The position numbers and the translations under genes are program-made. DNA of 64,000 nucleotides from Herbidospora daliensis. GTDB lineage: Bacteria > Actinomycetota > Actinomycetes > Streptosporangiales > Streptosporangiaceae. The first letter of the stretch is position 1, and every line of letters starts with the position of its first letter. The notes below the pieces were generated by a model, which did no database searches, was not told the DNA's origin, and worked only from the letters and a program-made list of their open reading frames with translations. The DNA is taken from positions 717,353 through 781,352 of the forward strand of contig NZ_BBXF01000003.1 in NCBI RefSeq assembly GCF_001570585.1, written 5' to 3'. Shown piece by piece: positions 1 through 64,000 of the stretch.

Positions 1-2
1 AC

Positions 3-182
3 GGGTCCGCCGATCTTGACGTGCCGCTGCAGAGCATCGTCATGGAGCACGACGAGGCCGATCGGGCCGCCGAAATTCTGCACAGCCAGCCCGTTCCCGA
101 CCGGCTCGCCGCCTTGGAGCGCCGTTTCGCCGAGATCACCGGGGAGGCGCAGTCCCCCGTCCGGCGGGACGACGCGGTGTGA
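3..182 (+). CDS. C-terminal end of an unidentified protein (5' partial)
   Basis: An open frame enters from the left edge and stops with TGA, giving the last 59 residues of a protein. The fragment is rich in Asp, Glu, Ala and Arg and reads as mostly helical, for example around LAALERRFAEITGEAQ. I recognise no domain in it. It converges on the large LuxR-type regulator, with only about 15 bp between the two stops. Codon use fits a real gene (third positions mostly G or C). The function cannot be judged from this piece. Confidence 0.6.
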   Translation, partial: GSADLDVPLQSIVMEHDEADRAAEILHSQPVPDRLAALERRFAEITGEAQSPVRRDDAV

Positions 183-197
183 GCGCGCTCGGCGTGC

Positions 198-2867
198 CTA
201 CGCGGTCGGCCGCAGTCCTGGCAGTTCCCTGAGCTGCCTGCGGGAGGTGATCCCCAGCTTCCGGAAGACGTTGCGCAGGTGGGCGTCGACGGTACGCGGG
301 CTGATGAACAGGCGGGCGGCGGCTTCTTTCGAGGTGGCGCCCTCGGCGACCAGCCGGGCGATGTGCAGTTCCTGCATGGTGAGCTGGTCGCGGGCGTGGC
401 CGGAGCGGCTGCGCGCGGTCTCGCCCGTGGCGCGCAGCTCGTCGGCGGCGCGGCGGGCGAACGCCTCGAGCCCCGCGGTGGACAGGAGTTCGTGCGCCGT
501 GCGCAGGTGTGGCCGGCAGTCCTGCCTGCGGCCGGCGCGTCGCAACCATTCCCCGTACAGCAGGTGCGCTCTGGCCCGGTACGGGAGCAGCGGGCTCTTC
601 GCGAGGAGCTCGATCGCCTCCCGGTAGTCGTCCTCCAGCCCGGTCACCAGACCGCGTGCGTAGGCTGCGATCCCCAGGCCGGTCGGGGTCCCGCTGGCCC
701 GCGTGCGTTCGGTCAGCAACGCGAGGCCGGTGACGGCGGTCTCGCGTTCACCGCATCGGACGGCTCCCTCCACCAGTTCCGGCAGGGAGAACCCGCCGAG
801 GAAGAGGTCTCCGCCGGCGGTCGCCAGCCGGGCGGCGGCGAGCGCCTTCGGGTAGTCGGCGAGCCCGTTGTGCAGGACGGCGCTCGCCCAGTGGACGTTG
901 GCGACCAGGTGTCCCGAGCTGGACGCCAACGCGGCGGCCTCGGCGAACAGCGGGGCCGCCTCCGCACGGTGTCCGCGCATCGCGGCCAGCTGTAATCGGT
1001 GATAGACGGTCGGCGGCCCGCCGGTCGCGTCGGCGATGGCCTCCTCCTCCGCGATCGCGGCCATCGCCCGGTCGAGGTCGCCCGCCAGCACCGCGGCGGC
1101 GGCGGTCTGGCCGAGGCCGAGCCGTAGCACGAGCGGTGTCCCCGACTCCCGGCCGTTCGCCGCCAGCCAATCCACGAGCCGCATGTGGACGTCCGGGTCC
1201 CACAACTCACCGGCGAGCATGACCGCGAGCGCGGGCTGGCGGGTCCACAGCGGACCCGCGGCGCCGTCGAGCGCCTCCCGGAGCAGCGGCACGGCCGCCC
1301 GGTGCCCGTCAGACCGCAACGCGGTCAGCGCGTCGAGCACGTCGGGGGTCTTCGGGTCGCGAGGGGGGAAGGACGTCACCTCGTCCAGGACCATCTCCAG
1401 CACCCCGGTCGCGCGGCCGACCAGCAGGCTCGTCTCCAGCGCCGCCAGGCAGCACTCACGGGCGCGGACGGGGTCGAGCGGCGCGAGCCGTCGCGCGGCC
1501 CGCAGCATGTGCGCCGGTCCGGTGCCGTCGTCCACCTGGGCGAAGGCCATCCGGCCGCGTAACAGGTCGGCCTCCGCCTGCTGGAACTCGTCCAGGCCCC
1601 ACCGCTCGGACGTCCTGATCAGGTCGACGGCCCGTTCGACGGCGCCCGCCTCGACGTGCGCACGTGCCGCCGCGAGGGTCCGCCTGATCCGCCGAGCGGG
1701 GTCGAGCGTCAGTTCCGCGGCGCGGTCGAGGAACGCGGCCGCGGCGACGACGCCGCCCCGCCCCTGGGCGCGGGACGCCGACCGGGCCAGTTCGGCGGCG
1801 ACGTCCTCGTCCGGCGCGGCGGCGGCCTGGGCGCGGTGCCAGGCCCGCCGGTCGGGGTCGGCCGCCGGGTCGGTGACCTCGGCGAGGACACGGTGCGCGA
1901 GCAACCGTTCGGCGGGCTGGGCTCCCGCGTACGCCGCGATCCGCGCGAGCGGATGGTGAAAGCGCACCCGGGTGCCGAACTGGATCAGACCTGTGGCGGT
2001 GGCGGCCGACGCCGCCGCGGCGGAGATGCCGGCCCGGCTCGCGGCGGGCCACAACAACCCGGGGTCGCCGGTCGGGTCGGCGCCCGCGATCGTGAGCAGG
2101 AGCCGCGCCTCCGCCGGCAGGGCGGCCAGCGCGGCGTGGTAGCCGTGCTCGACGCGGGACGGCACCGGCGTGCTCTCCGGCAGGGCGAACCCGCCGGCTC
2201 TCGGCAGGGCGAGCAGCGCGAGAGGGTTTCCGCGGGCCTCGGCGACGAGCCGGTCACGAACCTGCTCGTCGAGCGTCTCGTGGCGCTGCGCCGCGAGCAG
2301 GGCCCGCGCGTCCGCGTCGCCGAGCCCCTCGACGGTCAGCCCCGGCAGGACGTCGAGCCCGTTCGAAGGGGCCGGCGTCCGGACCGCGAGCACCACGGCC
2401 ACCGGTTCGACGGAGACGCGCCGGGCCAGGAAGGCCAGGGCCTCCGTCGAGGCCGCGTCCAGCCATTGCGCGTCGTCGACGACGCACAACACCGGACGTT
2501 CCCGGGCCGCCGCCGTCAGGAGCCCCAGCACCGCCAGCCCGATCCGGAACACATCCGGTGTTCCCGTCGCCATTCCGAACGCGACCCGGACGGCCTGACC
2601 GTGCTGCGCGGGCAGTTCGGGCAGGTGACGCAGCACCGGCTGGCACAACTGGTGCAGCGCGGCGAACGGCAGCTCGGCCTCGAACTCGGCCCCCGACGCG
2701 CGTACCACGTGGAACCCGGTCGCCGCTTCCTCCACGTGCCGCAGCAGAGCGCTCTTGCCGATGCCCGCCTCACCGCGCAGGACCAGCGCACCGCCGTTTC
2801 CCTCTTTCGCCGCGCCGGTCAGATCGTCGAGGCGTCGCGTCTCGTGACGCCTGCCGAACATGCGCAC
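198..2867 (-). CDS. LAL-type (large ATP-binding LuxR family) transcriptional regulator
   Basis: An 889-residue cytoplasmic regulator. An N-terminal AAA/NTPase module carries Walker A GEAGIGKS (about residues 32-39) and a Walker B-like segment, VLCVVDDAQWLD (about 126-137). A long helical TPR-like middle region follows. The last 65 residues form a LuxR/GerE helix-turn-helix with EGATSKEAAARLFISPRTVD and HLRNVFRKLGI. Length and order match the LAL family (MalT-like signal ATPases), which switch on sugar or secondary-metabolite genes after ligand and ATP binding. It is transcribed alone and its target is not apparent. The start MRMFGRR sits right before the NTPase domain as in homologues. Confidence 0.9.
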   Translation of the reverse strand: MRMFGRRHETRRLDDLTGAAKEGNGGALVLRGEAGIGKSALLRHVEEAATGFHVVRASGAEFEAELPFAALHQLCQPVLRHLPELPAQHGQAVRVAFGMATGTPDVFRIGLAVLGLLTAAARERPVLCVVDDAQWLDAASTEALAFLARRVSVEPVAVVLAVRTPAPSNGLDVLPGLTVEGLGDADARALLAAQRHETLDEQVRDRLVAEARGNPLALLALPRAGGFALPESTPVPSRVEHGYHAALAALPAEARLLLTIAGADPTGDPGLLWPAASRAGISAAAASAATATGLIQFGTRVRFHHPLARIAAYAGAQPAERLLAHRVLAEVTDPAADPDRRAWHRAQAAAAPDEDVAAELARSASRAQGRGGVVAAAAFLDRAAELTLDPARRIRRTLAAARAHVEAGAVERAVDLIRTSERWGLDEFQQAEADLLRGRMAFAQVDDGTGPAHMLRAARRLAPLDPVRARECCLAALETSLLVGRATGVLEMVLDEVTSFPPRDPKTPDVLDALTALRSDGHRAAVPLLREALDGAAGPLWTRQPALAVMLAGELWDPDVHMRLVDWLAANGRESGTPLVLRLGLGQTAAAAVLAGDLDRAMAAIAEEEAIADATGGPPTVYHRLQLAAMRGHRAEAAPLFAEAAALASSSGHLVANVHWASAVLHNGLADYPKALAAARLATAGGDLFLGGFSLPELVEGAVRCGERETAVTGLALLTERTRASGTPTGLGIAAYARGLVTGLEDDYREAIELLAKSPLLPYRARAHLLYGEWLRRAGRRQDCRPHLRTAHELLSTAGLEAFARRAADELRATGETARSRSGHARDQLTMQELHIARLVAEGATSKEAAARLFISPRTVDAHLRNVFRKLGITSRRQLRELPGLRPTA

Positions 2868-2912
2868 AGTGGGTACCCTAACCGGGCGATTCCACTGCGG
2901 AAGAGTTCGTTG

Positions 2913-3659
2913 TCAGTTCCCGGCCGTCGAACCCTCGACCCTGGCCTTCAGGTCCTGAAGCCACAGGTCCAGCCCACCGCCGAGCATGGCGGCGACGGCG
3001 TCGTAGTCGGGCCCCTTCAGCGAGTCCAGGAAGGCGGCCTCCCAGGATTCCTCGGTGTGCACGTGGGTGACGCCGTCCTTCTCGGTGAACGTCCACAGGT
3101 GGACGCCCTTGTCGATGGAGATCGCCTTACCGATCGCCGGGCCCTCCCAGATCACGCACTCGCCCGGCTCCAGCCGCTTGACGCTCGACGTGATCGACAG
3201 GGTGTCCGCCGGGGAGAACTTCGACTCGGGGACGGGCGTCGTCCACCGGAACTTCGACGTGTCGGACAGGGGCCCGGGGTCGAGGCGCTCGATGGTCGCG
3301 ATCGCCTTCTGCCAGCCCGCCCATCCCTCCACGTCGATGTGGGTCTCCCAGACCTGCCGCAGGGGCGCGTTGATCACGATTTCCGAGGAGCTCGTGACGG
3401 GTGCCTCAAGGTCGATGCCCATCCCATCGCACTTCTCGCCCTTGCCCGGTGCTGCCTTGACCGGGGACTCGGCGGAGGGCTCGGCCGAGGGCTCGACGGC
3501 AGGTGCGGCGGCACTCGACCTGGCACGCGACTCGTCGCCGTCACCGGGTCCGCACCCGGTGACGGCAGCCGCGAGTCCCACGGCCACCGCGGCGATCCTC
3601 GCGACGGGCCGACGTGTCGAGTTGGAAAGGCGCATGTCCATCCTTGTTCTGTCGGTCAT
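2913..3659 (-). CDS. Secreted SRPBCC (START-like) domain lipoprotein
   Basis: About 248 residues. The N-terminus has a basic stretch, a hydrophobic Ala/Val core and the lipobox VTGC, so it is probably a lipoprotein anchored outside the membrane. A low-complexity Ala/Ser/Pro/Glu linker leads to an SRPBCC/polyketide-cyclase-like fold, which typically forms a hydrophobic pocket. Seen segments include EIVINAPLRQVWETHIDVEG and the C-terminal helix GGGLDLWLQDLKARVEG. The frame stays open upstream to 4028, but that part has no protein-like composition; the MTDRTRMDMR or the inner MRLSNSTRR start is preferred because it places the signal peptide at the N-terminus. The ligand is unknown. Confidence 0.75.
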   Translation of the reverse strand: MTDRTRMDMRLSNSTRRPVARIAAVAVGLAAAVTGCGPGDGDESRARSSAAAPAVEPSAEPSAESPVKAAPGKGEKCDGMGIDLEAPVTSSSEIVINAPLRQVWETHIDVEGWAGWQKAIATIERLDPGPLSDTSKFRWTTPVPESKFSPADTLSITSSVKRLEPGECVIWEGPAIGKAISIDKGVHLWTFTEKDGVTHVHTEESWEAAFLDSLKGPDYDAVAAMLGGGLDLWLQDLKARVEGSTAGN

Positions 3660-4125
3660 GTCACCGCTCGCCGGCCGGCGAGCGGAGTGAACGGCATTCC
3701 TGCCGAGGCCAGGAGTGCAGGTGCTTCCGCGGCCCGACGGCGGCGGCATATTGAGAGCGGCGTGCCCGCGGGGCCGCGTTGCCGGCCGCCGGTGATTCCC
3801 CTGCACCGGTTCGTCGTCGTGGACGTGGAGCCGCACACCCTCAACGGTGTCCGCGTGGACGCCCAAGGCGCTGCGCGCCATCGCCATCGGCGATGCCGGG
3901 TGGTGTCGGTGCGGTGCGACGTTCCATGGGCGACACCATTCCGCGCCGGCTGGTGTCGTCGCGTCGGTGAAAATTGCGTAGATTCGCCGATCTGCGCATG
4001 CCGATGGTTCTGTCCCATCTGGACTCACCGTTCGGCGGGCGGGTGTCGGCGCGCCGGGCAGGCTGGTCGTCGTTTTCCAGCCAGATGGTGCGGCCGGGAT
4101 GGTCGTCGTGAGGGAACGCCGACCG
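3660..4125. other. Non-coding stretch, no supported gene
   Basis: Open frames exist on both strands because of the high GC, but their translations are Arg/Pro/Thr-rich and lack domain character. I see no tRNA, hairpin terminator or repeat worth naming. It lies between two minus-strand genes and presumably carries the promoter of the SRPBCC lipoprotein gene. Confidence 0.5.
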
Positions 4126-4956
4126 CTATGACGCGGTGTGTTCCCGCCCGGTCAGCCGGTCCAGCTTTTCGCGGGCGTCCGTGCCCGGTCGGGGCGTCAG
4201 GACGACGAGGCGGAGGTCGGTGGTCTGGGTGGTCAGGACCGAGGTGTCCAGGGGGATCGCGCCCACGTCGGGATGGACGGCGGTCTTGTGGGCACTCTCA
4301 TGGACGGCCACGTCCCCCAGCGCCCACAAGCGGCGGAAGCGGTCGTTCCCGGCCAGCCGGGAGATCAGCGCCGCCACGTCGGGGTCATCCGGATAGCGGG
4401 CGCTGGTCGCGCGCAGGTCGGCCACCAAAGACTGCTCGAAGTACGCGCGCTCGCTGTCGGTCTGCCGGACCCGAGGGTTGCGAGACTCGAACTGGGTGAT
4501 CATCGCGTTGCGGTCGTCGGCATGCGCGTCGCCAGGATCTCCGAAGGTCGCCGCGAACAACCGGTTCCAGTGCAGGAGACGCCACGCGGCGTCATAGACG
4601 GCCAGTGGCGTGTCATCGAGCTGGTCGATGACACGGTGCAGACTGCCTGGGATGAGGCCCGGGATCCGGCCCGGGTTCGCGGCCAGGCCGGCCAAGCGCA
4701 TCAGGTGCGCCTCTTCGTCGTCGGAGAGCCTCAACGCGCGGGCCAAGGAGGCGCAGACCTGCGCCGACGGCGTCGCCGCCCGCCCCTGTTCCAGGCGCGC
4801 CACGTATTCGACGGAGATGCCGGCCAACGCCGCCAGTTCGCCGCGCCGCAAACCGGCTACCCGGCGCGGTGAGGCGTTCGCGAGATCGACCGCGGCCGGG
4901 TCCATGCGGTCCCGCCACGCCCGGAGAACGGCGCCGAGTTCGTTCATGGACGACAT
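4126..4956 (-). CDS. XRE-family regulator with MmyB-like ligand-binding domain
   Basis: A 276-residue regulator. Residues about 25-80 form an XRE helix-turn-helix (ELAALAGISVEYVARLEQGR, then PSAQVCASLARALRLSDDE). The rest matches the MmyB-like ligand-binding domain, with a conserved LAVYDAAWRLLHWNRLFAATFGD segment region and a C-terminal TPRPGTDAREKL tail. This family is abundant in actinobacteria, binds a small, possibly fatty, ligand and often controls a divergently transcribed oxidoreductase or enzyme gene. Here the divergent neighbour is a VOC-family gene starting 104 bp away, and a palindrome lies between them. Confidence 0.88.
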   Translation of the reverse strand: MSSMNELGAVLRAWRDRMDPAAVDLANASPRRVAGLRRGELAALAGISVEYVARLEQGRAATPSAQVCASLARALRLSDDEEAHLMRLAGLAANPGRIPGLIPGSLHRVIDQLDDTPLAVYDAAWRLLHWNRLFAATFGDPGDAHADDRNAMITQFESRNPRVRQTDSERAYFEQSLVADLRATSARYPDDPDVAALISRLAGNDRFRRLWALGDVAVHESAHKTAVHPDVGAIPLDTSVLTTQTTDLRLVVLTPRPGTDAREKLDRLTGREHTAS

Positions 4957-4978
4957 GCTCCATCATCGTTCACCCACC

Positions 4979-4997
4979 TACCACAGGCTGGGTGGTA
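4979..4997. promoter_or_regulatory. Candidate operator between MmyB-type regulator and VOC gene
   Basis: TACCACAGGCTGGGTGGTA is a perfect inverted repeat with 6-bp arms (TACCAC/GTGGTA) around a 7-bp spacer, placed in the divergent intergenic region. Its position suits an operator for the XRE regulator acting on both promoters. The assignment is by position and symmetry only. Confidence 0.4.
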
Positions 4998-5059
4998 CCG
5001 GCGATACGCGGAAAACCCGTACCTTCCACCCGTGCGGCTCGTCCATGCATGGTCGGATC

Positions 5060-5560
5060 ATGAGCAAAGTGACCAGGATGAACCACATCGGGGTGCCGGT
5101 CAGTGATCTCGCGCGATCCGTGAGGTGGTACGAGGACGTCCTCGGCATCGCGCCGAACGGCGTCACGATCGCGGCCGCGAACCCGGCGCTCGGCGCGGTC
5201 GTGGAAGTCGAGAACCCGTCGATGCGGGCGTCGTTTCTGCTGGCCGGCGACAACGTCCTCATCGAACTCATCCAGTACGACAGCCCACGGCCGATGCCCT
5301 TCGCGGGCCGCAACTGCGACGTCGGCGTCATGCACCTCTGCTTCGAGGTCGACGATCTCGACGCGGCGCACCGCGACCTGCTGGAGCGAGGTGTGCACGT
5401 CAACGCGGACCCGGTGGTCCTGCAGGACGGCGAGGGCGTGGAGGCGGGGGTGCTGGCCGGGACGAAGATCCTCTACCTGCGGGATCCCGACGGGATCCAG
5501 CTGGAACTGTTCGAGCTGCCCGACCAGGCGGTCCAAGGGCGCTCCGTCGAACAGAAATGA
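5060..5560 (+). CDS. VOC-superfamily (glyoxalase/dioxygenase-like) protein
   Basis: A 166-residue single-module vicinal oxygen chelate protein. It begins MNHIGVPVSDLARSVRWYED, the usual first beta-alpha-beta unit with a metal-ligand His, continues through GVMHLCFEVDDLDAAHRDL with the second His, and ends at YLRDPDGIQLELFELP with the family's Glu in the last strand. Such proteins are lyases, isomerases, dioxygenases or resistance proteins acting on small organic substrates; the substrate here is not deducible. The frame extends far upstream, but MSKVTRMNHIG puts the start at the domain edge. A second ATG 15 bp upstream (MHGRI) is an alternative. Confidence 0.85.
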   Translation: MSKVTRMNHIGVPVSDLARSVRWYEDVLGIAPNGVTIAAANPALGAVVEVENPSMRASFLLAGDNVLIELIQYDSPRPMPFAGRNCDVGVMHLCFEVDDLDAAHRDLLERGVHVNADPVVLQDGEGVEAGVLAGTKILYLRDPDGIQLELFELPDQAVQGRSVEQK

Positions 5561-5628
5561 TCATCTGGGAAAGGGCCGGCTGAGCTCCGGCAGGGCCACA
5601 TGCCAAGAAGTGATGCCGAGGTGACCTG

Positions 5629-5706
5629 GTCGATCCCCGTCTCATAGCCGCTGACTTCGACGCACCGGGTGAAGGCGGTGTTGGTGACCGGGTGGCGGTC
5701 GAGCAG
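5629..5706 (-). pseudogene. Remnant of a formylglycine-generating enzyme/SUMF1-family gene
   Basis: The minus-strand frame reads LDRHPVTNTAFTRCVEVSGY followed by ETGID. This matches the N-terminal block of the FGE/SUMF1 (sulfatase-modifying factor) family, whose consensus is roughly D-x-x-PVTNxxFxxFVxATGYxT. The rest of the roughly 300-residue enzyme is missing and the frame runs into unrelated sequence, so this is a short fossil. It lies directly downstream of the MoaD-like remnant in the same frame. The call rests on motif recall, not a search. Confidence 0.4.
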
Positions 5707-5760
5707 GGAGGGTTCGATCGCGCAGCTCGTCGAGACACCAGGAGCGAGGGCAGGACTGGG

Positions 5761-5992
5761 CGCCTTGGCGGCGGGGATGGCGACTACTTCCCGGTCGGCC
5801 GGCAGAGGGGTTTTCTCGCCGTCCAGCTTGCGGATGTCGTCTCCATCCACGTAGAGGTTCACCCAGCTCGCCAGCCGGTCCTGTCCGGTCAGGACGCGGG
5901 TGGTTCTCGGCGAGCCAGGCGATGGCGCGCACGGCCGCCGCAATCGGAGACGCGAGGCTGACCCATGCCGATGGGATGACGATGAGGGTCAC
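5761..5992 (-). pseudogene. Frameshifted MoaD/ThiS-family sulfur-carrier remnant
   Basis: Two adjacent minus-strand frames together spell a small ubiquitin-like sulfur carrier. From a GTG near 5992 the first reads VTLIVIPSAW, then VRAIAWLAENHP. Near 5900 the frame changes and the match continues with TGQDRLASWVNLYVDGDDIR, KLDGEKTPLPADREVVAIPA. The block VNxYVDGxDIRxLDGxxTPL is typical of actinobacterial MoaD/ThiS proteins. The C-terminal Gly-Gly needed for adenylation and thiocarboxylation is absent (PAAKAPSP instead), so the product would be inactive even without the frameshift. No MoeB/ThiF or cysteine-synthase partner is nearby. Confidence 0.55.
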
Positions 5993-6192
5993 GGCCTCAG
6001 GCCGCCCGTCCGGCCCGGGAGACCATGGGTTCAATCCCGCTGCTCGACGACGGTTCTCCTCCGCGACGGCCGCGGCGGGTGCTTAATCCTCGACATCGCC
6101 CAAGGCCGACCTCGACCGCGCACCGAGACCGTAGTTGATCTCGCGCACACCTTCCCTCTGGACGCCGCCCAGCAGGAGGAGTGGGACCGCGC
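5993..6192. other. Worn intergenic stretch, possible coding fossil on the plus strand
   Basis: No intact gene is supported. A plus-strand frame ending at 6205 closes with TVVDLAHTFPLDAAQQEEWD, which looks like real protein, but its upstream part does not. It overlaps the 3' end of the kinase-like gene on the other strand. I read it as the tail of a decayed gene of unknown type. Confidence 0.3.
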
Positions 6193-7008
6193 CTATCCGA
6201 GCTGAGACCGGGCATCCCGCCAGGCGGCGCAGAACTCGGGCAACGAGGCGTGGCGTTCGGCGGGGTCGGGGCGGCAGGCCCGCGTGACCACCTCCTGCAG
6301 CGGCCCGGGGAGGTGGTCGCCGAGGAAGACCCGGACGGTGCGGCCCATGGTGAAGACGCTGGTGCGCTGGTCGATGAGCGCGCCCAGGGTGAACTCCTCG
6401 GGGGCCATGAAACGGGACGAGCCGAACATGCGGCCCATGTCGTTGCGGTAGGGCCCCGGGCGGTAGGTGTCCAGGTCGATCACGGAGACGTGGCGGGTCG
6501 TGAAGTCGTAGATGAGGCAACCGTCGTAGAAGTCCCCGGCCACTTCGCCGTCCCGGCCCAGCAGGTCGTGGACGTCGAAGACGGTGTCCAAAACGGCGAG
6601 GATGCGCTCGGCGGGCAGACTCCGGAACCGGTGGAAGGCCGAGGTGGGGTCGTCTCGGTGTTCGCGCGGGACCCCGACCAACTCGCCGTCGGCCCAGGCG
6701 TAGACGAGCATCGGGCCGTGCGCCGACTCGACGACCGTGTGCAGGGCCGGCAGCGCCGGGTGCCGGTAGGCCAGCGCGAGCCTGACCGCGTTTCGCAGCA
6801 GGTCGACGCGCTGGGCGTGGTCGAGGAAGGGGGTGTGGCCGGGGTGGCCCGCGGTCTTCACGAAGCAGCGTTCGCCGTCGATGACGACGCCGTAGGAGAC
6901 GTTGCCGGAGTCCTGCCGGTCGAAGTGGGCGAAGACGGTTCCCAGCCGGGAGAGGTAGTGGTCGGGGGCCTCATCGGGCAGGGGCGGCGTTGCTACCGTC
7001 ACCGGCAT
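6193..7008 (-). CDS. Protein kinase-like fold protein (atypical)
   Basis: About 271 residues. It has N-lobe features (NVSYGVVIDGERCFVKTAG, with the VAIK-type Lys as FVKTA) and a C-lobe with GDFYDGCLIYDF, VSVIDLDTY (DFG-like IDLD) and SSRFMAPEEF, which resembles the activation-segment APE motif. The ending RACRPDPAERHASLPEFCAAW matches the last helix of Ser/Thr kinases. The HRD loop is replaced by VAGDFYDG, so activity is uncertain; it could be a pseudokinase or small-molecule kinase. The start MPVTVATPP is chosen because AGAGAG-like Shine-Dalgarno sequence precedes it. Its start codon overlaps the start codon of the next, divergent gene. Confidence 0.7.
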   Translation of the reverse strand: MPVTVATPPLPDEAPDHYLSRLGTVFAHFDRQDSGNVSYGVVIDGERCFVKTAGHPGHTPFLDHAQRVDLLRNAVRLALAYRHPALPALHTVVESAHGPMLVYAWADGELVGVPREHRDDPTSAFHRFRSLPAERILAVLDTVFDVHDLLGRDGEVAGDFYDGCLIYDFTTRHVSVIDLDTYRPGPYRNDMGRMFGSSRFMAPEEFTLGALIDQRTSVFTMGRTVRVFLGDHLPGPLQEVVTRACRPDPAERHASLPEFCAAWRDARSQLG

Positions 7009-7201
7009 GAACGGCTCTCTTTCTGACGAAGAGTTCGACACCCTGAACGGCCTGCTGCGCCGCCTGTCGGAGTACGACCTGGACCAGTTCCTGCTCTGGA
7101 AGTTGCAGACCACCTACGGCAGGGTCTACATCAGCATCACACGTGACCACTGGCCCGGATCGTCCGACGAGACGTACAACGAGCTACCCCCGCTCCGATG
7201 A
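7007..7201 (+). CDS. Small hypothetical protein
   Basis: A 64-residue acidic/aromatic protein (SDEEFDTLNGLLRRLSEYDL, then DQFLLWKLQTTYGRVYISIT). Its composition looks like a true folded small protein, but I do not recognise the family. Its ATG shares the bases CATG with the start of the divergent kinase-like gene, and its stop overlaps the ATG of the next gene (ATGA). It heads a run of small plus-strand genes ending in a SUKH-3 immunity protein, so a toxin-immunity context is possible but not shown. Confidence 0.6.
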   Translation: MNGSLSDEEFDTLNGLLRRLSEYDLDQFLLWKLQTTYGRVYISITRDHWPGSSDETYNELPPLR

Positions 7202-7485
7202 TGGTGCTCGATGAGGCCGAGATCAGAGAGCACCTCGCTGGGATGGCCCGAGCGGGCGCCGAACCGGTAGATGTCATTCGATGGCTGCGGCGCGAACTGG
7301 GCGGCAACTTCTCCGAGTTCACGCTGACCAGATATCTCGTCGGCGTATTCGACGTCCCGTTCGTGAATGTACGGCGAGCTGCCGCATGGAGAGAGTTGCC
7401 CTACGGCGCCTATCTCTCGGATGTCGAGGTGAACGAGCTGCTCACCCCGCTCGTCGTCAAAGGCGGTCATGTCGAATCCAGGTGA
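7198..7485 (+). CDS. Small hypothetical protein, translationally coupled
   Basis: A 95-residue protein with helical N-terminus (DEAEIREHLAGMARAGAEPV, DVIRWLRRELG) and a C-terminal LSDVEVNELLTPLV segment. I do not recognise it. ATG overlaps the TGA of the preceding gene, indicating coupling. GC content is lower than in the neighbouring biosynthetic genes. Together with the gene before it and the SUKH-3 gene after it, it looks like part of an acquired immunity or accessory island. Confidence 0.6.
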   Translation: MMVLDEAEIREHLAGMARAGAEPVDVIRWLRRELGGNFSEFTLTRYLVGVFDVPFVNVRRAAAWRELPYGAYLSDVEVNELLTPLVVKGGHVESR

Positions 7486-7722
7486 CTACGGGAGCACATG
7501 GCCGGATATGAGGGGCGTGCGTGCTCATCATGAGGGTCAGCCGGCGAGGAGGTATTGAGGCGCTCCGGCTTGCGTGCGCCGCTGAGAACGTGGCCGGAGG
7601 TCGCGGAGTACGCGGCCGTGCTGATCTCCAAGCGGTCAAGGTGAACTGGTCGAGCCTCTCGATCAAAGAAAAGGATGTCGCAGCTGTAATGGGTCCGTGG
7701 CAACCGACTAGGAGTGGACTCG

Positions 7723-8154
7723 TTGCACGCTGAGGTGGAGCGCATCCTGCGGGGTGCCGGATGGGAACCAGGCCGACATGTGGATACGTCGACCTGGCGT
7801 CACCTCCTGGAAGGCGACGGCTTCGTGATGCACGAGGCCGCAGAGAGGTTCCTGGGGGAGTTCGGCGGACTGTCCGTGGAATACGGCGGCGCAGGAATTT
7901 CGCGCGCCCGAGAGCCGTTCGAATTCGATCCACTTCTCGGATTAGGAGAGGATGACCGTTTTTCCGAATGGGGAGAGGTGATAGGAAAGTCACTCTTTCC
8001 TATCGGTGAGCTCGACAGGGGCAGGTTCTTTCTCGGCATCGACGAGGCGGGCGCGATCTACTTGGTGGCCGATCGGCTGGCCAGGTTCGGGGCAGGGGAT
8101 ACCGGAATAGAGCATCTCGTGCTGGGCGTAGCGCCGGAATGGCTCTGCCCTTGA
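7723..8154 (+). CDS. SUKH-3 family immunity-type protein
   Basis: About 143 residues matching the SUKH-3 fold: EAAERFLGEFGGLSVEYGG, then EPFEFDPLLGLGEDDRFSEW, GKSLFPIGELDRGRFFLGID and EAGAIYLVADRLARFG. SUKH proteins act as cytoplasmic immunity proteins against nuclease/deaminase toxins of polymorphic and contact-dependent systems, often next to YwqJ-like deaminases. No toxin gene is visible here, so this is an orphan immunity gene. The TTG at 7723 is preferred because AGGAG (7710-7714) lies 8 bp upstream; a GTG at 7714 would overlap that Shine-Dalgarno site. Confidence 0.8.
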   Translation: MHAEVERILRGAGWEPGRHVDTSTWRHLLEGDGFVMHEAAERFLGEFGGLSVEYGGAGISRAREPFEFDPLLGLGEDDRFSEWGEVIGKSLFPIGELDRGRFFLGIDEAGAIYLVADRLARFGAGDTGIEHLVLGVAPEWLCP

Positions 8155-8232
8155 TGAAACGCGAGGCGTCCTCGTGCGGGGATGTCGTGCCGGCCGAGCA
8201 AGGCGGGGGTGGCCCCAATAAGACAGCGCAAT

Positions 8233-8375
8233 AGATACAGCGCCCTCACCAGAGGTGAGAGCGCTGCAACCGGCAGGATCGTCAGCACGATCGCGAGGTC
8301 GTCCCTCCCGATCCACCGCGCACACCGTGTTCCTGCCCGGCTCCCAAGCGTCAGCCGTGTTAGGGAGCCCCGCCG
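8233..8375 (-). pseudogene. Decayed copy of the GH31-A 3' end plus terminator
   Basis: The sequence parallels 14260-14410, the terminator and final codons of the GH31 gene carrying the starch-binding domain: a matching hairpin, then a GAGGTCGT..CTCCCGATCC block, then CACCGTGTTCCTGCCCGGCT and AGCGTCAGCCGTGTTAGGGA against CACCGTGTTCCCGCCCGGCT and CGCGTCGGCCGTGTTCGGGA. It is in the same orientation. Only the extreme 3' end survives, ending just where the GNAT gene's stop codon begins. A second decayed copy lies at 12174-12545. Confidence 0.65.
8238..8266 (-). terminator. Rho-independent-type hairpin behind the GNAT gene
   Basis: CAGCGC-C-CTCACC, loop AGA, GGTGAG-A-GCGCTG: a 12-bp stem with one C/A mismatch, followed on the minus strand by T-rich sequence. 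The same layout, including the C/A mismatch, is seen in the terminator of the GH31-A gene (14265-14295), so the hairpin probably came with the duplicated 3' end and now serves the GNAT gene. Confidence 0.6.
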
Positions 8376-8380
8376 ACCGA

Positions 8381-9205
8381 TCAAGAAGGGGCGTCGGAGC
8401 GCCAGAGCCAGTTCTGCCGGGTGTAGAGCGGTCGCAGGCCCGCTCTGATCATGTTGTTGAGCGACGGGTTGACCTCGCCGGTCGCCGGTTGGCCGGTTTC
8501 GGCGACGAGCCAGCGGCAGCCCGCCTTCGCGGCCGCTTCCGCGCGGATCGCGATCAGGGCCGACTGGGCTCCGCGGTTGCGGTACTCGGGGAGGGTCGAG
8601 CCGCTGTTGAGGGAGCCGAGCTCGCCGTGGATGAAGAGGTTCGCGCCGGCGACCATGCGGTCGCCGTCCCAGGCCGCGAAGGGGCGGGTGTCCGGGTCGT
8701 CCACTCCGGCCGTCAGCATCTCCGCGATGCCCTTCTCCGGCATGCCGAAGCCGCCGAGCACGACGGAGGCCCACTCCCGGGCGTCTTCGGAAGTCACGGG
8801 GCCGACGCGCAGGTCGGTCGTGCCGGGGGTGAAGTCGTCGATCGGGCACCACAGTTTCACGATCCGGCCGCCCTCCCGCAGCTGGTGCTCGGTGCGGATG
8901 TCGTCCCAGTCCGGCGGCAGGACGGACGGGGCGATCTGCAGGGTCGCGCCGGGGCTGCCCTCGCCCCGGTAGAAGTCGAGGATCCGGTCGACGAGTTCGG
9001 CGGTGACGGGCTCCTCGAAGCCGAAGCCGAGGGCTTTGCTCCAGAAGTCCGTCGGGTCGTCGCGCATCGACAGGGCGACGCCTCCGGCGATGCGGGTAGT
9101 GGTGATGCCGAGTTCGGTGCGCGCCGACAGTGGCGCGCCCGACTGGTATCGGTACATGAACTCCGCCTCGATGCCTTCGGCGAGGGCGGTCTGGTCAAGG
9201 TGCAC
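8381..9205 (-). CDS. GNAT-family N-acetyltransferase
   Basis: A 274-residue protein. The C-terminal half is a GNAT domain, with acetyl-CoA-binding motif A as TLPEYRNRGAQSALIAIRAE (the R/Q-x-x-G-x-G/A loop is RNRGAQ) and the following strand RWLVAETG. The N-terminal half (residues 1-120) resembles the helical/strand extension seen in actinobacterial GNAT proteins with two degenerate domains. It probably acetylates an amine in the cytoplasm; the substrate is unknown. It is monocistronic. Its stop lies at the edge of a decayed repeat of the GH31-A gene end. Confidence 0.85.
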   Translation of the reverse strand: MHLDQTALAEGIEAEFMYRYQSGAPLSARTELGITTTRIAGGVALSMRDDPTDFWSKALGFGFEEPVTAELVDRILDFYRGEGSPGATLQIAPSVLPPDWDDIRTEHQLREGGRIVKLWCPIDDFTPGTTDLRVGPVTSEDAREWASVVLGGFGMPEKGIAEMLTAGVDDPDTRPFAAWDGDRMVAGANLFIHGELGSLNSGSTLPEYRNRGAQSALIAIRAEAAAKAGCRWLVAETGQPATGEVNPSLNNMIRAGLRPLYTRQNWLWRSDAPS

Positions 9206-9281
9206 GTTGATCTTCCCCGTTGATGTGTTCCGGTGACGTGGGCAAGACGCGGCGACCGGCGTGGAAAGTTCGATTTCCGGG

Positions 9282-10232
9282 CTACTCGGGTCGCGGAGCT
9301 TCCCGGCGGGGGAGCGGATGGAACAACCGCATCTTGCGGACCCTGCCGTCCACCAGGTGGTTCACCCAGACGACGGTGGGCGGGCAGTGGAAGGGGTCGT
9401 CGGGCGGGCTGAGCAGCTGGTTCTCCCAGATGACCACGTCACGGCCGATCACGACGCCGGCGTTGCGTTGCCGCACGCCGGCCGCCAGGTCGCGGTTCAT
9501 CGCCCCAAGTAGGTAGTCGACGCCCCGCGTGACCGTGCCCTTCATCATGGTGACCTCGACGTCCGGGAGGCAGAGGTCGGTCAGCGCCTGCCCGAACGAG
9601 CCGTCGCGGGCGGCCCGCATCGTCTCCTCGGCCTGGCGGCGGCATCGCCGGATCGGCGCCGTCATGTCGTCGTGGGGCAGGCCGGCCGTGGCCAGCAGCG
9701 CCTCCGACAACTTGGCCCGCGCCTGGCTGAGTCTGCTGCGCACGGTGCCGACGGGGATGCCGCACACCTGGGCGATGTCCTCGTAGGAGGTGACGTCGGT
9801 GAAGTGGCGCAGCAGCGTCACCAGGCGCAGGCGCGGCGACAGTTCGTCCAGGGCGTGCCACACCCAGTCGCGATGGACGTAGTGGTTCAGCAGCCCCTCG
9901 GGATCGCGATCAAGGCGGGCCAGGAGCAGGGGCTCGATCTCCTCGACGGGGACGGGCCTCGTGGCGCGCAGCTGCGTCAGGCAGGCCGTGCGCACGATCG
10001 CCCGCAACCACGGCTTCAGGGCGGCCGGGTCGCGGAGATCGCCGATCCGGCGCAACACGATCAAGAGGGCTTCCTGGACGGCGTCCTCGGCGTCGGGACA
10101 GTGGCCGAGGATGCCGAACGCCACCGCCCGCATGTCCGCCTGGTGCATGGCCAGCACCCGGCCGAGTGCGTGCACGTCGCCGGATTGGGCCTCGCGGACG
10201 AGGTCGGTCGCGGTGAGTGAGGCGTTCTGCAT
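9282..10232 (-). CDS. ECF sigma factor with C-terminal SnoaL-like domain
   Basis: A 316-residue sigma-70 family protein. Region 2 includes CPDAEDAVQEALLIVLRRI (the -10 recognition helix) and region 4 includes YEDIAQVCGIPVGTVRSRLS (the -35 helix-turn-helix). The last 110 residues form an extension of the SnoaL/NTF2 type (EVTMMKGTVTRGVDYLLGAM). ECF groups with SnoaL tails, such as SigJ- or SigG-like factors, usually have no anti-sigma factor, and none is encoded beside it. An intrinsic terminator at 10325-10359 separates it from the Rieske operon upstream. Target promoters are unknown. Confidence 0.9.
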   Translation of the reverse strand: MQNASLTATDLVREAQSGDVHALGRVLAMHQADMRAVAFGILGHCPDAEDAVQEALLIVLRRIGDLRDPAALKPWLRAIVRTACLTQLRATRPVPVEEIEPLLLARLDRDPEGLLNHYVHRDWVWHALDELSPRLRLVTLLRHFTDVTSYEDIAQVCGIPVGTVRSRLSQARAKLSEALLATAGLPHDDMTAPIRRCRRQAEETMRAARDGSFGQALTDLCLPDVEVTMMKGTVTRGVDYLLGAMNRDLAAGVRQRNAGVVIGRDVVIWENQLLSPPDDPFHCPPTVVWVNHLVDGRVRKMRLFHPLPRREAPRPE

Positions 10233-10324
10233 GCTTTACAGGCTATTGACACCATGTGACTGCGTTTGCCGTCTGACGGTCATTCACGCAGGTCAGCGGC
10301 GTCCTGTGGGTAAAAGTACGCACT

Positions 10325-10359
10325 CGGGGCACTCCACCCCCCTCGTGGGGAGTGCCCCG
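10325..10359 (-). terminator. Strong hairpin terminator after the Rieske gene
   Basis: CGGGGCACTCC and GGAGTGCCCCG form a perfect 11-bp GC-rich stem around a 13-nt loop, starting about 10 bp past the Rieske gene's stop. It should end the trefoil-hemerythrin-Rieske operon before the sigma factor gene. Confidence 0.75.
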
Positions 10360-10367
10360 ATGCGGGT

Positions 10368-10847
10368 TCAGGCGAGGGTGATGGTGTCGCCGTCGACCTT
10401 GATCTTCACCTCCGGCAGGGGCTTGGTGGCGGGGCCGCCCATGACCTTGCCGTCGAGCCAGAACATGCTGCCGTGGCAGGGGCAGTTGATCATTCCGGAC
10501 GAGACGTCGGCGATCGTGCATCCCTGGTGGGTGCAGACGGCGCTGAAGGCCCGGAACTCGCCCTTGGCGGGCTGCACGACGACGACCTTCTGGTCGGGGA
10601 AGACCGTGCCGCCCTCGACGGGGATGTCGGAGGTCTTCGCGAGCACGTCGCCGGGCTTCGCGCCGGCCGAGGGGCCGGCGGGAGTGGCGGCGACGGTGGT
10701 GTGGCCGGCGTGTCCACCGCAGGCCGCCACGACGGTGATCAGGCCGGCGCCGCCCACGCCGAGGAGGACGGCCCGGCGCGAGGCGTCACCGGCGTCGGCC
10801 AGGCCCCGCTGATCCTCGGTCACGGCGCAAGTGCGTTCACTGTTCAT
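10368..10847 (-). CDS. Secreted Rieske [2Fe-2S] protein (Tat substrate)
   Basis: A 159-residue Rieske protein. The N-terminus has a twin-arginine signal (ASRRAVLLGVGGAG) followed by VVAACGG, which could also act as a lipobox. The cluster motifs are CTHQGC (about residue 109) and CPCHGS (about 127), giving the 2 Cys + 2 His ligand set. It is exported already folded by Tat and sits outside the membrane as an electron carrier, like other actinobacterial ubiquinol-reductase-type Rieske proteins of unknown partner. It overlaps the hemerythrin gene by 1 bp (TGATG), so the two are coupled. Confidence 0.9.
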   Translation of the reverse strand: MNSERTCAVTEDQRGLADAGDASRRAVLLGVGGAGLITVVAACGGHAGHTTVAATPAGPSAGAKPGDVLAKTSDIPVEGGTVFPDQKVVVVQPAKGEFRAFSAVCTHQGCTIADVSSGMINCPCHGSMFWLDGKVMGGPATKPLPEVKIKVDGDTITLA

Positions 10848-11512
10848 CAGCGCCGGCCGACGCGGGCGGGGGTGGCGGTGCCGTGGACGCGTCTGGCGTG
10901 CGAGGCGTACAGGCGAGGGGCGACCAGCGGCATGATCAGCCGGGCCATGAGCGGGGCGTGGGAGAGCACTTCTCCGACCACTTCGGGGTCGCCCTCGTAC
11001 ATGGTCATGCCGAGGACGAGCGGCAGGTCCTTCTTGGGGCTCTTCGACAGGCCGTGCTCACCGAGTTTGGCCCACTCGGCGGCGGTGACGAGCTTCTCCG
11101 CGAGCGGCAGGATCTTGTTCTCCTCCGTGGTCATGTGCTCCAGCAGCCGGTCGAACAGCACGTCGAACGCCCCGGCGAGGGCCTCGCCGTTCCGGGTCGT
11201 GGCCTTCCATCCCGGCAGCAGCATGGTGACCAGTTCGAGGGCGGCCTCGATCCCGTGGTGCTGCTCCTCCATCGTCGGCACGATGGCCAGGGCCTGGTCG
11301 CCGCCGCGCTCGAGGAGGAGCGGCCACAGGATGACGTCCTCGCCCTCGTGGTGCAGATGCAGGACGAGGCAGAGGAGTTCGGCATGTCGCGCGACGACGG
11401 CGGCGCGCTTGGTGTCGCCCTCCGCCACGTCCCGGACCAGCTGGGGGAGGAGCTGGAACTCCCGGTGCATCATCGTGTGCACCATGAACATGTCACGCAC
11501 GTCGGCGCCCAT
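10847..11512 (-). CDS. Hemerythrin/HHE-domain protein
   Basis: About 221 residues. A four-helix HHE domain has iron-ligand candidates in VHTMMHREFQLLPQL, HAELLCLVLHLHHEGEDVIL, EEQHHGIEAALEL and LEHMTTEENKILPL. These supply the His/Glu/Asp residues of a di-iron site. Hemerythrin-like proteins bind O2 or NO or sense redox state. A C-terminal helical tail of about 80 residues follows. The start MGADVRDMF lies 2 bp past the stop of the secreted trefoil gene, and the end overlaps the Rieske start, so three genes share one transcript. Confidence 0.88.
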   Translation of the reverse strand: MGADVRDMFMVHTMMHREFQLLPQLVRDVAEGDTKRAAVVARHAELLCLVLHLHHEGEDVILWPLLLERGGDQALAIVPTMEEQHHGIEAALELVTMLLPGWKATTRNGEALAGAFDVLFDRLLEHMTTEENKILPLAEKLVTAAEWAKLGEHGLSKSPKKDLPLVLGMTMYEGDPEVVGEVLSHAPLMARLIMPLVAPRLYASHARRVHGTATPARVGRR

Positions 11513-11514
11513 GG

Positions 11515-12060
11515 CTAGGCGCAGAAGGTCAGGCACAGGATCTGGAACCTCTCGTACTTGTCGACGAAGGTCGCGCGGGCCCGGAGCATGGCGTAACCCT
11601 CGCCCGAGTAGTTCAGCTCGGCGGACACGTACCTGTCGTTCGCGAGCGACTTGATGGTGCAGTTGACGCCGTCGGCCGCGCACGCGACGTCGAACCTCTC
11701 CCATTCGCCCACCTTGGTGGCGCGTGCCCGGAGCATGCCCTTCTCGGCGTCGGCGTAGGTGACCTCGGCGGTGACGTAGCGCTTGGCGCTGGGCGAGTAG
11801 ATGGTGTCGTGGCTCTTGCCCCGGCACACCTCGAACCGCTCCCACGCGCCGCCGGAGGAGGTCGCGCGGGCGCGGAGCATGCCCGACTTGCCTCCCGGGT
11901 AGTCGACCTCGGCGCTGACCACGCGGCGGTTGGCCGTGGACTGGATGAAAACGGGCGTACACCCACTCTCCGGCAGGCCCCTCGCGGCCGCCGGAGGCGC
12001 CGGGATCAGCACGAGCGCCGCCGCCGTCGCGAGTGCCAGGGGGAGCTTTCTGGTCTTCAT
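11515..12060 (-). CDS. Secreted beta-trefoil (fascin-like) repeat protein
   Basis: A 181-residue exported protein. A clear signal peptide (MKTRKLPLALATAAALVLIP, then PAPPAAARG) precedes three near-repeats of about 47 residues, each with VSAEVDY or VTAEVTY or VSAELNY, then GMLRARAT, then WERFEV. This resembles fascin/FRG1-like or ricin-like beta-trefoil domains. Several Cys residues (one or two per repeat) suggest disulfides outside the cell. It may bind carbohydrate or another surface ligand. It is the first gene of the operon with a hemerythrin and a Rieske protein, a combination I do not know. Confidence 0.75.
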   Translation of the reverse strand: MKTRKLPLALATAAALVLIPAPPAAARGLPESGCTPVFIQSTANRRVVSAEVDYPGGKSGMLRARATSSGGAWERFEVCRGKSHDTIYSPSAKRYVTAEVTYADAEKGMLRARATKVGEWERFDVACAADGVNCTIKSLANDRYVSAELNYSGEGYAMLRARATFVDKYERFQILCLTFCA

Positions 12061-12173
12061 GTTCCTGCTTTCTCCGGGTGGCCGGCGGCGGGATGCCGCG
12101 GCCCGGGAAGCAAGATGCGGTGGGTGAGGCCGGAAGTTCGATTTCTCTGGACCGATTTTTCCGGAGACGACAC

Positions 12174-12545
12174 AGCGGGAGCGTCAGAACGAGCCTGAGG
12201 TCGTGCCTCCGATCCGCCCGCGCTGCTCCCACGCGTCGGCCGCGCTAGGGAACCCGGCCTGCTGCCGTTTCACGCCCTTCCACTGGACGGAAGCGCCGGA
12301 CGGCAGCTTGGCGATGGTCCCCGTCCACGTTGGATGTGGGTCGGCGACAGTTCGAGCCGTGCCGTGCGGCACGTTCCCCACCGCACGAACACCGACTGCC
12401 CCGCGACCGCCGTCCCGTTGGCGCAGCTGAACGTCGTGGGGCGGGCGCCTGCCTGATGGTGAATGCCGCGTCGGCGACGACCCGTTCAGCGTCACCGCAC
12501 TGGCCTGCGTGTCCGCTCCCGTGTCCGTCTCGGACGAATCCGTGA
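12174..12545 (-). pseudogene. Decayed copy of the GH31-A starch-binding domain region
   Basis: This stretch runs parallel to the end of the GH31-A gene, from its stop codon block (AGCGTCAGAACGAGCCTGAG at both places) through the CBM20-like region to the block GACCCGTTCAG.GTCACCGC that encodes the preceding linker. Numerous small deletions and substitutions break every frame, so no product is expected. Compared with the intact gene it lacks about 150 bp in the middle. Same strand as the intact gene; a third, shorter copy lies at 8233-8375. Confidence 0.75.
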
Positions 12546-12695
12546 ACTCCCTGACCATCCTGCTCGTGATGGCACGGCGGAGACGAAGAGTCGTCATACG
12601 CCTCGTAATGGAGCGGTCAATCGCCGCGAGGGTGGACCGGCCTTATTGCTGTGGCCGGAACACCCTCACTCGCATCGCAGCACGAACATCGAAAG

Positions 12696-13537
12696 TCACG
12701 GGCTCCAGCGTGCGTTTGCCAAGTCGTACAGCTGCTTGACGTAACCGTCGAAGTAAGGGCCGCTCCAGGTGTCGTAGCGGTTGTTCCCGTCGGTGTCTCG
12801 GACCTGACTGATTACCGAGTTCAGGTTGCCCACCCGGGAGATCGGCTCGTCTCCGTCGGAATCGTAGGCCCACAGGAAAGGCGACCCGTCCGCTCCCGGG
12901 GTGAACGAGCAGAGCTGTCCGTTGTAGGGACCCCATCCGACGTGTTCGTTGGCGTTCTGGTAGGGCGGGAGGTAGGCGATCGTCCCGTAGCACCATTTCA
13001 TCGTCCATCCGCTGTACGGCTTGTCGCCGTCGGGATGGGCGTGGTGGGGTAGCCGAAAACGTACCCGCTCAAGCCGCTGGACTGGTTCCAGGCCAAGCCG
13101 TTGCCGCCGACGAAGTCGCCGATGCGCTGGCCGGATGGCTCGCCGGTCTGGCTGTCGAGCTTGGACACGTTCACGAAGCCGTAGTCGGAGTCGGGGTCCT
13201 CGAATACCGCCCAGTCCTCGAACACCCAGCCGACGAAGGGTGACCAGGCGCCGTACGGCCATTGGAGCATGCCGTCGTTGTAGCCGGGGATGAACGCCCA
13301 GTTCTCCCAGACCTCGCCCGTCTCGGGGTCGATGATGCAGTGCCCCGCGGTGGCGACGACGTTCTTGTATTGGCTGGTGACGACCATGCCTGAGCAGTAG
13401 AACCACTCATCGGTCGCCTCGCGGTGGATGAAGATCTTGCCGACGTTGATCGGATATTCCACGTCGGCGAAGGTCGTCACGCCGTTCCCGCCCGGAGGGG
13501 CGATGCCAGCGATGACGCCGGCCGGGCCAAGTAGCAT
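12696..13537 (-). pseudogene. Broken secreted trypsin/V8-like serine protease
   Basis: The first frame reads PINVGKIFIHREATDEWFYC, then VVATAGHCI with the catalytic His, and later DYGFVNVSKLDS and LSGYVFGYPTTP. Near 13035 the frame shifts and the match continues as HPDGDKPYSGWTMKWCYG, then GQLCSFTPGADGSPFLW and NLNSVISQVRD. No signal peptide or pro-region remains at the 5' end. Where chymotrypsin-fold enzymes have G-x-S-G-G-P, this one reads GADGSP, so the nucleophile Ser also appears replaced by Asp. Truncation plus frameshift plus a lost active site all argue for a dead gene. Confidence 0.7.
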
Positions 13538-13609
13538 TGGTTATGGCCATGGTGAGTCTCAGACGGGTAATACTCCATGGCGGGTGATGTTGGGAGAGGA
13601 TTGATGTAG

Positions 13610-14185
13610 TTGGAAATGATCACATTTATCGGCCTTCTTTCTCTCGCTCGGATGAGACCGGTTATCGACATGGCGTCGTGTCCGCTTGTCCCGGAGATCG
13701 ATGCAATCATTGATTCCGGCAAGTCGTCGCCAGGAAAAATCCCTTCCGACGTCATCCGAAGCGTTGAAGGTTGGTATAGCGGAATCGAGGTGATCGATGA
13801 CGATGTGAAGCCCTTGTATTTCCAGGTGACGGCTGTCCATGTCGCCCTTACGGTGGCGTCGGAAGTGCTGTCACCTCGTGAGCGTGAATGGCGGGTAAAC
13901 GCGGACATAAAAAACTTTTGGAAATCCTGCGACTCTCTCCTTCATGCGGGTGGAGGCTTCACCAGTCCAGTTTACTCGGGAATAAAAACCACGATGGAAG
14001 GTGTGGAGGATGTATGGATCGAGCAAGATGTGAAAAGCTTCAAAAATCCTCGCAGTGATGTTGTAGTCGAGTTCGGCCATAGGCTCGCTGCGATTCGATC
14101 CAACTATCCCAAGCGGGTGCGCATCGCCAGGCTGATCGCAAAGTGTGCAGGCTGGCCGATCCCGCCCCATCTTGCCGCGGAGTGA
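13610..14185 (+). CDS. Hypothetical protein of low-GC origin
   Basis: A 191-residue protein with no domain I recognise. It is mixed alpha/beta in character, with DDDVKPLYFQVTAVHVALTV in the middle and a basic tail (NYPKRVRIARLIAKCAGWPI). GC is clearly lower, roughly 50-55% by eye, than in the surrounding sequence, and AT-rich codons are used, which suggests recent transfer. A GGAGAGGA site at 13592-13599 favours the TTG at 13610 (or ATG at 13616). It sits between a protease pseudogene and the terminator of the cycloalternan operon. Confidence 0.55.
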   Translation: MEMITFIGLLSLARMRPVIDMASCPLVPEIDAIIDSGKSSPGKIPSDVIRSVEGWYSGIEVIDDDVKPLYFQVTAVHVALTVASEVLSPREREWRVNADIKNFWKSCDSLLHAGGGFTSPVYSGIKTTMEGVEDVWIEQDVKSFKNPRSDVVVEFGHRLAAIRSNYPKRVRIARLIAKCAGWPIPPHLAAE

Positions 14186-14264
14186 CCTTGGACGAACATC
14201 GCCGAGGATCAGCGTCGTGGCGCCCAGCGTGAGCCGCTGACCTATAGATGAGTCCGAAATGGAA

Positions 14265-14295
14265 ACAGCGCCCTTCCACAAGGGAAAGGCGCTGT
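14265..14295 (-). terminator. Terminator of the cycloalternan-type operon
   Basis: ACAGCGCC pairs with GGCGCTGT (8 bp); after a C/A mismatch a further 4 bp (TTCC/GGAA) close a 5-nt loop. The minus strand then runs into TTTCCATTTC. The hairpin starts 12 bp past the stop of the last GH31 gene. Confidence 0.65.
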
Positions 14296-14306
14296 CGCCG
14301 GAAGCG

Positions 14307-17135
14307 TCAGAACGAGCCTGAGGTCGTGCCTCCCGATCCGCTCGCCGGCGCCGTGAACACCGTGTTCCCGCCCGGCTCCCACGCGTCGGCCGTGTTCGGG
14401 AACCCGGCCTCCTGCCGTTTCACGCACTTCCACTCGACCGAAGCGCCGGGCGGCAGCTTCGCGATGGTCCCCGTCCACGTCGGATAGGAGGTCGGCGACA
14501 GTTTGACCGCGCTCGCCACCGACCACCCCCCGAGCTGCGGGACGTTGCCGACCGCGTAGACCGACTGCCCGGCGGTGGTCGTCCCGTTGGCGCAGCTGAA
14601 CGTCATCGACGACGGCGTCTGCCCGATGGTGAACGCGAAGGTCTTCGCCGTCCCGACGGCCACGGACGCCGACTTGGCCACGATCACGCCGCCGCCCGCG
14701 TTGTACCACCCGCTGGAAGCCGCGTCGAAAGCGGTCTTGGACGCGTGCTGCGTCAGCGCGGACCCGTTCAGTGTCACCGCGCCGGCCTGCGTGTCCGCCA
14801 CCAGTTCCACCACGTTCGACCGCGACGCCGGCGCCCCGGTGTACGTCCCGGACGACGCCGCGACCGTCACCGTGGCGACCGACCCGCTGAGGGACTGGCT
14901 CAGCGCGGTCGTCCGCACCGACCCCGTCTTGTAGCCCGTGGACGCCCCGTCATCCTCGTAGAGGGTGAAGGAACTCGCCGTGGAGGAGGCGTAGACCCGG
15001 GCGATCAGCTCGTTCCGGGTGGAGGCGTCGGTGCGTTTCCCGAGGACGTTCATGGTCTTGTCGTCCACGAACATCTTCGGAATGATCGCCCCGGCCCGAG
15101 CGAACGTCGGCAACCGGAACTCGCCGTTCACCCACAGCGGCCGGTCGTTGAACCACTGCCCGGTGGAGACGAGCTTCTCCCCGGTCGCGTAGTCGTACCA
15201 GGTCCCCGCCGGCAGGTACATGTTCCGCGACCGTTCACCGGCCCCGGCCACGACCCCCACCAGCAGGTCCTTGCCGATCAGCTTCTGGTGGCCCATCTCC
15301 CGGACGGCGGGATCGTTCTGGTACTGGTAGACGAGCGGCGGCACGACCGGCTCGCCGGTCAGGTAGGCCCGGTGCGCCAGCGAGTAGTAGTACGGCGTCA
15401 GTTCATACCGCCGCCGCAGGTTCCCCAGGTTGCTGGCCTCGTCGCCGATCGAGTCGGGTGAGGTCGCCGCGCAGTTGCACAGGTTCTCGGTGTGCGGCCG
15501 GAGCGGCACGTCGAACCAGGCCCCGTTGGCGAACCACTGCGTGTAGAGCTCGTCGAGGTCCGAGTCGAGCATCTCGCGGCGGAAGCCGCCGATGTCGGAG
15601 CCGTAGTAGTCGATGCCGGACATCGACATGTGCATCTGGGCGTTCTGCTGCTGCGCCAGCGCGGTCAGCTTCGAGCCGATGTCGGCCGACCACATCGCCA
15701 CGCCGTGGCGCTGCATGCCGCCCGCGCCCGACCGGGCGAGCATGAACGGCCGCTTCGTGCCGGCCGCGTAGTTGCGGGCGATGCTCTCGGCCCACTTCAG
15801 GTTGTAGACGTTGTGGTAGTCGGCGTGCGCGTGTTTGCCGGGCAGCACCCCGGAGGTCCAGTCGGCGGCGTCGTACATTTCGGGTTCGCCCAGGTCGAGC
15901 CAGTGGCCCAGGATGCCCTGGTCGCTGAGGGCCTGCCGCTTCAGGCCGTGCCAGTAGTCGCCGGCCGCGTTCTGCGTCCAGTCGATCATGCCGCCGCGGC
16001 CCCACCAGTCGTTGGTCGTCAGGTAGGTCGGCGCGCACGACGAACAGCCCGCCCGCACCAGATACCCGCGTGAGGCCATGTCGGCGTGTTCGGTCCGGTT
16101 CCTGCCGATGTACGACTCCTCGATCGTCATCAGCCCCACGCCCTGGTTCGTGGCGTAGTCGGCGATCTTCGTCGACGGGGACGGGAAGTCGCCCGTGTCC
16201 CACGTCAGCGAGCCCATCAGCGTGTTGTCCGACCCGGCCGTCACGCCGCCGAACCACGGCAGGTCGAGCACGAACCCGTCCACGGGGAACTTCGCGGTGC
16301 GCAGCCCGGCCAGCCGGTTGTCGATCTCGGTCCAGTTGTCGTAGCCGAACTCCGACACCCACAGGCCGAACGCCTTCTTCGGCGGCACCGGCGGGCGGCC
16401 GGTCAGCTCCAGGTAGTCCTTGCGCAGGTCGGGCAGGTCGGGGCCGGTCATCGTGTACCAGCGGAGCTGGTCGCCCCACGTGTCGATGGTCCACGGGTCG
16501 CCGCCCAGGTTCCACTCCTGCTTGTAGACCTGGTCGAGGAACAGGCCGTAGTTCAGGTTGGACGCCCCCACCGCGAACAGCACCGGGATCTGGGTGTTCC
16601 CCACGGGGCCGTTGTCGGGGTCCCAGACCATGGCGTTGCCGTAGGTGCCGCCGGGGGAGCGGGTCCGGCCGACCCAGTCGCCGTCGGCGCTGCCGCCGGT
16701 GAAGAACTGCTGGCCGAGCCCGTAGGCGTGCTGGACCGAGCTCTTGGTCACCGAGAGCCCCTTCCACGCCTGCGACAGGTTGCGCGGGCAGGCCTCGTAG
16801 AGCAGCCGGGTGGGGTCGGAGACCTTCACGCAGAGCGTCCCGGCGGTGACCTCCACCTTCATGGCCGCCGTCGTGATGACGTTCCCGACCTGGCTGAACG
16901 ACGTCGGCCCGGTGTAGTCGGTCTTCGCCACCTGCGGCGTCGTGAAGATCGGCGAACCCGTCCCGGGGCTGGTGCCCTGGGCCAGTTCGAAGTGGACGAG
17001 GTCGTCGTCGAGGAACTCGGCGATCAGGTACGTCGACCCGCTGGTGAACTGCACCCGCTGCACGGCGGCCTGGGCGGGCAGGGCGACCAGGAAGCTGCTC
17101 GCCAGCACCGCGAAAACCACGAGAAATCGTTTCAT
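14307..17135 (-). CDS. Secreted GH31 enzyme with C-terminal starch-binding domain; probable 6-alpha-glucosyltransferase
   Basis: A 942-residue exported enzyme (signal MKRFLVVFAVLASSFLVALP, then AQA). The N-terminal beta-sandwich is followed by a GH31 TIM barrel with nucleophile region GILGHWLDLGEPEMYD and acid/base region VAMWSADIGSK, then YGSDIGGF. A proximal beta domain (YLPAGTWYDYATGEKL) precedes a CBM20-like module of about 95 residues (ANGTTTAGQSVYAVGNVPQL, GGWSVASAVKL). Starch binding, secretion and operon position suit the first cycloalternan step, transfer of glucose to an alpha-1,6 position on maltooligosaccharides. Its nucleophile region differs from the Bacillus-type CtsZ as I recall it, so alpha-glucosidase is an alternative. 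Its ATG overlaps the upstream stop (ATGA). Confidence 0.85.
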   Translation of the reverse strand: MKRFLVVFAVLASSFLVALPAQAAVQRVQFTSGSTYLIAEFLDDDLVHFELAQGTSPGTGSPIFTTPQVAKTDYTGPTSFSQVGNVITTAAMKVEVTAGTLCVKVSDPTRLLYEACPRNLSQAWKGLSVTKSSVQHAYGLGQQFFTGGSADGDWVGRTRSPGGTYGNAMVWDPDNGPVGNTQIPVLFAVGASNLNYGLFLDQVYKQEWNLGGDPWTIDTWGDQLRWYTMTGPDLPDLRKDYLELTGRPPVPPKKAFGLWVSEFGYDNWTEIDNRLAGLRTAKFPVDGFVLDLPWFGGVTAGSDNTLMGSLTWDTGDFPSPSTKIADYATNQGVGLMTIEESYIGRNRTEHADMASRGYLVRAGCSSCAPTYLTTNDWWGRGGMIDWTQNAAGDYWHGLKRQALSDQGILGHWLDLGEPEMYDAADWTSGVLPGKHAHADYHNVYNLKWAESIARNYAAGTKRPFMLARSGAGGMQRHGVAMWSADIGSKLTALAQQQNAQMHMSMSGIDYYGSDIGGFRREMLDSDLDELYTQWFANGAWFDVPLRPHTENLCNCAATSPDSIGDEASNLGNLRRRYELTPYYYSLAHRAYLTGEPVVPPLVYQYQNDPAVREMGHQKLIGKDLLVGVVAGAGERSRNMYLPAGTWYDYATGEKLVSTGQWFNDRPLWVNGEFRLPTFARAGAIIPKMFVDDKTMNVLGKRTDASTRNELIARVYASSTASSFTLYEDDGASTGYKTGSVRTTALSQSLSGSVATVTVAASSGTYTGAPASRSNVVELVADTQAGAVTLNGSALTQHASKTAFDAASSGWYNAGGGVIVAKSASVAVGTAKTFAFTIGQTPSSMTFSCANGTTTAGQSVYAVGNVPQLGGWSVASAVKLSPTSYPTWTGTIAKLPPGASVEWKCVKRQEAGFPNTADAWEPGGNTVFTAPASGSGGTTSGSF

Positions 17136-20100
17136 GGCCGCGCCACCACCAGGTTGTCCAGGTTGATGCCGTTCGACGCGTACTCGATCTTGATCGACCG
17201 TGCCCCGGCGGTGAGGCTGGTCGTCAGCGTCGCGGTGCCCCACGTGTCCCAGTTCGCCAGCGCCGGCAGGTTGAGCGTGCCGACGGAGACCCCGTCCACG
17301 TAGACGGTCCGCGTCGAGGCGACCGTCGTCGAGTAGCGGAACTTTAGCTGGTGGCTGCCGGTCGCGTCGGCCCTGACCTGGAAGGTCACCGAGTCGCCGG
17401 AGGAGGCGAAGCCGTCGACGAAACCGGTGCCGGTGTAGCCGGGGTGGTCGGTGTTGGTCGACACGCCGACGCCGGCGCCGAACTCGGCCTCGTAGGCGGC
17501 CTTGTCGACCCCGTTCAGGGTGACCGACCGCGCCGACCCGCTGGCGGCCAGTTTCACGTAGGTGAGCTGCTGCACCGGGTCCCACCACCAGCCCTCCGAC
17601 GCCGACTGCAACGCGGCGAGCGAGGCCCGCGCGGTCGCGCCGGTCACCGACGACGGCTGGGTCGAGGCGACCTGGAGCGTGCTGGTCGTGGTCAGGGCGG
17701 GCACCGAGACGCCGACCGTGTGCGCGGGCCAGTTCTCGGTCGAGGTGACGGTCCGGTTCAGGCCCGCCGAGTCCTCGAAGTAGGAGTACGACGAGGTGCC
17801 CGACGGATAGATGCGGAAGACGAGGTTGGCGTACGAGGAGACGCTGTTCGAGATGTTCCCGCCCAGTTGGTAGGACGCGTTCAGGTTCAGCGGGATGATC
17901 GCCCCGGCCTTGGCGTATACGGGGATCGTGTCGAGCCCGGCGGTGTAGGTCTTGGTGCCGGGGCCGGTGAACCGGCCGCCGTTCCACAGGTCGTACCACT
18001 CACCCGACGGCAGGTAGACGTTCTTCGACGTGGCCCCAGCCGTGGTGATCGGCGCCACGAGGAGCTGCGGCCCGAACATGTACTGCTGGTCGAGCGCGGC
18101 GGCCGTCGAATCGCCGGGGAACGCGAAGCTCATCGCCCGCATCATCGGCACACCGGTCGTCGACGACGACTTGGCCTCGGTGTAGAGGTAGGGGATCAGG
18201 TTCATCCGCACGTTCGCGAACTTCCGGAAGTACGGGATCACGTTCGTGTTCCCGGTGCGCGCCTGCACGTTCCACGGCGTGCGCGCCTCCGAGACGCCGG
18301 GGTTGGCCTTCTCCGAGTGATACTGCATGACCGGCGAGAACACCGCCTGCGCCGCCGAGCGCAGGTAGAGCTCCGCGCTCGGGAAGTCGCCGGTGAACCC
18401 GGCCAGGTCCCACGCGGTGTAGGGCACGCCCGACTGCCCGGCCGACAACTGCGCCCGCACGGCCTCCTGGAAGGCGGGGAACGAGGAGTTCTGGTCGCCG
18501 GCCCAGAAGATCGACGTCGACTGCGCGCCCGCCGTGCCCGCCCGGCTGAAGATCGTGCCGTCGGGCTTCTTGCCCTTGACATAGGTGTTGTACGCCGACA
18601 GGTAGGAGTTCGGGTAGGCGTTGTGCATCTCGTCGCCCTTGCGGCCGTCGGCGAACGACACGTTCCGGCCGAAGATCGCCTCGGAGCCGTCGGTCTTGAA
18701 GCCGTCGATCCCGACGTCGTCCATCAGGTAGTCGCGTTTGCTCATCCACCAGTTGCGCGCGGCGGCCGAGGTGAAGTCGGGCACCATGCTGTCGCCGAAC
18801 CACTGGCCCGTCGGCACCCGGTAGACCCCGCCCGGCTGTGACGCGACGTAGCCCTGCGCCTGGGCGTAGGCCTTGTCGTTCACGTGCTGCTGCGGCGCGG
18901 TCGGCGGGTTGGTGTCGAAGTTCTCCTTGAACACCGGAATCTGCCAGAGGATGACCTTGATGCCCTTGGCGTGGGCGTCGTCGACCATCGCCTTCGGGTC
19001 GCTCCACGCGGTCCCGGCCGGGAACGTCAGATCGCTGAGGGCGAGTTTCCCGCTGCCGGGTTTCGCCGTGTACGTCGCGCCGTGCCACACGTAGAAGGTC
19101 GCCTCGTCGCTCCACTGCTCCAGCACGATCGCCGAGTGCGGGATGTTGTGCGTGGTCGGGTTCGCGAGCTCGGCCGTCACCTCCGACTGGGTGTTCCACT
19201 CGTTGGCCGACATCCAGAGCCCGAACGCCCACTTGGGTGGCAGTTGCGGCCGGCCGGTCACCGCGGTGTAGTCGTCGACGATCTCCGCCGGGGTGCCCGC
19301 GAAGAAGTGGTAGTCGAGCGTCGAGTTCAGCGCGCCGTTCGTGTCGACGGTGAATCCGGCCAGGTCGGTCAGGTGGGTGTTCAGGTTGAAGACGGAGTAG
19401 CGGGTCGAGGGCAGGTAGACGCCGTACCCGGCGGAGTTCAGGAAGAACGGCGTCGACAGGTAGGTGCGCCGCCACGACCCCTGGTCGCGGTACTGGTTGT
19501 AGACGAAGTTGTGCACGTCGGTGCCGCGCTGGTCGAGGCGGTCGTAGCGTTCGCCGAAGCCCTCGAAGCGCTCGCCCGCCGGCGAGAGGAAGTGGTCCTC
19601 GATCTTCGTGATCGTCGAGACGCCGTCGCTGGCCCAGCCGATGTTGCGGAACACCGACGGGTCGTACTGGCGCGTGATCAGGGTGGTGCCGTCGCCCTTG
19701 TAGACCGACAGCCGGTAGGGCGTCTTCTGGATCTTCAGCACCAGCGACGACGTCGTGATCTGCAACGTCGAGGCCGAGTTGACGACCGTGTAGCCCGACA
19801 CGCCGCTGATGTTCAGGCCGCTCCCGGAGGGCGCGATCTGGGTGCGGAACCGGTCGAGGGCCGGGAACGCGAACCGGATCTTCGGCGTGAACGACCCGGC
19901 CGAGTCGCCGGTCGTCACGTCGACGCTGGTGCCGTTGTTCACGTACGACGTCACGTTCGTGACCGTCGACCACGACGTCACCTTGAACGTGAACGGCCCC
20001 ACGCTGCGCTGGCCCGTGCCGTTGACGTCGGCGTTGACGGTGTAGGAGATGGAGTCGCCCCGCACGAACGAGCCCATCGCGATGCGCCAGTAGGTGTTGT

Positions 20101-20395
20101 TCCCCTGGTTGTAGTCCCAGGCGGCGCCGATCGGGGTCTGCGCGACGCCGTTCTTCGTCCAGGTGATCCAGACGGTCTGACCCGGCTCGATCGGCCAGGT
20201 CGTGGCCTTGAGGGTGACGGCCTCCCCGGCCATCGGGTCACGGGGAGCACGTTCGGTCGGCTCGGTGGAGTAGAGGTCGTCGATGCCGGTCGGGTTGTGG
20301 TGCACGCCGCTGAGGGCGGCCGCGGGAAGGGCATGCAACATCGTGGCCAGCAGGGCGAGGACCACGACGGTGACGCCCGAGCGTAACCGGGTCAT
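17132..20395 (-). CDS. ctsY: Secreted GH31 3-alpha-isomaltosyltransferase (CtsY-like)
   Basis: A 1087-residue exported enzyme. After the signal peptide, mature sequence begins GVHHNPTGIDDLYSTEPTER, then APRDPMAGEAVTLKATTWPI, the N-terminal immunoglobulin-like module that I recall from 3-alpha-isomaltosyltransferase of the cycloalternan system. The GH31 barrel has FGERYDRLDQRGTDVHNFVY, the nucleophile segment GIDGFKTDGSEAIFG and the acid/base segment FWAGDQNSSF. It ends in a CBM35-like module (YEAEFGAGVGVSTNTDHPGY to GINLDNLVVARP). Known role: transfers isomaltosyl units to alpha-1,3 positions and cyclises the product to cycloalternan. Start and stop overlap both neighbours by ATGA. Confidence 0.88.
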   Translation of the reverse strand: MTRLRSGVTVVVLALLATMLHALPAAALSGVHHNPTGIDDLYSTEPTERAPRDPMAGEAVTLKATTWPIEPGQTVWITWTKNGVAQTPIGAAWDYNQGNNTYWRIAMGSFVRGDSISYTVNADVNGTGQRSVGPFTFKVTSWSTVTNVTSYVNNGTSVDVTTGDSAGSFTPKIRFAFPALDRFRTQIAPSGSGLNISGVSGYTVVNSASTLQITTSSLVLKIQKTPYRLSVYKGDGTTLITRQYDPSVFRNIGWASDGVSTITKIEDHFLSPAGERFEGFGERYDRLDQRGTDVHNFVYNQYRDQGSWRRTYLSTPFFLNSAGYGVYLPSTRYSVFNLNTHLTDLAGFTVDTNGALNSTLDYHFFAGTPAEIVDDYTAVTGRPQLPPKWAFGLWMSANEWNTQSEVTAELANPTTHNIPHSAIVLEQWSDEATFYVWHGATYTAKPGSGKLALSDLTFPAGTAWSDPKAMVDDAHAKGIKVILWQIPVFKENFDTNPPTAPQQHVNDKAYAQAQGYVASQPGGVYRVPTGQWFGDSMVPDFTSAAARNWWMSKRDYLMDDVGIDGFKTDGSEAIFGRNVSFADGRKGDEMHNAYPNSYLSAYNTYVKGKKPDGTIFSRAGTAGAQSTSIFWAGDQNSSFPAFQEAVRAQLSAGQSGVPYTAWDLAGFTGDFPSAELYLRSAAQAVFSPVMQYHSEKANPGVSEARTPWNVQARTGNTNVIPYFRKFANVRMNLIPYLYTEAKSSSTTGVPMMRAMSFAFPGDSTAAALDQQYMFGPQLLVAPITTAGATSKNVYLPSGEWYDLWNGGRFTGPGTKTYTAGLDTIPVYAKAGAIIPLNLNASYQLGGNISNSVSSYANLVFRIYPSGTSSYSYFEDSAGLNRTVTSTENWPAHTVGVSVPALTTTSTLQVASTQPSSVTGATARASLAALQSASEGWWWDPVQQLTYVKLAASGSARSVTLNGVDKAAYEAEFGAGVGVSTNTDHPGYTGTGFVDGFASSGDSVTFQVRADATGSHQLKFRYSTTVASTRTVYVDGVSVGTLNLPALANWDTWGTATLTTSLTAGARSIKIEYASNGINLDNLVVARP

Positions 20396-22536
20396 GCGAA
20401 CATTCCTTTCAAACGCGGCCAGTGCTCCGAGGCGCAGAGCACCGGAGGACGCTCGATGGGCGCGGGAAGGACGACCTCCCGCCCACCGGTGAGCACCGCG
20501 CCGGTCCACACGTCCACCCACTCGCCCGGAGGCAGGTAGGCGGCGATCTCGGTGGCGCCGGGCGTGGTGACGGGGACGACGAGCAGCGCGTCGCCCAGCT
20601 TGAACTGCAGGGGGTACGACCACAACTCGTGTTCCATGTGGTCGAAGAACAGACCCCGCATGAGCGGCTTGCCGCCGCGGGCCGCCACCGCCGCCTGCTC
20701 GGCCAGGTAGGGCACCAGGCGCTCCCTGAGCTGCGCGAACCGCCGGAAGACCGGGATGACCGTGGCGTCGCCGGTCTGTTCGGCGATGTTCCAGGGCGTG
20801 CGGTCGCGGATCGGCGTGCGGTGGTGGTTGAACTCCGAGTGGTACTGCATGATCGGCATGAACGCCGAGGTCCCGGCCGCGCGCAGGTAGAGCTCGGCGG
20901 TCGGCAGGTCGCCGGAGAACCCGGCCAGGTCCCAGCCCCAGTAGACGATCCCGCACGCCGAGGCGGTGATGCCGGCGCGGATCGACGACGCGAACGCCGT
21001 CCACGTCGAGTCCTCGTCACCGGCCCAGAACACGCCGTGCGGCTGCGAGCCGGTGAAGCCGGCCCGGCTGAAGGTGACCGGGGCCTTCCCGTGCGCCCGC
21101 AGCAGGTCGCCGAAGGCCCGCGCGTAGTGGACGGGGAACAGGCTGTTCCCGTCGTCGCCCCGGCGGCCGTCGGCGTAGCGCAGGTCGTGGCCCCAGGCGT
21201 GCTCGCCGCCGTCGGTCTTGAAGCCGTCGACGCCCAGCTCGGAGACCAGGTAGGCGCGCTTGGCCGTCCACCAGTCACGGACCTCCTGCGACGACAGGTC
21301 GGGCATCAGCGCCAGCGGGAACCACCAGCCCCGGTTCCGGTACGGCCTGCCGTCGGCCTCCCGGACGCCGTAGCCCTTCTCGGCCAGCTGCCGGGCGTCC
21401 ACGGCCGCCTGGTGACGGGGGTGCGGGCGCATCTTCTGCAGCGGGATCTGCCAGAGCAGCACCTTGACGTCGCGGGCGTGCAGCTCGTCGATCATGCCCT
21501 TCGGGTCGGGCCACGGCCCGTCGGCGGGGAAGGCGTAGTCGCTCAGCGTGTGCGGTTCCTCCGACGGCTCGTAGACCGCCCCCCGGAACGCCGTGAACGT
21601 CGTCTCGTCGCTCCACGCCTCGATGACCAGCGCGCCGACCGGGATGTCGTGCTCGCGGTGCCGGTCCATCTCGTGCATGACCCGGGCCTGGGTGTTCCAC
21701 TCGTTGCCGCTGGCCCAGAGCCGGAACACCCACGAGGGCAACTCGGTCGGGTGGCCGACCTCGCCGAGGAAGGCCGCCAGCACGTCGGCGGGCGGCCCGT
21801 CGTAGAAGACGACCTCCAGGTCGTCGCCCGCGACCTCCGCCTCGACGGTCAGCAGGTCACCCTCGGTGGAGTACCAGGTGCGCCGCGACGTGCGGACGTG
21901 GAACCCCCACGGCTCGTCGCCGACGACGAAGGCGAAGGGCATCGGCAGGTACGTCCGGTTCGCCGCCCCCTGCCCCTTGTACTGCTCGAACACGACCGCG
22001 TCGAGATCGTTGCCCCGCTGGTCGACGGCGTTGAACCGCTCCCCGAACCCGACCAGGTGGTCGCCCGGCGCGAGCCGCACCGCGAACCTGACCCGGCGCG
22101 CCCCGTCGGCGTCGGCCAGCTGCTCGACCGACCCCGGCACGACCCGGTCGGCCCCGGCGACGCGGACCTTCCCGGGCGTCCACCGCGCCGCCGACACCTC
22201 GAACCACCGGCTGGTCCGCCCCGGCGCCCGGAACCGGTAGCGGTAGCGGGTCCCGAACGCCAGCGGCCCCGTCGTCACCGTCCACGACCCGCTGGCGGCG
22301 CGGGCCGCCTTGGCCTGGGCGGCGGCCAGATGCCCGCCGTCGGTGACGACCGGCCCCTCGGTGCCGTAGAGGGGCGTCATGGGCAGGTCGGCGCCGTTCC
22401 ACTCGCAGACCACCTCGGCGGCCGACGACCGGACCCGCAGCTCGACCGGCTCACCGTCGAGCGGCAGCACGGGCACCCGCTGGTCCTCCGATTCGGCGTA
22501 GGGGTGGCCGGAGCCGTGGGGACGATGACGGATCAC
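20392..22536 (-). CDS. Cytoplasmic GH31, probable cycloalternan-degrading alpha-isomaltosidase
   Basis: A 714-residue GH31 enzyme without signal peptide, hence intracellular. It resembles the CtsY-like neighbour in the barrel: FGERFNAVDQRGNDLDAVVF, WASGNEWNTQARVMHEMDRH, nucleophile segment GVDGFKTDGGEHAWG and acid/base segment FWAGDEDSTW, but lacks its extra N- and C-terminal modules. A paralogue of an isomaltosyltransferase kept inside the cell next to a GH15 enzyme suits hydrolysis of imported cycloalternan to isomaltose, as described for a Kribbella flavida locus (from memory). The GTG start overlaps the GH15 stop (GTGA). Confidence 0.83.
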   Translation of the reverse strand: MIRHRPHGSGHPYAESEDQRVPVLPLDGEPVELRVRSSAAEVVCEWNGADLPMTPLYGTEGPVVTDGGHLAAAQAKAARAASGSWTVTTGPLAFGTRYRYRFRAPGRTSRWFEVSAARWTPGKVRVAGADRVVPGSVEQLADADGARRVRFAVRLAPGDHLVGFGERFNAVDQRGNDLDAVVFEQYKGQGAANRTYLPMPFAFVVGDEPWGFHVRTSRRTWYSTEGDLLTVEAEVAGDDLEVVFYDGPPADVLAAFLGEVGHPTELPSWVFRLWASGNEWNTQARVMHEMDRHREHDIPVGALVIEAWSDETTFTAFRGAVYEPSEEPHTLSDYAFPADGPWPDPKGMIDELHARDVKVLLWQIPLQKMRPHPRHQAAVDARQLAEKGYGVREADGRPYRNRGWWFPLALMPDLSSQEVRDWWTAKRAYLVSELGVDGFKTDGGEHAWGHDLRYADGRRGDDGNSLFPVHYARAFGDLLRAHGKAPVTFSRAGFTGSQPHGVFWAGDEDSTWTAFASSIRAGITASACGIVYWGWDLAGFSGDLPTAELYLRAAGTSAFMPIMQYHSEFNHHRTPIRDRTPWNIAEQTGDATVIPVFRRFAQLRERLVPYLAEQAAVAARGGKPLMRGLFFDHMEHELWSYPLQFKLGDALLVVPVTTPGATEIAAYLPPGEWVDVWTGAVLTGGREVVLPAPIERPPVLCASEHWPRLKGMFA

Positions 22537-23588
22537 AGTTCGGCCTCCAGCATCAGGTACATCCCGTGTGACCACAGCAGGGGAGTGGCGACCGGGCCCC
22601 AGCGCCGGATCCACTCCTCCTCCCGGTCGGGGAAGAGCAGCACGTCGGAGACCTGCTCGGGCAGGTCGCCGGTCGGACGGGCCTGGGCGGCCATCCAGTC
22701 GAGGTAGCGCCGGGCCTCCTCTGGGCGGCCGGCGGCGGCGTGGTTCAGGCCGAGGAAGCCGGCCAGCAGCACCCACCGGCCGCCGCCGTAGAAGGTGTCG
22801 GCGCGGTAGCGGTGCACCCCGCCCTCGTGGGCGAGCTGCCGCTCGACCTCGGCGACGGTCGCGACGGCCACCGGGTGGTCGGGGGCGTACACGCCGAAGG
22901 GGGCGACGCACGCCAGCAGGCTGGCGTCGACCTCGTCGGAGCCCAGCCACTTGCGCAGGTGGCCCTTGTCCGCGACGCCCTCGGCGGCGATCAGCTCCTC
23001 GATGCCGCCGATCGCCTCCTTGACCTCCGGGTCGGCGACGCCGAGCGAGACGGCGGCGCGCAGCCCGGCGTGGATCGCGCCGAGCGTGGCCACGTGGCGC
23101 TGGTCGACGTGCTCCTCCCACCAGTCGTAACACGGGCTGTCCCAGAACGCCGCCAGGTAGCGGGAGGTCAGCCGGACGGCCTCCATCGGGACGTCGGCGG
23201 AGTGGCGGCGGGCGTGCTCGGCCAGCTGCCACAACCAGGTGCCGTAGCCGTCGAGCTGGTGGTCCCACCACTCGTCGGAGCCGTCGGCGCCGTCGAGGGT
23301 GAACCGGGTCGGCAGCATCTCGCCGGGTGAGAGGGTCGCGTCGTGGCGCCGGGCGATCAGGTCGTCGATGTGCGCGGCGCGCGCGAGGACCACCCGCGCG
23401 CACCACTCGTGGAAGGCGCCGACCGAGTCCTTCTCGCCCGCGCGGGACATGCCTTCGGCGATGAACGCGCCGTCGCGCAGCCACGCGTAGCCCGCGTAGG
23501 CGGAGAAGGTCGGGCAGGCGGGATAGGCCCCCGAGGGCGACTGATTCTCGCGGATCACCCGGACGCTGCGAGACATCAAGTCGATCAT
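22533..23588 (-). CDS. GH15 enzyme, probable isomaltose glucohydrolase
   Basis: A 351-residue cytoplasmic (alpha/alpha)6-barrel protein, short for GH15, which usually has an additional N-terminal beta domain. Seen features: SAYAGYAWLRDGAFIAEGMS near the N-terminus, DHQLDGYGTWLWQLAEH, the general-acid region CYDWWEEHVDQRH, and the general-base region at the C-terminus, REEEWIRRWGPVATPLLWSH. Single-domain GH15 enzymes of this type hydrolyse isomaltose to glucose. Within the operon it would complete breakdown of the imported cyclic tetrasaccharide. It is coupled to the cytoplasmic GH31 by a 4-bp overlap. Confidence 0.82.
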   Translation of the reverse strand: MIDLMSRSVRVIRENQSPSGAYPACPTFSAYAGYAWLRDGAFIAEGMSRAGEKDSVGAFHEWCARVVLARAAHIDDLIARRHDATLSPGEMLPTRFTLDGADGSDEWWDHQLDGYGTWLWQLAEHARRHSADVPMEAVRLTSRYLAAFWDSPCYDWWEEHVDQRHVATLGAIHAGLRAAVSLGVADPEVKEAIGGIEELIAAEGVADKGHLRKWLGSDEVDASLLACVAPFGVYAPDHPVAVATVAEVERQLAHEGGVHRYRADTFYGGGRWVLLAGFLGLNHAAAGRPEEARRYLDWMAAQARPTGDLPEQVSDVLLFPDREEEWIRRWGPVATPLLWSHGMYLMLEAEL

Positions 23589-23600
23589 GCTGGTTCTCTC

Positions 23601-24854
23601 CTAGCCGAGAAGGGCGTCGACCTTGGACGCGGCTTCGGTCAGGGCCTCTTCGACCGACTTGCGGCCGGCCGCGGCCTCGGTGAGCTCCTGGGTGACGGCG
23701 TCCTGCATCTCCTGCTGGCGGGCGATGACCGGCGGCAGCGCGATGCTGTTCAGCGAGTCGAAGACGGCCTGGCGGTTGGCCGGGACGGGGTCCTTCAGGT
23801 AGCCCTGCAGCACCGCCTGGTCGGACACCGGCGGCAGCTCCCACGAGCTGGCGATCCGGGTCGTGGCGGCCACGTCGGAGCTGCTCAGGAACTTGGCCCA
23901 GGTGTACGCCTCACGCGGGTGCTTGGTGGTGGCCGAGGCGGCGACCGAGTTGTGGAACACCGCGCTGGCCTTCTGGCTGTCGCCCGGCTCGACGACGACG
24001 TCCCACGTGAACGGCACGTCCTTCAGGCCGGCGAACTGCCAGATGCCGTTGTGCCACATCGCGAGCTTGCCCGACTTGAACAGGTTGGTGTCGAAGTCGG
24101 CGGTGCCGCCGATCTCGGCCTCGGTCGGCATCGTCTTGCCGACCTTGCCGACCAGCCACTTGGCGGCCTTGACGCCCTGCGGGCTGTCGAACGTCGACTT
24201 GCCGCCGCTCATGAACTCGCCGCCGGCCTGCTTGAGCGCCTTGTAGAACTCGAAGAACGTGACCGGCTGGAAGTCGCCGTACACCCCCTCGGAGGTGAGC
24301 TTCTCGGCGGCGGCCTGCTCGTCCTCCCAGGTCCAGTCGGCGGTCGGCAGCGGGACGCCGGCCTTCTCGAACAGGTCCTTGTTGTAGAGCAGGACGACCG
24401 TGGAGAACGACGCCGGGAGCGCGAACTGCTTGCCGTCGTGCTTGAAGGCGTTCAGCGACTCGGTGGCGTAGCCGGAGGTGTCGGTGTCGCCGCCGGCCGT
24501 GCCGAGGTCGAGCAGGCTGCCCGCGGTGGCGTAGGTGACGAAGTTCTCGTAGTTGAGCTCGAAGGTGTCGGGCGCGGTCTGGCCCGCGATGCTGGTCTGG
24601 AGCTTGGTGAAGTACTGGTCGTAGGGGGCCGTCTCCACCTGCACGTCGACCGTGGGGTTCTCCTTCTCGAACGCCGCCACGATCGTGTCGAGGTCCTTCA
24701 CGTGGTCGGGGGCGGCGGAGAAGGTGAAGTAGCGCAGGGTGACCTTGCCGCCTGCGGCGGGCTCTTCCGTACGGGTCGCCGAGCCCTGGGAGCAGGCGGT
24801 GGCGAGCAGGGCGGTGATCAGGGTCGCCGCGGCGACCCGGGCTGATCCGGCCAT
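23601..24854 (-). CDS. ABC sugar transporter substrate-binding lipoprotein
   Basis: A 417-residue family-1 solute-binding protein. The signal ends in lipobox LATAC, so it is membrane-anchored outside the cell. Typical segments are GKVTLRYFTFSAAPDHVKDL, DTIVAAFEKENPTVDVQVET and the DTFELNYENFVTYATAG block, with the C-terminal AAAGRKSVEEALTEAASKVD. By context it would bind cycloalternan or linear alpha-glucans for the two permeases encoded upstream. No ATPase gene lies in the operon; actinobacterial CUT1 systems commonly share a distant MsiK-type ATPase. Confidence 0.88.
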   Translation of the reverse strand: MAGSARVAAATLITALLATACSQGSATRTEEPAAGGKVTLRYFTFSAAPDHVKDLDTIVAAFEKENPTVDVQVETAPYDQYFTKLQTSIAGQTAPDTFELNYENFVTYATAGSLLDLGTAGGDTDTSGYATESLNAFKHDGKQFALPASFSTVVLLYNKDLFEKAGVPLPTADWTWEDEQAAAEKLTSEGVYGDFQPVTFFEFYKALKQAGGEFMSGGKSTFDSPQGVKAAKWLVGKVGKTMPTEAEIGGTADFDTNLFKSGKLAMWHNGIWQFAGLKDVPFTWDVVVEPGDSQKASAVFHNSVAASATTKHPREAYTWAKFLSSSDVAATTRIASSWELPPVSDQAVLQGYLKDPVPANRQAVFDSLNSIALPPVIARQQEMQDAVTQELTEAAAGRKSVEEALTEAASKVDALLG

Positions 24855-24872
24855 GGGGGGTTCCTTCGGTTG

Positions 24873-25679
24873 TTATTTCAGCCCTGACTGGGCCACGGAC
24901 GCGATGACGTGCTTCTGGGCGAACAGGTAGAGGACGAGGATCGGGACGACGCTGACCACCGACCCGGCCATGACGACGTTCCACTCGGTGGTGAACTGGC
25001 CGTGCAGGTTGGCCAGGCCGAGCGGGAGGGTCATGAACTCGGGCGACCTGATGATCACCAGCGGCCACAGGAAGCTGTTCCAGCTGGCCATGAACCCGAA
25101 GATGGCGAACGTGGCGAGGGCCGGGCGGATCAGCGGCAGCACGACCAGGGCGAAGATCCGGAAGTGCCCCGCGCCGTCGAGCACGGCGGCCTCGTCGAAC
25201 TCCTTCGGCACCTGCCGGACGGCCTGCCGCAGCAGGAACACGCCGAACGCGGAGGCGATCGTCGGGGCCAGCACGGCGAAGTAGGTGTCGGTCAGGTTGA
25301 ACGTCCGCATCTCGATGAACAGCGGCACGACCAGCACCTGGAGCGGCACCATCAGCGTCGCCAGGTAGACGGCGAACAGCGCGCCCCGGCCGGGGAAGGG
25401 CAGCCGGGCGAAGGCGTAGGCCGCCATCGAGCTGGTGACGAGCTGGAACACGGTCGAGGCGACGGCGATCCAGAGGCTGTTGAACATGATCCGCCAGAAC
25501 GGCATGGTCTCCAGCAGCCGTTCGTAGGCGCCGAAGCCCGCGCCTTCGGGGGTGAAGTCGGGCGGGGTCTGCAGCACCGCCCCGGCCGGGGTCAGCGACG
25601 TGATCACCGCCCACGCGAACGGGAACAGCATGATCAGCGCGCCGAGCCCGACGACGACGTACCGGCCTGCTCTAGCCAT
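24873..25679 (-). CDS. ABC sugar permease, MalG type
   Basis: A 268-residue membrane protein with about six helices, beginning GRYVVVGLGALIMLFPFAWA. It carries the EAA loop that docks the ATPase as EAAVLDGAGHFRIFALVVLP. It belongs to the CUT1 carbohydrate family and pairs with the MalF-type permease. Its start overlaps the end of that gene by 8 bp. Confidence 0.9.
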   Translation of the reverse strand: MARAGRYVVVGLGALIMLFPFAWAVITSLTPAGAVLQTPPDFTPEGAGFGAYERLLETMPFWRIMFNSLWIAVASTVFQLVTSSMAAYAFARLPFPGRGALFAVYLATLMVPLQVLVVPLFIEMRTFNLTDTYFAVLAPTIASAFGVFLLRQAVRQVPKEFDEAAVLDGAGHFRIFALVVLPLIRPALATFAIFGFMASWNSFLWPLVIIRSPEFMTLPLGLANLHGQFTTEWNVVMAGSVVSVVPILVLYLFAQKHVIASVAQSGLK

Positions 25680-26601
25680 AGTTCACCCACCGGCGCTGGC
25701 CCCGGACCTGGATCAGTGTGACCACCAGCACGACCGCGAACAGCAGCCACGACAGGGCGGATGCCGCACCGGCGCGGCCGTACTTGAAGGTCAGGTTGTA
25801 GACCTGCTCGACGACGACCTGGGTCGCGCCGGCCGGTCCGCCGCCGGTCATGACGTGGACCTGGTCGAAGACCTGGAACCCGTTGATCAGCGAGATGACG
25901 ACGACGAAGAACGTGCTGGGCGACAGCAGCGGCAGGGTGATGCGGCGGAACCGCTGCCAGGCGTTCGCGCCGTCGACCCGGGCGGCCTCCAGGTACTCGT
26001 TCGGGATCGCCTGCAGGCCCGCCAGCAGGATGATCATCACGAAGCCGAGGTCCTTCCACGCCGAGGCGAGGATGATCGAGGGCATCGCCCAGTCGGGGTC
26101 GGTCCACCACCCGGGGCCTTCGAGGCCGACCAGGCCGATCGCCCAGTTAACGATGCCCGAGGCCGGGTTGAGCAGCCACTTCCACAGCAGCGCGACGACC
26201 ACCCACGACGTGACGACGGGCAGGAAGTAGATCGCCCGGAACAGGTCGCGGCCCTTCATCGCCCGGTTGAGCAGCATCGCCAGGCCGAGGCCGCCCGCGT
26301 AGACGAGCGGCAGGTAACCGGCGATGAAGTAGAGCGTGTGCCCGAACGCGGCCCGGGTCTCCTCGCTGGACAGCAGGTCGGCGTAGTTGTCGAGGCCGAC
26401 CCACTTCATCGGCGTGATCAGGTTCCACTCGTGCAGCGACGTCCACAACGACCCGGCCATGGGGATCAGGGTGAACAGCAGCAGCGGGACCGCGCTGGGC
26501 AGCAGGAAGACGGCGACGGTGAGGGCGTAGCGGAGACGCTTCCGCGGCGGGCGGATCGGCTGCTTGACGCTCGCGGCCGGCGGCGTCTCGGTGAGGGTCA
26601 C
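25672..26601 (-). CDS. ABC sugar permease, MalF type
   Basis: A 309-residue membrane protein, first helix LTVAVFLLPSAVPLLLFTLI, with a cytoplasmic basic N-terminus (PPRKRLRYA). The EAA loop reads EAARVDGANAWQRFRRITLP, followed by FQVFDQVHVMTGGGPAGAT, a typical MalF/UgpA periplasmic-loop motif. It is translationally coupled to the ROK regulator upstream (ATGA overlap at 26598-26601), so transport and control genes share one message. Confidence 0.9.
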   Translation of the reverse strand: MTLTETPPAASVKQPIRPPRKRLRYALTVAVFLLPSAVPLLLFTLIPMAGSLWTSLHEWNLITPMKWVGLDNYADLLSSEETRAAFGHTLYFIAGYLPLVYAGGLGLAMLLNRAMKGRDLFRAIYFLPVVTSWVVVALLWKWLLNPASGIVNWAIGLVGLEGPGWWTDPDWAMPSIILASAWKDLGFVMIILLAGLQAIPNEYLEAARVDGANAWQRFRRITLPLLSPSTFFVVVISLINGFQVFDQVHVMTGGGPAGATQVVVEQVYNLTFKYGRAGAASALSWLLFAVVLVVTLIQVRGQRRWVNYG

Positions 26602-27779
26602 GGGGTCGCCCCTATCAGCCGGGCCCGCACCATCCGGCCCTGCTCGCCCGCCGCGCCCTCGGTGTCGAACGGGGTGGCGAGCACCAGCGCGGCCGCGCCC
26701 TGGGCCCAGGAGGTGTCGTCCCAGCCCTCGACCTCGATCTCGATGTCGCGGCGGCCCGGCATGAGCTGGCGGCGGACCGCCGCGTCGAAGCCGGCGCGCC
26801 AGAACTCCCAGTGGGCGGTGCCCTCGCCCAGAACCACGACCACCTCGGGGTCGACGACGTTTATCAACCCGGCGGTCGCCCGGCCCAGGACCGCGCCGGC
26901 CTCGGCGAAGACCGCGCGGGCGGTCGCGTCGGAGGCCGCCAGGGCGCCCAAATCGTCGGCCGTCGCCACGGCGAGCCCTCGGGCGCGGGCCGCGGCCACC
27001 AGCCCGGCCGCGCCGACGACCGCCTCCAGGCAGCCGGACGCCCCGCAGCCGCAGACAGGGCCGTCGACGGCGACCGGCACGTGCCCGAACTCGCCCGCGC
27101 CGCCGCGCGCCCCCCGGTAGACCCGGCCGTCGGCGACGATCGCGGCGCCGACGCCCCGGCCGATCGTCAGGACGAGGAAGTCGCGGTGGGTGCGGCCCCG
27201 GCCGTAGAGGCGCTCGGCCACCGCCAGGGCGTTGACGTCGTTCTCCAGCAGGACGGGGAGCTTGAGGCGGCGGCGCAGCCGGTCGCCCACGGGCATGGCC
27301 TGCCAGCCCAGCGTGGGGGCGTTGCAGGTGCCGACGGCCTGGTCGTCGACGCTGCCGGGCACGCAGACCCCGACGCCCAGCAGCGGCGGCACCTTGCCGA
27401 GCACGTCGGCGACGGCCTCGGCCAGGTCGCCGAGCGCGTCGGGGGAGGAGGGGTCGAAGGGGCTCTCCCAGGAGCCCAGGACCTCGCCGTCGAGGCGGAC
27501 CTCGACGATGACCAGGTGCTCGGCCGTGACCTTCACCCCGAGGGCCCGGCCCGCCGTGCCGGCGAGCCCCAGGCGCTGGGCGGGCCGGCCGCCGCGCGAC
27601 GGCTGGAGGTCGAGCTCCTCCAGCATGCCCGCCGCCATGAGCGCCTTGGTGAGCTGGGTGACCGTCGCGGGGGAGAGGTCCAGCTCCTTGGCGATCTCGG
27701 TGCGGCTGAGCGGCCCGACCGTGCCGAGCAGGGCCAGGATCGCCGTCCGCGTGAGATCGCCGCGATCGGTCGCAGCCAT
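26598..27779 (-). CDS. ROK-family transcriptional regulator of the cycloalternan-type operon
   Basis: About 393 residues. An N-terminal winged helix (GPLSRTEIAKELDLSPATVT, QLTKALMAAGMLEE) precedes a ROK sugar-kinase-like domain with LGVKVTAEHLVIVEV, GAGEFGHVPV and the zinc site CGCGASGCLE. Such proteins repress sugar operons until a sugar or sugar phosphate binds. It is the first gene of the operon it presumably controls, so it should be autoregulated; a palindrome lies just upstream. MAATDRGDL is taken as the start because the 17 upstream codons overlap that palindrome and are not conserved-looking. Confidence 0.87.
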   Translation of the reverse strand: MAATDRGDLTRTAILALLGTVGPLSRTEIAKELDLSPATVTQLTKALMAAGMLEELDLQPSRGGRPAQRLGLAGTAGRALGVKVTAEHLVIVEVRLDGEVLGSWESPFDPSSPDALGDLAEAVADVLGKVPPLLGVGVCVPGSVDDQAVGTCNAPTLGWQAMPVGDRLRRRLKLPVLLENDVNALAVAERLYGRGRTHRDFLVLTIGRGVGAAIVADGRVYRGARGGAGEFGHVPVAVDGPVCGCGASGCLEAVVGAAGLVAAARARGLAVATADDLGALAASDATARAVFAEAGAVLGRATAGLINVVDPEVVVVLGEGTAHWEFWRAGFDAAVRRQLMPGRRDIEIEVEGWDDTSWAQGAAALVLATPFDTEGAAGEQGRMVRARLIGATP

Positions 27780-27786
27780 CGGGCTC

Positions 27787-27810
27787 ACTTTCTTTATTGG
27801 TAAAGTTAGT
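27787..27810. promoter_or_regulatory. Candidate ROK operator
   Basis: CTTTATTGGTAAAG (27792-27805) is an inverted repeat with arms CTTTA/TAAAG, and flanking ACT and AGT extend the symmetry to 24 bp. It is AT-rich in an otherwise GC-rich region and lies 8 bp ahead of the ROK gene's ATG, where it would overlap the promoter or leader of the whole eight-gene operon. Confidence 0.55.
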
Positions 27811-27867
27811 CCCGAAATATGGCTGCTCACGTGGGCACTGTCAAGGGTCCGAAACCAGATCGAAACC

Positions 27868-28722
27868 TCAGTGCCGGGCGCACGGGCGGACCACCGCGAT
27901 CGGGCAGCGCGCGTGCCGGAGCACCCGGCGGCTGACCGAGCCCATGACCATCGATCCGGCCCGGCCCCGGCCGTGCGAGCCGACCACGACGAGGTCGGCC
28001 TCCCGTGACGCGTCGACCAGCGCCTCGACCGGATGCGCCGAGCGCAGGTCGTCGAAGACCGGCAGTTGCGGGTAGCGGGTGCGGAAGGTGGCGAGCTGGC
28101 TGGTCGCCACGGCCCGCTGGCCCGCCCGCACCGCGTTCAGGTCGAACTCGATCTCGGGGGCGTAGGGGTGGGTGGGCAGCGACCAGGCGTGCAGGGCCCT
28201 GATCTCGGCGCCGTGCAGGTCGGCCTGCTCGAAGGCGTAGGAGATGGGGGCGGGGCAGTCGGCCGTGTCGTCGAGGCCGACCACGACCTCGCCCGCGCGC
28301 CGGCCGGGCGGTTCGCGCACGATGATCACCGGGCCGGTCGCGTGGCCCGCCACCTGCATGCTGACCGAGCCGAGGATGCTGCCGGCGGTCCGGCCCATGC
28401 CCCGGCTGCCCAGCACCAGCCCGGCCGACTCGTCGGCCAGGCGGCGCAGCACGTCGGCCGGGCGGCCCTCGACGTTCTCCAGGCGCATCGGCAGGCCCGG
28501 ACGCCGGTCGCGCGCGGCCTTCTCGGCCTCACTCATGATCCGGCAGGCCACGTCGGCCAGCGCCGCGTCGAGCTCGGGGGAGTCGGCGAGCTCGTAGGGG
28601 GATCGGTCGACGACGTGGACGATACGCAGCCAGGCGCCCCGGCGGGCGGCGTCGTCGGCGGCCCATTCGACGGCGGCGAGCGACGTCGCCGAACCGTCGA
28701 CACCGACTGTTACATCCCTCAT
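27868..28722 (-). CDS. Universal stress protein, two tandem USP domains
   Basis: A 284-residue protein with two UspA domains. Domain 1 begins [20 protein letters not shown] and has the nucleotide motif [15 protein letters not shown]; domain 2 begins [16 protein letters not shown] and has [15 protein letters not shown], both of the G-2x-G-9x-G(S/T) ATP-binding form. Tandem USPs of this kind belong to the DosR dormancy regulon in mycobacteria. Here the gene is divergent from a DevR-like response regulator with DosR-like boxes in between, so hypoxia- or redox-linked control is likely. Confidence 0.92.
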
Positions 28723-28782
28723 GACTCCCCCTTGGTCTCCGCCCTCTCTCCCATGACAACGCTTGAGCTGGGCAAATCCCTA

Positions 28783-28796
28783 GGGTCGAAAGTCCC
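28783..28796. promoter_or_regulatory. DosR/DevR-type box, distal
   Basis: GGGTCGAAAGTCCC resembles the DosR consensus core GGGACTWWAGTCCC (10 of 14 positions) and is embedded in the palindrome TAGGG...CCCTA. It lies between the divergent universal stress protein and response-regulator genes. Confidence 0.5.
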
Positions 28797-28810
28797 TAAC
28801 CAGACAAGGA

Positions 28811-28824
28811 GTGACTTTGGTCCC
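28811..28824. promoter_or_regulatory. DosR/DevR-type box, proximal
   Basis: GTGACTTTGGTCCC matches the DosR core GGGACTWWAGTCCC at 12 of 14 positions. Its centre is 28 bp from the distal box, a spacing that places both on similar helix faces, as in mycobacterial DosR promoters with paired sites. It suggests autoregulation of the response regulator. Confidence 0.58.
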
Positions 28825-28860
28825 TATCTAGCCACAAAAGGGATGAATAGGTTTGAAGAC

Positions 28861-29493
28861 ATGATTCGGGTATTCCTTGTGGACGATCACGAAGTGGTGC
28901 GGCGCGGCGTGGCCGCCCTCCTGGAGGCGGAGGACGACATCCGCGTCGTCGGCGAGGCCGGGTGCGTCGCCTCCGCGGTCGCCCGGATCACCGCCCTCCG
29001 GCCCGACGTGGCGATCCTGGACGTGCGGCTGCCCGACGGCAACGGGGTGGACGTGTGCCGCGAGGTCCGCAGCGCGCTCCCCGACCTGCCCTGCCTGATG
29101 CTGACCTCCTATGCCGACGACGACGCCCTGTTCCAGGCCGTGATGGCCGGCGCGTCGGGTTACGTGCTGAAGCAGATCCACGGTTCCGACCTGGTGGGCG
29201 CGGTGCGGGCGGTGGCCGGGGGCCGGTCGCTGCTCGATCCGAAGGCGACCACGACGATGCTGCGCCGCCTGGGCGAGCGGCGCGACCCGCTGGCCGCGCT
29301 GACCGACCAGGAGCGCCGCATCCTTGAGCACATCGGCCAGGGCATGACCAACCGGCAGATCGGCGACCAGATGTTCCTGGCCGAGAAGACGGTCAAGAAC
29401 CACGTCTCGCGGCTGCTGGGCAAACTGGGCATGCAGCGCCGGACCCAGGTCGCCGTCTACGCGGCGAAGATGCAGTCGGACGGGGTCAGCTGA
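28861..29493 (+). CDS. DevR/DosR-like response regulator (NarL family)
   Basis: About 210 residues. The receiver domain has the acidic pair in [17 protein letters not shown], phosphoacceptor Asp in [13 protein letters not shown], and the conserved Lys in SGYVLKQI. A LuxR-type helix-turn-helix follows ([40 protein letters not shown]). It matches DevR in length and sequence. The ATG at 28861 ([10 protein letters not shown]) or the in-frame ATG at 28843 (MNRFED) may be used; AAAAGGGATG upstream gives the second little spacing. It converges with the DevS-like kinase, overlapping it by 8 bp. Confidence 0.92.
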
Positions 29494-31159
29494 GCGGGAC
29501 CCGCCACTGCAGGTGGGTGCCCCTGCCTTCGCGCCGGGCCACCTCGAAGCAGCCGCCGAGGTTCTCCGCGCGCTCGGCCAGATTGCGCAACCCGCTGCGC
29601 CGCCCGTTGGGCGGCAGCCCCACCCCGTCGTCGTCGACGGTCAGCGTCACCTCGTCGCCCGCCTCCAGCGACACCTCGACCCGCTTCGCCGCGGCGTGCC
29701 GGACCACGTTCGACAGCGCCTCCCGCAGCACCGCCAGCACGTGGTCGGCGATCTCCTCGGGCACGCCGTAGTCGAGCTGGCCGTCCAGCCGCAACATCGG
29801 CCGGAAGCCCAGGTCCCCGTACGACTTGTCGACGATCTCGGCCACCCGGGCCCGCAGCCCCGACTCGTCGGGTCCCAGCGGGCCCTGGAGGGCGAAGATC
29901 GTCGCCCGGATCTGGCGGATGGTCGCGTCGAGCTCGTCCACCGAGTGCCTGACCCGGGCCGCCGCCTCGGGGTGCTCCATCAGCCGGACCGTGCTCATCA
30001 GCGTCATCGCCACCGCGAACAGCCGCTGGATCACCACGTCGTGCAGGTCCTTGGCGATGCGGTCGCGGTCCTCCAGCAGGCTGATGCGCTCGGCGTCGCG
30101 CCGCGCCTCGGCGAGCTCCAGTGCCACGGTGGCCTGGGCCGCGAACGACTTGAGCATCTCCAGCGAGGAGGTGGTGAACGGGATCCGGCCGGGCCGCTTC
30201 CCCAGGCCCAGCACCCCGCGCACCGAACCGGCGTTCCCCAGCGGGATCGCGGCGGCCGGCCCGATGGGCAGCCCGCCGATGGTCTCCCATCCGGCGGCCG
30301 TCATGTCGTTGACGATCAGCGACTCGCCCGTCTTGTACGCGTGGCCCGCCAGCGACGTGTCGAGCCCGATCTCCCCGCCGATCAGCCCGCCGAGGCCCTC
30401 GGCGACCAGCGCCCGCAACGAGGTGCCGCCGTCGACGGGGAAGAACACCAGGGCCGTGTCGGAGTCGGCCATCTCCTTGATCCGCTTGGCCACCTTGGCG
30501 AGCACGTCGCCGGGCCCGTCGCCCGACAGCAGGCTCGTCGTCACCTCGGCGGTGGCCTGCAGCCAGAGCTCGCGGCGGCGGGTCTCCTCGTACATGCGCG
30601 CGTTCTCGATCGCCACCCCGGCGGCGGTCGCCAGGGCGACGACGACGGCCTCGTCCTCCTCGTCGAAGTCGGCCCCGCCGCGCTTCTCGGTCAGGTAGAG
30701 GTTGCCGAAGATCTCGTCCCTGACCCGCAGCGGCACCCCGAGGAAGGACCCCATCGGGGGATGGTCGGCGATGCGGGACAACCGCAGGGGTTTCGGCTCC
30801 TTGATCAGCTGGTCCAGCAGGCCGAACTCGTGGGGCCAGTCGCGGATCCGGGCGGTCTCCGTCTCGCTGAGCCCGGCGGGGAGGAACTCGACGAGGCTGT
30901 GGTCGTCGCCGATCACGCCGAGGGCGCCGTAGCCGGCGTCCACGAGGCGGGTGGCGGTCTCGACGATGCGCCGCAGGACCGTCTCGAGTTCGAGGTCGCC
31001 GCCGATCAGCACGACCGCTTCGAGGAGGGTGTGGACCCGGTCTCGGGTGGCGAGCACGGCGTCGAGCCGGGCCTGGAGCTCCGAGAGGAGGTCGTCCAGT
31101 CGCATGCCGGGGATCAATTGACGGGCCATAATCCCATCTTGCTTCGCATAATTGGACAA
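29486..31159 (-). CDS. DevS/DosT-like GAF-domain sensor histidine kinase
   Basis: A 557-residue soluble kinase. Two GAF domains (about residues 50-195 and 215-360) are followed by a HisKA_3 dimerisation helix ([20 protein letters not shown], phospho-His in DLHD) and an HATPase ([40 protein letters not shown]). This is the DevS/DosT layout that senses O2, NO or CO through heme in GAF-A. Relative to my memory of DosS, the GAF-A loop before [11 protein letters not shown] is shorter by roughly ten residues, so heme binding should be tested. It probably phosphorylates the adjacent DevR-like regulator. The second start MARQLIPGM is also plausible. Confidence 0.9.
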
Positions 31160-31223
31160 AATGCCCCGCGTTGGGTCAGCAGATCCGATGAAGCGACGCC
31201 CCTGGCTGATGGGGGATGCAACC

Positions 31224-31237
31224 GGAAGTCAAGTCCC
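31224..31237. promoter_or_regulatory. Weak DosR-like half-conserved box
   Basis: GGAAGTCAAGTCCC matches the DosR core at 10 of 14 positions, with one good half (AGTCCC). It lies 65 bp before the Ser/Thr kinase gene and 65 bp behind the start of the divergent DevS-like kinase, so it could serve either. Evidence is slight. Confidence 0.25.
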
Positions 31238-31301
31238 GGCGTGGACTCCCGGTACGGTGATCTTCCGCGAACGCGGACGACCGTGAGCAGGGGGCCTCGC
31301 G

Positions 31302-34300
31302 ATGGATGATCCCGAACGGATCGGCGACTACGCGATCGCCCGCAAGCTGGGCAGCGGCGGCCAGGGCGTCGTCTACGAGGCGTACGACCCCGCCGGCGAA
31401 CGGGTCGCCCTGAAGCTGCTCCACGGCGCGGCGGGCATCGCCCGCCCGGTCGAGAAGGAGATCGCCGCCGCCCGGCGGGTGGCCGCCTTCTGCACGGCCC
31501 GGGTGATCGCCGTCGACCTCACCGGCGCCCGGCCCTACGTCGTCAGCGAGTTCGTCGACGGCCCCAGCCTCACCCAGGCGGTGGCCGACCAGGGCCCCTT
31601 CGAGGCCGACGCGTTACGCCGCCTCGCGGTCGGCGTCGCCACCGCGATGGCGGCCATCCACGACGCGGGCGTCGTCCACTGCGACCTCAAACCCGACAAC
31701 GTGCTGCTCGGCCCCGACGGGCCGCGCGTGATCGACTTCGGCATCGCCCGCATCGTCGACAGCTCCCTCACCGCCTCCCGGGGCGTGATCGGCACCCCCG
31801 GCTACATGGCCCCCGAGCTCTTCTCCGGCGGCCACCCGACGGCGGCGGCCGACGTGTTCGCCTGGGGCGCGGTGATGGTCTTCGCCGCCTCGGGCCGGGC
31901 GCCGTTCGCGCGCGAACACGTCGCGGCCGTGATCAACGACGTGCTCCGGTCGGAGGCCGACCTCGGCGCGCTGACCGAACCGCTGCGCTCCTGGGTCGGC
32001 GCGGCCCTGTCGAAGGACCCCGCCCGCCGCCCCACCGCCCACGAGCTCCTCATCGGCCTGCTTTCCGGGGAACACGGCCGGTTGTCGGCCGCCATGGACG
32101 AGGGCCGCGAGGTGGCCGCGCCCATCGGCGTGCGCGTTTCCCGGCCGCCGCTGGGCGACCTGGCGGAGGACGCCTTCGCGCAGGTCCCCGCCGACGCGCG
32201 GCCGGTCGCGGAGCAGCTGTTGCTGCGCATGCTCGACGGCGACCGGCTGGTCGGCGTCGACCCGGCGGAGCTGGGCGACTCCCGGGTGTTCGCCGCGGTC
32301 GACGTCCTGACCGCGCGGAAGGTGCTCAGGGCCCGCGACGGCGAGGTGGTCCTGGGCAACCCGGCCCTCCGCCACGCCTGGCCGCGCCTGCGCGAATTGA
32401 TCGCGGAGGAACGCGCCGGGCTGGCCACCTACCAGCGGCTCCGCGACGCGACCCGCACCTGGGACCGGCACGGCCGCCGCGAGAACGACCTCTACGACGG
32501 GGCCGCGCTGGAATCGGCGACCTTCTGGGCGGCCACCCTGCGCCGGCGGCTCGAACTCACCCCGGCCGAGCGCGACTTCCTCGCCGGCAGCGGGGGCCTC
32601 GGCCGCAAGCGGCTGCGCCGCCGCCGCGCCCTGACGTTCGTGCTGGTGGTCCTGCTCGTGGCGACCACGGGCCTGGCCGCGCTGGCGGAGATCAACCGGC
32701 GCGGCGTCGAACAGGCGCAGGTGCTGGCAGTGGCCCGGGAGCAGGCCGCCCGCGCCGAGACCCTGCGCGACACCGACCCGGCCGAGGCGATGCGCCTCAC
32801 CGTGACGGCCGCCCGCGGCGCCGACCTGCCGGAGACCCGCGCCGCCCTGCTCGGCTCGCTCGCCCAGCCGAGCCTGGCCCGCCGCACCACGCGGGCGGTC
32901 GGGCTCGGCCAAGACGGGCGCTCGCTCGTCGAGGTCCGCGACGGCACGGCGGTGATCAGCGACGCGGCGACCGGGAAACGGCTGACGACCGTGCCGGGGA
33001 TCGAGGGCGACGTCGTGCACGCCTGGTTGTCGGGCGACCGGCGCTGGCTGGCGTCCATGAGCTGCGGCGACCAGTTCTGCCGCGAGAACGCCAGGATCGC
33101 CGTCCGGCGGACCTCCGACGGCCGGCAGACCGGGGCCGCGACGATCCGGGAGCAGTTCCTGGAGCCGCAGCAGATCTGGTTCGACGCGTCGAACCGCCTC
33201 GTCCGGCGCACCCCGTGCGGCCGGCCGGGGGTGCTGGTCGGGCGGCGTACACCCGGCACGCTGGCCGGCTGCGCCGACGACACCGGCTTCGGCGTGCACG
33301 ACCTCGCCACCGGGAGGATCGTCTCCCACCGCCGTCCCACGGGCGGCCGGTACGCGGAGTTCGCCACGCTCAGCCCCGACCGGGGGCTGCTCGCGGTGCA
33401 GCTCCACCACGACGCCGACGACCGGTCGCCGATCCAGATGTGGGCGGTGGACGACCGGGGCGTCCTGGTGCGCGACGTCGCGTACGCCGCCCACCCCGAC
33501 TACGCGACCCCCACGATGGACAGCGGCTCGAACGAGTGCGGGCCCACCTCCCTGGTGTTCGACGAGTCGGGCGAACGGCTCGCCGGGGAACGGTGCGGCC
33601 TGGTGGCGGTCTGGAACCGGGTCGGCAACGGCGGCTGGTCGCCGACGATGCCGGCCGAGTACGAGCCCGGCACGGTGCCCATGGAGGTCGTCGCGAGCGT
33701 CCCGCACCCCGTCGGGGCCCGCCTCGGCTTCAGCCCCGACGGGGGCACGCTGACCCTGGCGTCCGAGGGCGAGGTCCGGCTCCTGGACACCTCGACCATG
33801 GCGCGGCCCGGCGGGGGCGCGACCACCTTCGACCACCTCCGGACCCCCCGGATGCAGGCGGCGTTCAGCCCCGACGGCGCGCTTCTGGCGATCATGGACC
33901 AGTCGGAGCTGCGCCTGATCGGCACCCGCACCGGCGAGGTGATCGCCGGTTTCCGCGAGCCGTGGGTCTCGCCGGAGTTCCGGGCCCCGCTGCAGGGCGG
34001 GGGAGCGCCGCCGATGGTGTTCTCGCCCGACGGGCGCGTGCTCGCGGTGAACGGCGCCGGCGCCGAGGTCGTGCTGATCGACACCGGCGCCGGGCGCGTC
34101 CTGCGCACGATCACCCTGCCGCACGCCCGGAAGCCCGCCGGCGAGCCCGGACTCGGCGACCTCCTCGCAATGGCCTTCTCGCCCGACGGGTCCCTGGTCG
34201 CCGCGATCACCCACATCGAGGACGAGACCTCCCCCAACTACGGGTCGAGCCTGCTGGTCTGGCGTGTCCGCGACGGCGAGCGGGTCGACGAGGTGAAGGA

Positions 34301-34826
34301 GGTCATCGGCCACACGCTGACCTTCGCCGCCGACGGCGCCACCCTCTACGTCGGCCACCCCGACCACGGCGTCTGCACGGTCCGCCCGGCGGCCGGGCAG
34401 ACCGACTGCGGCTTCCGCATGCCCGGCTACGTCACCGAGAACCTCGCCCGCACCCCCGACGGCGGCCGCCTGCTCCTCGGCGTCGCCGACGGCTCGCTGG
34501 CGATCTGGAACCCGAGGACGCGCGAGGTGGAGGACCGCGTCATGCGCGGCCACGCGGCCGAGAGGGTGGTCACCGCCGCGTTCAGCCCCGACGGGACGAT
34601 GCTCGCCACCGGGAGCGACGACGACACCGTGCGCCTGTGGGACGTGCGGGCGCGGCGCTCCATCGGCCTGCCGTTCCAGCACGCGGGCGACCTGCTGGCG
34701 GTCGCCTTCGACGCCGACGGCCGGACGGTGCGCACGGCCGACGCCTCCGGGGCCGTGCACGCGTTCCCGCTGGACACGCCGAGGATGCTGGAGGCGGTCT
34801 GCCGCCGGGTTTCCTGCCGGCCCTGA
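31302..34826 (+). CDS. Ser/Thr protein kinase with C-terminal WD40 repeats
   Basis: A 1174-residue one-pass membrane kinase. The kinase domain (about 8-270) is complete: glycine loop LGSGGQGVVYEAY, ATP-site Lys in VALKLLHG, catalytic loop VVHCDLKPDNVLL, VIDFGIAR and GTPGYMAPE. A 170-residue helical region follows, then one transmembrane helix (ALTFVLVVLLVATTGLAALA, about residue 445) and some 700 residues of WD40-type repeats with recurring FSPDG motifs (VFSPDGRVLAV, AFSPDGTMLATGSDDDTVRL). The propeller is predicted to lie outside the membrane as a sensor, a common actinobacterial layout. Transcribed alone, upstream of a P450. Confidence 0.92.
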   Translation: MDDPERIGDYAIARKLGSGGQGVVYEAYDPAGERVALKLLHGAAGIARPVEKEIAAARRVAAFCTARVIAVDLTGARPYVVSEFVDGPSLTQAVADQGPFEADALRRLAVGVATAMAAIHDAGVVHCDLKPDNVLLGPDGPRVIDFGIARIVDSSLTASRGVIGTPGYMAPELFSGGHPTAAADVFAWGAVMVFAASGRAPFAREHVAAVINDVLRSEADLGALTEPLRSWVGAALSKDPARRPTAHELLIGLLSGEHGRLSAAMDEGREVAAPIGVRVSRPPLGDLAEDAFAQVPADARPVAEQLLLRMLDGDRLVGVDPAELGDSRVFAAVDVLTARKVLRARDGEVVLGNPALRHAWPRLRELIAEERAGLATYQRLRDATRTWDRHGRRENDLYDGAALESATFWAATLRRRLELTPAERDFLAGSGGLGRKRLRRRRALTFVLVVLLVATTGLAALAEINRRGVEQAQVLAVAREQAARAETLRDTDPAEAMRLTVTAARGADLPETRAALLGSLAQPSLARRTTRAVGLGQDGRSLVEVRDGTAVISDAATGKRLTTVPGIEGDVVHAWLSGDRRWLASMSCGDQFCRENARIAVRRTSDGRQTGAATIREQFLEPQQIWFDASNRLVRRTPCGRPGVLVGRRTPGTLAGCADDTGFGVHDLATGRIVSHRRPTGGRYAEFATLSPDRGLLAVQLHHDADDRSPIQMWAVDDRGVLVRDVAYAAHPDYATPTMDSGSNECGPTSLVFDESGERLAGERCGLVAVWNRVGNGGWSPTMPAEYEPGTVPMEVVASVPHPVGARLGFSPDGGTLTLASEGEVRLLDTSTMARPGGGATTFDHLRTPRMQAAFSPDGALLAIMDQSELRLIGTRTGEVIAGFREPWVSPEFRAPLQGGGAPPMVFSPDGRVLAVNGAGAEVVLIDTGAGRVLRTITLPHARKPAGEPGLGDLLAMAFSPDGSLVAAITHIEDETSPNYGSSLLVWRVRDGERVDEVKEVIGHTLTFAADGATLYVGHPDHGVCTVRPAAGQTDCGFRMPGYVTENLARTPDGGRLLLGVADGSLAIWNPRTREVEDRVMRGHAAERVVTAAFSPDGTMLATGSDDDTVRLWDVRARRSIGLPFQHAGDLLAVAFDADGRTVRTADASGAVHAFPLDTPRMLEAVCRRVSCRP

Positions 34827-34909
34827 TCGTGTCCGTCGGGGAGGTTGCGCGGGCGGGGCGGGCAAGGGATCTTGCTGTGGGTACGCCGGTCCCCCTACAG
34901 GAGATCCCC

Positions 34910-36076
34910 ATGACGCTGCCCCTCCACATGCGCCGCCAGGGCTTCGACCCCGACCCCGACCTGGCCGCCGTGCGCGCCGAGCCGGGACTGACCAAGGTGC
35001 CCACCCCCTATGGCCGTGACGCCTGGCTGGTCACCCGCTACGACGACGTGCGCGACGTGCTCAGGAACGCCGAGCTGTTCAGCTACGGGCACGGCATCAA
35101 CCTGCCGCCGATGAGCGAGGAGCAGGCCAACCGCCTCAAGGCGGGCGCGTTGCTGATGATGGACCCGCCCGACCACACCCGCTTACGCCGCATGCTCACG
35201 CCCGAGTTCACGATGCGCCGCATCCGCCGCCTCGAACCCCGGGTCAGGGAGATCGTCGCCGACCACCTCGACGCGATGGAGCGCGCCGGCGCGCCCGCCG
35301 ACCTGGTCGCCGACTTCGCCCAGCCGATCCCGTCGCTGGTCATCTGCGAGCTCTTGGGAGTGCCCTACGCCGACCGCGCCGACTTCCAGACGCGGTCGCA
35401 CACCCTGCTCGACTTCAACCAGCCGCCGGAGGTGCGCGGGCAGGCGCAGGTGGCGTCGTCGGCGTACATGGGCGAACTGGTCGCGCGGGCCCGGGTCGAG
35501 CCGGGCGACGACCTGCTCGGCATGCTGGTCCGCGACCAGGGCGACGACGTGACCGACGCCGAACTGGTCGGCCTCGGCGGCCTGCTGCTGCTCGCCGGGC
35601 ACGAGACGACCGCCAGCATGATCGGCCTCGGCACGCTGGCCCTGCTGCGCCACCCCGACCAGCTCGACCTCGTCCGGAAGGACCCGGAGAAGGTCGACGG
35701 CATGGTCGAGGAGCTGCTGCGCTGGCTCACCATCATCCACACGGGCGCGATCAAGGTCGCCGCCGCCGACACCGAGATCGGCGGCGTCCCGGTCGCGAAG
35801 GGCGACGCCGTCGTCGTCTCGCTCCCCGCCGCCAACCGCGACCCCGCGCTGACCGACGACCCCGACGCCTTCGACGTCACCCGCCGCGACCTCGCCCACG
35901 TCGCCTTCGGCTACGGCGCCCACCACTGCATCGGCGCACCGCTGGCCCGCATGGAGATGCGCATCGCCTTCCCGGCCCTCTTCGACCGCTTCCCGGGCCT
36001 GCGCGAGGCGGGCGAGCCGGTGTTCCGCTCGTTCAACGTCGTCTACGGACTGTCGAACTTCCCCGTGGCCTGGTAA
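34910..36076 (+). CDS. Cytochrome P450
   Basis: A 388-residue soluble bacterial P450. Diagnostic parts: MDPPDHTRLRRML in helix C, the I-helix oxygen-activation motif AGHETTAS, the ExxR salt bridge in EELLRW, and the heme-thiolate loop FGYGAHHCIGAPLARMEM. The frame extends upstream, but ATG 34910 follows AGGAGA at 34898-34903 and begins the usual N-terminus. Redox partners are not encoded here, and no biosynthetic cluster surrounds it. The substrate is unknown; similarity is closest to CYP105/107-type enzymes in overall motif style. Confidence 0.93.
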   Translation: MTLPLHMRRQGFDPDPDLAAVRAEPGLTKVPTPYGRDAWLVTRYDDVRDVLRNAELFSYGHGINLPPMSEEQANRLKAGALLMMDPPDHTRLRRMLTPEFTMRRIRRLEPRVREIVADHLDAMERAGAPADLVADFAQPIPSLVICELLGVPYADRADFQTRSHTLLDFNQPPEVRGQAQVASSAYMGELVARARVEPGDDLLGMLVRDQGDDVTDAELVGLGGLLLLAGHETTASMIGLGTLALLRHPDQLDLVRKDPEKVDGMVEELLRWLTIIHTGAIKVAAADTEIGGVPVAKGDAVVVSLPAANRDPALTDDPDAFDVTRRDLAHVAFGYGAHHCIGAPLARMEMRIAFPALFDRFPGLREAGEPVFRSFNVVYGLSNFPVAW

Positions 36077-36080
36077 GAGT

Positions 36081-36133
36081 TCTCGCTCCGTTACGGCTCC
36101 GTCGTAGAAATTCTTGCTCCGTTACGGCTCCGC
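36081..36133. repeat. Imperfect direct repeat of about 22 bp
   Basis: TTCTCGCTCCGTTACGGCTC (from 36081) recurs as TTCTTGCTCCGTTACGGCTC (from 36112) with a 31-bp period, directly behind the P450 stop. Two copies only; no function is apparent. Confidence 0.7.
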
Positions 36134-36141
36134 CTACCATG

Positions 36142-36174
36142 GCGCCGCCCGCCGCCCCCAGTGGCGGGCGGCGC
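36142..36174. terminator. Hairpin between converging P450 and ROK genes
   Basis: GCGCCGCCCGCC and GGCGGGCGGCGC form a perfect 12-bp stem with a 9-nt loop. Convergent placement suggests it stops both transcripts. No long T-run follows on either strand. Confidence 0.6.
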
Positions 36175-36216
36175 ACCGGCGCTCCGCACCGCTCACCGCC
36201 CTCGCCGCAACGGGCC

Positions 36217-37407
36217 TCAGCTCTCAGTGGCCCGGTCACGCCAGGTCGACACGCCCTCCGTGGTGAGGAAGGCGTCGAAGACCATCTCCGCGGTGCCGAT
36301 TCGCGGGGCCGCCGCACCCAGCCGGGAGGCCGCGATCAGGCCCGGGTCGCCCCGCCGGAACGCCATGAGCCGCTCCTCGCACCCGGCGATCACCACCGGA
36401 GCCGCGACCTCGTGAATCCGGGCGCCGAGCCCGGAGAGCGTCACCGTCCGGGGGTCGTGCGCGTTGACGAGGGAGCCGATGCCGCGCCCGAGCGCGTGCG
36501 CGACCGTCTCGACCGCCCGCCTGCTCCCGGCGTCGCCGGCGGCGGCCCGCGTGATCAGTTCCCCGGCGTGGTGGAGGCGCCGGTGGACCGGCACGTCCCG
36601 CGCGCCGATCAGCGCGTTGGCCCCCACGTCGAGATCCCAGCACCCGGCCGACCCGCAGGGGCACGCCGCGTGGGGATCGCCCGCCAGGGGCAGATGGCCG
36701 AACTCGCCCGCCACGCCGTGGGCGCCGGCCAGCGGCCGCCCGCCGACGACGAGCGCCCCGCCCACGCCCAGGGACACGTGCAGGTGGAGGCCGAAGTCGA
36801 CGCCGCGCAGGGCGCCCCGCCGCGCCTCGGCCAGCGCCGCCAGGCCGGCGTCGTTGCCGAGCAGGACGGCGGGGCCGCCGTCGAGCCGGAGCAGGGAGAT
36901 CAGGTCGACGTCGTGCCAGCCCAGGTGGATCGCGTCGATCACCCGGCCGTCGCGCACCGCGGCCGGGACGGCGACGCCGACCCCCACCACCCGCCCGGCG
37001 AGGCCGGCCACGCACCGCCGCAGCGCTTCAGAAAGGGCGGCCAGCACCTCCGAGGCGAGCCCGGCCGTGTGGTGGCGGCAGTCGAGCAGCCGCGACGCCC
37101 CGCCCAGCTCGGCGGCCGAGATCGACCAGGAGTCCTCCCGCAGGTCGACGGCGAGCGCGAGCGGCCCATGGGGGTGCGGCCCGACCAACTGGGTCGGCCG
37201 TCCGCGCGGCCGCTCGGCCGGCGGCTGTTCCCGCACCATGCCGGCCGAGACCAGCTCGCCCATCAGCACGGTCGCCGTACCGCGGGCCAGCCCGAGGTCA
37301 CGGGTGAGCTGGGAGCGGGTGAGCTCCCCGCCCCCGGCGTGCACGGCACGCAGCAACCGGGTCAGGTTGTGGAGCCGCAACTCGCTGCTCGTCGTGGGTG
37401 CGTGCAC
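36217..37407 (-). CDS. ROK-family transcriptional regulator
   Basis: A 396-residue repressor-type protein. A winged helix (ELTRSQLTRDLGLARGTATV, LMGELVSAGMVRE) is joined to a ROK domain with VAGEFGHLPLAGDP and the zinc motif CPCGSAGCWD. The domain order and length are standard. It is divergent from a HAD phosphatase gene, with an inverted repeat between their starts, and probably controls the phosphatase and the MFS transporter behind it in response to a sugar or sugar phosphate. Confidence 0.9.
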   Translation of the reverse strand: MHAPTTSSELRLHNLTRLLRAVHAGGGELTRSQLTRDLGLARGTATVLMGELVSAGMVREQPPAERPRGRPTQLVGPHPHGPLALAVDLREDSWSISAAELGGASRLLDCRHHTAGLASEVLAALSEALRRCVAGLAGRVVGVGVAVPAAVRDGRVIDAIHLGWHDVDLISLLRLDGGPAVLLGNDAGLAALAEARRGALRGVDFGLHLHVSLGVGGALVVGGRPLAGAHGVAGEFGHLPLAGDPHAACPCGSAGCWDLDVGANALIGARDVPVHRRLHHAGELITRAAAGDAGSRRAVETVAHALGRGIGSLVNAHDPRTVTLSGLGARIHEVAAPVVIAGCEERLMAFRRGDPGLIAASRLGAAAPRIGTAEMVFDAFLTTEGVSTWRDRATES

Positions 37408-37440
37408 GCCCCCATTGTGGCAGCGGTTCCCACCCCTTTA

Positions 37441-37457
37441 TGCTCTCGGCAAGAGCA
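37441..37457. promoter_or_regulatory. Candidate ROK operator, HAD-MFS locus
   Basis: TGCTCTCGGCAAGAGCA is a perfect inverted repeat (TGCTCT/AGAGCA, 5-nt spacer), flanked by T-rich and A-rich bases, 20 bp before the HAD gene's start and 34 bp ahead of the divergent ROK start. Confidence 0.5.
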
Positions 37458-37476
37458 AAATATCGATGGGGTGGCG

Positions 37477-38118
37477 ATGAACGACTTCTGCGCGGTGCTG
37501 TTCGATCTCGACGGCACACTGGCCGACTCCGACGCCGCGGTGGCCCGAGCCTGGGCCGCCTGGTCCGCCAAGCGCGGCGTCGACCTTGAGACGATCATGC
37601 GGGTCTCGCCGGGACGTCCGGGCGTCGAGACCATCGCCGAACTCGGCGCCGGCCTGACCCCGGCCGAGGTCCTGGCCGACGCCGAGGAGAACCTGCGGAT
37701 GGAGGAGGCCGACCTCGACGGCGTCTCGGCCGTCCCGGGAGCCCTCGACCTGCTCGCCTCCTACGAGGATCTCGGCGTGCCCTGGGCCATCGTGACCTCC
37801 TGCCCCCGCCCGCTGGCCCTGGCCCGCATCGGCGCCGCCCGGCTGCCCCGGCCCCGGGTGATGGTCACCGCCGACGACGTCACCCGGGGCAAGCCCGACC
37901 CGGAGTGCTATCTCCTCGCGGCGGAACTCCTCGACGTCGAGGCCCGCCGCTGCCTGGTGGTCGAGGACGCGGTGGCGGGCGTGCGCGCCGGCCGGTCCGC
38001 CGGGATGACGGTCGCGGGGGTACGCGGCGTTCCCGGCGCCGACCTCCACCTCACCGGCCTGCCGGATCTGACGTCCCTCGCCGGACGCTGCGCGCACCGG
38101 CACGCCGTCGATGCCTGA
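37477..38118 (+). CDS. HAD-superfamily sugar-phosphatase-like hydrolase
   Basis: A 213-residue HAD protein of subfamily IA. Motif I is LFDLDGTLADSD (nucleophile and acid Asp), motif II lies in WAIVTSCPRP, motif III in GKPDPECYLLAAELLDVEAR and motif IV in LVVEDAVAGVRAG. The small helical cap after motif I fits beta-phosphoglucomutase/sugar-phosphatase relatives. It probably dephosphorylates a sugar phosphate in the cytoplasm. It overlaps the MFS gene by 8 bp and is divergent from a ROK regulator. Confidence 0.88.
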   Translation: MNDFCAVLFDLDGTLADSDAAVARAWAAWSAKRGVDLETIMRVSPGRPGVETIAELGAGLTPAEVLADAEENLRMEEADLDGVSAVPGALDLLASYEDLGVPWAIVTSCPRPLALARIGAARLPRPRVMVTADDVTRGKPDPECYLLAAELLDVEARRCLVVEDAVAGVRAGRSAGMTVAGVRGVPGADLHLTGLPDLTSLAGRCAHRHAVDA

Positions 38119-39322
38119 GCGGCTCGCGCTGTCGATCTACTACGGCCTGGTCGGCGTGCTCAACGCGTTGTGGGTGGCCACCCTGCCCGCCGTCGATGAG
38201 CGGCTGGCGCTCGGTCCGGGCCGGATCGGCACGCTGCTGCTGCTCATGGCGGTGGGCGCGCTCGCCGCGATGCCGTTCGCCGGGCGGGTGGCCGACCGGT
38301 GGGGCAGCCGCCTTCTGCTCCGGCTCGTGACCCCGGTCTGCGCGCTCGCCCTCGGCGGGGCCGCCCTCGCGCCGTCCTTCGGGGTGCTGGCCGTCGCCGT
38401 CGTGCCGCTGGGAGCCGCCACGGGCGTGGTCAACATCGCGCTGAACGTGCACGGCGTCCAGGTCGAACGACGGCTCGGCAGGCCCGTGATGGGCAGCCTC
38501 CACGGCGTGTGGAGCCTGGGCGGGGTGGTGGGCGGCGCGGTGATCACGGCGGCCCTGGCGGCCGGGGCCGAGGTGCGGACGCTGATGGCGTCGGGGGCGG
38601 TCACGCTGCTGGTGTCGTCCCTGCTTCCCGGCCGCTGGTTGCGCGCAGGTCTCCCGGACCGGGCCGACGGCTCCGACGGTCCCGGGTCACCCGTGGCGAT
38701 GGGTGCGGGCCTGGTCGCGCTGATGGGGTCGGTGGTCTTCGCCGCGTACCTCAGCGAGGCGACCGCCACCGACTGGGCCGCCGTGCACGCACGATGGGAG
38801 CTGGCGGCCGGACCGGCGGCCGCGTCGTTCGTCTACACCGCCTTCGCGACCGCGATGACGGTGACCCGGTTCCTCGGCGACCCGTTGCGGGCCCGGCTCG
38901 GGCCGGCCCGCACGATGAGGCTGGCCGGAGCCGTGGCGTCCACCGGATACGGGCTGGTGCTCGTCGCTCCGCTCGCCGGAACGGCCGGTCTCGCCTGCGT
39001 GGTCGCGGGCTGGAGCCTGGTCGGGGCGGGCATGGCCATGGTCGTGCCGGTGATCTACAGCACCATCGGGGCGGCCGCGGGCCGGCCGGGGCGGGTCCTG
39101 TCGGCCGTCACCACGGTGAGCTTCGGGGGCGCTCTCACCGGACCCGCGGTCATCGGCTACGTCGCGGAGATCCGGTCTCTGCAGACCGCGCTGGTCCTCC
39201 CCGCGGTCTTCGCTCTGTACGTCACCCTGGCGGGTCCGGCCGCCATCCTCAGCGTGGCACGCGCACCGTCTCCACCCACCCCGGAGGAGGCGGCGGGTTC
39301 TCGCCGATCAGAGCCGCGATGA
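38111..39322 (+). CDS. MFS transporter
   Basis: A 403-residue membrane protein with 11-12 predicted helices. The loop-2/3 signature appears as GRVADRWGSRLLL and the second-half equivalent near DPLRARLGPARTMRLAG. It resembles sugar/fucose-permease-like MFS proteins. The ATG lies inside the 3' end of the HAD gene, so the two are coupled; with the ROK regulator they suggest carbohydrate efflux or uptake. Its 3' end overlaps the convergent VWA gene by 74 bp. Confidence 0.87.
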   Translation: MPERLALSIYYGLVGVLNALWVATLPAVDERLALGPGRIGTLLLLMAVGALAAMPFAGRVADRWGSRLLLRLVTPVCALALGGAALAPSFGVLAVAVVPLGAATGVVNIALNVHGVQVERRLGRPVMGSLHGVWSLGGVVGGAVITAALAAGAEVRTLMASGAVTLLVSSLLPGRWLRAGLPDRADGSDGPGSPVAMGAGLVALMGSVVFAAYLSEATATDWAAVHARWELAAGPAAASFVYTAFATAMTVTRFLGDPLRARLGPARTMRLAGAVASTGYGLVLVAPLAGTAGLACVVAGWSLVGAGMAMVVPVIYSTIGAAAGRPGRVLSAVTTVSFGGALTGPAVIGYVAEIRSLQTALVLPAVFALYVTLAGPAAILSVARAPSPPTPEEAAGSRRSEPR

Positions 39323-40406
39323 GCCGGCCCGACTCCGGCTCGCCGGGCCACGGCGTGTGGCCGTCGGTCAGCACGATCACCACGTTGGGGCGGTCGCGGC
39401 CCGCCAGGGCGGCCGTGATGCCGACGCGCATGTCGGTGCCGCCGCCGCCCGCCAGCGTGACCTGCTCGGCCGAGGTCACCCGCGAGACCGCGTGCACGTC
39501 GGCGTCGCAGGCCAGCACCGTCACCCGGTTGCCGTGCACGCCCACCTCACGCAGCACCCCGGTGATTTCGGCCAGCGCCGCCGCCAGGTCGTCGTCGCCC
39601 ATCGAGCCGGAGGTGTCGACCACGATCGCCACCCGGGGCAGCGGCCGGCGCAGGCTCGGCAGCACCACCCCGCGCAGCGCGGCCGAGCGCCGCGACGGGC
39701 GGCGGTAGGTGTAGTCGACCGCGCCGCCCGCCCAGGCGACCGCCTCGCGGACCGCCCCGGTCAGCACCTGCCGCCAGTCGACGACCGGTTCGAGGACCTG
39801 CTCGGCCCACCGCGCCCAGCCGTGCGGCAGGGTGCCCCGCGAGCGCCGGTGCGCCCGCATCGCCTCGGCGGTGTGCCGCCGCAGCGACTCGGCCTCGACC
39901 GGCCCGACGCCGGGCACCCCGTCGGCGATCTCCCACTCCGACGGTCGGCCGTGCGCGCCCGACCCGCAGTCGACCAGGTGGTCGTGCGGCGGCAGCAGCG
40001 GCACGTACTCCTCGAACAGGCGCCCGGTGGCCAGGCCGAACAGGCGCGGCTCCATCCGGCCCGCCGGCAGCGGCAGCCGGTCGGCGAGCAGGTCGTCGTT
40101 GATCTCGCAGTCCTGCGCGACGTTGACGCGCAGCCGGTCGCGCTGGTCGGCGGCCGGCAGCCGGGCGGCCCGGCCGTGGTGGTCGCGGAGCAGGTGGCTG
40201 ACCTCGTGGATCCAGACGGCGGCCAGTTCGTCGACGGGCGTGGCGTCGACGAACGCGGGGGAGACGTAACAGCGCCAGTGCGCGTCCACGCCCATCGTGG
40301 GCACCCGGGCGCTGGGGACGATCGAGAGGGCGTACAGGGCGGTGGCGAAGTAGGGCCGGTCGGCCGCCGCGCGGTAGCGGGCGGCCAGCAACTTCACCCG
40401 GTCCAT
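39249..40406 (-). CDS. VWA/metallopeptidase-like protein (DUF2201 type), MoxR partner
   Basis: About 385 residues. The N-terminal half has an HExxH-like zinc site, VWIHEVSHLLRDHHG, and the segment LRVNVAQDCEINDDLL. The C-terminal half is a von Willebrand A domain with an intact MIDAS, VDTSGSMGDDDLAAALAEIT, plus GGGGTDMRVG and VIVLTDGHTPWPGEP. This matches DUF2201 proteins, which pair with MoxR AAA+ ATPases as putative chaperone or assembly systems. It starts 2 bp past the MoxR stop and is the last gene of a five-gene operon. Its 3' end overlaps the MFS gene on the other strand. Confidence 0.88.
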   Translation of the reverse strand: MDRVKLLAARYRAAADRPYFATALYALSIVPSARVPTMGVDAHWRCYVSPAFVDATPVDELAAVWIHEVSHLLRDHHGRAARLPAADQRDRLRVNVAQDCEINDDLLADRLPLPAGRMEPRLFGLATGRLFEEYVPLLPPHDHLVDCGSGAHGRPSEWEIADGVPGVGPVEAESLRRHTAEAMRAHRRSRGTLPHGWARWAEQVLEPVVDWRQVLTGAVREAVAWAGGAVDYTYRRPSRRSAALRGVVLPSLRRPLPRVAIVVDTSGSMGDDDLAAALAEITGVLREVGVHGNRVTVLACDADVHAVSRVTSAEQVTLAGGGGTDMRVGITAALAGRDRPNVVIVLTDGHTPWPGEPESGRLIAALIGENPPPPPGWVETVRVPR

Positions 40407-40408
40407 GC

Positions 40409-41611
40409 TCAGAGCGCGCCCGACAGCTGGAGGAGGTCGACGAAGGCGTCGATGCCCGGGGGCACCGGCCAGCTGAGGTCGCGCATCGCGGCCAGGTCCA
40501 TCGCCGCGCGGGCCGCGACGTCGGGCACGCCCGCGTCCACGGCCTTGGCGAGCACCACCCACCCGGCCTCCCAGCGGCGCCGGGTCAGGTCGCCCTGCAC
40601 TGCCGCCACGACCGCCGTCAGGAAGGCGAGCTGGCGGTCGCCGCGTTCGGGGAGCTGGAACGCGGCCGGGTCGGCGAGCACCCGGTCGGGGTCGGGCAGG
40701 TCGAGTTCCTCCAGGTAGGAGATGAGCTCGACGCCCGCGCCGTCGCCCACCGCGCCGACCACCGCTGCCGCCAGGGCCTCCCGGCCGGTGCCGCTCGCGT
40801 AGGCGACGGCGAGCAGTTTCAGCGCCATCTCCCACGTGCGGGGCGAGGGCCACGCGCCGCCCCGGCTCTCGGCGTCGGCGGGCAGGTGGTGGACCAGGCC
40901 CGGACGCGCGGTCAGGAAGCCCGAGATCGCGCCCCGGGCCCGCGCCACCGCGCCGGAGACGCGCGTCGCGTCGATCGACGGGACGCGGGCGGCCGGCCAG
41001 GTCCCGGCCAGGCCGCGGGCGACGGTCCGGGGGTCGTGCGTCCAGCGCAAATGCACGAACCGGTTGGCCAGCGGCGGGCTCAGGTGCCAGCCGTCGGCCG
41101 CGCTCGACGGCGGGTTCGCGGCGGCCACGACGCGCACCGGCTCGGGCAGCTCCAGGCTGCCGACCCGGCGTTCGAGCACCACCCGCAGCAGCGCGGCCTG
41201 CACGGCGGGCGGCGCCGACGACAACTCGTCGAAGAAGACCAGCCCCCGGCCCAGCGTGGTCACCCGCACGGCCCAGTCGGGCGGCGCCATCGGCACCCCG
41301 GTCGCGGCCGGGTCGTCGCCGACGATCGGCAGCCCGGCGAAGTCCGACGGCTCGTGCACGCTCGCGATGACCGTCTCCAGCGGCAGCCCGAGCCCGGCGG
41401 CGAGCTGCTCCAGCCCGGCCGACTTGCCGATGCCCGGCTCGCCCCACAACAACACCGGCAGGTTCGCCGCCACCGCCAGGGCGAGCGCCTCCAGCTGGGC
41501 GCTGGCGGCCGGTTCGGTGCGGAAGACCCGCAGCCGCCGGTTGATCTCGTCGGCGGCGGCCAGGCCGCCGAGGTCGCCGTTAATCCTCGTCCTCGTCCCA
41601 GTCGTCGTCAT
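40409..41611 (-). CDS. MoxR-family AAA+ ATPase
   Basis: A 400-residue AAA+ protein: Walker A LLWGEPGIGKSAGLEQLA, Walker B GLVFFDELSSAPPAVQAALL, sensor 1 in RVVAAANPPSSAADG, and the arginine-finger region LANRFVHLRWTHD. MoxR ATPases act with VWA proteins to mature or remodel other proteins. Here the VWA gene follows directly, and the start lies 32 bp inside the ankyrin gene's 3' end. The ankyrin and leucine-rich-repeat genes upstream may supply client-binding scaffolds. Confidence 0.9.
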   Translation of the reverse strand: MTTTGTRTRINGDLGGLAAADEINRRLRVFRTEPAASAQLEALALAVAANLPVLLWGEPGIGKSAGLEQLAAGLGLPLETVIASVHEPSDFAGLPIVGDDPAATGVPMAPPDWAVRVTTLGRGLVFFDELSSAPPAVQAALLRVVLERRVGSLELPEPVRVVAAANPPSSAADGWHLSPPLANRFVHLRWTHDPRTVARGLAGTWPAARVPSIDATRVSGAVARARGAISGFLTARPGLVHHLPADAESRGGAWPSPRTWEMALKLLAVAYASGTGREALAAAVVGAVGDGAGVELISYLEELDLPDPDRVLADPAAFQLPERGDRQLAFLTAVVAAVQGDLTRRRWEAGWVVLAKAVDAGVPDVAARAAMDLAAMRDLSWPVPPGIDAFVDLLQLSGAL

Positions 41612-42842
41612 CGTCGTCGTAGCTCTCGTAGCCGACGCCGATGCCGGGGTGGTCGCGCTCGATCTCGTCGCGCAGGGCGACCAGGTCGCGGCGGCGGCGC
41701 CGGCGGATGAGGTCGGCCATCGACCAGTCCTCCCAGTCGGTCGCGTCGATCCGCGCCCCGGCCGCGCGCAACGCGTCGACCAGCGCGGGCGACCCGTAGG
41801 AGGCCACGGCGTGCAGCAGCGGCGTGCGTTCCTGGTAGTCCTCGCCGTTCACGTCCAGGCCCGCCGCCAGCAGGCGGGGCAGCAGCACGGTGTGGTCGAC
41901 CAGGTGCAGCAGGTGCATCAGGGTGCGCTGGCGGCCGTCGCGGACCCGGGGGTCGACGCCCGCGTCCAGGAGCCGGAGCACCGCCGGGGTGTCGCCGTGC
42001 TGGGCGTGCAGGAACAGCGCCCAGCGCTGGGCGCGCAGCCTGCGGGGGAGCCGGCCCTGGCCCGACGTCCACGACTGCTCGACCGCGAAGCAGCCCGAGA
42101 CGGCCCCGCCGAGGGCGCGCATGGCGCGTTCGCGGCGCCGCTCGTCGGCGCCGTGCTCCAGCTGGAGCCCCCCGCCGCCCGAGACGACCTGGTGCCAGAC
42201 CCCGCCGCACCGCACCCTGACCGGCTCGGGCAGCGCGGGCTCCGGCGGGCCCGACTCGGCCGGCGGGAGATCCGGGCAGAGCGCCTCCCTGACCAGCGGG
42301 TGCAGGTCGCCGGGGGTCAGCAGACCGGCGTCCAGCAGCACCCGGTCGGGCAGCGTCGCGTCGGCGCGGTCGCCGAGTCCGGCGGTGTGCCGGGCGTCCC
42401 AGAAGTGCCGCTCCGACGTCCAGTCGACCTGGGTGATCATGTACGGGTCGTCGTCACCGTCGTCGGCCGGGACGAGGTCCAGCTTCAGCCGCTGCGGGCC
42501 CTCGCTCAGCTGGGGCGTGAACGCCTGGAGCTGGGTGTCGCCGTAGCGGGCCAGCTTGACGTGGTGGTGGGTGCCCAGCGTGCCGCCGCCGTTGCCGCTG
42601 CGCGGCAGGTGCCAGCGCAGCAGTTCCGGTACGAGATTCCGCAGGTCGTCGGCGAGCGCCGGGTCCTTCTCCGCCAGGGCCGGGTCGAAGGCCACGTCGA
42701 CGGCGGCGGCCGCGCAGGCGCCCTGCCAGTCTCCGGCCCGGCGGCGTTCGGCCGACCGCTCGATCATCCAGCGCGGGACGGCGTAGCGGCGGGCGTGCCG
42801 CCAGCGGCTCAGTTCGTCGCGGTCGTTCCTGTCGTAGATCAT
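41580..42842 (-). CDS. Ankyrin-repeat protein in the MoxR-VWA operon
   Basis: A 420-residue protein. The N-terminal 260 residues (RNDRDELSRWRHARRYAVPR, HLPRSGNGGGTLGTHHHVKL) are unrecognised. Residues about 285-385 carry ankyrin-type repeats: HAQHGDTPAVLRLLDAGVDP, then RQRTLMHLLHLVDHTVLLPR LLAAGLDVN, then ERTPLLHAVASYGSPALVDA. The C-terminus is very acidic (YDDDDDDWDEDED). It overlaps the LRR gene before it (ATGA) and the MoxR gene after it (32 bp). A role as protein-binding adaptor for the ATPase is inference. Confidence 0.8.
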   Translation of the reverse strand: MIYDRNDRDELSRWRHARRYAVPRWMIERSAERRRAGDWQGACAAAAVDVAFDPALAEKDPALADDLRNLVPELLRWHLPRSGNGGGTLGTHHHVKLARYGDTQLQAFTPQLSEGPQRLKLDLVPADDGDDDPYMITQVDWTSERHFWDARHTAGLGDRADATLPDRVLLDAGLLTPGDLHPLVREALCPDLPPAESGPPEPALPEPVRVRCGGVWHQVVSGGGGLQLEHGADERRRERAMRALGGAVSGCFAVEQSWTSGQGRLPRRLRAQRWALFLHAQHGDTPAVLRLLDAGVDPRVRDGRQRTLMHLLHLVDHTVLLPRLLAAGLDVNGEDYQERTPLLHAVASYGSPALVDALRAAGARIDATDWEDWSMADLIRRRRRRDLVALRDEIERDHPGIGVGYESYDDDDDDWDEDED

Positions 42843-43975
42843 CGGAACAGGCTGCCGATCGCGACCAGGTCGGGGTGGCCGGGACCGGCCGGGCGCAGCC
42901 GCGCCGTGAACGACCGCTTCACCTTGCGGGGCAGGCCGGGGCCGAGGCCGACGTACTCCAGCCGGGTGTCCTCCGGTACGCGGGCCAGCAGGCCCTTCGC
43001 GCCGCGCCCGGTGAGGCCGGTGTGCCGCAGCTCCAGGCGGCGCAGCGGGCTGCCGGGCAGGGCGGCGGCCAGCACCTCCGCTCCGACGTCGCCCGTGGTG
43101 TTGGCGGGGGCGCCGAGGCTGCGCTCCGACGGCGGGCGGCCGAGGTCGAGCGACTCGATGCGGTCGAGCGCGGCGGCCAGCGCCGTCGCGCCGTCCGGTC
43201 CGATGCCGTTGCCGCCGAGGCCGAGCCTGACCGGGCGCGCCGGGTCGCCCGCGGCGGCCAGCACGGCCGCGCCCTCGTCGCCCAGGTGGTTGGCCGGGAG
43301 GTAGAGCTCCCGCACCCCCGCCTCGGCGACCAGCCGCGCCAGCAGCGGCGCGTCGGCCGGGCCGATGCCGTTGCCGCCGAGGAACAGCCGCTCCAGCGGC
43401 GCCTCGCGGCGGACCAGGGCGTCGGCCAGCACCTCCAGCGAGGCCGACGACAGGCCGGTGTTCACCAGGTCGAGCGTGCGCAGCGTGTCGTTGCGGACGA
43501 GCATCGCGGCCAGCGCCCGCACGCCGTCCGCGCCGATCGGGTTGCGCTTGAGCCACAACGCCCGCACGCTCCGGTCGCCGCCCAGCCGGTCGGCCAGCGC
43601 CGCCGTGCCCTCGGGGCCGATGCGGTTGCAGCCCAGGTAGAGGGTGCGCAGGGGGTGCCCGCCGGCCAGCGCGCCCGCGACCGCGCGGGCCCCCTCGTCG
43701 CCGATGGCGTTGGTGCCGAGCAGCAGGTGGACGGCGTGCGGCGAGGCCGTCGCCGCCGGCAGCAGCCGGGCCACGCCCGGGGCGCCGAGACCCTGCTTGC
43801 ACAGGTCGACCCGGCCGTCGGGGCGCAGCGCGCCGAGCGGGAAGATCTCGTCGGCCGCGACCGCCCGGGTGTCGGCCAGCCGGGCCAGCAGCGGGTCGAG
43901 GGCCGCCGCCTCGGCCAAGGGCACGTCGGGGTGCTCGATCGCCGGGCAGCGTACGGGCACAGGCTTCACGGTCAC
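42839..43975 (-). CDS. Leucine-rich-repeat (RNase-inhibitor type) protein
   Basis: About 378 residues with seven or eight LRRs of 26-29 residues. Examples: HLLLGTNAIGDEGARAVAGA, TLYLGCNRIGPEGTAALADR, ALWLKRNPIGADGVRALAAM and RLFLGGNGIGPADAPLLARL, each with the LxLxxNxIGxxGaxxLa pattern of the ribonuclease-inhibitor class. No signal peptide, so it acts in the cytoplasm as a horseshoe binding platform. The GTG start overlaps the SDR stop (GTGA). Both LRR and ankyrin scaffolds in one bacterial MoxR operon is unusual. Confidence 0.85.
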   Translation of the reverse strand: MTVKPVPVRCPAIEHPDVPLAEAAALDPLLARLADTRAVAADEIFPLGALRPDGRVDLCKQGLGAPGVARLLPAATASPHAVHLLLGTNAIGDEGARAVAGALAGGHPLRTLYLGCNRIGPEGTAALADRLGGDRSVRALWLKRNPIGADGVRALAAMLVRNDTLRTLDLVNTGLSSASLEVLADALVRREAPLERLFLGGNGIGPADAPLLARLVAEAGVRELYLPANHLGDEGAAVLAAAGDPARPVRLGLGGNGIGPDGATALAAALDRIESLDLGRPPSERSLGAPANTTGDVGAEVLAAALPGSPLRRLELRHTGLTGRGAKGLLARVPEDTRLEYVGLGPGLPRKVKRSFTARLRPAGPGHPDLVAIGSLFR

Positions 43976-45567
43976 CACTCCACCGATCGGTAGTCCTTCA
44001 GGAAGAGTCCGGAGACGGGGTCGCCGCCGACCCCCCGGACGACGGGGTCGTACACCCGCGCGGCCCCGTCGATCACGTCGAGCGGCGGCCGGAAGCCGCT
44101 TGCCGCCCTCTCGGGGTGGGGCCGCTCGTCGGTGCACCACCCGGTGTCGACGCTGTTCATGTGGATGCCGCTCGCGGCGTAGTCGGGGGCGGCGGTCCGG
44201 GTGAGCATGTTGAGCGCGGCCTTGGCCATGTTCGTGTGCGGGTGCCGGACGGTCTTGTTCGCCCGGGAGAAGCTGCCCTCCATCGCCGACACCTGCACGA
44301 CGTAGCGGTCGGGATGCGGCGAGGCTTCGAGCAGCCCCCGCAGCCGCGAGGTGAGCAGGAACGGCGCGAAGGAGTTCACGAGCTGCACCTCCAGCCACTC
44401 GGCGGGGTCGACCTCGTGCAGCCGCAGGCTCCAGCTGTTGCGGTCGCGCAGGTCGAGCGGCTCCCCGGTCTCGTCGAGCATCCCGGCGGGGAAGAGCGCC
44501 TCGAGGTCCGGGACGGCGGTGAGGCTCTCCGGCGCGGTGGCACCCGCGACGCCGATGCCGGGTGAGGCGGCGATCGCGGCGGCACTCCCGGCGTTGTCCA
44601 GGCGGATGCCAGCGGCGGCGCCAATCGAGGTGCCGACCGCGCCGCCGATCGAGGTGCCGATCGAGGTGCCGATCGAGGCGGTGGACGCCGGGCGGTGGCC
44701 GGTCGTGCGGCGGATCCGGGCGGCCAGGCCCTCCAGCGGGACGTCCTCCGCCGCCAGCACCTCGCGGTGGTAGGCGGCCGGGCGGCGGATCGTCTGGGCC
44801 GCGTTGTTGACCAGGATGTCGAGGTGGTCGAAGCGCTCGTGCACGGTCTCCAGCAGGCCCGCCACCCCGGGCAGGTCGAGCAGGTCGACGCCGTGGACGT
44901 GCAGCCGGTCGAGCCACCGGTCGGCGTCGGGCACGGCGGCGTAGCGGCGGGCCGCGTCGGCCGGGAACCGGGTCGTCACTAACACCTCGGCACCGTCGCG
45001 CAGCAGCTTCAGCGCGGTGTGGAAGCCGATCTTCACCCGGCCGCCGGTGACCAGCGCCCGGCGTCCGCGCAGGTCGCAGCGGGCGACCCGGCGGGCCAGG
45101 TTCTCCTCGGCGCAGGCCGGGCAGAGCCGGTGGTAGACCGAGTCGACCCGGTCGTAGGCGGCCTTGCACACGTAACAGCGACGGGTGCCGATCAGCGGCC
45201 GTGACCCCGCCGGGGTGTCGACCGGCGGCCGTGAGCCCGTCGGGGTGTCGACCGGCGGCCGTGACTCCGTCGGGGTGCCGACCGGCGGCCGTGAGCCTGG
45301 CGGGGTGCCGACCGGCGGCCGTGAGCCCGCCGGGGTGTCGACCGGTGGCGCGGAGCCGGGGTTCTGGTCGCGGTGGCGTTCGGCGGCGGCGGTGACGACG
45401 TCGTCGTGCCGGCGGCGGTCGGCGTTCCTGGCCGCCTTGCGGGCCTTCTTGTCGGCCCGGTAGACCTGCGCGGCGGCCTCGCGGACCCGCGTCCAGCGCT
45501 CGTCGCCGGGATCGGCCGCTCGGGCCTCGGCCAGGACCCGCAGGCAGGTCTCGACGTCAGAAGCCAC
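43972..45567 (-). CDS. SDR-family oxidoreductase with zinc-ribbon and repeat N-terminus
   Basis: About 531 residues. Residues 1-70 are helical; 74-123 are five decapeptide repeats (PPV-G/D-TPxxSR). A zinc ribbon has CYVC (131-134) and CPAC. The SDR Rossmann fold follows: ALVTGGRVKIGFHTALKLL, LVNNAAQTIRR. Where typical SDRs have YxxxK, this one reads TNMAK with Thr in place of Tyr, so ordinary dehydrogenase chemistry is doubtful. A variable Gly/Ser/Ile-rich stretch (TSIGTSIGTSIG) interrupts the domain. GTG 45567 follows GAGGGGGA. It heads the MoxR-VWA operon and lies just behind two tRNA-like genes. Confidence 0.8.
   Translation of the reverse strand: MASDVETCLRVLAEARAADPGDERWTRVREAAAQVYRADKKARKAARNADRRRHDDVVTAAAERHRDQNPGSAPPVDTPAGSRPPVGTPPGSRPPVGTPTESRPPVDTPTGSRPPVDTPAGSRPLIGTRRCYVCKAAYDRVDSVYHRLCPACAEENLARRVARCDLRGRRALVTGGRVKIGFHTALKLLRDGAEVLVTTRFPADAARRYAAVPDADRWLDRLHVHGVDLLDLPGVAGLLETVHERFDHLDILVNNAAQTIRRPAAYHREVLAAEDVPLEGLAARIRRTTGHRPASTASIGTSIGTSIGGAVGTSIGAAAGIRLDNAGSAAAIAASPGIGVAGATAPESLTAVPDLEALFPAGMLDETGEPLDLRDRNSWSLRLHEVDPAEWLEVQLVNSFAPFLLTSRLRGLLEASPHPDRYVVQVSAMEGSFSRANKTVRHPHTNMAKAALNMLTRTAAPDYAASGIHMNSVDTGWCTDERPHPERAASGFRPPLDVIDGAARVYDPVVRGVGGDPVSGLFLKDYRSVEW
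44647..44678. repeat. 12-bp tandem repeat inside the SDR gene
   Basis: GATCGAGGTGCC occurs nearly three times in a row, encoding the Gly-Thr-Ser-Ile run of the protein; further degenerate units flank it. Being a multiple of three, changes in copy number would keep the frame. Confidence 0.7.
45199..45348. repeat. 30-bp minisatellite in the SDR gene, five units
   Basis: Five near-identical 30-bp units (for example CGACCGGCGGCCGTGAGCCC followed by GTCGGGGTGT) encode five decapeptides of the PPVxTPxxSR type. The unit has no spacer, is in frame and lies inside a gene, so it is a coding minisatellite, not a CRISPR array. Copy number probably varies between strains. Confidence 0.85.
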
Positions 45568-45592
45568 GCGCGTCCCCCTCTGGCAAAAAAGT

Positions 45593-45669
45593 GACACGGC
45601 CGACCGGATTCGAACCGGCGTCCTCCGCATCGCTTTGGGGCGCGACGACCTCTGCGCTACGACCGTGTC
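45593..45669 (-). tRNA. tRNA-like gene 1 with unusual anticodon arm
   Basis: Minus strand. GACACGGTCG pairs with CGGCCGTGTC (10 bp with one G-T pair), which contains a normal 7-bp acceptor stem. GCGCAGAGGTCGTCGCGC forms the D-arm with the GG pair, and GCCGGTTCGAATCCGGT is a canonical T-arm with TTCGAAT loop, preceded by AGGAC as variable loop. The anticodon arm cannot be folded well: the region CCCCAAAGCGATGCGG gives a mismatched stem with a 6-nt loop and no U33. A run of six T follows the 3' end. It is either a degenerate or an unconventional tRNA. Confidence 0.5.
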
Positions 45670-45729
45670 GCCGGAAGGCTAGCGCACATCTCCGACATTC
45701 CGGATCTTGTCCGCGTGATTCGCGGAGTG

Positions 45730-45807
45730 CGCACGATCGGCCGGATTCGAACCGGCGTCCTCCTCATTGGCTACAAGGCGCGACGACCTCTGCGCTACGA
45801 CCGTGCG
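45730..45807 (-). tRNA. tRNA-like gene 2 with unusual anticodon arm
   Basis: Minus strand, 60 bp upstream of copy 1. CGCACGGTCG pairs with CGATCGTGCG, and the D-arm and the 5' side of the T-arm are identical to copy 1 (GCCGGTTCGAATCCGGC). The anticodon arm differs completely: CCTTG-TAGCCAA-TGAGG, a weak stem with two G-T pairs and a loop whose middle triplet would be GCC, again without U33. Identity of all other arms with divergence of this one suggests duplication followed by change at the decoding end. Confidence 0.5.
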
Positions 45808-45890
45808 CCCGAACACTAACGTGTCAATCCCCCGGCTTCCGACACATGCTGCTTAACCTGGGAAAACTGTCGTATTCGGGGGAGCATGCC

Positions 45891-46931
45891 ATGCGCAAGT
45901 CGCCGCACATCACGTCGCTGGGGAAGGTCCGGCCCACGTTCGAGAACGACCTGGGGTCCGTCACCGTGGTCGACGAGAAGGTGCTGCCGATCCTCGACGG
46001 GCTCTCGCTGAAGCGGGTGTTGCTGGAGCCGGGCGCGATCCGCGAGCCGCAGTGGAACGTCAACGCCAACCAGCTCGGCTACGTCGTCTCGGGCACGGTC
46101 CTGGTGTCGATCCTCGGCAACGCCGACGCGTTCTCGTCGTTCGTCGTGCGGCCGGGGCAGATGTACCACGTCGAGTCGGGCGCGGTTTACCACATCGAGA
46201 ACATCGGCGCCGACCGCGCCGAGCTCGTGCTGGCCCTGCGCAGCGAGCGGCCGCAGCACTTCTCGGTGCGCGACAGCTTCACCGCGATGACCGACGCCGT
46301 GCTCGGCAACACCTTCGACCTCCCGGCGTCGGCGTTCGCCGCGTTCGACCGGTCGCCGGCCCAGCAGATCGTGCGCCGCGCCGGATCGGTCGACGTGGCG
46401 CCGACGGCCAAGCTGCCCAACGCCAAGCTGTTCGACATCGAGAGCCAGGCGCCGGTGCTGACCTACTCCTACGGCGACGCGCGGATGGCGCGGCACCAGT
46501 TCTGGGCCGCCCTCGACGACATCTCCATGTACTCCCTGCGCATCAGGGAGAGCGGCATGCGGGAGCCGCACTGGCACCCGGTCACCGCCGAGATGGGCTA
46601 CGTCGCCAAGGGCCACGCCCGCATGCGCGTGCTCGACCCCGATCTGAGCCTGGACGAATACCTCCTCGGCCCCGGCGACCTCTATTTCGTGCCGCGCGCG
46701 TTCCCGCACCACATCGAGGTCATCGGCGACGACGAAATCCACTTCCTCATCTTCTTCGACCAGCCGATGCCCGCCGACATCGGTTACAAGGCCACCGCGA
46801 CCGCCTTTTCACGGGAGGTCCTCGCCGCGAGTTTCGCCATTCCCGAGAGAGAACTCCCGCAGTTGCCGTTCACTCCCATCGACCCGCTTTTCGTGCCGCG
46901 CCGCAATCCCAGCGACCCCGTGGGCAAATAG
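45891..46931 (+). CDS. Bicupin, oxalate decarboxylase-like
   Basis: A 346-residue two-cupin protein. The second cupin has a full metal set: EPHWHPVTAEMGYVAKGHAR and FVPRAFPHHIEVIG supply two His, Glu and a third His. In the first cupin the equivalent reads REPQWNVNANQLGYVVSGTV, where both His are replaced by Gln and Asn, so that site should not bind metal. Oxalate decarboxylase-type bicupins use Mn in both domains, so the reaction here is open. The ATG at 45891 follows GGGGGAG. It has no signal peptide and stands alone. Confidence 0.83.
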   Translation: MRKSPHITSLGKVRPTFENDLGSVTVVDEKVLPILDGLSLKRVLLEPGAIREPQWNVNANQLGYVVSGTVLVSILGNADAFSSFVVRPGQMYHVESGAVYHIENIGADRAELVLALRSERPQHFSVRDSFTAMTDAVLGNTFDLPASAFAAFDRSPAQQIVRRAGSVDVAPTAKLPNAKLFDIESQAPVLTYSYGDARMARHQFWAALDDISMYSLRIRESGMREPHWHPVTAEMGYVAKGHARMRVLDPDLSLDEYLLGPGDLYFVPRAFPHHIEVIGDDEIHFLIFFDQPMPADIGYKATATAFSREVLAASFAIPERELPQLPFTPIDPLFVPRRNPSDPVGK

Positions 46932-47032
46932 CGCCAGCAGGGAGAGCGTCAGGGTGAGCCGGAGGTCGGCGTCCAGGAAAAAGGAGACGCCGGCCAGCGC
47001 GGCGCAGGCGCGGACCTTCGCGCGGTCGGTCG

Positions 47033-48298
47033 TCACAGCAGCATCGTGATCGGCAGCGAGCAGCCCAGCAGGGCGACGACCGCCGCCGCCGTGCCCGCGA
47101 TCCAGGTCGTGAGGGGCGCGTTGACCAGCGGGCCCATCAGGTCGCGGTCGCGGCAGAAGTACACGAGCAGGAACAGCACCACCGGAACGCCGAGCGAGAT
47201 CACCACCTGGCTCAGCACCAGCAGGTCGGTGAGCGAGACCCCGGACAGCAGCGCCAGCACGGCCGGGGTCATCGTCACGACCCGGCGCGCGTGGACGGGC
47301 ACCCGCACGTTGAGGAACCCGCGCATCACGACGTCGCCGGCCAGCGTGCCGATCCCGGACGACGACAACCCCGACGACAGCAGGGCCACCGCGAACGCCA
47401 GCGCGGCGAAGCCGCCCACGCGGGCGGCCAGTTCGGCGTGGGCGGCCGACAGGTCGCCCGTCCAGGTGCCGCCGCTCGCGACCCCGAGCCCGGCGCCGAG
47501 CGCGATCATCGACACGTTGATGACGGTGGCCACGCCGAGCGCCAGCGAGCAGTCCCACCTTAGGATGCGGCGCACCAGCGCGGGCTGCGCGCGGGCGGCC
47601 TCGGTCGACATGCCGCGCCCCTGCACCAGGGCGGAGTGCAGGTAGACGGCGTGGGGCATGACGGTCGCGCCGACGATGCCCATCGCCAGCAGCAGCGCCC
47701 CCGGCCCGCCGAGGCTCGGCACCAGCCCGGCCGCCAGGCCGCCCGCCGACTGGTGGCCGGTGGCGACGATGTCGTAGCCGACCCCGGCGCCGACGAACAT
47801 CAGCGCCGCCGCGCTCATCAGCTCGAACGGCCGGGTGCGCCCCTTGCGCCGCAGCTCCAGCAGGGCCAGCGAGATGACCGCCGTGGTGATCGCCGACAAC
47901 CACACGGGCATGCCGAACAGCAGCTGCATCCCGATGGCCGCCCCGACGAACTCGGCCAGGTCGGTGGCGAGCACGACGATCTCGGCCTGCGCCCACAGCA
48001 GCAGGCTGCCGCGCCGGCCGAACCGCTCGCGGCACAGCTCGGGCAGGTTGAGCCCGGTCGCCATGCCGAGCTTGGCCGCCTGGAACTGCACCAGGATCGC
48101 GACCAGGCTGGCCAGCACCACGACCCAGACGAGCAGGTAGCCGAGGGTCGCCCCGGCGGTGAGGTTGGTGGCCACGTTCCCCGGATCGACGTAGGCGATG
48201 GCCGCGACGAACGCCGGGCCCAACATGGGCGCCAGCGCGGGGACTTTCCGAGTTGATGGCCGGATGCCGGATTTAGCGGGATTGGGGCGAGCAATCAC
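47033..48298 (-). CDS. NRAMP-family divalent metal transporter (MntH type)
   Basis: About 421 residues, ten to eleven membrane helices. TM1 carries the metal-binding motif DPGN (IAYVDPGNVATN) and TM6 carries MPHAVYLHS, close to the family's MPHNxxLHS with Ala for Asn. It imports Mn2+ or Fe2+ with protons. The frame extends upstream to 48385, but GTG 48298 after AGGGAAA gives the usual short cytoplasmic N-terminus. It converges on the bicupin gene, whose enzyme may need the metal. Confidence 0.9.
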   Translation of the reverse strand: MIARPNPAKSGIRPSTRKVPALAPMLGPAFVAAIAYVDPGNVATNLTAGATLGYLLVWVVVLASLVAILVQFQAAKLGMATGLNLPELCRERFGRRGSLLLWAQAEIVVLATDLAEFVGAAIGMQLLFGMPVWLSAITTAVISLALLELRRKGRTRPFELMSAAALMFVGAGVGYDIVATGHQSAGGLAAGLVPSLGGPGALLLAMGIVGATVMPHAVYLHSALVQGRGMSTEAARAQPALVRRILRWDCSLALGVATVINVSMIALGAGLGVASGGTWTGDLSAAHAELAARVGGFAALAFAVALLSSGLSSSGIGTLAGDVVMRGFLNVRVPVHARRVVTMTPAVLALLSGVSLTDLLVLSQVVISLGVPVVLFLLVYFCRDRDLMGPLVNAPLTTWIAGTAAAVVALLGCSLPITMLL

Positions 48299-48487
48299 AG
48301 TGATTTCCCTAATTGTTGGGTATTGGAAATCGCCACACCGAGTCAAATGTTCCCGTAGGAGGTAAGCGGTGAAACTCGGCCCCATTAATTGCGCATTTAC
48401 GATAAATCTGGATATGTTCGGTTAATGGCCGATATGAGCAAGGCTCCAGGGCGTGCTCGCCGGCCGACGCTGATCTGGGGGAGAACC

Positions 48488-49288
48488 GTGTCGAAGTCGC
48501 TCCTGGCCGTCGTCCTGATCCTCACGGGCGCCGCACCGGCCCACGCCGCCGAGGCGGACGCCGTGCGGGTGTGCCCCGTCAAGCCCACCGTCGTCCTGGT
48601 CCACGGCGCGTGGGCCGACACCTCCAGCTGGGCCGGTGAGGTCCAGGAACTCCAGCGGTCGGGCTACACCGCCCGCGCCATCGGCAACCCGCTGCGCGAC
48701 CTGACGAGCGACGCGCAGACCGTGCGCGACTTCCTGAACACCGTCCAGGGGCCGGTCGTCCTGGTCGGCCACTCCTACGGCGGTTCGGTCATCACCAACG
48801 CCGCCACCGGCGACCCCGACGTCAAGGCGCTGGTGTACGTCGACGCGGCCGCCCCCGCAGCGGGCGAGAACACCATGCAGCTCAGCGGGCAGGGCTCGGC
48901 CCTGGGCGGGAAGCCGGAGACCCTCTACGACCAGACCGCCGCGCCCGGCACCAGCGCCAAGGACCTCTACCTGAAGAAGGACGTCTTCCAGAACTCCTTC
49001 GGCCAGGACCTGCCCAAGACGCGGTCGGCCGAGTTGTGGGCCGGGCAGCGGGCCGCCTCGACGGCCGCGTTCATGACCCCGTCGAAGGAGCCCGCCTGGA
49101 AGACGATCCCGTCGTGGTACTTCATCGCCTCCGGCGACAAGATCATCGTGCCGGAGTCGCAGCGCGCGATGGCCAAGCGGGCCAAGTCGAAGGTCACCGA
49201 GTTCGACGGTGGCTCCCACCTCGCCCTGGTCTCCCATCCGGAGGCCGTGACCCGCGTGATCGAAGACGCGATCTGCTCGCTTCGCTGA
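48488..49288 (+). CDS. Secreted alpha/beta-hydrolase
   Basis: About 266 residues. A signal peptide (SKSLLAVVLILTGAAPAHAA) precedes an alpha/beta-hydrolase fold with the oxyanion region VVLVHGAWADTSSW, nucleophile elbow VVLVGHSYGGSVI, a late acid segment FIASGDKIIVPESQ and catalytic His in FDGGSHLALVSHPEA. It is close to esterase/haloperoxidase-like hydrolases of the EstC type. GTG 48488 behind GGGGGAGAACC is preferred to the upstream ATG at 48389 because it puts the signal peptide first. The 3' end overlaps a convergent membrane-protein gene by 95 bp. Confidence 0.85.
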   Translation: MSKSLLAVVLILTGAAPAHAAEADAVRVCPVKPTVVLVHGAWADTSSWAGEVQELQRSGYTARAIGNPLRDLTSDAQTVRDFLNTVQGPVVLVGHSYGGSVITNAATGDPDVKALVYVDAAAPAAGENTMQLSGQGSALGGKPETLYDQTAAPGTSAKDLYLKKDVFQNSFGQDLPKTRSAELWAGQRAASTAAFMTPSKEPAWKTIPSWYFIASGDKIIVPESQRAMAKRAKSKVTEFDGGSHLALVSHPEAVTRVIEDAICSLR

Positions 49289-49652
49289 CGACGTACAGCA
49301 GCGCGGCCACGACCATCCACGCCACCAGCGACAGCAGCAGCACGAGCCACGACGGGAGCCGGGTCGCCAGCAGCCAGACGCAGACGGCGAACGCGGTCAG
49401 CCCGCCGGCGCCGAAGATGGCGCCCATCGCGTCCTTGGCGGCCGGGCCGCGTTTGTGCTCCTCCTCCTCGATGAGGGTGAGGGTGGCGCCCAGGATGGCG
49501 GGGAAACCCAGCCAGACGCCCCCGGCGAGCGGTCCCCAGCGCTCGCCCACCAGGCCCGCGACCACCGAGATGGCCGCGCCGAACACGAAGCGCACCGCGA
49601 GGTCGCGCACCCGGGTGTGCCGCAGCCGCGACGCCCGGAACGTCACCTTCAC
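49194..49652 (-). CDS. DUF3147-like membrane protein, second of a pair
   Basis: About 152 residues with four hydrophobic helices (DLAVRFVFGAAISVVAGLVG, GGVWLGFPAILGATLTLIEE, GAIFGAGGLTAFAVCVWLLA, WLVLLLSLVAWMVVAALLYV) and a basic tail. It resembles its upstream neighbour in size and layout, as in DUF3147-like pairs. Its GTG start overlaps the neighbour's stop (GTGA). The function is unknown. The last 30 residues are antisense to the hydrolase gene's end. Confidence 0.7.
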   Translation of the reverse strand: MKVTFRASRLRHTRVRDLAVRFVFGAAISVVAGLVGERWGPLAGGVWLGFPAILGATLTLIEEEEHKRGPAAKDAMGAIFGAGGLTAFAVCVWLLATRLPSWLVLLLSLVAWMVVAALLYVVSEASRSRLRSRGSRPPDGRPGRGGSHRRTR

Positions 49653-49990
49653 GAGATCACCGTCCAGCCCAGCCAGGCCACCAGCGCCCAGAGGACCAGC
49701 GCTCCGGTCGAGCCCTTGAGCGCGCCGAACCGGCGGACCATCGGCACCGCCAGCGCGCAGTAGGCCACCAGCGCGATCCCGCCGGCGACCATGCCGAGGC
49801 CCGACTCGGCGAGCTCCTCGCGTCCGTCGCTCACCGCGGTGATGACCATCCCCCCGATGGCCACGGCCGGGGCGGCGGCGAAGATGCCGGCGAACCGCTT
49901 CGGCGAGGTCGCCTCCCCGAGCAGCGCGAAGCACATCACGAGGACGCCCCCGAACACCCCCCGGGCCACGATCAACCACACGTCGTCCAT
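49649..49990 (-). CDS. DUF3147-family membrane protein
   Basis: A 113-residue protein with four helices, including the conserved-looking block SPKRFAGIFAAAPAVAIGGM and the C-terminal GALVLWALVAWLGWTVIS. It belongs to a small integral-membrane family of unknown role. It is coupled to the next gene by a 4-bp overlap and lies 57 bp downstream of the LacI regulator's stop, on the same strand. Confidence 0.72.
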   Translation of the reverse strand: MDDVWLIVARGVFGGVLVMCFALLGEATSPKRFAGIFAAAPAVAIGGMVITAVSDGREELAESGLGMVAGGIALVAYCALAVPMVRRFGALKGSTGALVLWALVAWLGWTVIS

Positions 49991-50047
49991 GGAAGACCGT
50001 TGCCCGCTGGGGTGCTCCGATCAGGTCACGGGCCGGGTAATTCGGTT

Positions 50048-51070
50048 TTACCGGCGGCTGGTCGACTCCCGGACGACCAGTTCCGGTTCGACCGTGCGGC
50101 GTTCGGAGGTGTCGTGGCCGACCATCCGGTTCAGCAGTAACTGGAACGCCTGCCGCCCGAGGGTGGCGAAGTTCTGCCGGACCGTCGTGAGCGGCGGCCA
50201 GAAGTGGGCCGCCTCCGGCACGTCGTCGTAGCCGACCACGCTGACGTCTTCGGGCACCCGGCGGCCGGCCTCGCGGAAGGCCCGCATGAGACCGAGCGCC
50301 ATCGGGTCGTTCGCCACGAACACCGCCGTCACCGACGGGTCGCGCGACAACCGTTTGCCCTGTTCGTAGCCGCTGTTCGCGGACCAGTCGCCGGCCAGCG
50401 GCGGCGGGACCTCGCGGCCGCGCAGGGCGTGCCGCCAGCCCTGCATGCGGTTGTTGGCGTCGATCCAGTTCGCCGGGCCGCTCAGGTGGTGGACGGTCTC
50501 GTGCCCGAGTTCGAGCAGGTGCCGGGTGGCCCTGACCGCGCCCGCGTGGTGGTCGACCGCCACGGCCGGCACCGACAGGCGCTCGCCGCCGCCGACGTCG
50601 ACCACCGGCAGGTCGGGCGGCAGGTCGCGCAGGCCGTCGGCGGCCGACTCGTGGGGCACGATCACGATCACGCCGTCGACCGACTGCTGGCGCAGCCGGT
50701 CGACGCCCTCGGCGATCGACCGCCGGGTCATCGCCTCGAGGCTGGCGATGTTGACCAGGTAGTCGTGTTCGCGGGCGGCGCGCTCGATGGCGTAGAGGGT
50801 GGAGGCGGGGCCGTACAGAGTCGTGTCGAAACTCACCACTCCGAGCACGCCCGAGCGGCCCGTCACGAGGGAACGGGCCGCGAAGTTGGGCCGGTAGCCG
50901 AGCTCCTGGACGGCCGCGAGGACCCGCGCGCGGGTCTCGGGGCGCACCTTCTCCGGAGCGTTGAGGACGCGGGAGACCGTCATCGCCGAGACGCCCGCGA
51001 GGCCGGCGACGTCTTCGAGAACGGCCGCTTTGGTGCGTTCGGCCGGCTCGCCGCCGGGGGAAGTGGTCAT
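50048..51070 (-). CDS. LacI-family regulator of the sugar ABC operon
   Basis: About 340 residues. N-terminal LacI helix-turn-helix and hinge: VLEDVAGLAGVSAMTVSRVL, NAPEKVRPETRARVLAAVQE LGYRPNFAARSL. The periplasmic-binding-protein-like effector domain follows, with VAVDHHAGAVRATRHLLELG and AVFVANDPMALGLMRAFREA. It is the last gene of a four-gene sugar-transport operon, 24 bp behind the permease. A canonical LacI operator (55051-55064) precedes the first gene, so negative autoregulation is likely. The effector is probably a pentose or hexose carried by the transporter. Confidence 0.92.
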   Translation of the reverse strand: MTTSPGGEPAERTKAAVLEDVAGLAGVSAMTVSRVLNAPEKVRPETRARVLAAVQELGYRPNFAARSLVTGRSGVLGVVSFDTTLYGPASTLYAIERAAREHDYLVNIASLEAMTRRSIAEGVDRLRQQSVDGVIVIVPHESAADGLRDLPPDLPVVDVGGGERLSVPAVAVDHHAGAVRATRHLLELGHETVHHLSGPANWIDANNRMQGWRHALRGREVPPPLAGDWSANSGYEQGKRLSRDPSVTAVFVANDPMALGLMRAFREAGRRVPEDVSVVGYDDVPEAAHFWPPLTTVRQNFATLGRQAFQLLLNRMVGHDTSERRTVEPELVVRESTSRR

Positions 51071-51094
51071 GGGATCCAAGCCTATGACCTTGAC

Positions 51095-52342
51095 CTAACG
51101 GGCGGCACGCCGCTTGGCCCACACGTCGAATGCCACTGCCGCGAGTAGCACGACGCCCTTCACGAGCATCACGCGTTCACTCGGCGATCCGATGAGGGAC
51201 ATGCCGTTGTTGATCACACCCATGATCAGACCTCCCGTGATCGCGCCGACCACCTTGCCGACGCCGCCCTGCACCGCCGCGCCGCCGATGAACGCCGCCG
51301 CGATGGCGTCGAGCTCGAAGGCGTTGCCGGCGGTCGGCCCGGCCTGGTTCAGCCGGCCCGCGAAGATGACCCCCGCCAGCGCGGCCAGCACGCCCATGTT
51401 GACGAAGATCCAGAACACGACCTGCTTGACCTTGATGCCCGACAGCACCGCCGCCTGCAGGTTGCCGCCGATGGCGTAGACCTGGCGTCCGAACACCGCC
51501 CGGGTCGTCACCAGCGAGTACGCCAGCACGAGCAGGGCCAGCAGCACCAGCACCCAGGGAAGGTTGCGGAACCGGGCCAGCTGGACCACCACGAACATGA
51601 TGACCGCGGCGGCCGTGACGATCTTCAGCAGGAAGACCGGCAGCGGGTCGACGGCCTGGTGGTAGCCGAGCCGGGCGGTCCGGGTCCGCCACTGCGACAG
51701 CGCCATGCCGCCGACGACGAGCACCCCGACGAGCAGCGAGAAGATGTCGGCCCCGCCGAGCATGCCGAGCCCGATGTTGCCGAAGTAGCCGTCGGTGAAC
51801 CCGTTGGAGAGGGTGCGGACCGGGTCGGGGAACGGACCGATGCCCTGGTTGCCCAGCACGGTCAGCGTCAGCGCCCGGAACAGCAGCATGCCGGCGAGCG
51901 TGACGATGAAGGCCGGGATCCCGAAGTACGCGATCCAGAACCCCTGCCAGGCCCCGATCAGCCCGCCCGCGATGAGGGTGAGCACGAGCGCCACGGGCCA
52001 CGGTATGCCGTAGTCGACCATCAGCACCGCGGCGATGGCGCCGGTGACGGCGACCACCGACCCGACCGACAGGTCGATGTGCCCGGCGATGATGATCAGG
52101 ATCATCCCGATCGAGAGGATCAGGATGTAGGAGTTCTGGACGATGATGTTCGAGATGTTCTGCGGCTGCAGCAGCGCGCCCTCGGTCAGGATCGTGAACA
52201 GCACCACGATCAGCGCGAAGGCGATGTAGATCCCGCTCTGCCGGATGTTCAGCGAGACCCCGAAGACGGTGGTCCGGGCGGGGCCGGTCGACGGCGGTCC
52301 GGCGGGGGCGGCCGGGGCCGTGGCGGGGGAGACGCTGCTCAT
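51095..52342 (-). CDS. CUT2 sugar ABC permease (MmsB/XylH type)
   Basis: A 415-residue membrane protein with about 10-12 helices. Signature segments: SIGMILIIIAGHIDLSVGSV, FWIAYFGIPAFIVTLAGMLL and AIAAAFIGGAAVQGGVGKVV. It is longer than RbsC-type permeases and matches the MmsB/XylH group that transports multiple monosaccharides together with a ChvE-like binding protein. It lies between the ATPase and the LacI regulator. Confidence 0.9.
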   Translation of the reverse strand: MSSVSPATAPAAPAGPPSTGPARTTVFGVSLNIRQSGIYIAFALIVVLFTILTEGALLQPQNISNIIVQNSYILILSIGMILIIIAGHIDLSVGSVVAVTGAIAAVLMVDYGIPWPVALVLTLIAGGLIGAWQGFWIAYFGIPAFIVTLAGMLLFRALTLTVLGNQGIGPFPDPVRTLSNGFTDGYFGNIGLGMLGGADIFSLLVGVLVVGGMALSQWRTRTARLGYHQAVDPLPVFLLKIVTAAAVIMFVVVQLARFRNLPWVLVLLALLVLAYSLVTTRAVFGRQVYAIGGNLQAAVLSGIKVKQVVFWIFVNMGVLAALAGVIFAGRLNQAGPTAGNAFELDAIAAAFIGGAAVQGGVGKVVGAITGGLIMGVINNGMSLIGSPSERVMLVKGVVLLAAVAFDVWAKRRAAR

Positions 52343-52379
52343 CGGACCTCCAGATGCGGGTCCAGGGCTCGATAGTCGG

Positions 52380-53930
52380 TCATCGGGCTGTGTCCTTGGT
52401 GGTCAACGTGGTCATAAGTGTCATCAGGCGTTCCTGGGTGGCCTCGTGCCGGGGGAGTTCGCCGGTGATGTGGCCGGCCGACATCGTGTAGATGCGGTCG
52501 CACAGGCCCAGCAGTTCGGGCAGTTCCGACGAGATCACCAGCACCGCCTTGCCGCTGTCGGCGAGGCGGTTGATGATCGAGTAGATCTCGTACTTGGCGC
52601 CCACGTCGATGCCCCGGGTGGGCTCGTCGAGGATCAGGACGTCCGCGTCGGTGAAGATCCACTTCGACAGGACGACCTTCTGCTGGTTGCCGCCGCTCAG
52701 CTTCCCGGTCACGCTCAGCACGCTCGGGGCCTTGATGTTCATGTCGTGGCGGAAGCCCTCGGCGACGCGGTACTCCTCGTTGTCGTCCACCCAGCCGCGC
52801 CGTGCCAGCCGCCCGAGGTCGGCGGCCGAGATGTTGCGTTTGATGTCCTCGATCAGGTTCAGCCCGTAGCGCTTGCGGTCCTCGGTCGCGTAGGCGATGC
52901 CGTGGCCGATCGCGTCGCGGACGTTCCTGATCTCGACCTGCTTGCCGTCGCGGTAGACCCGGCCCGAGACGTCGACGCCGTACGACCGGCCGAAGACGCT
53001 CATCGCGAGTTCGGTCCGGCCCGCGCCCATCAGCCCGGCCAGGCCGACGATCTCGCCGTGCCGTACCGAGAGGGCGGCGTTCGAGACCACCACGCGGTCG
53101 CGCTGCACGGGGGAGTGCACGGTCCAGTCCTCGATCCGGAACGCCTCCTCGCCGATCGACGGCTCGTGCGGCGGGTAGCGGTGCTCCAGGTCGCGGCCGA
53201 CCATGCCCGAGATGATGCGGTCCTCGGTGACGTCGTCGGCGTCCATGTCGAGCGTCTCGATCGAGCGGCCGTCGCGCAGGATGGTGACCCGGTCGGCGAT
53301 CGCGGCGATCTCGTTCAGCTTGTGCGAGATGATCACGCAGGTGATGCCCTCTTCGCGCAGGCCGCGCAGCAGGTCGAGCAGGTGGGCCGAGTCCTCGTCG
53401 TTCAGCGCCGCGGTGGGCTCGTCGAGGATGAGCAGCCGCACCTCCTTCGACAGCGCCTTGGCGATCTCGACGAGCTGCTGCTTGCCGACGCCGATGTCCG
53501 AGACGACGGTGACCGGGTTCTCGGGCAGGCCCACCCGGTCGAGCAGGACCCGCGCCTCGTGGTTGGTCCGGTTCCAGTCGATCAGGCCGCGCCGGGACCG
53601 CTCGTTGCCCAGGAAGATGTTCTCCGCGATCGACAACTGCGGGCAGAGCGCCAGCTCCTGGTGGATGATGACGATGCCCCGCTGCTCGCTGTCGCGGATG
53701 CCGGCGAACCGGCACTCCTGGCCGTCGAAGGAGATCTCCCCCTCGTACGAGCCGTGGGGGTAGACCCCCGACAGCACCTTCATCAGCGTCGACTTCCCGG
53801 CGCCGTTCTCGCCGCAGATGGCGTGGATCTCACCCCGGCGCACGGACAGGTTCACGTCCTGGAGCGCCCGTACGCCGGGGAAGGTCTTGGTGATCTCCTG
53901 CATGCGCAGGATGTCGCCTGGGGATGTCAT
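52380..53930 (-). CDS. CUT2 sugar ABC ATPase, tandem domains (MmsA/XylG type)
   Basis: A 516-residue protein with two ATPase halves. The first has Walker [10 protein letters not shown], signature region [16 protein letters not shown] and Walker [12 protein letters not shown]. The second has a degenerate Walker A ([10 protein letters not shown]), signature [14 protein letters not shown] and Walker [15 protein letters not shown]. One degenerate half is normal for CUT2 ATPases. It overlaps the binding-protein gene by 4 bp. Confidence 0.93.
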
Positions 53931-55042
53931 TGCAGTTCGGAGGCCTCGTAGTAGCCGGAGTCGACGAGCGTCTGGGTGTTGGACTTGTCGACGATGACCG
54001 GGTCGAGCAGGTACGACGGGACCACCTTGTTGCCGTTGTCGTAGTCGGTCGTGTTGTTGACCTCCGGCTTGCCGCCCTTCAGGACGGCGTCGGTCATCTT
54101 CACGGTCACGTCGGCGAGCTGGCGGGTGTCCTTGTAGATCGTCGAGTACTGCTCGTCGGCGAGGATCGACTTGACCGAGGCGAGCTCCGCGTCCTGACCC
54201 GTGACCACAGGGTACGGCTGCTCAGAGGTGCCGTAACCGTTGGACTTCAGGGCCGACAGGATGCCGATCGACAGGCCGTCGTAGGGGGAGAGCACGCCGT
54301 CGACGTGGTCGCCGCCGCTGTAGGTCTTGGTGAGGATGTCCTCCATGCGCTTCTGCGCGGTGGCGGGGTCCCAGCGCAGGATGGCGACGGTCTTGAAGTC
54401 GGTCTGCGTGCTCTTGACGTTCAGGACCTTCTTGTCGATGTACGGCTGGAGGACCGACATCGCGCCGTTGAAGAAGAACGTCGCGTTGTTGTCGTCGGGC
54501 GACCCCGCGAACAGCTCGATGTTCAGGGGGCCCTTCGTCGAGTCGTCCACCTTCAGGCCCGCGAGGAGCGAGGTGGCCTGCTGGACGCCGACCTTGAAGT
54601 TGTCGAAGGTGGCGTAGTAGTCGACGTTGGGGGAGTTGCGGATCAGCCGGTCGTAGGCGATGACCGGGATCTTCTTGTCGGCGGCCTGCTGGAGCTGCGT
54701 CGTGATGGCGGTACCGTCGATGGAGGCCACGATCAGGAGCTTGGCGCCCTTGGTGATCTGGTTCTCGATCTGGTTGATCTGGGTCGGGATGTCGTTCTCG
54801 GCGTACTGCAGGTCGACCTGGTAGCCGAGCTTCTCGAGGCCCGCCTTGACGTTCTCACCGTCGGAGATCCAGCGTTCCGACGACTTGGTGGGCATCGTCA
54901 CACCGACAAGGGCTCCTCCGGTGCCGGCGGCGGCCGACTGGGAGGCTTCGGCGTCAACAGTCTTCTGGGTGGATCCGCACGCGGCCAGGGCAGTGGCCAT
55001 GAGTAGAGCGGCGGCGATCCGGGGGAATCTCACGTGCGTCAT
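53927..55042 (-). CDS. CUT2 sugar-binding lipoprotein (ChvE/MmsE type)
   Basis: A 371-residue exported binding protein. The signal ends in lipobox LAACG. Core features are [50 protein letters not shown] and [32 protein letters not shown], the last being a hallmark of ChvE-like proteins that bind arabinose, galactose, xylose or glucose. First gene of the operon; a LacI operator lies 9 bp in front of its start. Confidence 0.92.
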
Positions 55043-55050
55043 GCGAAGAC

Positions 55051-55064
55051 TGTTATCGCTAACA
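55051..55064. promoter_or_regulatory. LacI-family operator of the CUT2 operon
   Basis: TGTTATCGCTAACA is a near-perfect palindrome with the central CG typical of LacI-family operators (TGTTA/TAACA arms). It lies directly before the binding-protein gene of an operon that ends in a LacI regulator, close enough to the start codon to block transcription elongation or initiation. Confidence 0.7.
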
Positions 55065-55183
55065 TAAAACGTGTCAATAGCTCGTTATGAAACCGAGTCA
55101 ACGGGATGGGAGCGTTACCATCCCTTGATCGCGGCCAGGACGGCTGCTACAACCGGCGGAACCCCCGAAGAATACGGTGTTCC

Positions 55184-56074
55184 GTGCAACAGTCGATCCT
55201 CACCACCGTCGCGCTGCCCGCCGCCCTCGCGCTCATCATGTTCGGCTTGGGCCTGTCCCTGACCCTCCGCGACTTCGCCGACGTCGCCACCCGCCCCAAG
55301 GCCGTCGTGATCGCCCTGGTCGCCCAGGTGCTGATCCTGCCGGCCGTCTGCTTCGGCCTGGTCGTGCTCTTCGACCTCGAACCCCTGCTCGCCGTCGGCA
55401 TGATGCTGCTGGCCGCCTCGCCCGGCGGCACCACCGCCAACCTCTACAGCCACCTGTTCGGCGGCGACGTCGCGCTGAACGTCACCCTCACCGCGGTCAA
55501 CTCGGTGCTGGCCGCCTTCACCCTGCCCCTCGTGGTCAACCTGTCGATCGGCCACTTCGTCGAGGACGGCGCCGAGCTCGGCCTCCAGGCCGACAAGGTC
55601 CTCCAGGTGTTCGCGCTGGTCCTGATCCCGGTCGTGATCGGCATGCTGGTCAGGGCCTGGAGACGGTCGTTCGCCGACCGCGCCGACAAGCCGGTCCGCA
55701 TCGCCTCGGCGCTGGTGCTGGCCGCCGTCATCGTCGGCGCGATCGTGCAGGAGCGCGAACGGCTGCTCGACCACCTCGCCTCGGTCGGCCTCGTCGCGGT
55801 GCTGTTCTCGGCGATCAGCCTCACCGTCGGCTACTGGCTGCCGCGCCTGTTCCGGGTCGAACGCCGCCAGGCCATCGCCTCGGGCATGGAGATCGGCATC
55901 CACAACAGCACCCTGGCCATCACCATCGCCCTCAGCCCGACCCTGCTGAACAACTCGACGATGTCGATCCCGCCCGCCGTCTACGGGGTGCTGATGTTCG
56001 GCACCACCCTGGTCTTCGGCTACGCCGTCAGGGGTTCGTCCAGACCCGCGCCAGCGTCGCCGGATAGGGGATGA
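55184..56074 (+). CDS. Bile acid:sodium symporter (BASS) family transporter
   Basis: A 296-residue membrane protein with nine or ten helices. Typical BASS features: [20 protein letters not shown] (the GG/N-rich crossover), [20 protein letters not shown] and [20 protein letters not shown] (the second E/H/N crossover). It takes up or exports organic anions with Na+. The GTG at 55184 is the only start near the first helix. Its 3' end overlaps the convergent methyltransferase gene by 47 bp. Confidence 0.88.
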
Positions 56075-56768
56075 CCTCGGGCTCCGACAGCAGCTCGCGC
56101 AGCCGCCGGTCGAACTCGGGCAGCCGCGTGCCGAAACGGTGCCGGGTCGAGCTCGACATCGAGTACACCTCCGCGACCCGGGTCTCCGGGTCGCGGGTCA
56201 GGGTGCCGGCCGTCCGCATGCTCAGCCGCTTCGGGCCGGCCCAGCCCGCCGCCGCGATGATCTCCTCCTCGTCGCCGAGCCTCGGCACCCGGTACTCGCC
56301 GAGGAACTCGGCGATCAGCTCCTTGACCCGCGGCGGGATGCGGCCCGGCCGGTGCATCTCGGAGACCAGCACCAGGTGGCCGCCGGGCCGGACGAAGGTC
56401 CGCAGCCGGGCGGCCATCAGCGCCCGGTCGGTCCAGTGGAACGAGCGCCCGAACAGCGCCGCGCCGAGCTCGCCCGGCTCGAACGCCAGGTCTTCGGCCC
56501 GCGCCCTGACCCAGGCGACCGACGGGTCGCGGCGGCGGCCCCGCGCCAGCATGTCGGGGTCGGGGTCGACGCCGACCACCCGTCCGCAGAAGGGGGCCAG
56601 CGCGACGGCGAGCAGCCCCGGCCCGCACCCGATGTCGGCCACCACCGACCCGGGGCCGAGGCCCAGCTCCTTGGCGAGCACCTCGGGCAGCTGCGCGGCG
56701 TAGGGGAGGCGGCCGAGCTCGTAGTAGTCGGCGGCGCCCTTGAACAGATCGTCATCCCGCGGGGGCAC
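56028..56768 (-). CDS. Class I SAM-dependent methyltransferase
   Basis: A 246-residue cytoplasmic methyltransferase. Motif I is [20 protein letters not shown], motif [13 protein letters not shown], then [13 protein letters not shown] and [11 protein letters not shown] (motif III). The N-terminal [15 protein letters not shown] resembles UbiE/type-11 enzymes. The GTG at 56768 follows AAGGAGG with 7-bp spacing, which settles the start. The substrate is unknown. It is divergent from mscR by 45 bp. Confidence 0.88.
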
Positions 56769-56813
56769 GGCGTCCTCCTTCCGGTCGGAGATCCAGTCCA
56801 TCACAATCGGTCC

Positions 56814-57902
56814 ATGACACACGAAGTACGCGGCGTGGTGGCCCGGGCCAAGGGCGCCCCGGTGACGCTGGAGACGATTCTCGTGCCCGACCCGGGCCCG
56901 GGTGAGGCGCTGGTCAAGGTGCAGGCGTGCGGCGTCTGCCACACCGACCTGCACTACCGCGAAGGCGCGATCAACGACGACTTCCCGTTCCTGCTCGGCC
57001 ACGAGGCCGCCGGCGTCGTCGAGGCGGTCGGCGAAGGGGTCACCGAGGTCGCGCCCGGTGACTTCGTGATCCTCAACTGGCGCGCCGTCTGCGGCCAGTG
57101 CCGCGCCTGCCTGCGCGGCCGCCCCTGGTATTGCTTCAACACCCACAACGCCACCCAGAAGATGACCCTCGCCGACGGCACCGTGCTCTCCCCGGCCCTG
57201 GGCATCGGCGCGTTCGCCGACAAGACCCTCGTGGCCGCCGGGCAGTGCACCAAGGTCGACCCCGCCGCGGGCGCGGCCGTGGCCGGCCTGCTGGGCTGCG
57301 GCGTGATGGCGGGCTTCGGCGCGGCCATGAACACCGGCAACGTCGGCCGGGGCGACTCGGTCGCGGTCATCGGGGCCGGCGGCGTCGGCATCGCCGCGGT
57401 CATGGGCGCGCGGCTGGCCGGCGCGGCGAAGATCATCGCCGTCGACATCGACGGCCGCAAGCTCGACTGGGCCAGGAACCTGGGCGCGACCCACACGGTC
57501 GACTCCTCCTCGACCGACCCCGTCGAGGCCATCCGCGACCTGACCGGCGGCAACGGCGCCGACGTCGTGATCGACGCGGTCGGCATCCCGAAGACGTACG
57601 AGCAGGCGTTCTACGCCCGCGACCTGGCCGGCACCGTCGTGCTCGTCGGCGTGCCGTCGCCGGAGATGCGCCTCGACCTGCCGCTCCTCGACGTGTTCGG
57701 CCGAGGGGGCGCGCTCAAGTCGTCGTGGTACGGCGACTGCCTGCCCACCCGCGACTTCCCGATGCTGATCGACCTGCACCTCCAGGGCCGCATCGACCTG
57801 GCGGCGTTCGTGTCGGAGGAGATCCCGCTCGACGGCGTCGAGGCCGCGTTCGAGAAGATGCACCACGGCGACGTGCTCCGGTCCGTGGTGGTCTGGAAGT
57901 GA
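56814..57902 (+). CDS. mscR: S-(hydroxymethyl)mycothiol dehydrogenase
   Basis: A 362-residue zinc-dependent class III-like alcohol dehydrogenase. Catalytic zinc region [20 protein letters not shown] and [15 protein letters not shown]; structural-zinc Cys in [19 protein letters not shown]-binding [20 protein letters not shown] with [20 protein letters not shown]. The sequence fits the mycothiol-dependent formaldehyde dehydrogenase/nitrosomycothiol reductase of actinobacteria, which oxidises the formaldehyde-mycothiol adduct. The next gene, an MBL-fold hydrolase, is coupled by a GTGA overlap, the same pair as in mycobacteria. Confidence 0.93.
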
Positions 57903-58495
57903 CCCGGATCGACCACGCCGTGACGTCGGGCACCTTCAGCCTCGACGGCCAGACCTTCGACGTCGACAACAACGTGTGGGTCCTCGGCGACGACGCCGAG
58001 TGCGTCGTCTTCGACGCGCCCCACGACGTCGACACGATCCTGAAGGTCGTCGGAGGCCGCCGGGTGACGGCCATCCTGGCCACCCACGCCCACGACGACC
58101 ACATCCGCCAGGCCCCGGCCTTGGCCGAGGCGACCGGCGCGCCGATCCTGCTCCACCCGGACGACCTGCCGGTGTGGCGGCTCACCCACCCCGACCGCGC
58201 CCCCGACGGCGAACTGGCCGACGGGCAGACGATCGAGGCGGGCGGCACGACGCTGACCGTGTTGCACACGCCGGGGCACGCGCCCGGGGCGTGCTGCTTC
58301 TACGTGGCCGACCTGGGGGTCGTCTTCACGGGCGACACCCTGTTCCAGGGCGGGCCGGGCGCGACGGGGCGGTCGTTCTCCGACTACGACACGATCGTCG
58401 CGTCGATCAGGGAGAGGCTGCTGACTCTGCCTCCGGAGACCGTGGTGAAGACGGGCCACGGGCCCGACACCACGATCGAGGCCGAACGCTTCTGA
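57899..58495 (+). CDS. Metallo-beta-lactamase-fold hydrolase paired with mscR
   Basis: A 198-residue MBL-fold protein. Metal ligands: ATHAHDDH (HxHxDH), a His in [12 protein letters not shown], the Asp in [13 protein letters not shown], and a C-terminal [11 protein letters not shown]. It resembles glyoxalase II and is likely the thioesterase that releases formate from S-formylmycothiol made by MscR. The GTG start overlaps the mscR stop by 4 bp. Confidence 0.88.
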
Positions 58496-58506
58496 CGTGC
58501 CACGCC

Positions 58507-58534
58507 GGCCGGGCCCGCCCACGCGCGCCCGGCC
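58507..58534. terminator. Hairpin after the mscR operon
   Basis: GGCCGGGC and GCCCGGCC form an 8-bp stem with a 12-nt loop, 11 bp past the MBL stop. A short palindrome, AACGTCCGGACGTT at 58550-58563, follows and on the minus strand leads into TTTCG, so it may end the opposing transcript. Confidence 0.45.
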
Positions 58535-58627
58535 GCCGTGCTCACGAAAAACGTCCGGACGTTCTCCCGACCGCGAGTTCTTCTCCTCACGAGGCCGCTG
58601 GTCGGGCTGCCCTGACCACCCCGGATG

Positions 58628-59383
58628 TCAGCACAGACCCCCGGTGTTCACGGGGCCGACGTTCGCCGGCACGTCCGCGGTCGGCCCGGCCAGCAGCAGC
58701 GCCGTGTCGGCCGCCCACATGACGCCGTCGTGGACGTACCAGTCGTCCTCGGCCGCGCCGCCGGCGGCCGTCACGGAGGTGACGCCCTTCTCCGCGAGCA
58801 GCGCCTTCACCGCGCCGAAGCGCAGGCTGCGGAAGTCGACGCAGTGCAGCGGCTCGCCGGGGGCGTCGATCTGGCCGGGCATGGCATAGCGCTCCCCAGG
58901 GGCGGCCTCCCGGCCGAGGCTGATGTCGATCCCGCCCGACTGGCCGGCCCCGATGCGCAGGGCGACGACGCAGTCGGTGAGGACGCAGTCGCCCTCCTCG
59001 GTGAGGAAGTCGACGTCCCGTCCGCTGACGGGGATCGCGGTGCCGACCAGGCTGGGCGCGGCCGGGACGGTCCGCAGGGTCACGTCGAGGCCGACGCCGC
59101 GCAGCAGGTTCCCGTAGGTCTCGGGGTCGGCCGTCAGGTCGTGGACGGTGACCACGTAGGCGTCGCCGTCGCGGCGGATGTCGAGGGCCGCCGCCGGGCT
59201 GGGCCACGCCGCCCAGGTCACCGCCGCCGCGGTGACGGCGGCGACCGGCGCGGCCACCCGGGTGCGGCGGCGTCTCGGCGTGGGGAGCGTCTTGACCGCC
59301 TCCAGAAGCGCGAGAGCGCCGGGCGTGATCGGGACGTCGTCACGCAAGGGGTTGATCCGCGCCACCATCTCGTCGGCGTTCAT
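58628..59383 (-). CDS. Membrane protein coupled to an ECF sigma factor, probable anti-sigma partner
   Basis: A 251-residue protein: about 40 cytoplasmic residues (NADEMVARINPLRDDVPITP), one membrane helix (RVAAPVAAVTAAAVTWAAWP) and a 190-residue outside domain with Cys residues in EEGDCVLTDCVVALRIG. The layout of a short inside part, one helix and an outer sensor fits an anti-sigma or sigma-associated membrane protein, but no HxxxCxxC zinc motif is present. The ATG overlaps the sigma stop (ATGA), which supports co-function. Confidence 0.78.
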   Translation of the reverse strand: MNADEMVARINPLRDDVPITPGALALLEAVKTLPTPRRRRTRVAAPVAAVTAAAVTWAAWPSPAAALDIRRDGDAYVVTVHDLTADPETYGNLLRGVGLDVTLRTVPAAPSLVGTAIPVSGRDVDFLTEEGDCVLTDCVVALRIGAGQSGGIDISLGREAAPGERYAMPGQIDAPGEPLHCVDFRSLRFGAVKALLAEKGVTSVTAAGGAAEDDWYVHDGVMWAADTALLLAGPTADVPANVGPVNTGGLC

Positions 59384-59907
59384 GAGTGTCCTTTCGCGAG
59401 GGATCCGGCGCGGGAGCCGTACCGGGACAGGTCGAGGTCGGCCGCGGCGAGCAGCCGGGCGAGGCGTTTCCTGGCGCGGTGGAGGCGCACCCGGGCGACA
59501 CCCTGCGGGCAGCCGAGCACCGTCGCGATCTCGGCGGTGGTCAGGCCCTCCCACCCGGCCAGGGAGAGCACCTCGCGGTCGAGGTCGCTGAGCCGGGCGA
59601 AGGCGGCGCGCACGGCGTCGCGGTCGCCGTCGGGCTCCACGTGGGTCCGGGTCGCCAGTTCGGCGCGCAGCCGTTCGGCCAGGGCGGTGTGCCGGTGGCC
59701 GGCCCGCCGCTGGTTGGCCAGCACCCGGCGGGCCACCCCGAACAGCCACAGGCGGGCCTCGGCGGGGATCGCGTCGCGTTTGCGCCAGGCGGTGGCGAAG
59801 GTCTCGGCGATCGCGTCGGCCGCGTCGTCGGGTAACGCCGCGCGGCGTCTGATGTAGCCCATCACCGCCGGGTAATGGGTCAGATAGAACTCGTCGAATG
59901 CCGTCAC
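59380..59907 (-). CDS. ECF RNA polymerase sigma factor
   Basis: A 175-residue sigma factor. Region 2 includes YPAVMGYIRRRAALPDDAAD and AIAETFATAWRKRDAIP; region 4 includes LSLAGWEGLTTAEIATVLGC and PQGVARVRLHRARKRLARLL. The start is GTG without a convincing Shine-Dalgarno sequence, so it may be leaderless. It forms an operon with the membrane protein that follows and probably controls a surface-stress response. Confidence 0.9.
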   Translation of the reverse strand: MTAFDEFYLTHYPAVMGYIRRRAALPDDAADAIAETFATAWRKRDAIPAEARLWLFGVARRVLANQRRAGHRHTALAERLRAELATRTHVEPDGDRDAVRAAFARLSDLDREVLSLAGWEGLTTAEIATVLGCPQGVARVRLHRARKRLARLLAAADLDLSRYGSRAGSLAKGHS

Positions 59908-59938
59908 GATGAGGTAAGTGTCCGGACCCCGGCAGGAG

Positions 59939-60436
59939 TTACAGGACGGACGCCGTGACGCCCACGATCGCCAGCAGCAGACCGCCCAGCGACAGAACCG
60001 CGCCCGCGACGGCCGCCACCCGGCGGCCCGGGAGGCGGGCCCAGTACATCAGCACGTAGGGCAGGAAGCCCAGCCCGCCCAGCCCGACCCCCGCCAGGCT
60101 CAGCGCCGCCAGCACGCCCTTGGTTCCCGCCGGCGCCGCCCGGTCGCCCTCGGGGGTCAGCTGGGCCGGGGTGGTCTCGCCCGCCTCGGAGTCGGGGGAG
60201 GCGTCGACCGCGACCGCCGGGCCGCCCGAGGCCGGGGTGAAGACGCCGTCGCAGTCGTAGCGGCCCTGGCCCAGGGTCACGCACGACGTCACGGTCAGGG
60301 TGCCGGGGGTGCCGACCTGGCCGGTGGCCAGCAGGAACGACGGCACCGAGCCGTAGAAGGACAGGCCGCAGACGGCGAGCCAGCACAGGATCAGGATGGT
60401 CTTCCCGATGGGGCCGGGGCCGGTGGTCTTGCTCAT
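59939..60436 (-). CDS. Small membrane protein of unknown function
   Basis: A 165-residue protein with three predicted helices (GKTILILCWLAVCGLSFYGS, VLAALSLAGVGLGGLGFLPY, AAVAGAVLSLGGLLLAIVGV). Between the first and second lies an outside loop with two Cys (TVTSCVTLGQGRYDCDG), likely a disulfide. I do not recognise a family. The frame extends upstream past 60436, but MSKTTGPGP gives a normal N-terminus. It is divergent from the DUF574 methyltransferase. Confidence 0.75.
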   Translation of the reverse strand: MSKTTGPGPIGKTILILCWLAVCGLSFYGSVPSFLLATGQVGTPGTLTVTSCVTLGQGRYDCDGVFTPASGGPAVAVDASPDSEAGETTPAQLTPEGDRAAPAGTKGVLAALSLAGVGLGGLGFLPYVLMYWARLPGRRVAAVAGAVLSLGGLLLAIVGVTASVL

Positions 60437-60471
60437 GGGGCCCAGTTTGTCTGGGACGACTTGTACTGGTC

Positions 60472-60502
60472 TTGTAACGTACTTTGCCCCAGAAAGTATG
60501 AT
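60472..60502 (+). promoter_or_regulatory. Possible promoter of the DUF574 methyltransferase
   Basis: TTGTAA and TATGAT are separated by 19 bp, 37 bp before the methyltransferase start, in a locally AT-rich patch. The spacing is one or two bases longer than ideal for a vegetative promoter. Confidence 0.3.
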
Positions 60503-60538
60503 CTTGGCGTCCCGGACTTTTCCGTACAGGGAGCCGAA

Positions 60539-61342
60539 ATGGCCGACGAATACACCAATCCGCGTGCCGACTACGCGGCCAGACTCAATACCAGCACGCC
60601 GCACGCCGCCCGCATCTGGAACTACTGGATGGGCGGCAAGGACAACTACGCCGCCGACCGCCAGGCGGGTGACGCGGTGGCGTCGGTCTACCCCGACATC
60701 GTCACGATGGCCAAGCAGTCGCGGAAGTTCCTGATCCGCGCCGTGAAGTGGGTGGCCGAGGAGGGCGGCGTCAAGCAGTTCCTCGACATCGGCACCGGCC
60801 TGCCGACCATGCAGAACACCCACGAGGTCGCCCAGTCGGTGCACCCCGACGCCCGGATCGTGTACGTCGACAACGACCCCATGGTCCTGGTGCACGCCCG
60901 CGCGCTGCTGGTCAACACCACCCCCGAGGGCGTGACGACCTACGTCGAGGCCGACTACCACGACCCCGAGCTGATCGTCGCCGACGCGAAGAACGTGCTC
61001 GACTTCACCAAGCCGATCTGCGTCATGTTCATGGGCGTGCTCGGCTACGTCGAGAAGCTCGACGAGCTGAAGTCGATCGTCGACCGCGTCATGGCGCACG
61101 TCCCGTCGGGCAGCTACATGATCTTCTGGGACAGCACCGAGGGCGAGGAGATCGGCGACGGGGCCGACAAGCTGGTGGAGTCGGGCGGCGTGCCCTACTA
61201 CCTGCGCAGCGTCGAGGAGCTCAAGACGGTCTTCGACGGCCTGGAGTTCGTCGAGCCGGGCCTGGCCGCGCTGTCGCAGTGGCGCCCGACCGAGTACGAG
61301 CGCCCCATCGACTCCTTCGGCGGGGTCGCCCGCAAGCCGTGA
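60539..61342 (+). CDS. SAM-dependent methyltransferase, DUF574/Methyltransf_19
   Basis: A 267-residue protein of the actinobacterial DUF574 family. The N-terminal signature is HAARIWNYWMGGKDNYAADR, followed by FLIRAVKWVAEEGGVKQFLD, IGTGLPTMQNTHEVAQ (SAM motif), VYVDNDPMVLVHARALL and ICVMFMGVLGYVEK. The family is expanded in Streptomyces, Streptosporangiaceae and relatives, often near regulators; substrates are largely unknown. ATG 60539 follows CAGGGAGC. A strong hairpin lies right behind the gene. Confidence 0.92.
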   Translation: MADEYTNPRADYAARLNTSTPHAARIWNYWMGGKDNYAADRQAGDAVASVYPDIVTMAKQSRKFLIRAVKWVAEEGGVKQFLDIGTGLPTMQNTHEVAQSVHPDARIVYVDNDPMVLVHARALLVNTTPEGVTTYVEADYHDPELIVADAKNVLDFTKPICVMFMGVLGYVEKLDELKSIVDRVMAHVPSGSYMIFWDSTEGEEIGDGADKLVESGGVPYYLRSVEELKTVFDGLEFVEPGLAALSQWRPTEYERPIDSFGGVARKP

Positions 61343-61346
61343 CGTG

Positions 61347-61378
61347 CGACGGCGGCCGGACCGGGCCGGCCGCCGTCG
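61347..61378. terminator. Strong bidirectional terminator hairpin
   Basis: CGACGGCGGCCGG and CCGGCCGCCGTCG pair over 13 perfect bp around a 6-nt loop, between the converging methyltransferase and PepSY genes. Confidence 0.78.
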
Positions 61379-61391
61379 AAGTCACGGAGGG

Positions 61392-61739
61392 TCAGTCGTC
61401 GTCGGTGTCGTTCGCGTCGTCGGCGTCGTCGTCGGCCTCGTCCGCGGGGGCCTGGACGACCGTGCCCTTGGCGGCGTCGACGTAGACCTCCTTGACGGTC
61501 CCGTCGGTGCCGGCCACCTCGATCTCCCACGTCGTGCCCTCGAGGTCGGACGAGACGACCCAGCCGCCGCTCACCTGGCCGAGCGCGGTGCGCTGGGCGG
61601 CGTCGACGAGCACGGTCGGCCGGGTGGGGGACTTCTCGGCCGTGTCGTCGGTGGCGGCCGACGCGATCCCGACCCCGGCGACACCGGTGGCCAGGCCGGC
61701 GGCGAGGACGCCGGTGACGATGAGGGTCTTCCTGCGCAT
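61392..61739 (-). CDS. Secreted PepSY-domain protein
   Basis: A 115-residue exported protein: signal peptide (TLIVTGVLAAGLATGVAGVG, IASA), then one PepSY-like module (VSGGWVVSSDLEGTTWEIEV, GTVKEVYVDAAKGTVV) and an acidic Asp-rich tail. PepSY modules are small regulatory or inhibitory domains, found alone beside two-component systems. The ATG has AAGGAGA upstream. It lies 78 bp behind the sensor kinase on the same strand and is a likely member of its operon or regulon. Confidence 0.85.
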   Translation of the reverse strand: MRRKTLIVTGVLAAGLATGVAGVGIASAATDDTAEKSPTRPTVLVDAAQRTALGQVSGGWVVSSDLEGTTWEIEVAGTDGTVKEVYVDAAKGTVVQAPADEADDDADDANDTDDD

Positions 61740-61817
61740 GGTCCGTCTCCTTTTGGTGGTTCCGTGCTTGTTCCTCCACCATCGCGGGACACGGCTTATC
61801 GGGGCCCTGCGGGTTTC

Positions 61818-63074
61818 CTAAGGAATTCCCAAGTCCACGACCACCCGCGCGCCCGCCGGCCCGTTCCCCGCCCGCAGCGACCCGCCCGACTCCTCGGCCG
61901 TGCGCCGGGCGATGTCCAGGCCCAGCCCGGTCGACCCGGCCCCGCTGGCGCCCCGTTCGACCAGGCCGGAGCCGGGGAAGCCGGGGCCCTCGTCGGCGAC
62001 GGTCAGCCGCGCGCCGCCGGGCCGCGCGTCGAGGTCGACCGAGAACGCGGTGCCCTCGGGGGTGTGCGCGAACACGTTCTCCAGCAGCAGGTCGACGAGC
62101 GCGGCCAGGTCTTCGGCGCGGACCGGGACGGGGAGGGGGCCGGGCGCGAGCCGTACGGAACGGCGGCGGTTCTGGTCGTCGGCCAGGGCTGACCAGAACG
62201 CGACCCGCTCGGCGACCACCTCGGCGGCGTCGCAGCCGGGGCCGCGTTCGGCCCCCGACCGGCGGGCCTCGGTGATGACCTGGGTGACCATGCGCTCGAC
62301 GCTGGCCACGGCCGCGCCGACGCGGGCGGCGTCCTCGCGGTCGCGCATCGCGTCGACCTCCAGCCGCAGCGCCGTCACGGGGGTGCGCAGCCGGTGGGAC
62401 AGGTCGGCGACCGACTCGCGCTCGCGCCGCAGCAGGCCGTCGATGCGCCCGGCGAGCTGGTTGAGCGCCGCGCCGACGTCGCGGATCTCGGGCGGGCCGC
62501 CGGGGGTCACCCGCGCCTCCAGGTCGCCGCCGGCCAGCCGCCGCGACACCCCGGCCGCCTCGGCCACCGGGCCGATCAGCGACCGGGCCAGCCGGTCGGC
62601 CACCAGCGCGCCCACGGCCAGCAGCGCCAGGCCGATCAGGCCGAGCACCAGCCAGGTGCGCGTCACCCCTTCGCGCAGCCGCTCGGGCGGCACCAGCGCC
62701 CGGACCACGGTCGTGCCGTCGCCCTGCACGGCGACCAGCACCTCGCGGCCCTGCGGCGTGTCGACGGTGAGGCTGCGGCCGAGCCGCGCCAGCCGCACGC
62801 CCGGCCCACCGGCGGCGGGCTCGCCGACGAACCGGTCGCCCGGCAGGAACACCGTCACCGGCACACCTGCGGCCTTCGCCTGCGCGATGGCGGCGGCCAG
62901 CGCCTCGCGGTCGCCGAGCGCGGCCGTCGCCGCCACCGACCCGGCCCACGCCGCCGCGGTGCCGGTGGCGCGTTCGGCGGCCAGCGCCTGCACCAGCACG
63001 GCCAGCGGGACCAGGAACGCCACCAGCACCAGCGACGTGGTCGCCAGCGCCAGCGACGAGAGCCGCCGCCTCAC
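61818..63074 (-). CDS. Two-component sensor histidine kinase
   Basis: About 418 residues with two membrane helices (SLALATTSLVLVAFLVPLAV and WLVLGLIGLALLAVGALVAD) flanking a 125-residue outside sensor domain. A HAMP domain (ARSLIGPVAEAAGVSRRLAG) leads to HisKA with phospho-His in SVADLSHRLRTPVTALRLEV and an HATPase (LLLENVFAHTPEGTAFSVDL, VADEGPGFPGSG, GLGLDIARRTAEESGGSL). The GTG start overlaps the regulator's stop (GTGA). The signal is unknown; envelope sensing is likely given the PepSY gene downstream. Confidence 0.91.
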   Translation of the reverse strand: MRRRLSSLALATTSLVLVAFLVPLAVLVQALAAERATGTAAAWAGSVAATAALGDREALAAAIAQAKAAGVPVTVFLPGDRFVGEPAAGGPGVRLARLGRSLTVDTPQGREVLVAVQGDGTTVVRALVPPERLREGVTRTWLVLGLIGLALLAVGALVADRLARSLIGPVAEAAGVSRRLAGGDLEARVTPGGPPEIRDVGAALNQLAGRIDGLLRRERESVADLSHRLRTPVTALRLEVDAMRDREDAARVGAAVASVERMVTQVITEARRSGAERGPGCDAAEVVAERVAFWSALADDQNRRRSVRLAPGPLPVPVRAEDLAALVDLLLENVFAHTPEGTAFSVDLDARPGGARLTVADEGPGFPGSGLVERGASGAGSTGLGLDIARRTAEESGGSLRAGNGPAGARVVVDLGIP

Positions 63075-63754
63075 CGGCCCGGGTCGACGATCTTGACGCC
63101 GACCCCGTGCACGGCGTGCAGGTAGCGGGGCCGCTGGGCGGTCTCGCCGAGCTTGCGCCGCAACCACGACAGGTGGACGTCGACCGTCTTGTCGCCGCCG
63201 CCCCAGGCCATCCGCCACACCTCGGCCAGCAGTTCGCGTTTCTGCACGACCTGACCGGCCCGCGCCGCGAGGTAGGAGAGCAGGTCGAACTCCTTGGGCG
63301 TCAGGTCGAGCCGGCGGTCGTCGAGCCAGGCCTCCCGCGCCGCCGGTTCGACCCGCAGGCCGCCGACGACGATCACCTCGGGCTCGGCCTGCTCCCGGCC
63401 GCGCCGCAGCACCGCCCGCACCCGGGCGTCGAGCTGGGCCGCGCCGAACGGCTTCACGACGTAGTCGTCGGCGCCCGCGTCGAGCGCCTTGACGATCTCG
63501 GGTTCGGCGTCGCGGGCGGTCGCCACGATCACCGGGATCGCGCTGACGGCCCGCAGCATGCGCAGCACCTCGCAGCCGTCGACGTCGGGCAGCCCGAGGT
63601 CGAGCACGACGAGGTCGGGCCGGTCCTCCAGGGCCCGCGTCAGCCCCTCCATGCCGTGGGGCGCCGACGTCACGGCGTGCCCGAGACCGGTCAGCGCCCG
63701 GGTGAGGGCCGATCTGACCTGGGGATCGTCCTCCACGAGAAGCAGGTGTGCCAC
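63071..63754 (-). CDS. OmpR/PhoB-type response regulator
   Basis: About 227 residues. The receiver domain has LLLVEDDPQVRSALTRAL, phosphoacceptor LVVLDLGLPDVDGCEVLRML, and DAGADDYVVKPFG with the conserved Lys. The winged-helix DNA-binding domain has RLDLTPKEFDLLSYLAARAG and GGGDKTVDVHLSWLRRKLGE. The frame extends upstream, but GTG 63754 directly before AHLLLVEDD is the domain start. It pairs with the kinase that follows. Confidence 0.92.
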   Translation of the reverse strand: MAHLLLVEDDPQVRSALTRALTGLGHAVTSAPHGMEGLTRALEDRPDLVVLDLGLPDVDGCEVLRMLRAVSAIPVIVATARDAEPEIVKALDAGADDYVVKPFGAAQLDARVRAVLRRGREQAEPEVIVVGGLRVEPAAREAWLDDRRLDLTPKEFDLLSYLAARAGQVVQKRELLAEVWRMAWGGGDKTVDVHLSWLRRKLGETAQRPRYLHAVHGVGVKIVDPGR

Positions 63755-63806
63755 CTGTCCGCCTTTCTGGGTACTACCTGTCGAGGTTCCCCGAGAAAGG
63801 CGGACG

Positions 63807-64000
63807 ATGCGCGGAGCGGGACTGGCGGCCTGGCTGCTCGCGGCGGTGTGCGCCGCGTCGGCGGGCACCTGGGCGGTCTCGCTGATCGCCCCCGGCGGGG
63901 CCCTGTCCGAGGCCCAGGTGGAGGAGGCGCTCGTCACGGCCTCGGCCCAGCCGCCCCCGCCCCCGGGCGTGACCCTGCGCGCGGGCGGCAGCTTCGCCTA
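63807..64000 (+). CDS. Start of a secreted or membrane-anchored protein (3' partial)
   Basis: An ATG after GAAAGGCGGAC opens a frame of at least 64 codons running off the right edge. The translation starts MRGAGLAAWLLAAVCAASAG, a signal peptide or signal anchor, followed by a Pro-rich stretch (SAQPPPPPGVTLRAGG). It is divergent from the response regulator, which may control it. No domain can be named from this much. Confidence 0.7.
   Translation, partial: MRGAGLAAWLLAAVCAASAGTWAVSLIAPGGALSEAQVEEALVTASAQPPPPPGVTLRAGGSFA

Follow-up and report, generated by a model that had tools for sequence, protein, structure and literature searches.

We analysed a 64,000-nucleotide stretch of the Herbidospora daliensis genome (hereafter, the window) and found that positions 14307-27779 carry eight tightly packed, operon-like minus-strand genes which, by their families, make up a complete cycloalternan operon. 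The pathway is already known and the one-operon layout is common; the fresh points are a putative operator and a split between producers and consumers of the sugar. We consider it very probable, judging from the sequence, that the operon converts starch to cycloalternan, imports the ring and degrades it to glucose under the control of a ROK repressor. Outside the cell, a GH31 enzyme with a CBM20 end would move glucose to the 6-OH of the maltodextrin non-reducing end, and a second, CAFE-like GH31 enzyme would transfer the isomaltosyl unit so formed to a 3-OH, closing the cyclic tetrasaccharide. The ring would be imported by a binding protein and two permeases, driven by an MsiK-like ATPase encoded elsewhere; a cytoplasmic GH31 enzyme would cut its alpha-1,3 bonds to give isomaltose, and a GH15 enzyme would split isomaltose to glucose. 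The ROK repressor would sit over the transcription start and be released by a pathway sugar, and we propose that all steps are switched together by this release.

The original prediction described an eight-gene minus-strand cluster, and all eight genes were present, with the families claimed and with CBM_35 and CBM_20 at the ends of the two secreted enzymes. Read from the ROK gene, the order is a ROK-family regulator (26598-27779, 393 aa, ATG start), an ABC sugar permease of the MalF/UgpA type (25672-26601, 309 aa, GTG start), a second of the MalG/UgpE type (24873-25679, 268 aa; both by Pfam and NCBIfam), a solute-binding protein (23601-24854, 417 aa), a predicted GH15 isomaltose glucohydrolase (22533-23588, 351 aa), a predicted cytoplasmic GH31 cycloalternan-degrading enzyme or alpha-1,3-isomaltosidase (20392-22536, 714 aa, GTG start), a predicted secreted GH31 3-alpha-isomaltosyltransferase, CtsY (17132-20395, 1087 aa), and a secreted GH31 protein with DUF5110 and CBM20 that we assign as the 6-alpha-glucosyltransferase CtsZ (14307-17135, 942 aa). 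In the same direction, neighbouring genes overlap by 4 and then 8 bases at the first two of the seven junctions, are 18 and 12 bases apart at the next two, and overlap by 4 bases at each of the last three. Between 13400 and 28200 we found one sigma-70-like site, which lies before the ROK gene on the minus strand (shuffles: mean 0.4, sd 0.6) and consists of a -35 hexamer TTGACA (27839-27844) and a -10 hexamer CATATT (27816-27821) with a spacer of 17. Terminator-like sites in the same interval numbered six, against a shuffle mean of 4.9, and just one was on the minus strand, within a permease gene. Because the junctions are tight, the promoter-like site is alone and the one minus-strand terminator-like site is inside a gene, the simplest reading is that the eight genes form a single transcript. 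Chance does not explain the gene order, which was found again in other genera. On the same strand, a universal stress protein gene (27868-28722) stops 88 bases short of the ROK start and delimits the promoter region. On the other side of the operon, two overlapping minus-strand frames (12998-13537 and 12696-13406, together 12696-13537) resemble the halves of one secreted trypsin-like protease, one carrying AGHC and the second GSP, as though a frameshift lay near 13000-13050; neither half had a Pfam match at E 0.001.

We compared the 1087-residue enzyme with solved proteins. The results showed that Lmo2446 was the best match (E 0, 1129 bits, residues 25-1085), the next kind reaching 454 bits, and one Lmo2446 structure entry carries the name cycloalternan-forming enzyme. 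Pfam placed Lmo2446-like_N (1.1e-34) in this protein and CBM_35 (4.1e-12) at its end, which bears out the CtsY layout proposed earlier; its best solved relative is not an alpha-glucosidase or xylosidase. The near end-to-end homology, the N-terminal module and the CBM35 fit a CtsY or cycloalternan-forming enzyme, for which transfer and cyclisation are predicted. The cluster could instead be a general starch or alpha-glucan operon in which the secreted GH31 proteins are ordinary hydrolases of the alpha-glucosidase or alpha-xylosidase type and no ring is made. Generic NCBIfam alpha-xylosidase and alpha-glucosidase models do match all three GH31 proteins, and the CBM20 enzyme is about equally distant from several GH31 specificities; however, those NCBIfam matches fall far under the cut-offs, YicI matches CtsY at 202 bits as against 1129 for Lmo2446, and both the binding protein and the GH15 enzyme, described below, have specific relatives. 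We therefore regard a ring-free operon as very improbable, and the cycloalternan reading is kept in what follows.

For the 942-residue enzyme, Pfam identified GH31 and, at its end, CBM_20. Residues D414 and D485 were invariant among 16 sequences, and we read them as catalytic and the N-terminus as a signal peptide, so that the protein appears to combine a GH31 catalytic domain with two conserved Asp residues, secretion and a starch-binding domain. No close solved relative of this enzyme was found: the best matches were 6jr6 (205 bits), the 4-alpha-glucosyltransferase Agd31B (199 bits) and 5x7o (176 bits). The search output labels 5x7o an alpha-glucosidase; we take it to be the Paenibacillus 6-alpha-glucosyltransferase. 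An Arthrobacter relative (L124) had Agd31B as its best solved match, and the predicted structure of the window's enzyme (pLDDT 47.7) was too poor for use. We assigned it as the 6-alpha-glucosyltransferase because all 30 named genomes with the ring-forming enzyme also carry it (see below) and none was detected in the 43 that lack that enzyme; the basis of the assignment is thus association and not a close characterised relative. Among the glycoside hydrolase assignments of the original prediction, those of CtsY, the cytoplasmic GH31 and the GH15 held by homology, whereas that of the 6-alpha-glucosyltransferase holds by association. Irregular copies of the production genes were seen in relatives. 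A genome of the same genus carries a second, partial CBM20 GH31 copy (G297:C9:157314-158759; residues 461-942, 95% identical) on the other strand, roughly 6 kb away from the operon. The ctsY match of Nonomuraea jiangxiensis (L087, 12429-15628) is split into two pieces in different frames, and a Bailinhaonella locus (L098, 15500-17971) has a stop inside the ctsZ stretch; both are possible frameshifts or assembly errors.

Homology does not settle which transfer reaction the CBM20 enzyme catalyses, and a 4-alpha-glucosyltransferase is among its nearest solved relatives; the secreted pair could accordingly use another donor or yield mostly linear oligosaccharides with alternating alpha-1,6 and alpha-1,3 bonds, which the importer would take along with the ring. 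The binding protein and the degrading enzyme argue against this. The best solved relative of the binding protein, whose N-terminus we read as lipobox-like, was Lmo0181 (5f7v, E 3.1e-93), ahead of the next match (4.2e-29) by 211 bits, and the ligand of Lmo0181 is given as cycloalternan in PMC8603345 and PMC11205737, so that transport of cycloalternan is predicted for this importer. The cytoplasmic GH31 protein contains AIMA-like_N (1,3-alpha-isomaltosidase-like, 1.6e-27) by Pfam, and its solved matches include 5f7s (E 6.7e-240) and 5i0g (E 9e-239). 5I0G is TpCADE, a member of the cycloalternan-degrading enzyme family, which PMC9061262 describes as cycloalternan-specific. Taken with the AIMA-like domain, this homology points to the same role for the window's enzyme. 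Another donor or a mostly linear product is therefore improbable, though slightly less so than an operon that makes no ring, and we continue with cycloalternan as the product. The strongest solved match of the cytoplasmic GH31 protein was 5x3i (E 4.2e-284).

We take 5x3i to be the Kribbella enzyme, and the GH15 protein likewise matched a Kribbella structure, the isomaltose glucohydrolase of Kribbella flavida (5z3a, E 1.9e-115, residues 4-351). It retains both catalytic Glu motifs, WWEEHV and GDLPEQV, and the position of KfIG Ala358, a residue named in PMC12446779; this full-length homology predicts isomaltose glucohydrolase activity. No signal peptide was seen on either the cytoplasmic GH31 or the GH15 protein. 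Four proteins (CtsY, the cytoplasmic GH31, the GH15 and the binding protein) therefore have specific solved relatives, which supports the earlier identification of a cycloalternan pathway at the family level. Pfam found no ABC ATPase among the eight operon genes, a lack that the original prediction did not mention. An MsiK-like ATPase is encoded elsewhere in the genome (G000:C1:884163-885353), the only one of 140 matches above the model's cut-off, and is likely to be the shared motor of this importer. By our reading of the open reading frames, its gene (L062, 1468-2802) stands alone beside a divergent LacI-like regulator.

We examined the distribution of these genes in two sets of genomes. The first, the class sample, consists of 296 genomes taken evenly from the class. 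AIMA-like_N was detected at E 0.001 in 24 of them and exceeded the model's cut-off in 21; the other three (G034, G121 and G247) were left out of the counts. The six-gene block from the ROK regulator through both permeases, the binding protein and the GH15 to the cytoplasmic GH31 was present in 20 of 20 class regions fetched besides the window. CtsY and CtsZ were both found in five of the 21 module genomes (G000, G275, G102, G183 and G200), while 16 were without production enzymes. A strong Lmo2446-like_N match (120-125 bits) occurred in those five alone among the 296 genomes, and no maker without the import and breakdown module was seen among them.

The named set comprised the best 80 of 253 relatives of the cytoplasmic GH31 protein in a contig scan; it leans toward relatives of the window because it was ranked by likeness to a window-led alignment. 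The six-gene block was found in 73 of the 80 loci; six of the others were cut by a contig end, and the seventh, from Nakamurella endophytica (L136), was the sole full-length named locus in which no GH15 match separates the binding protein from the GH31. For the production genes we counted the 73 loci with at least 7 kb downstream and left out the seven with less. CtsY and CtsZ lay directly downstream, in the window's order, in 26 of these 73. Among the remaining 47 genomes, four had a strong Lmo2446-like_N match (112-120 bits), other matches reaching at most 35.5 bits, and the same four carried CtsZ at our cut-off of E 1e-150 or better. Thus both genes were adjacent in 26 genomes, elsewhere in four and not found in 43, a figure that is an upper bound because draft assemblies can hide genes, and in no genome was one found alone. 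In six of the 47 loci the six-gene module was incomplete, five because the contig ends there and one, L136, for want of the GH15 match. The weak Lmo2446-like_N matches (up to 35.5 bits), of which 15 in the named genomes exceeded the cut-off of 29.7 and one was in the class sample (G124), were dropped because, where coordinates were compared, they overlie the N-terminal part of the cytoplasmic GH31; the exception, from the L097 genome, is on another contig and is unexplained.

All eight genes occurred in order in seven of seven Herbidospora genomes. The one-operon form was also frequent in Nonomuraea and was present in Streptosporangium, Microtetraspora, Bailinhaonella, Phytoactinopolyspora halotolerans and an Arthrobacter. 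The original prediction had singled out the presence of all parts in one transcript as notable, a view that the same layout in 26 of 73 named loci does not sustain.

The regulator matched Pfam ROK (1.6e-50), MarR (1.6e-6) and HTH_24 (4.2e-6), giving a winged HTH and a ROK domain, and is probably a repressor relieved by a pathway sugar. A start at 27810 was rejected in favour of the ATG at 27779, which start conservation makes most likely. We aligned 74 upstream regions, from the window and the 73 named loci. TTGAC was present upstream of the ROK gene in 68 of the 74 (shuffles: mean 10.4, maximum 17), and a palindrome conserved across families lay before the gene. In the window it is the 24-bp imperfect palindrome ACTAACTTTACCAATAAAGAAAGT (27787-27810, minus strand); the 24-bp consensus is ACTAAnTTTAnTnCTnAAGAAAGT, with a correlation of 0.73 with its own reverse complement, and in most regions it begins 26-74 bases before the position aligned to ROK residue 1. 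The short form TTTAN5RAANNAAG occurred in 60 of the 74 regions, against a mean of 0.02 and a maximum of 1 in 200 shuffles; L073 is among the 14 regions without it owing to a wrong start taken. When a model was built from 41 loci of families other than Streptosporangiaceae, assigned from record names, 27787 came first among the 127,954 positions of the window, both strands counted, at 30-32 bits; the best site not overlapping it scored 7.8. Each of the seven Herbidospora genomes contains a single exact copy, and none has a further site at 3 mismatches or fewer, whereas a control with the pattern read backwards matched twice in the seven. We regard this palindrome as a putative ROK operator over the expected transcription start.

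The palindrome was also found where the production genes are separate from the module. In two Phytoactinopolyspora genomes, at L178 (genome of L102) and L179 (G102, assigned to the genus by its label), ctsYZ are remote from the module; the palindrome precedes the ctsY match by 48 and 32 bases, respectively, and outscores every other site in 16 kb. In Haloechinothrix, Actinocrispum and a Kribbella (L180-L182), a second ROK gene stands ahead of ctsYZ, which run divergently from the module, and two overlapping palindromes lie in between. These loci are independent evidence for a single repressor governing both production and breakdown. The claim that production, import and breakdown share one apparent regulator agrees with these sites and with the single promoter-like site and conserved palindrome of the window.

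The sugar could be, as the original prediction held, a private store that the maker alone can use, and could give the maker a competitive edge. All five class-sample producers also carry the import and breakdown module, and the idea is in print, in PMC7676653, for the related sugar CMM of Arthrobacter globiformis. By gene content, however, the utilisation genes are not restricted to makers: 16 of the 21 class-sample module genomes were without production enzymes, these enzymes were found nowhere in 43 of the 47 named genomes without adjacent ctsYZ, and the non-producers include Nonomuraea L074 and L080, from a genus with many producers. A private store thus seems unlikely, and the claim that competitors cannot use the sugar is not supported by gene content. 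We lean, by a modest degree, toward a shared currency, in which the module and its ROK operator are a common, perhaps ancestral, unit across actinobacteria, most carriers are scavengers without synthesis and makers are also eaters. The ctsYZ pair would then be detachable, within the same ROK regulon, at the operon end, as a divergent neighbour or at a remote locus with its own operator. Producer and non-producer relatives, such as those within Nonomuraea, are ready pairs for the question of a private or shared cyclic sugar, and the predicted operator and regulon are testable. Our analysis extends the known starch-to-cyclic-sugar pathway, by gene content, to Herbidospora and Nonomuraea; no title on either genus was among the matches listed in a literature search for cycloalternan, and its absence from print is unproven.

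Among known systems, Kribbella flavida is alike in content: there Tagami et al. (2016) reportedly described a regulator, a sugar transporter, a GH31 alpha-1,3-isomaltosidase and a GH15 isomaltose glucohydrolase in one cluster. Its 6-alpha-glucosyltransferase and 3-alpha-isomaltosyltransferase are said to make the ring, with two CNN (cycloalternan) gene clusters, as opposed to the one operon of Herbidospora. Another Kribbella (L134, L182) also differs: its ctsYZ lie next to the module but run divergently, following a second ROK gene. Listeria monocytogenes, with its CAFE Lmo2446, Lmo0181 and a degrading enzyme, has the ring-forming and binding protein families in common with Herbidospora, but it encodes production and uptake at different loci, and Lmo0182 (5hop, E 1.6e-6) bears a weak likeness to the window's GH15. 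The cmmA-G cluster of Arthrobacter globiformis M6, as described in PMC7676653, joins secreted ring formation, ring-specific import and intracellular breakdown, and the transporter genes named there are a binding protein and two membrane subunits. It resembles Herbidospora in combining making, import and digestion in one cluster, whereas its cyclic maltosyl-maltose is a different ring, with alpha-1,4 and alpha-1,6 bonds and GH13 enzymes.
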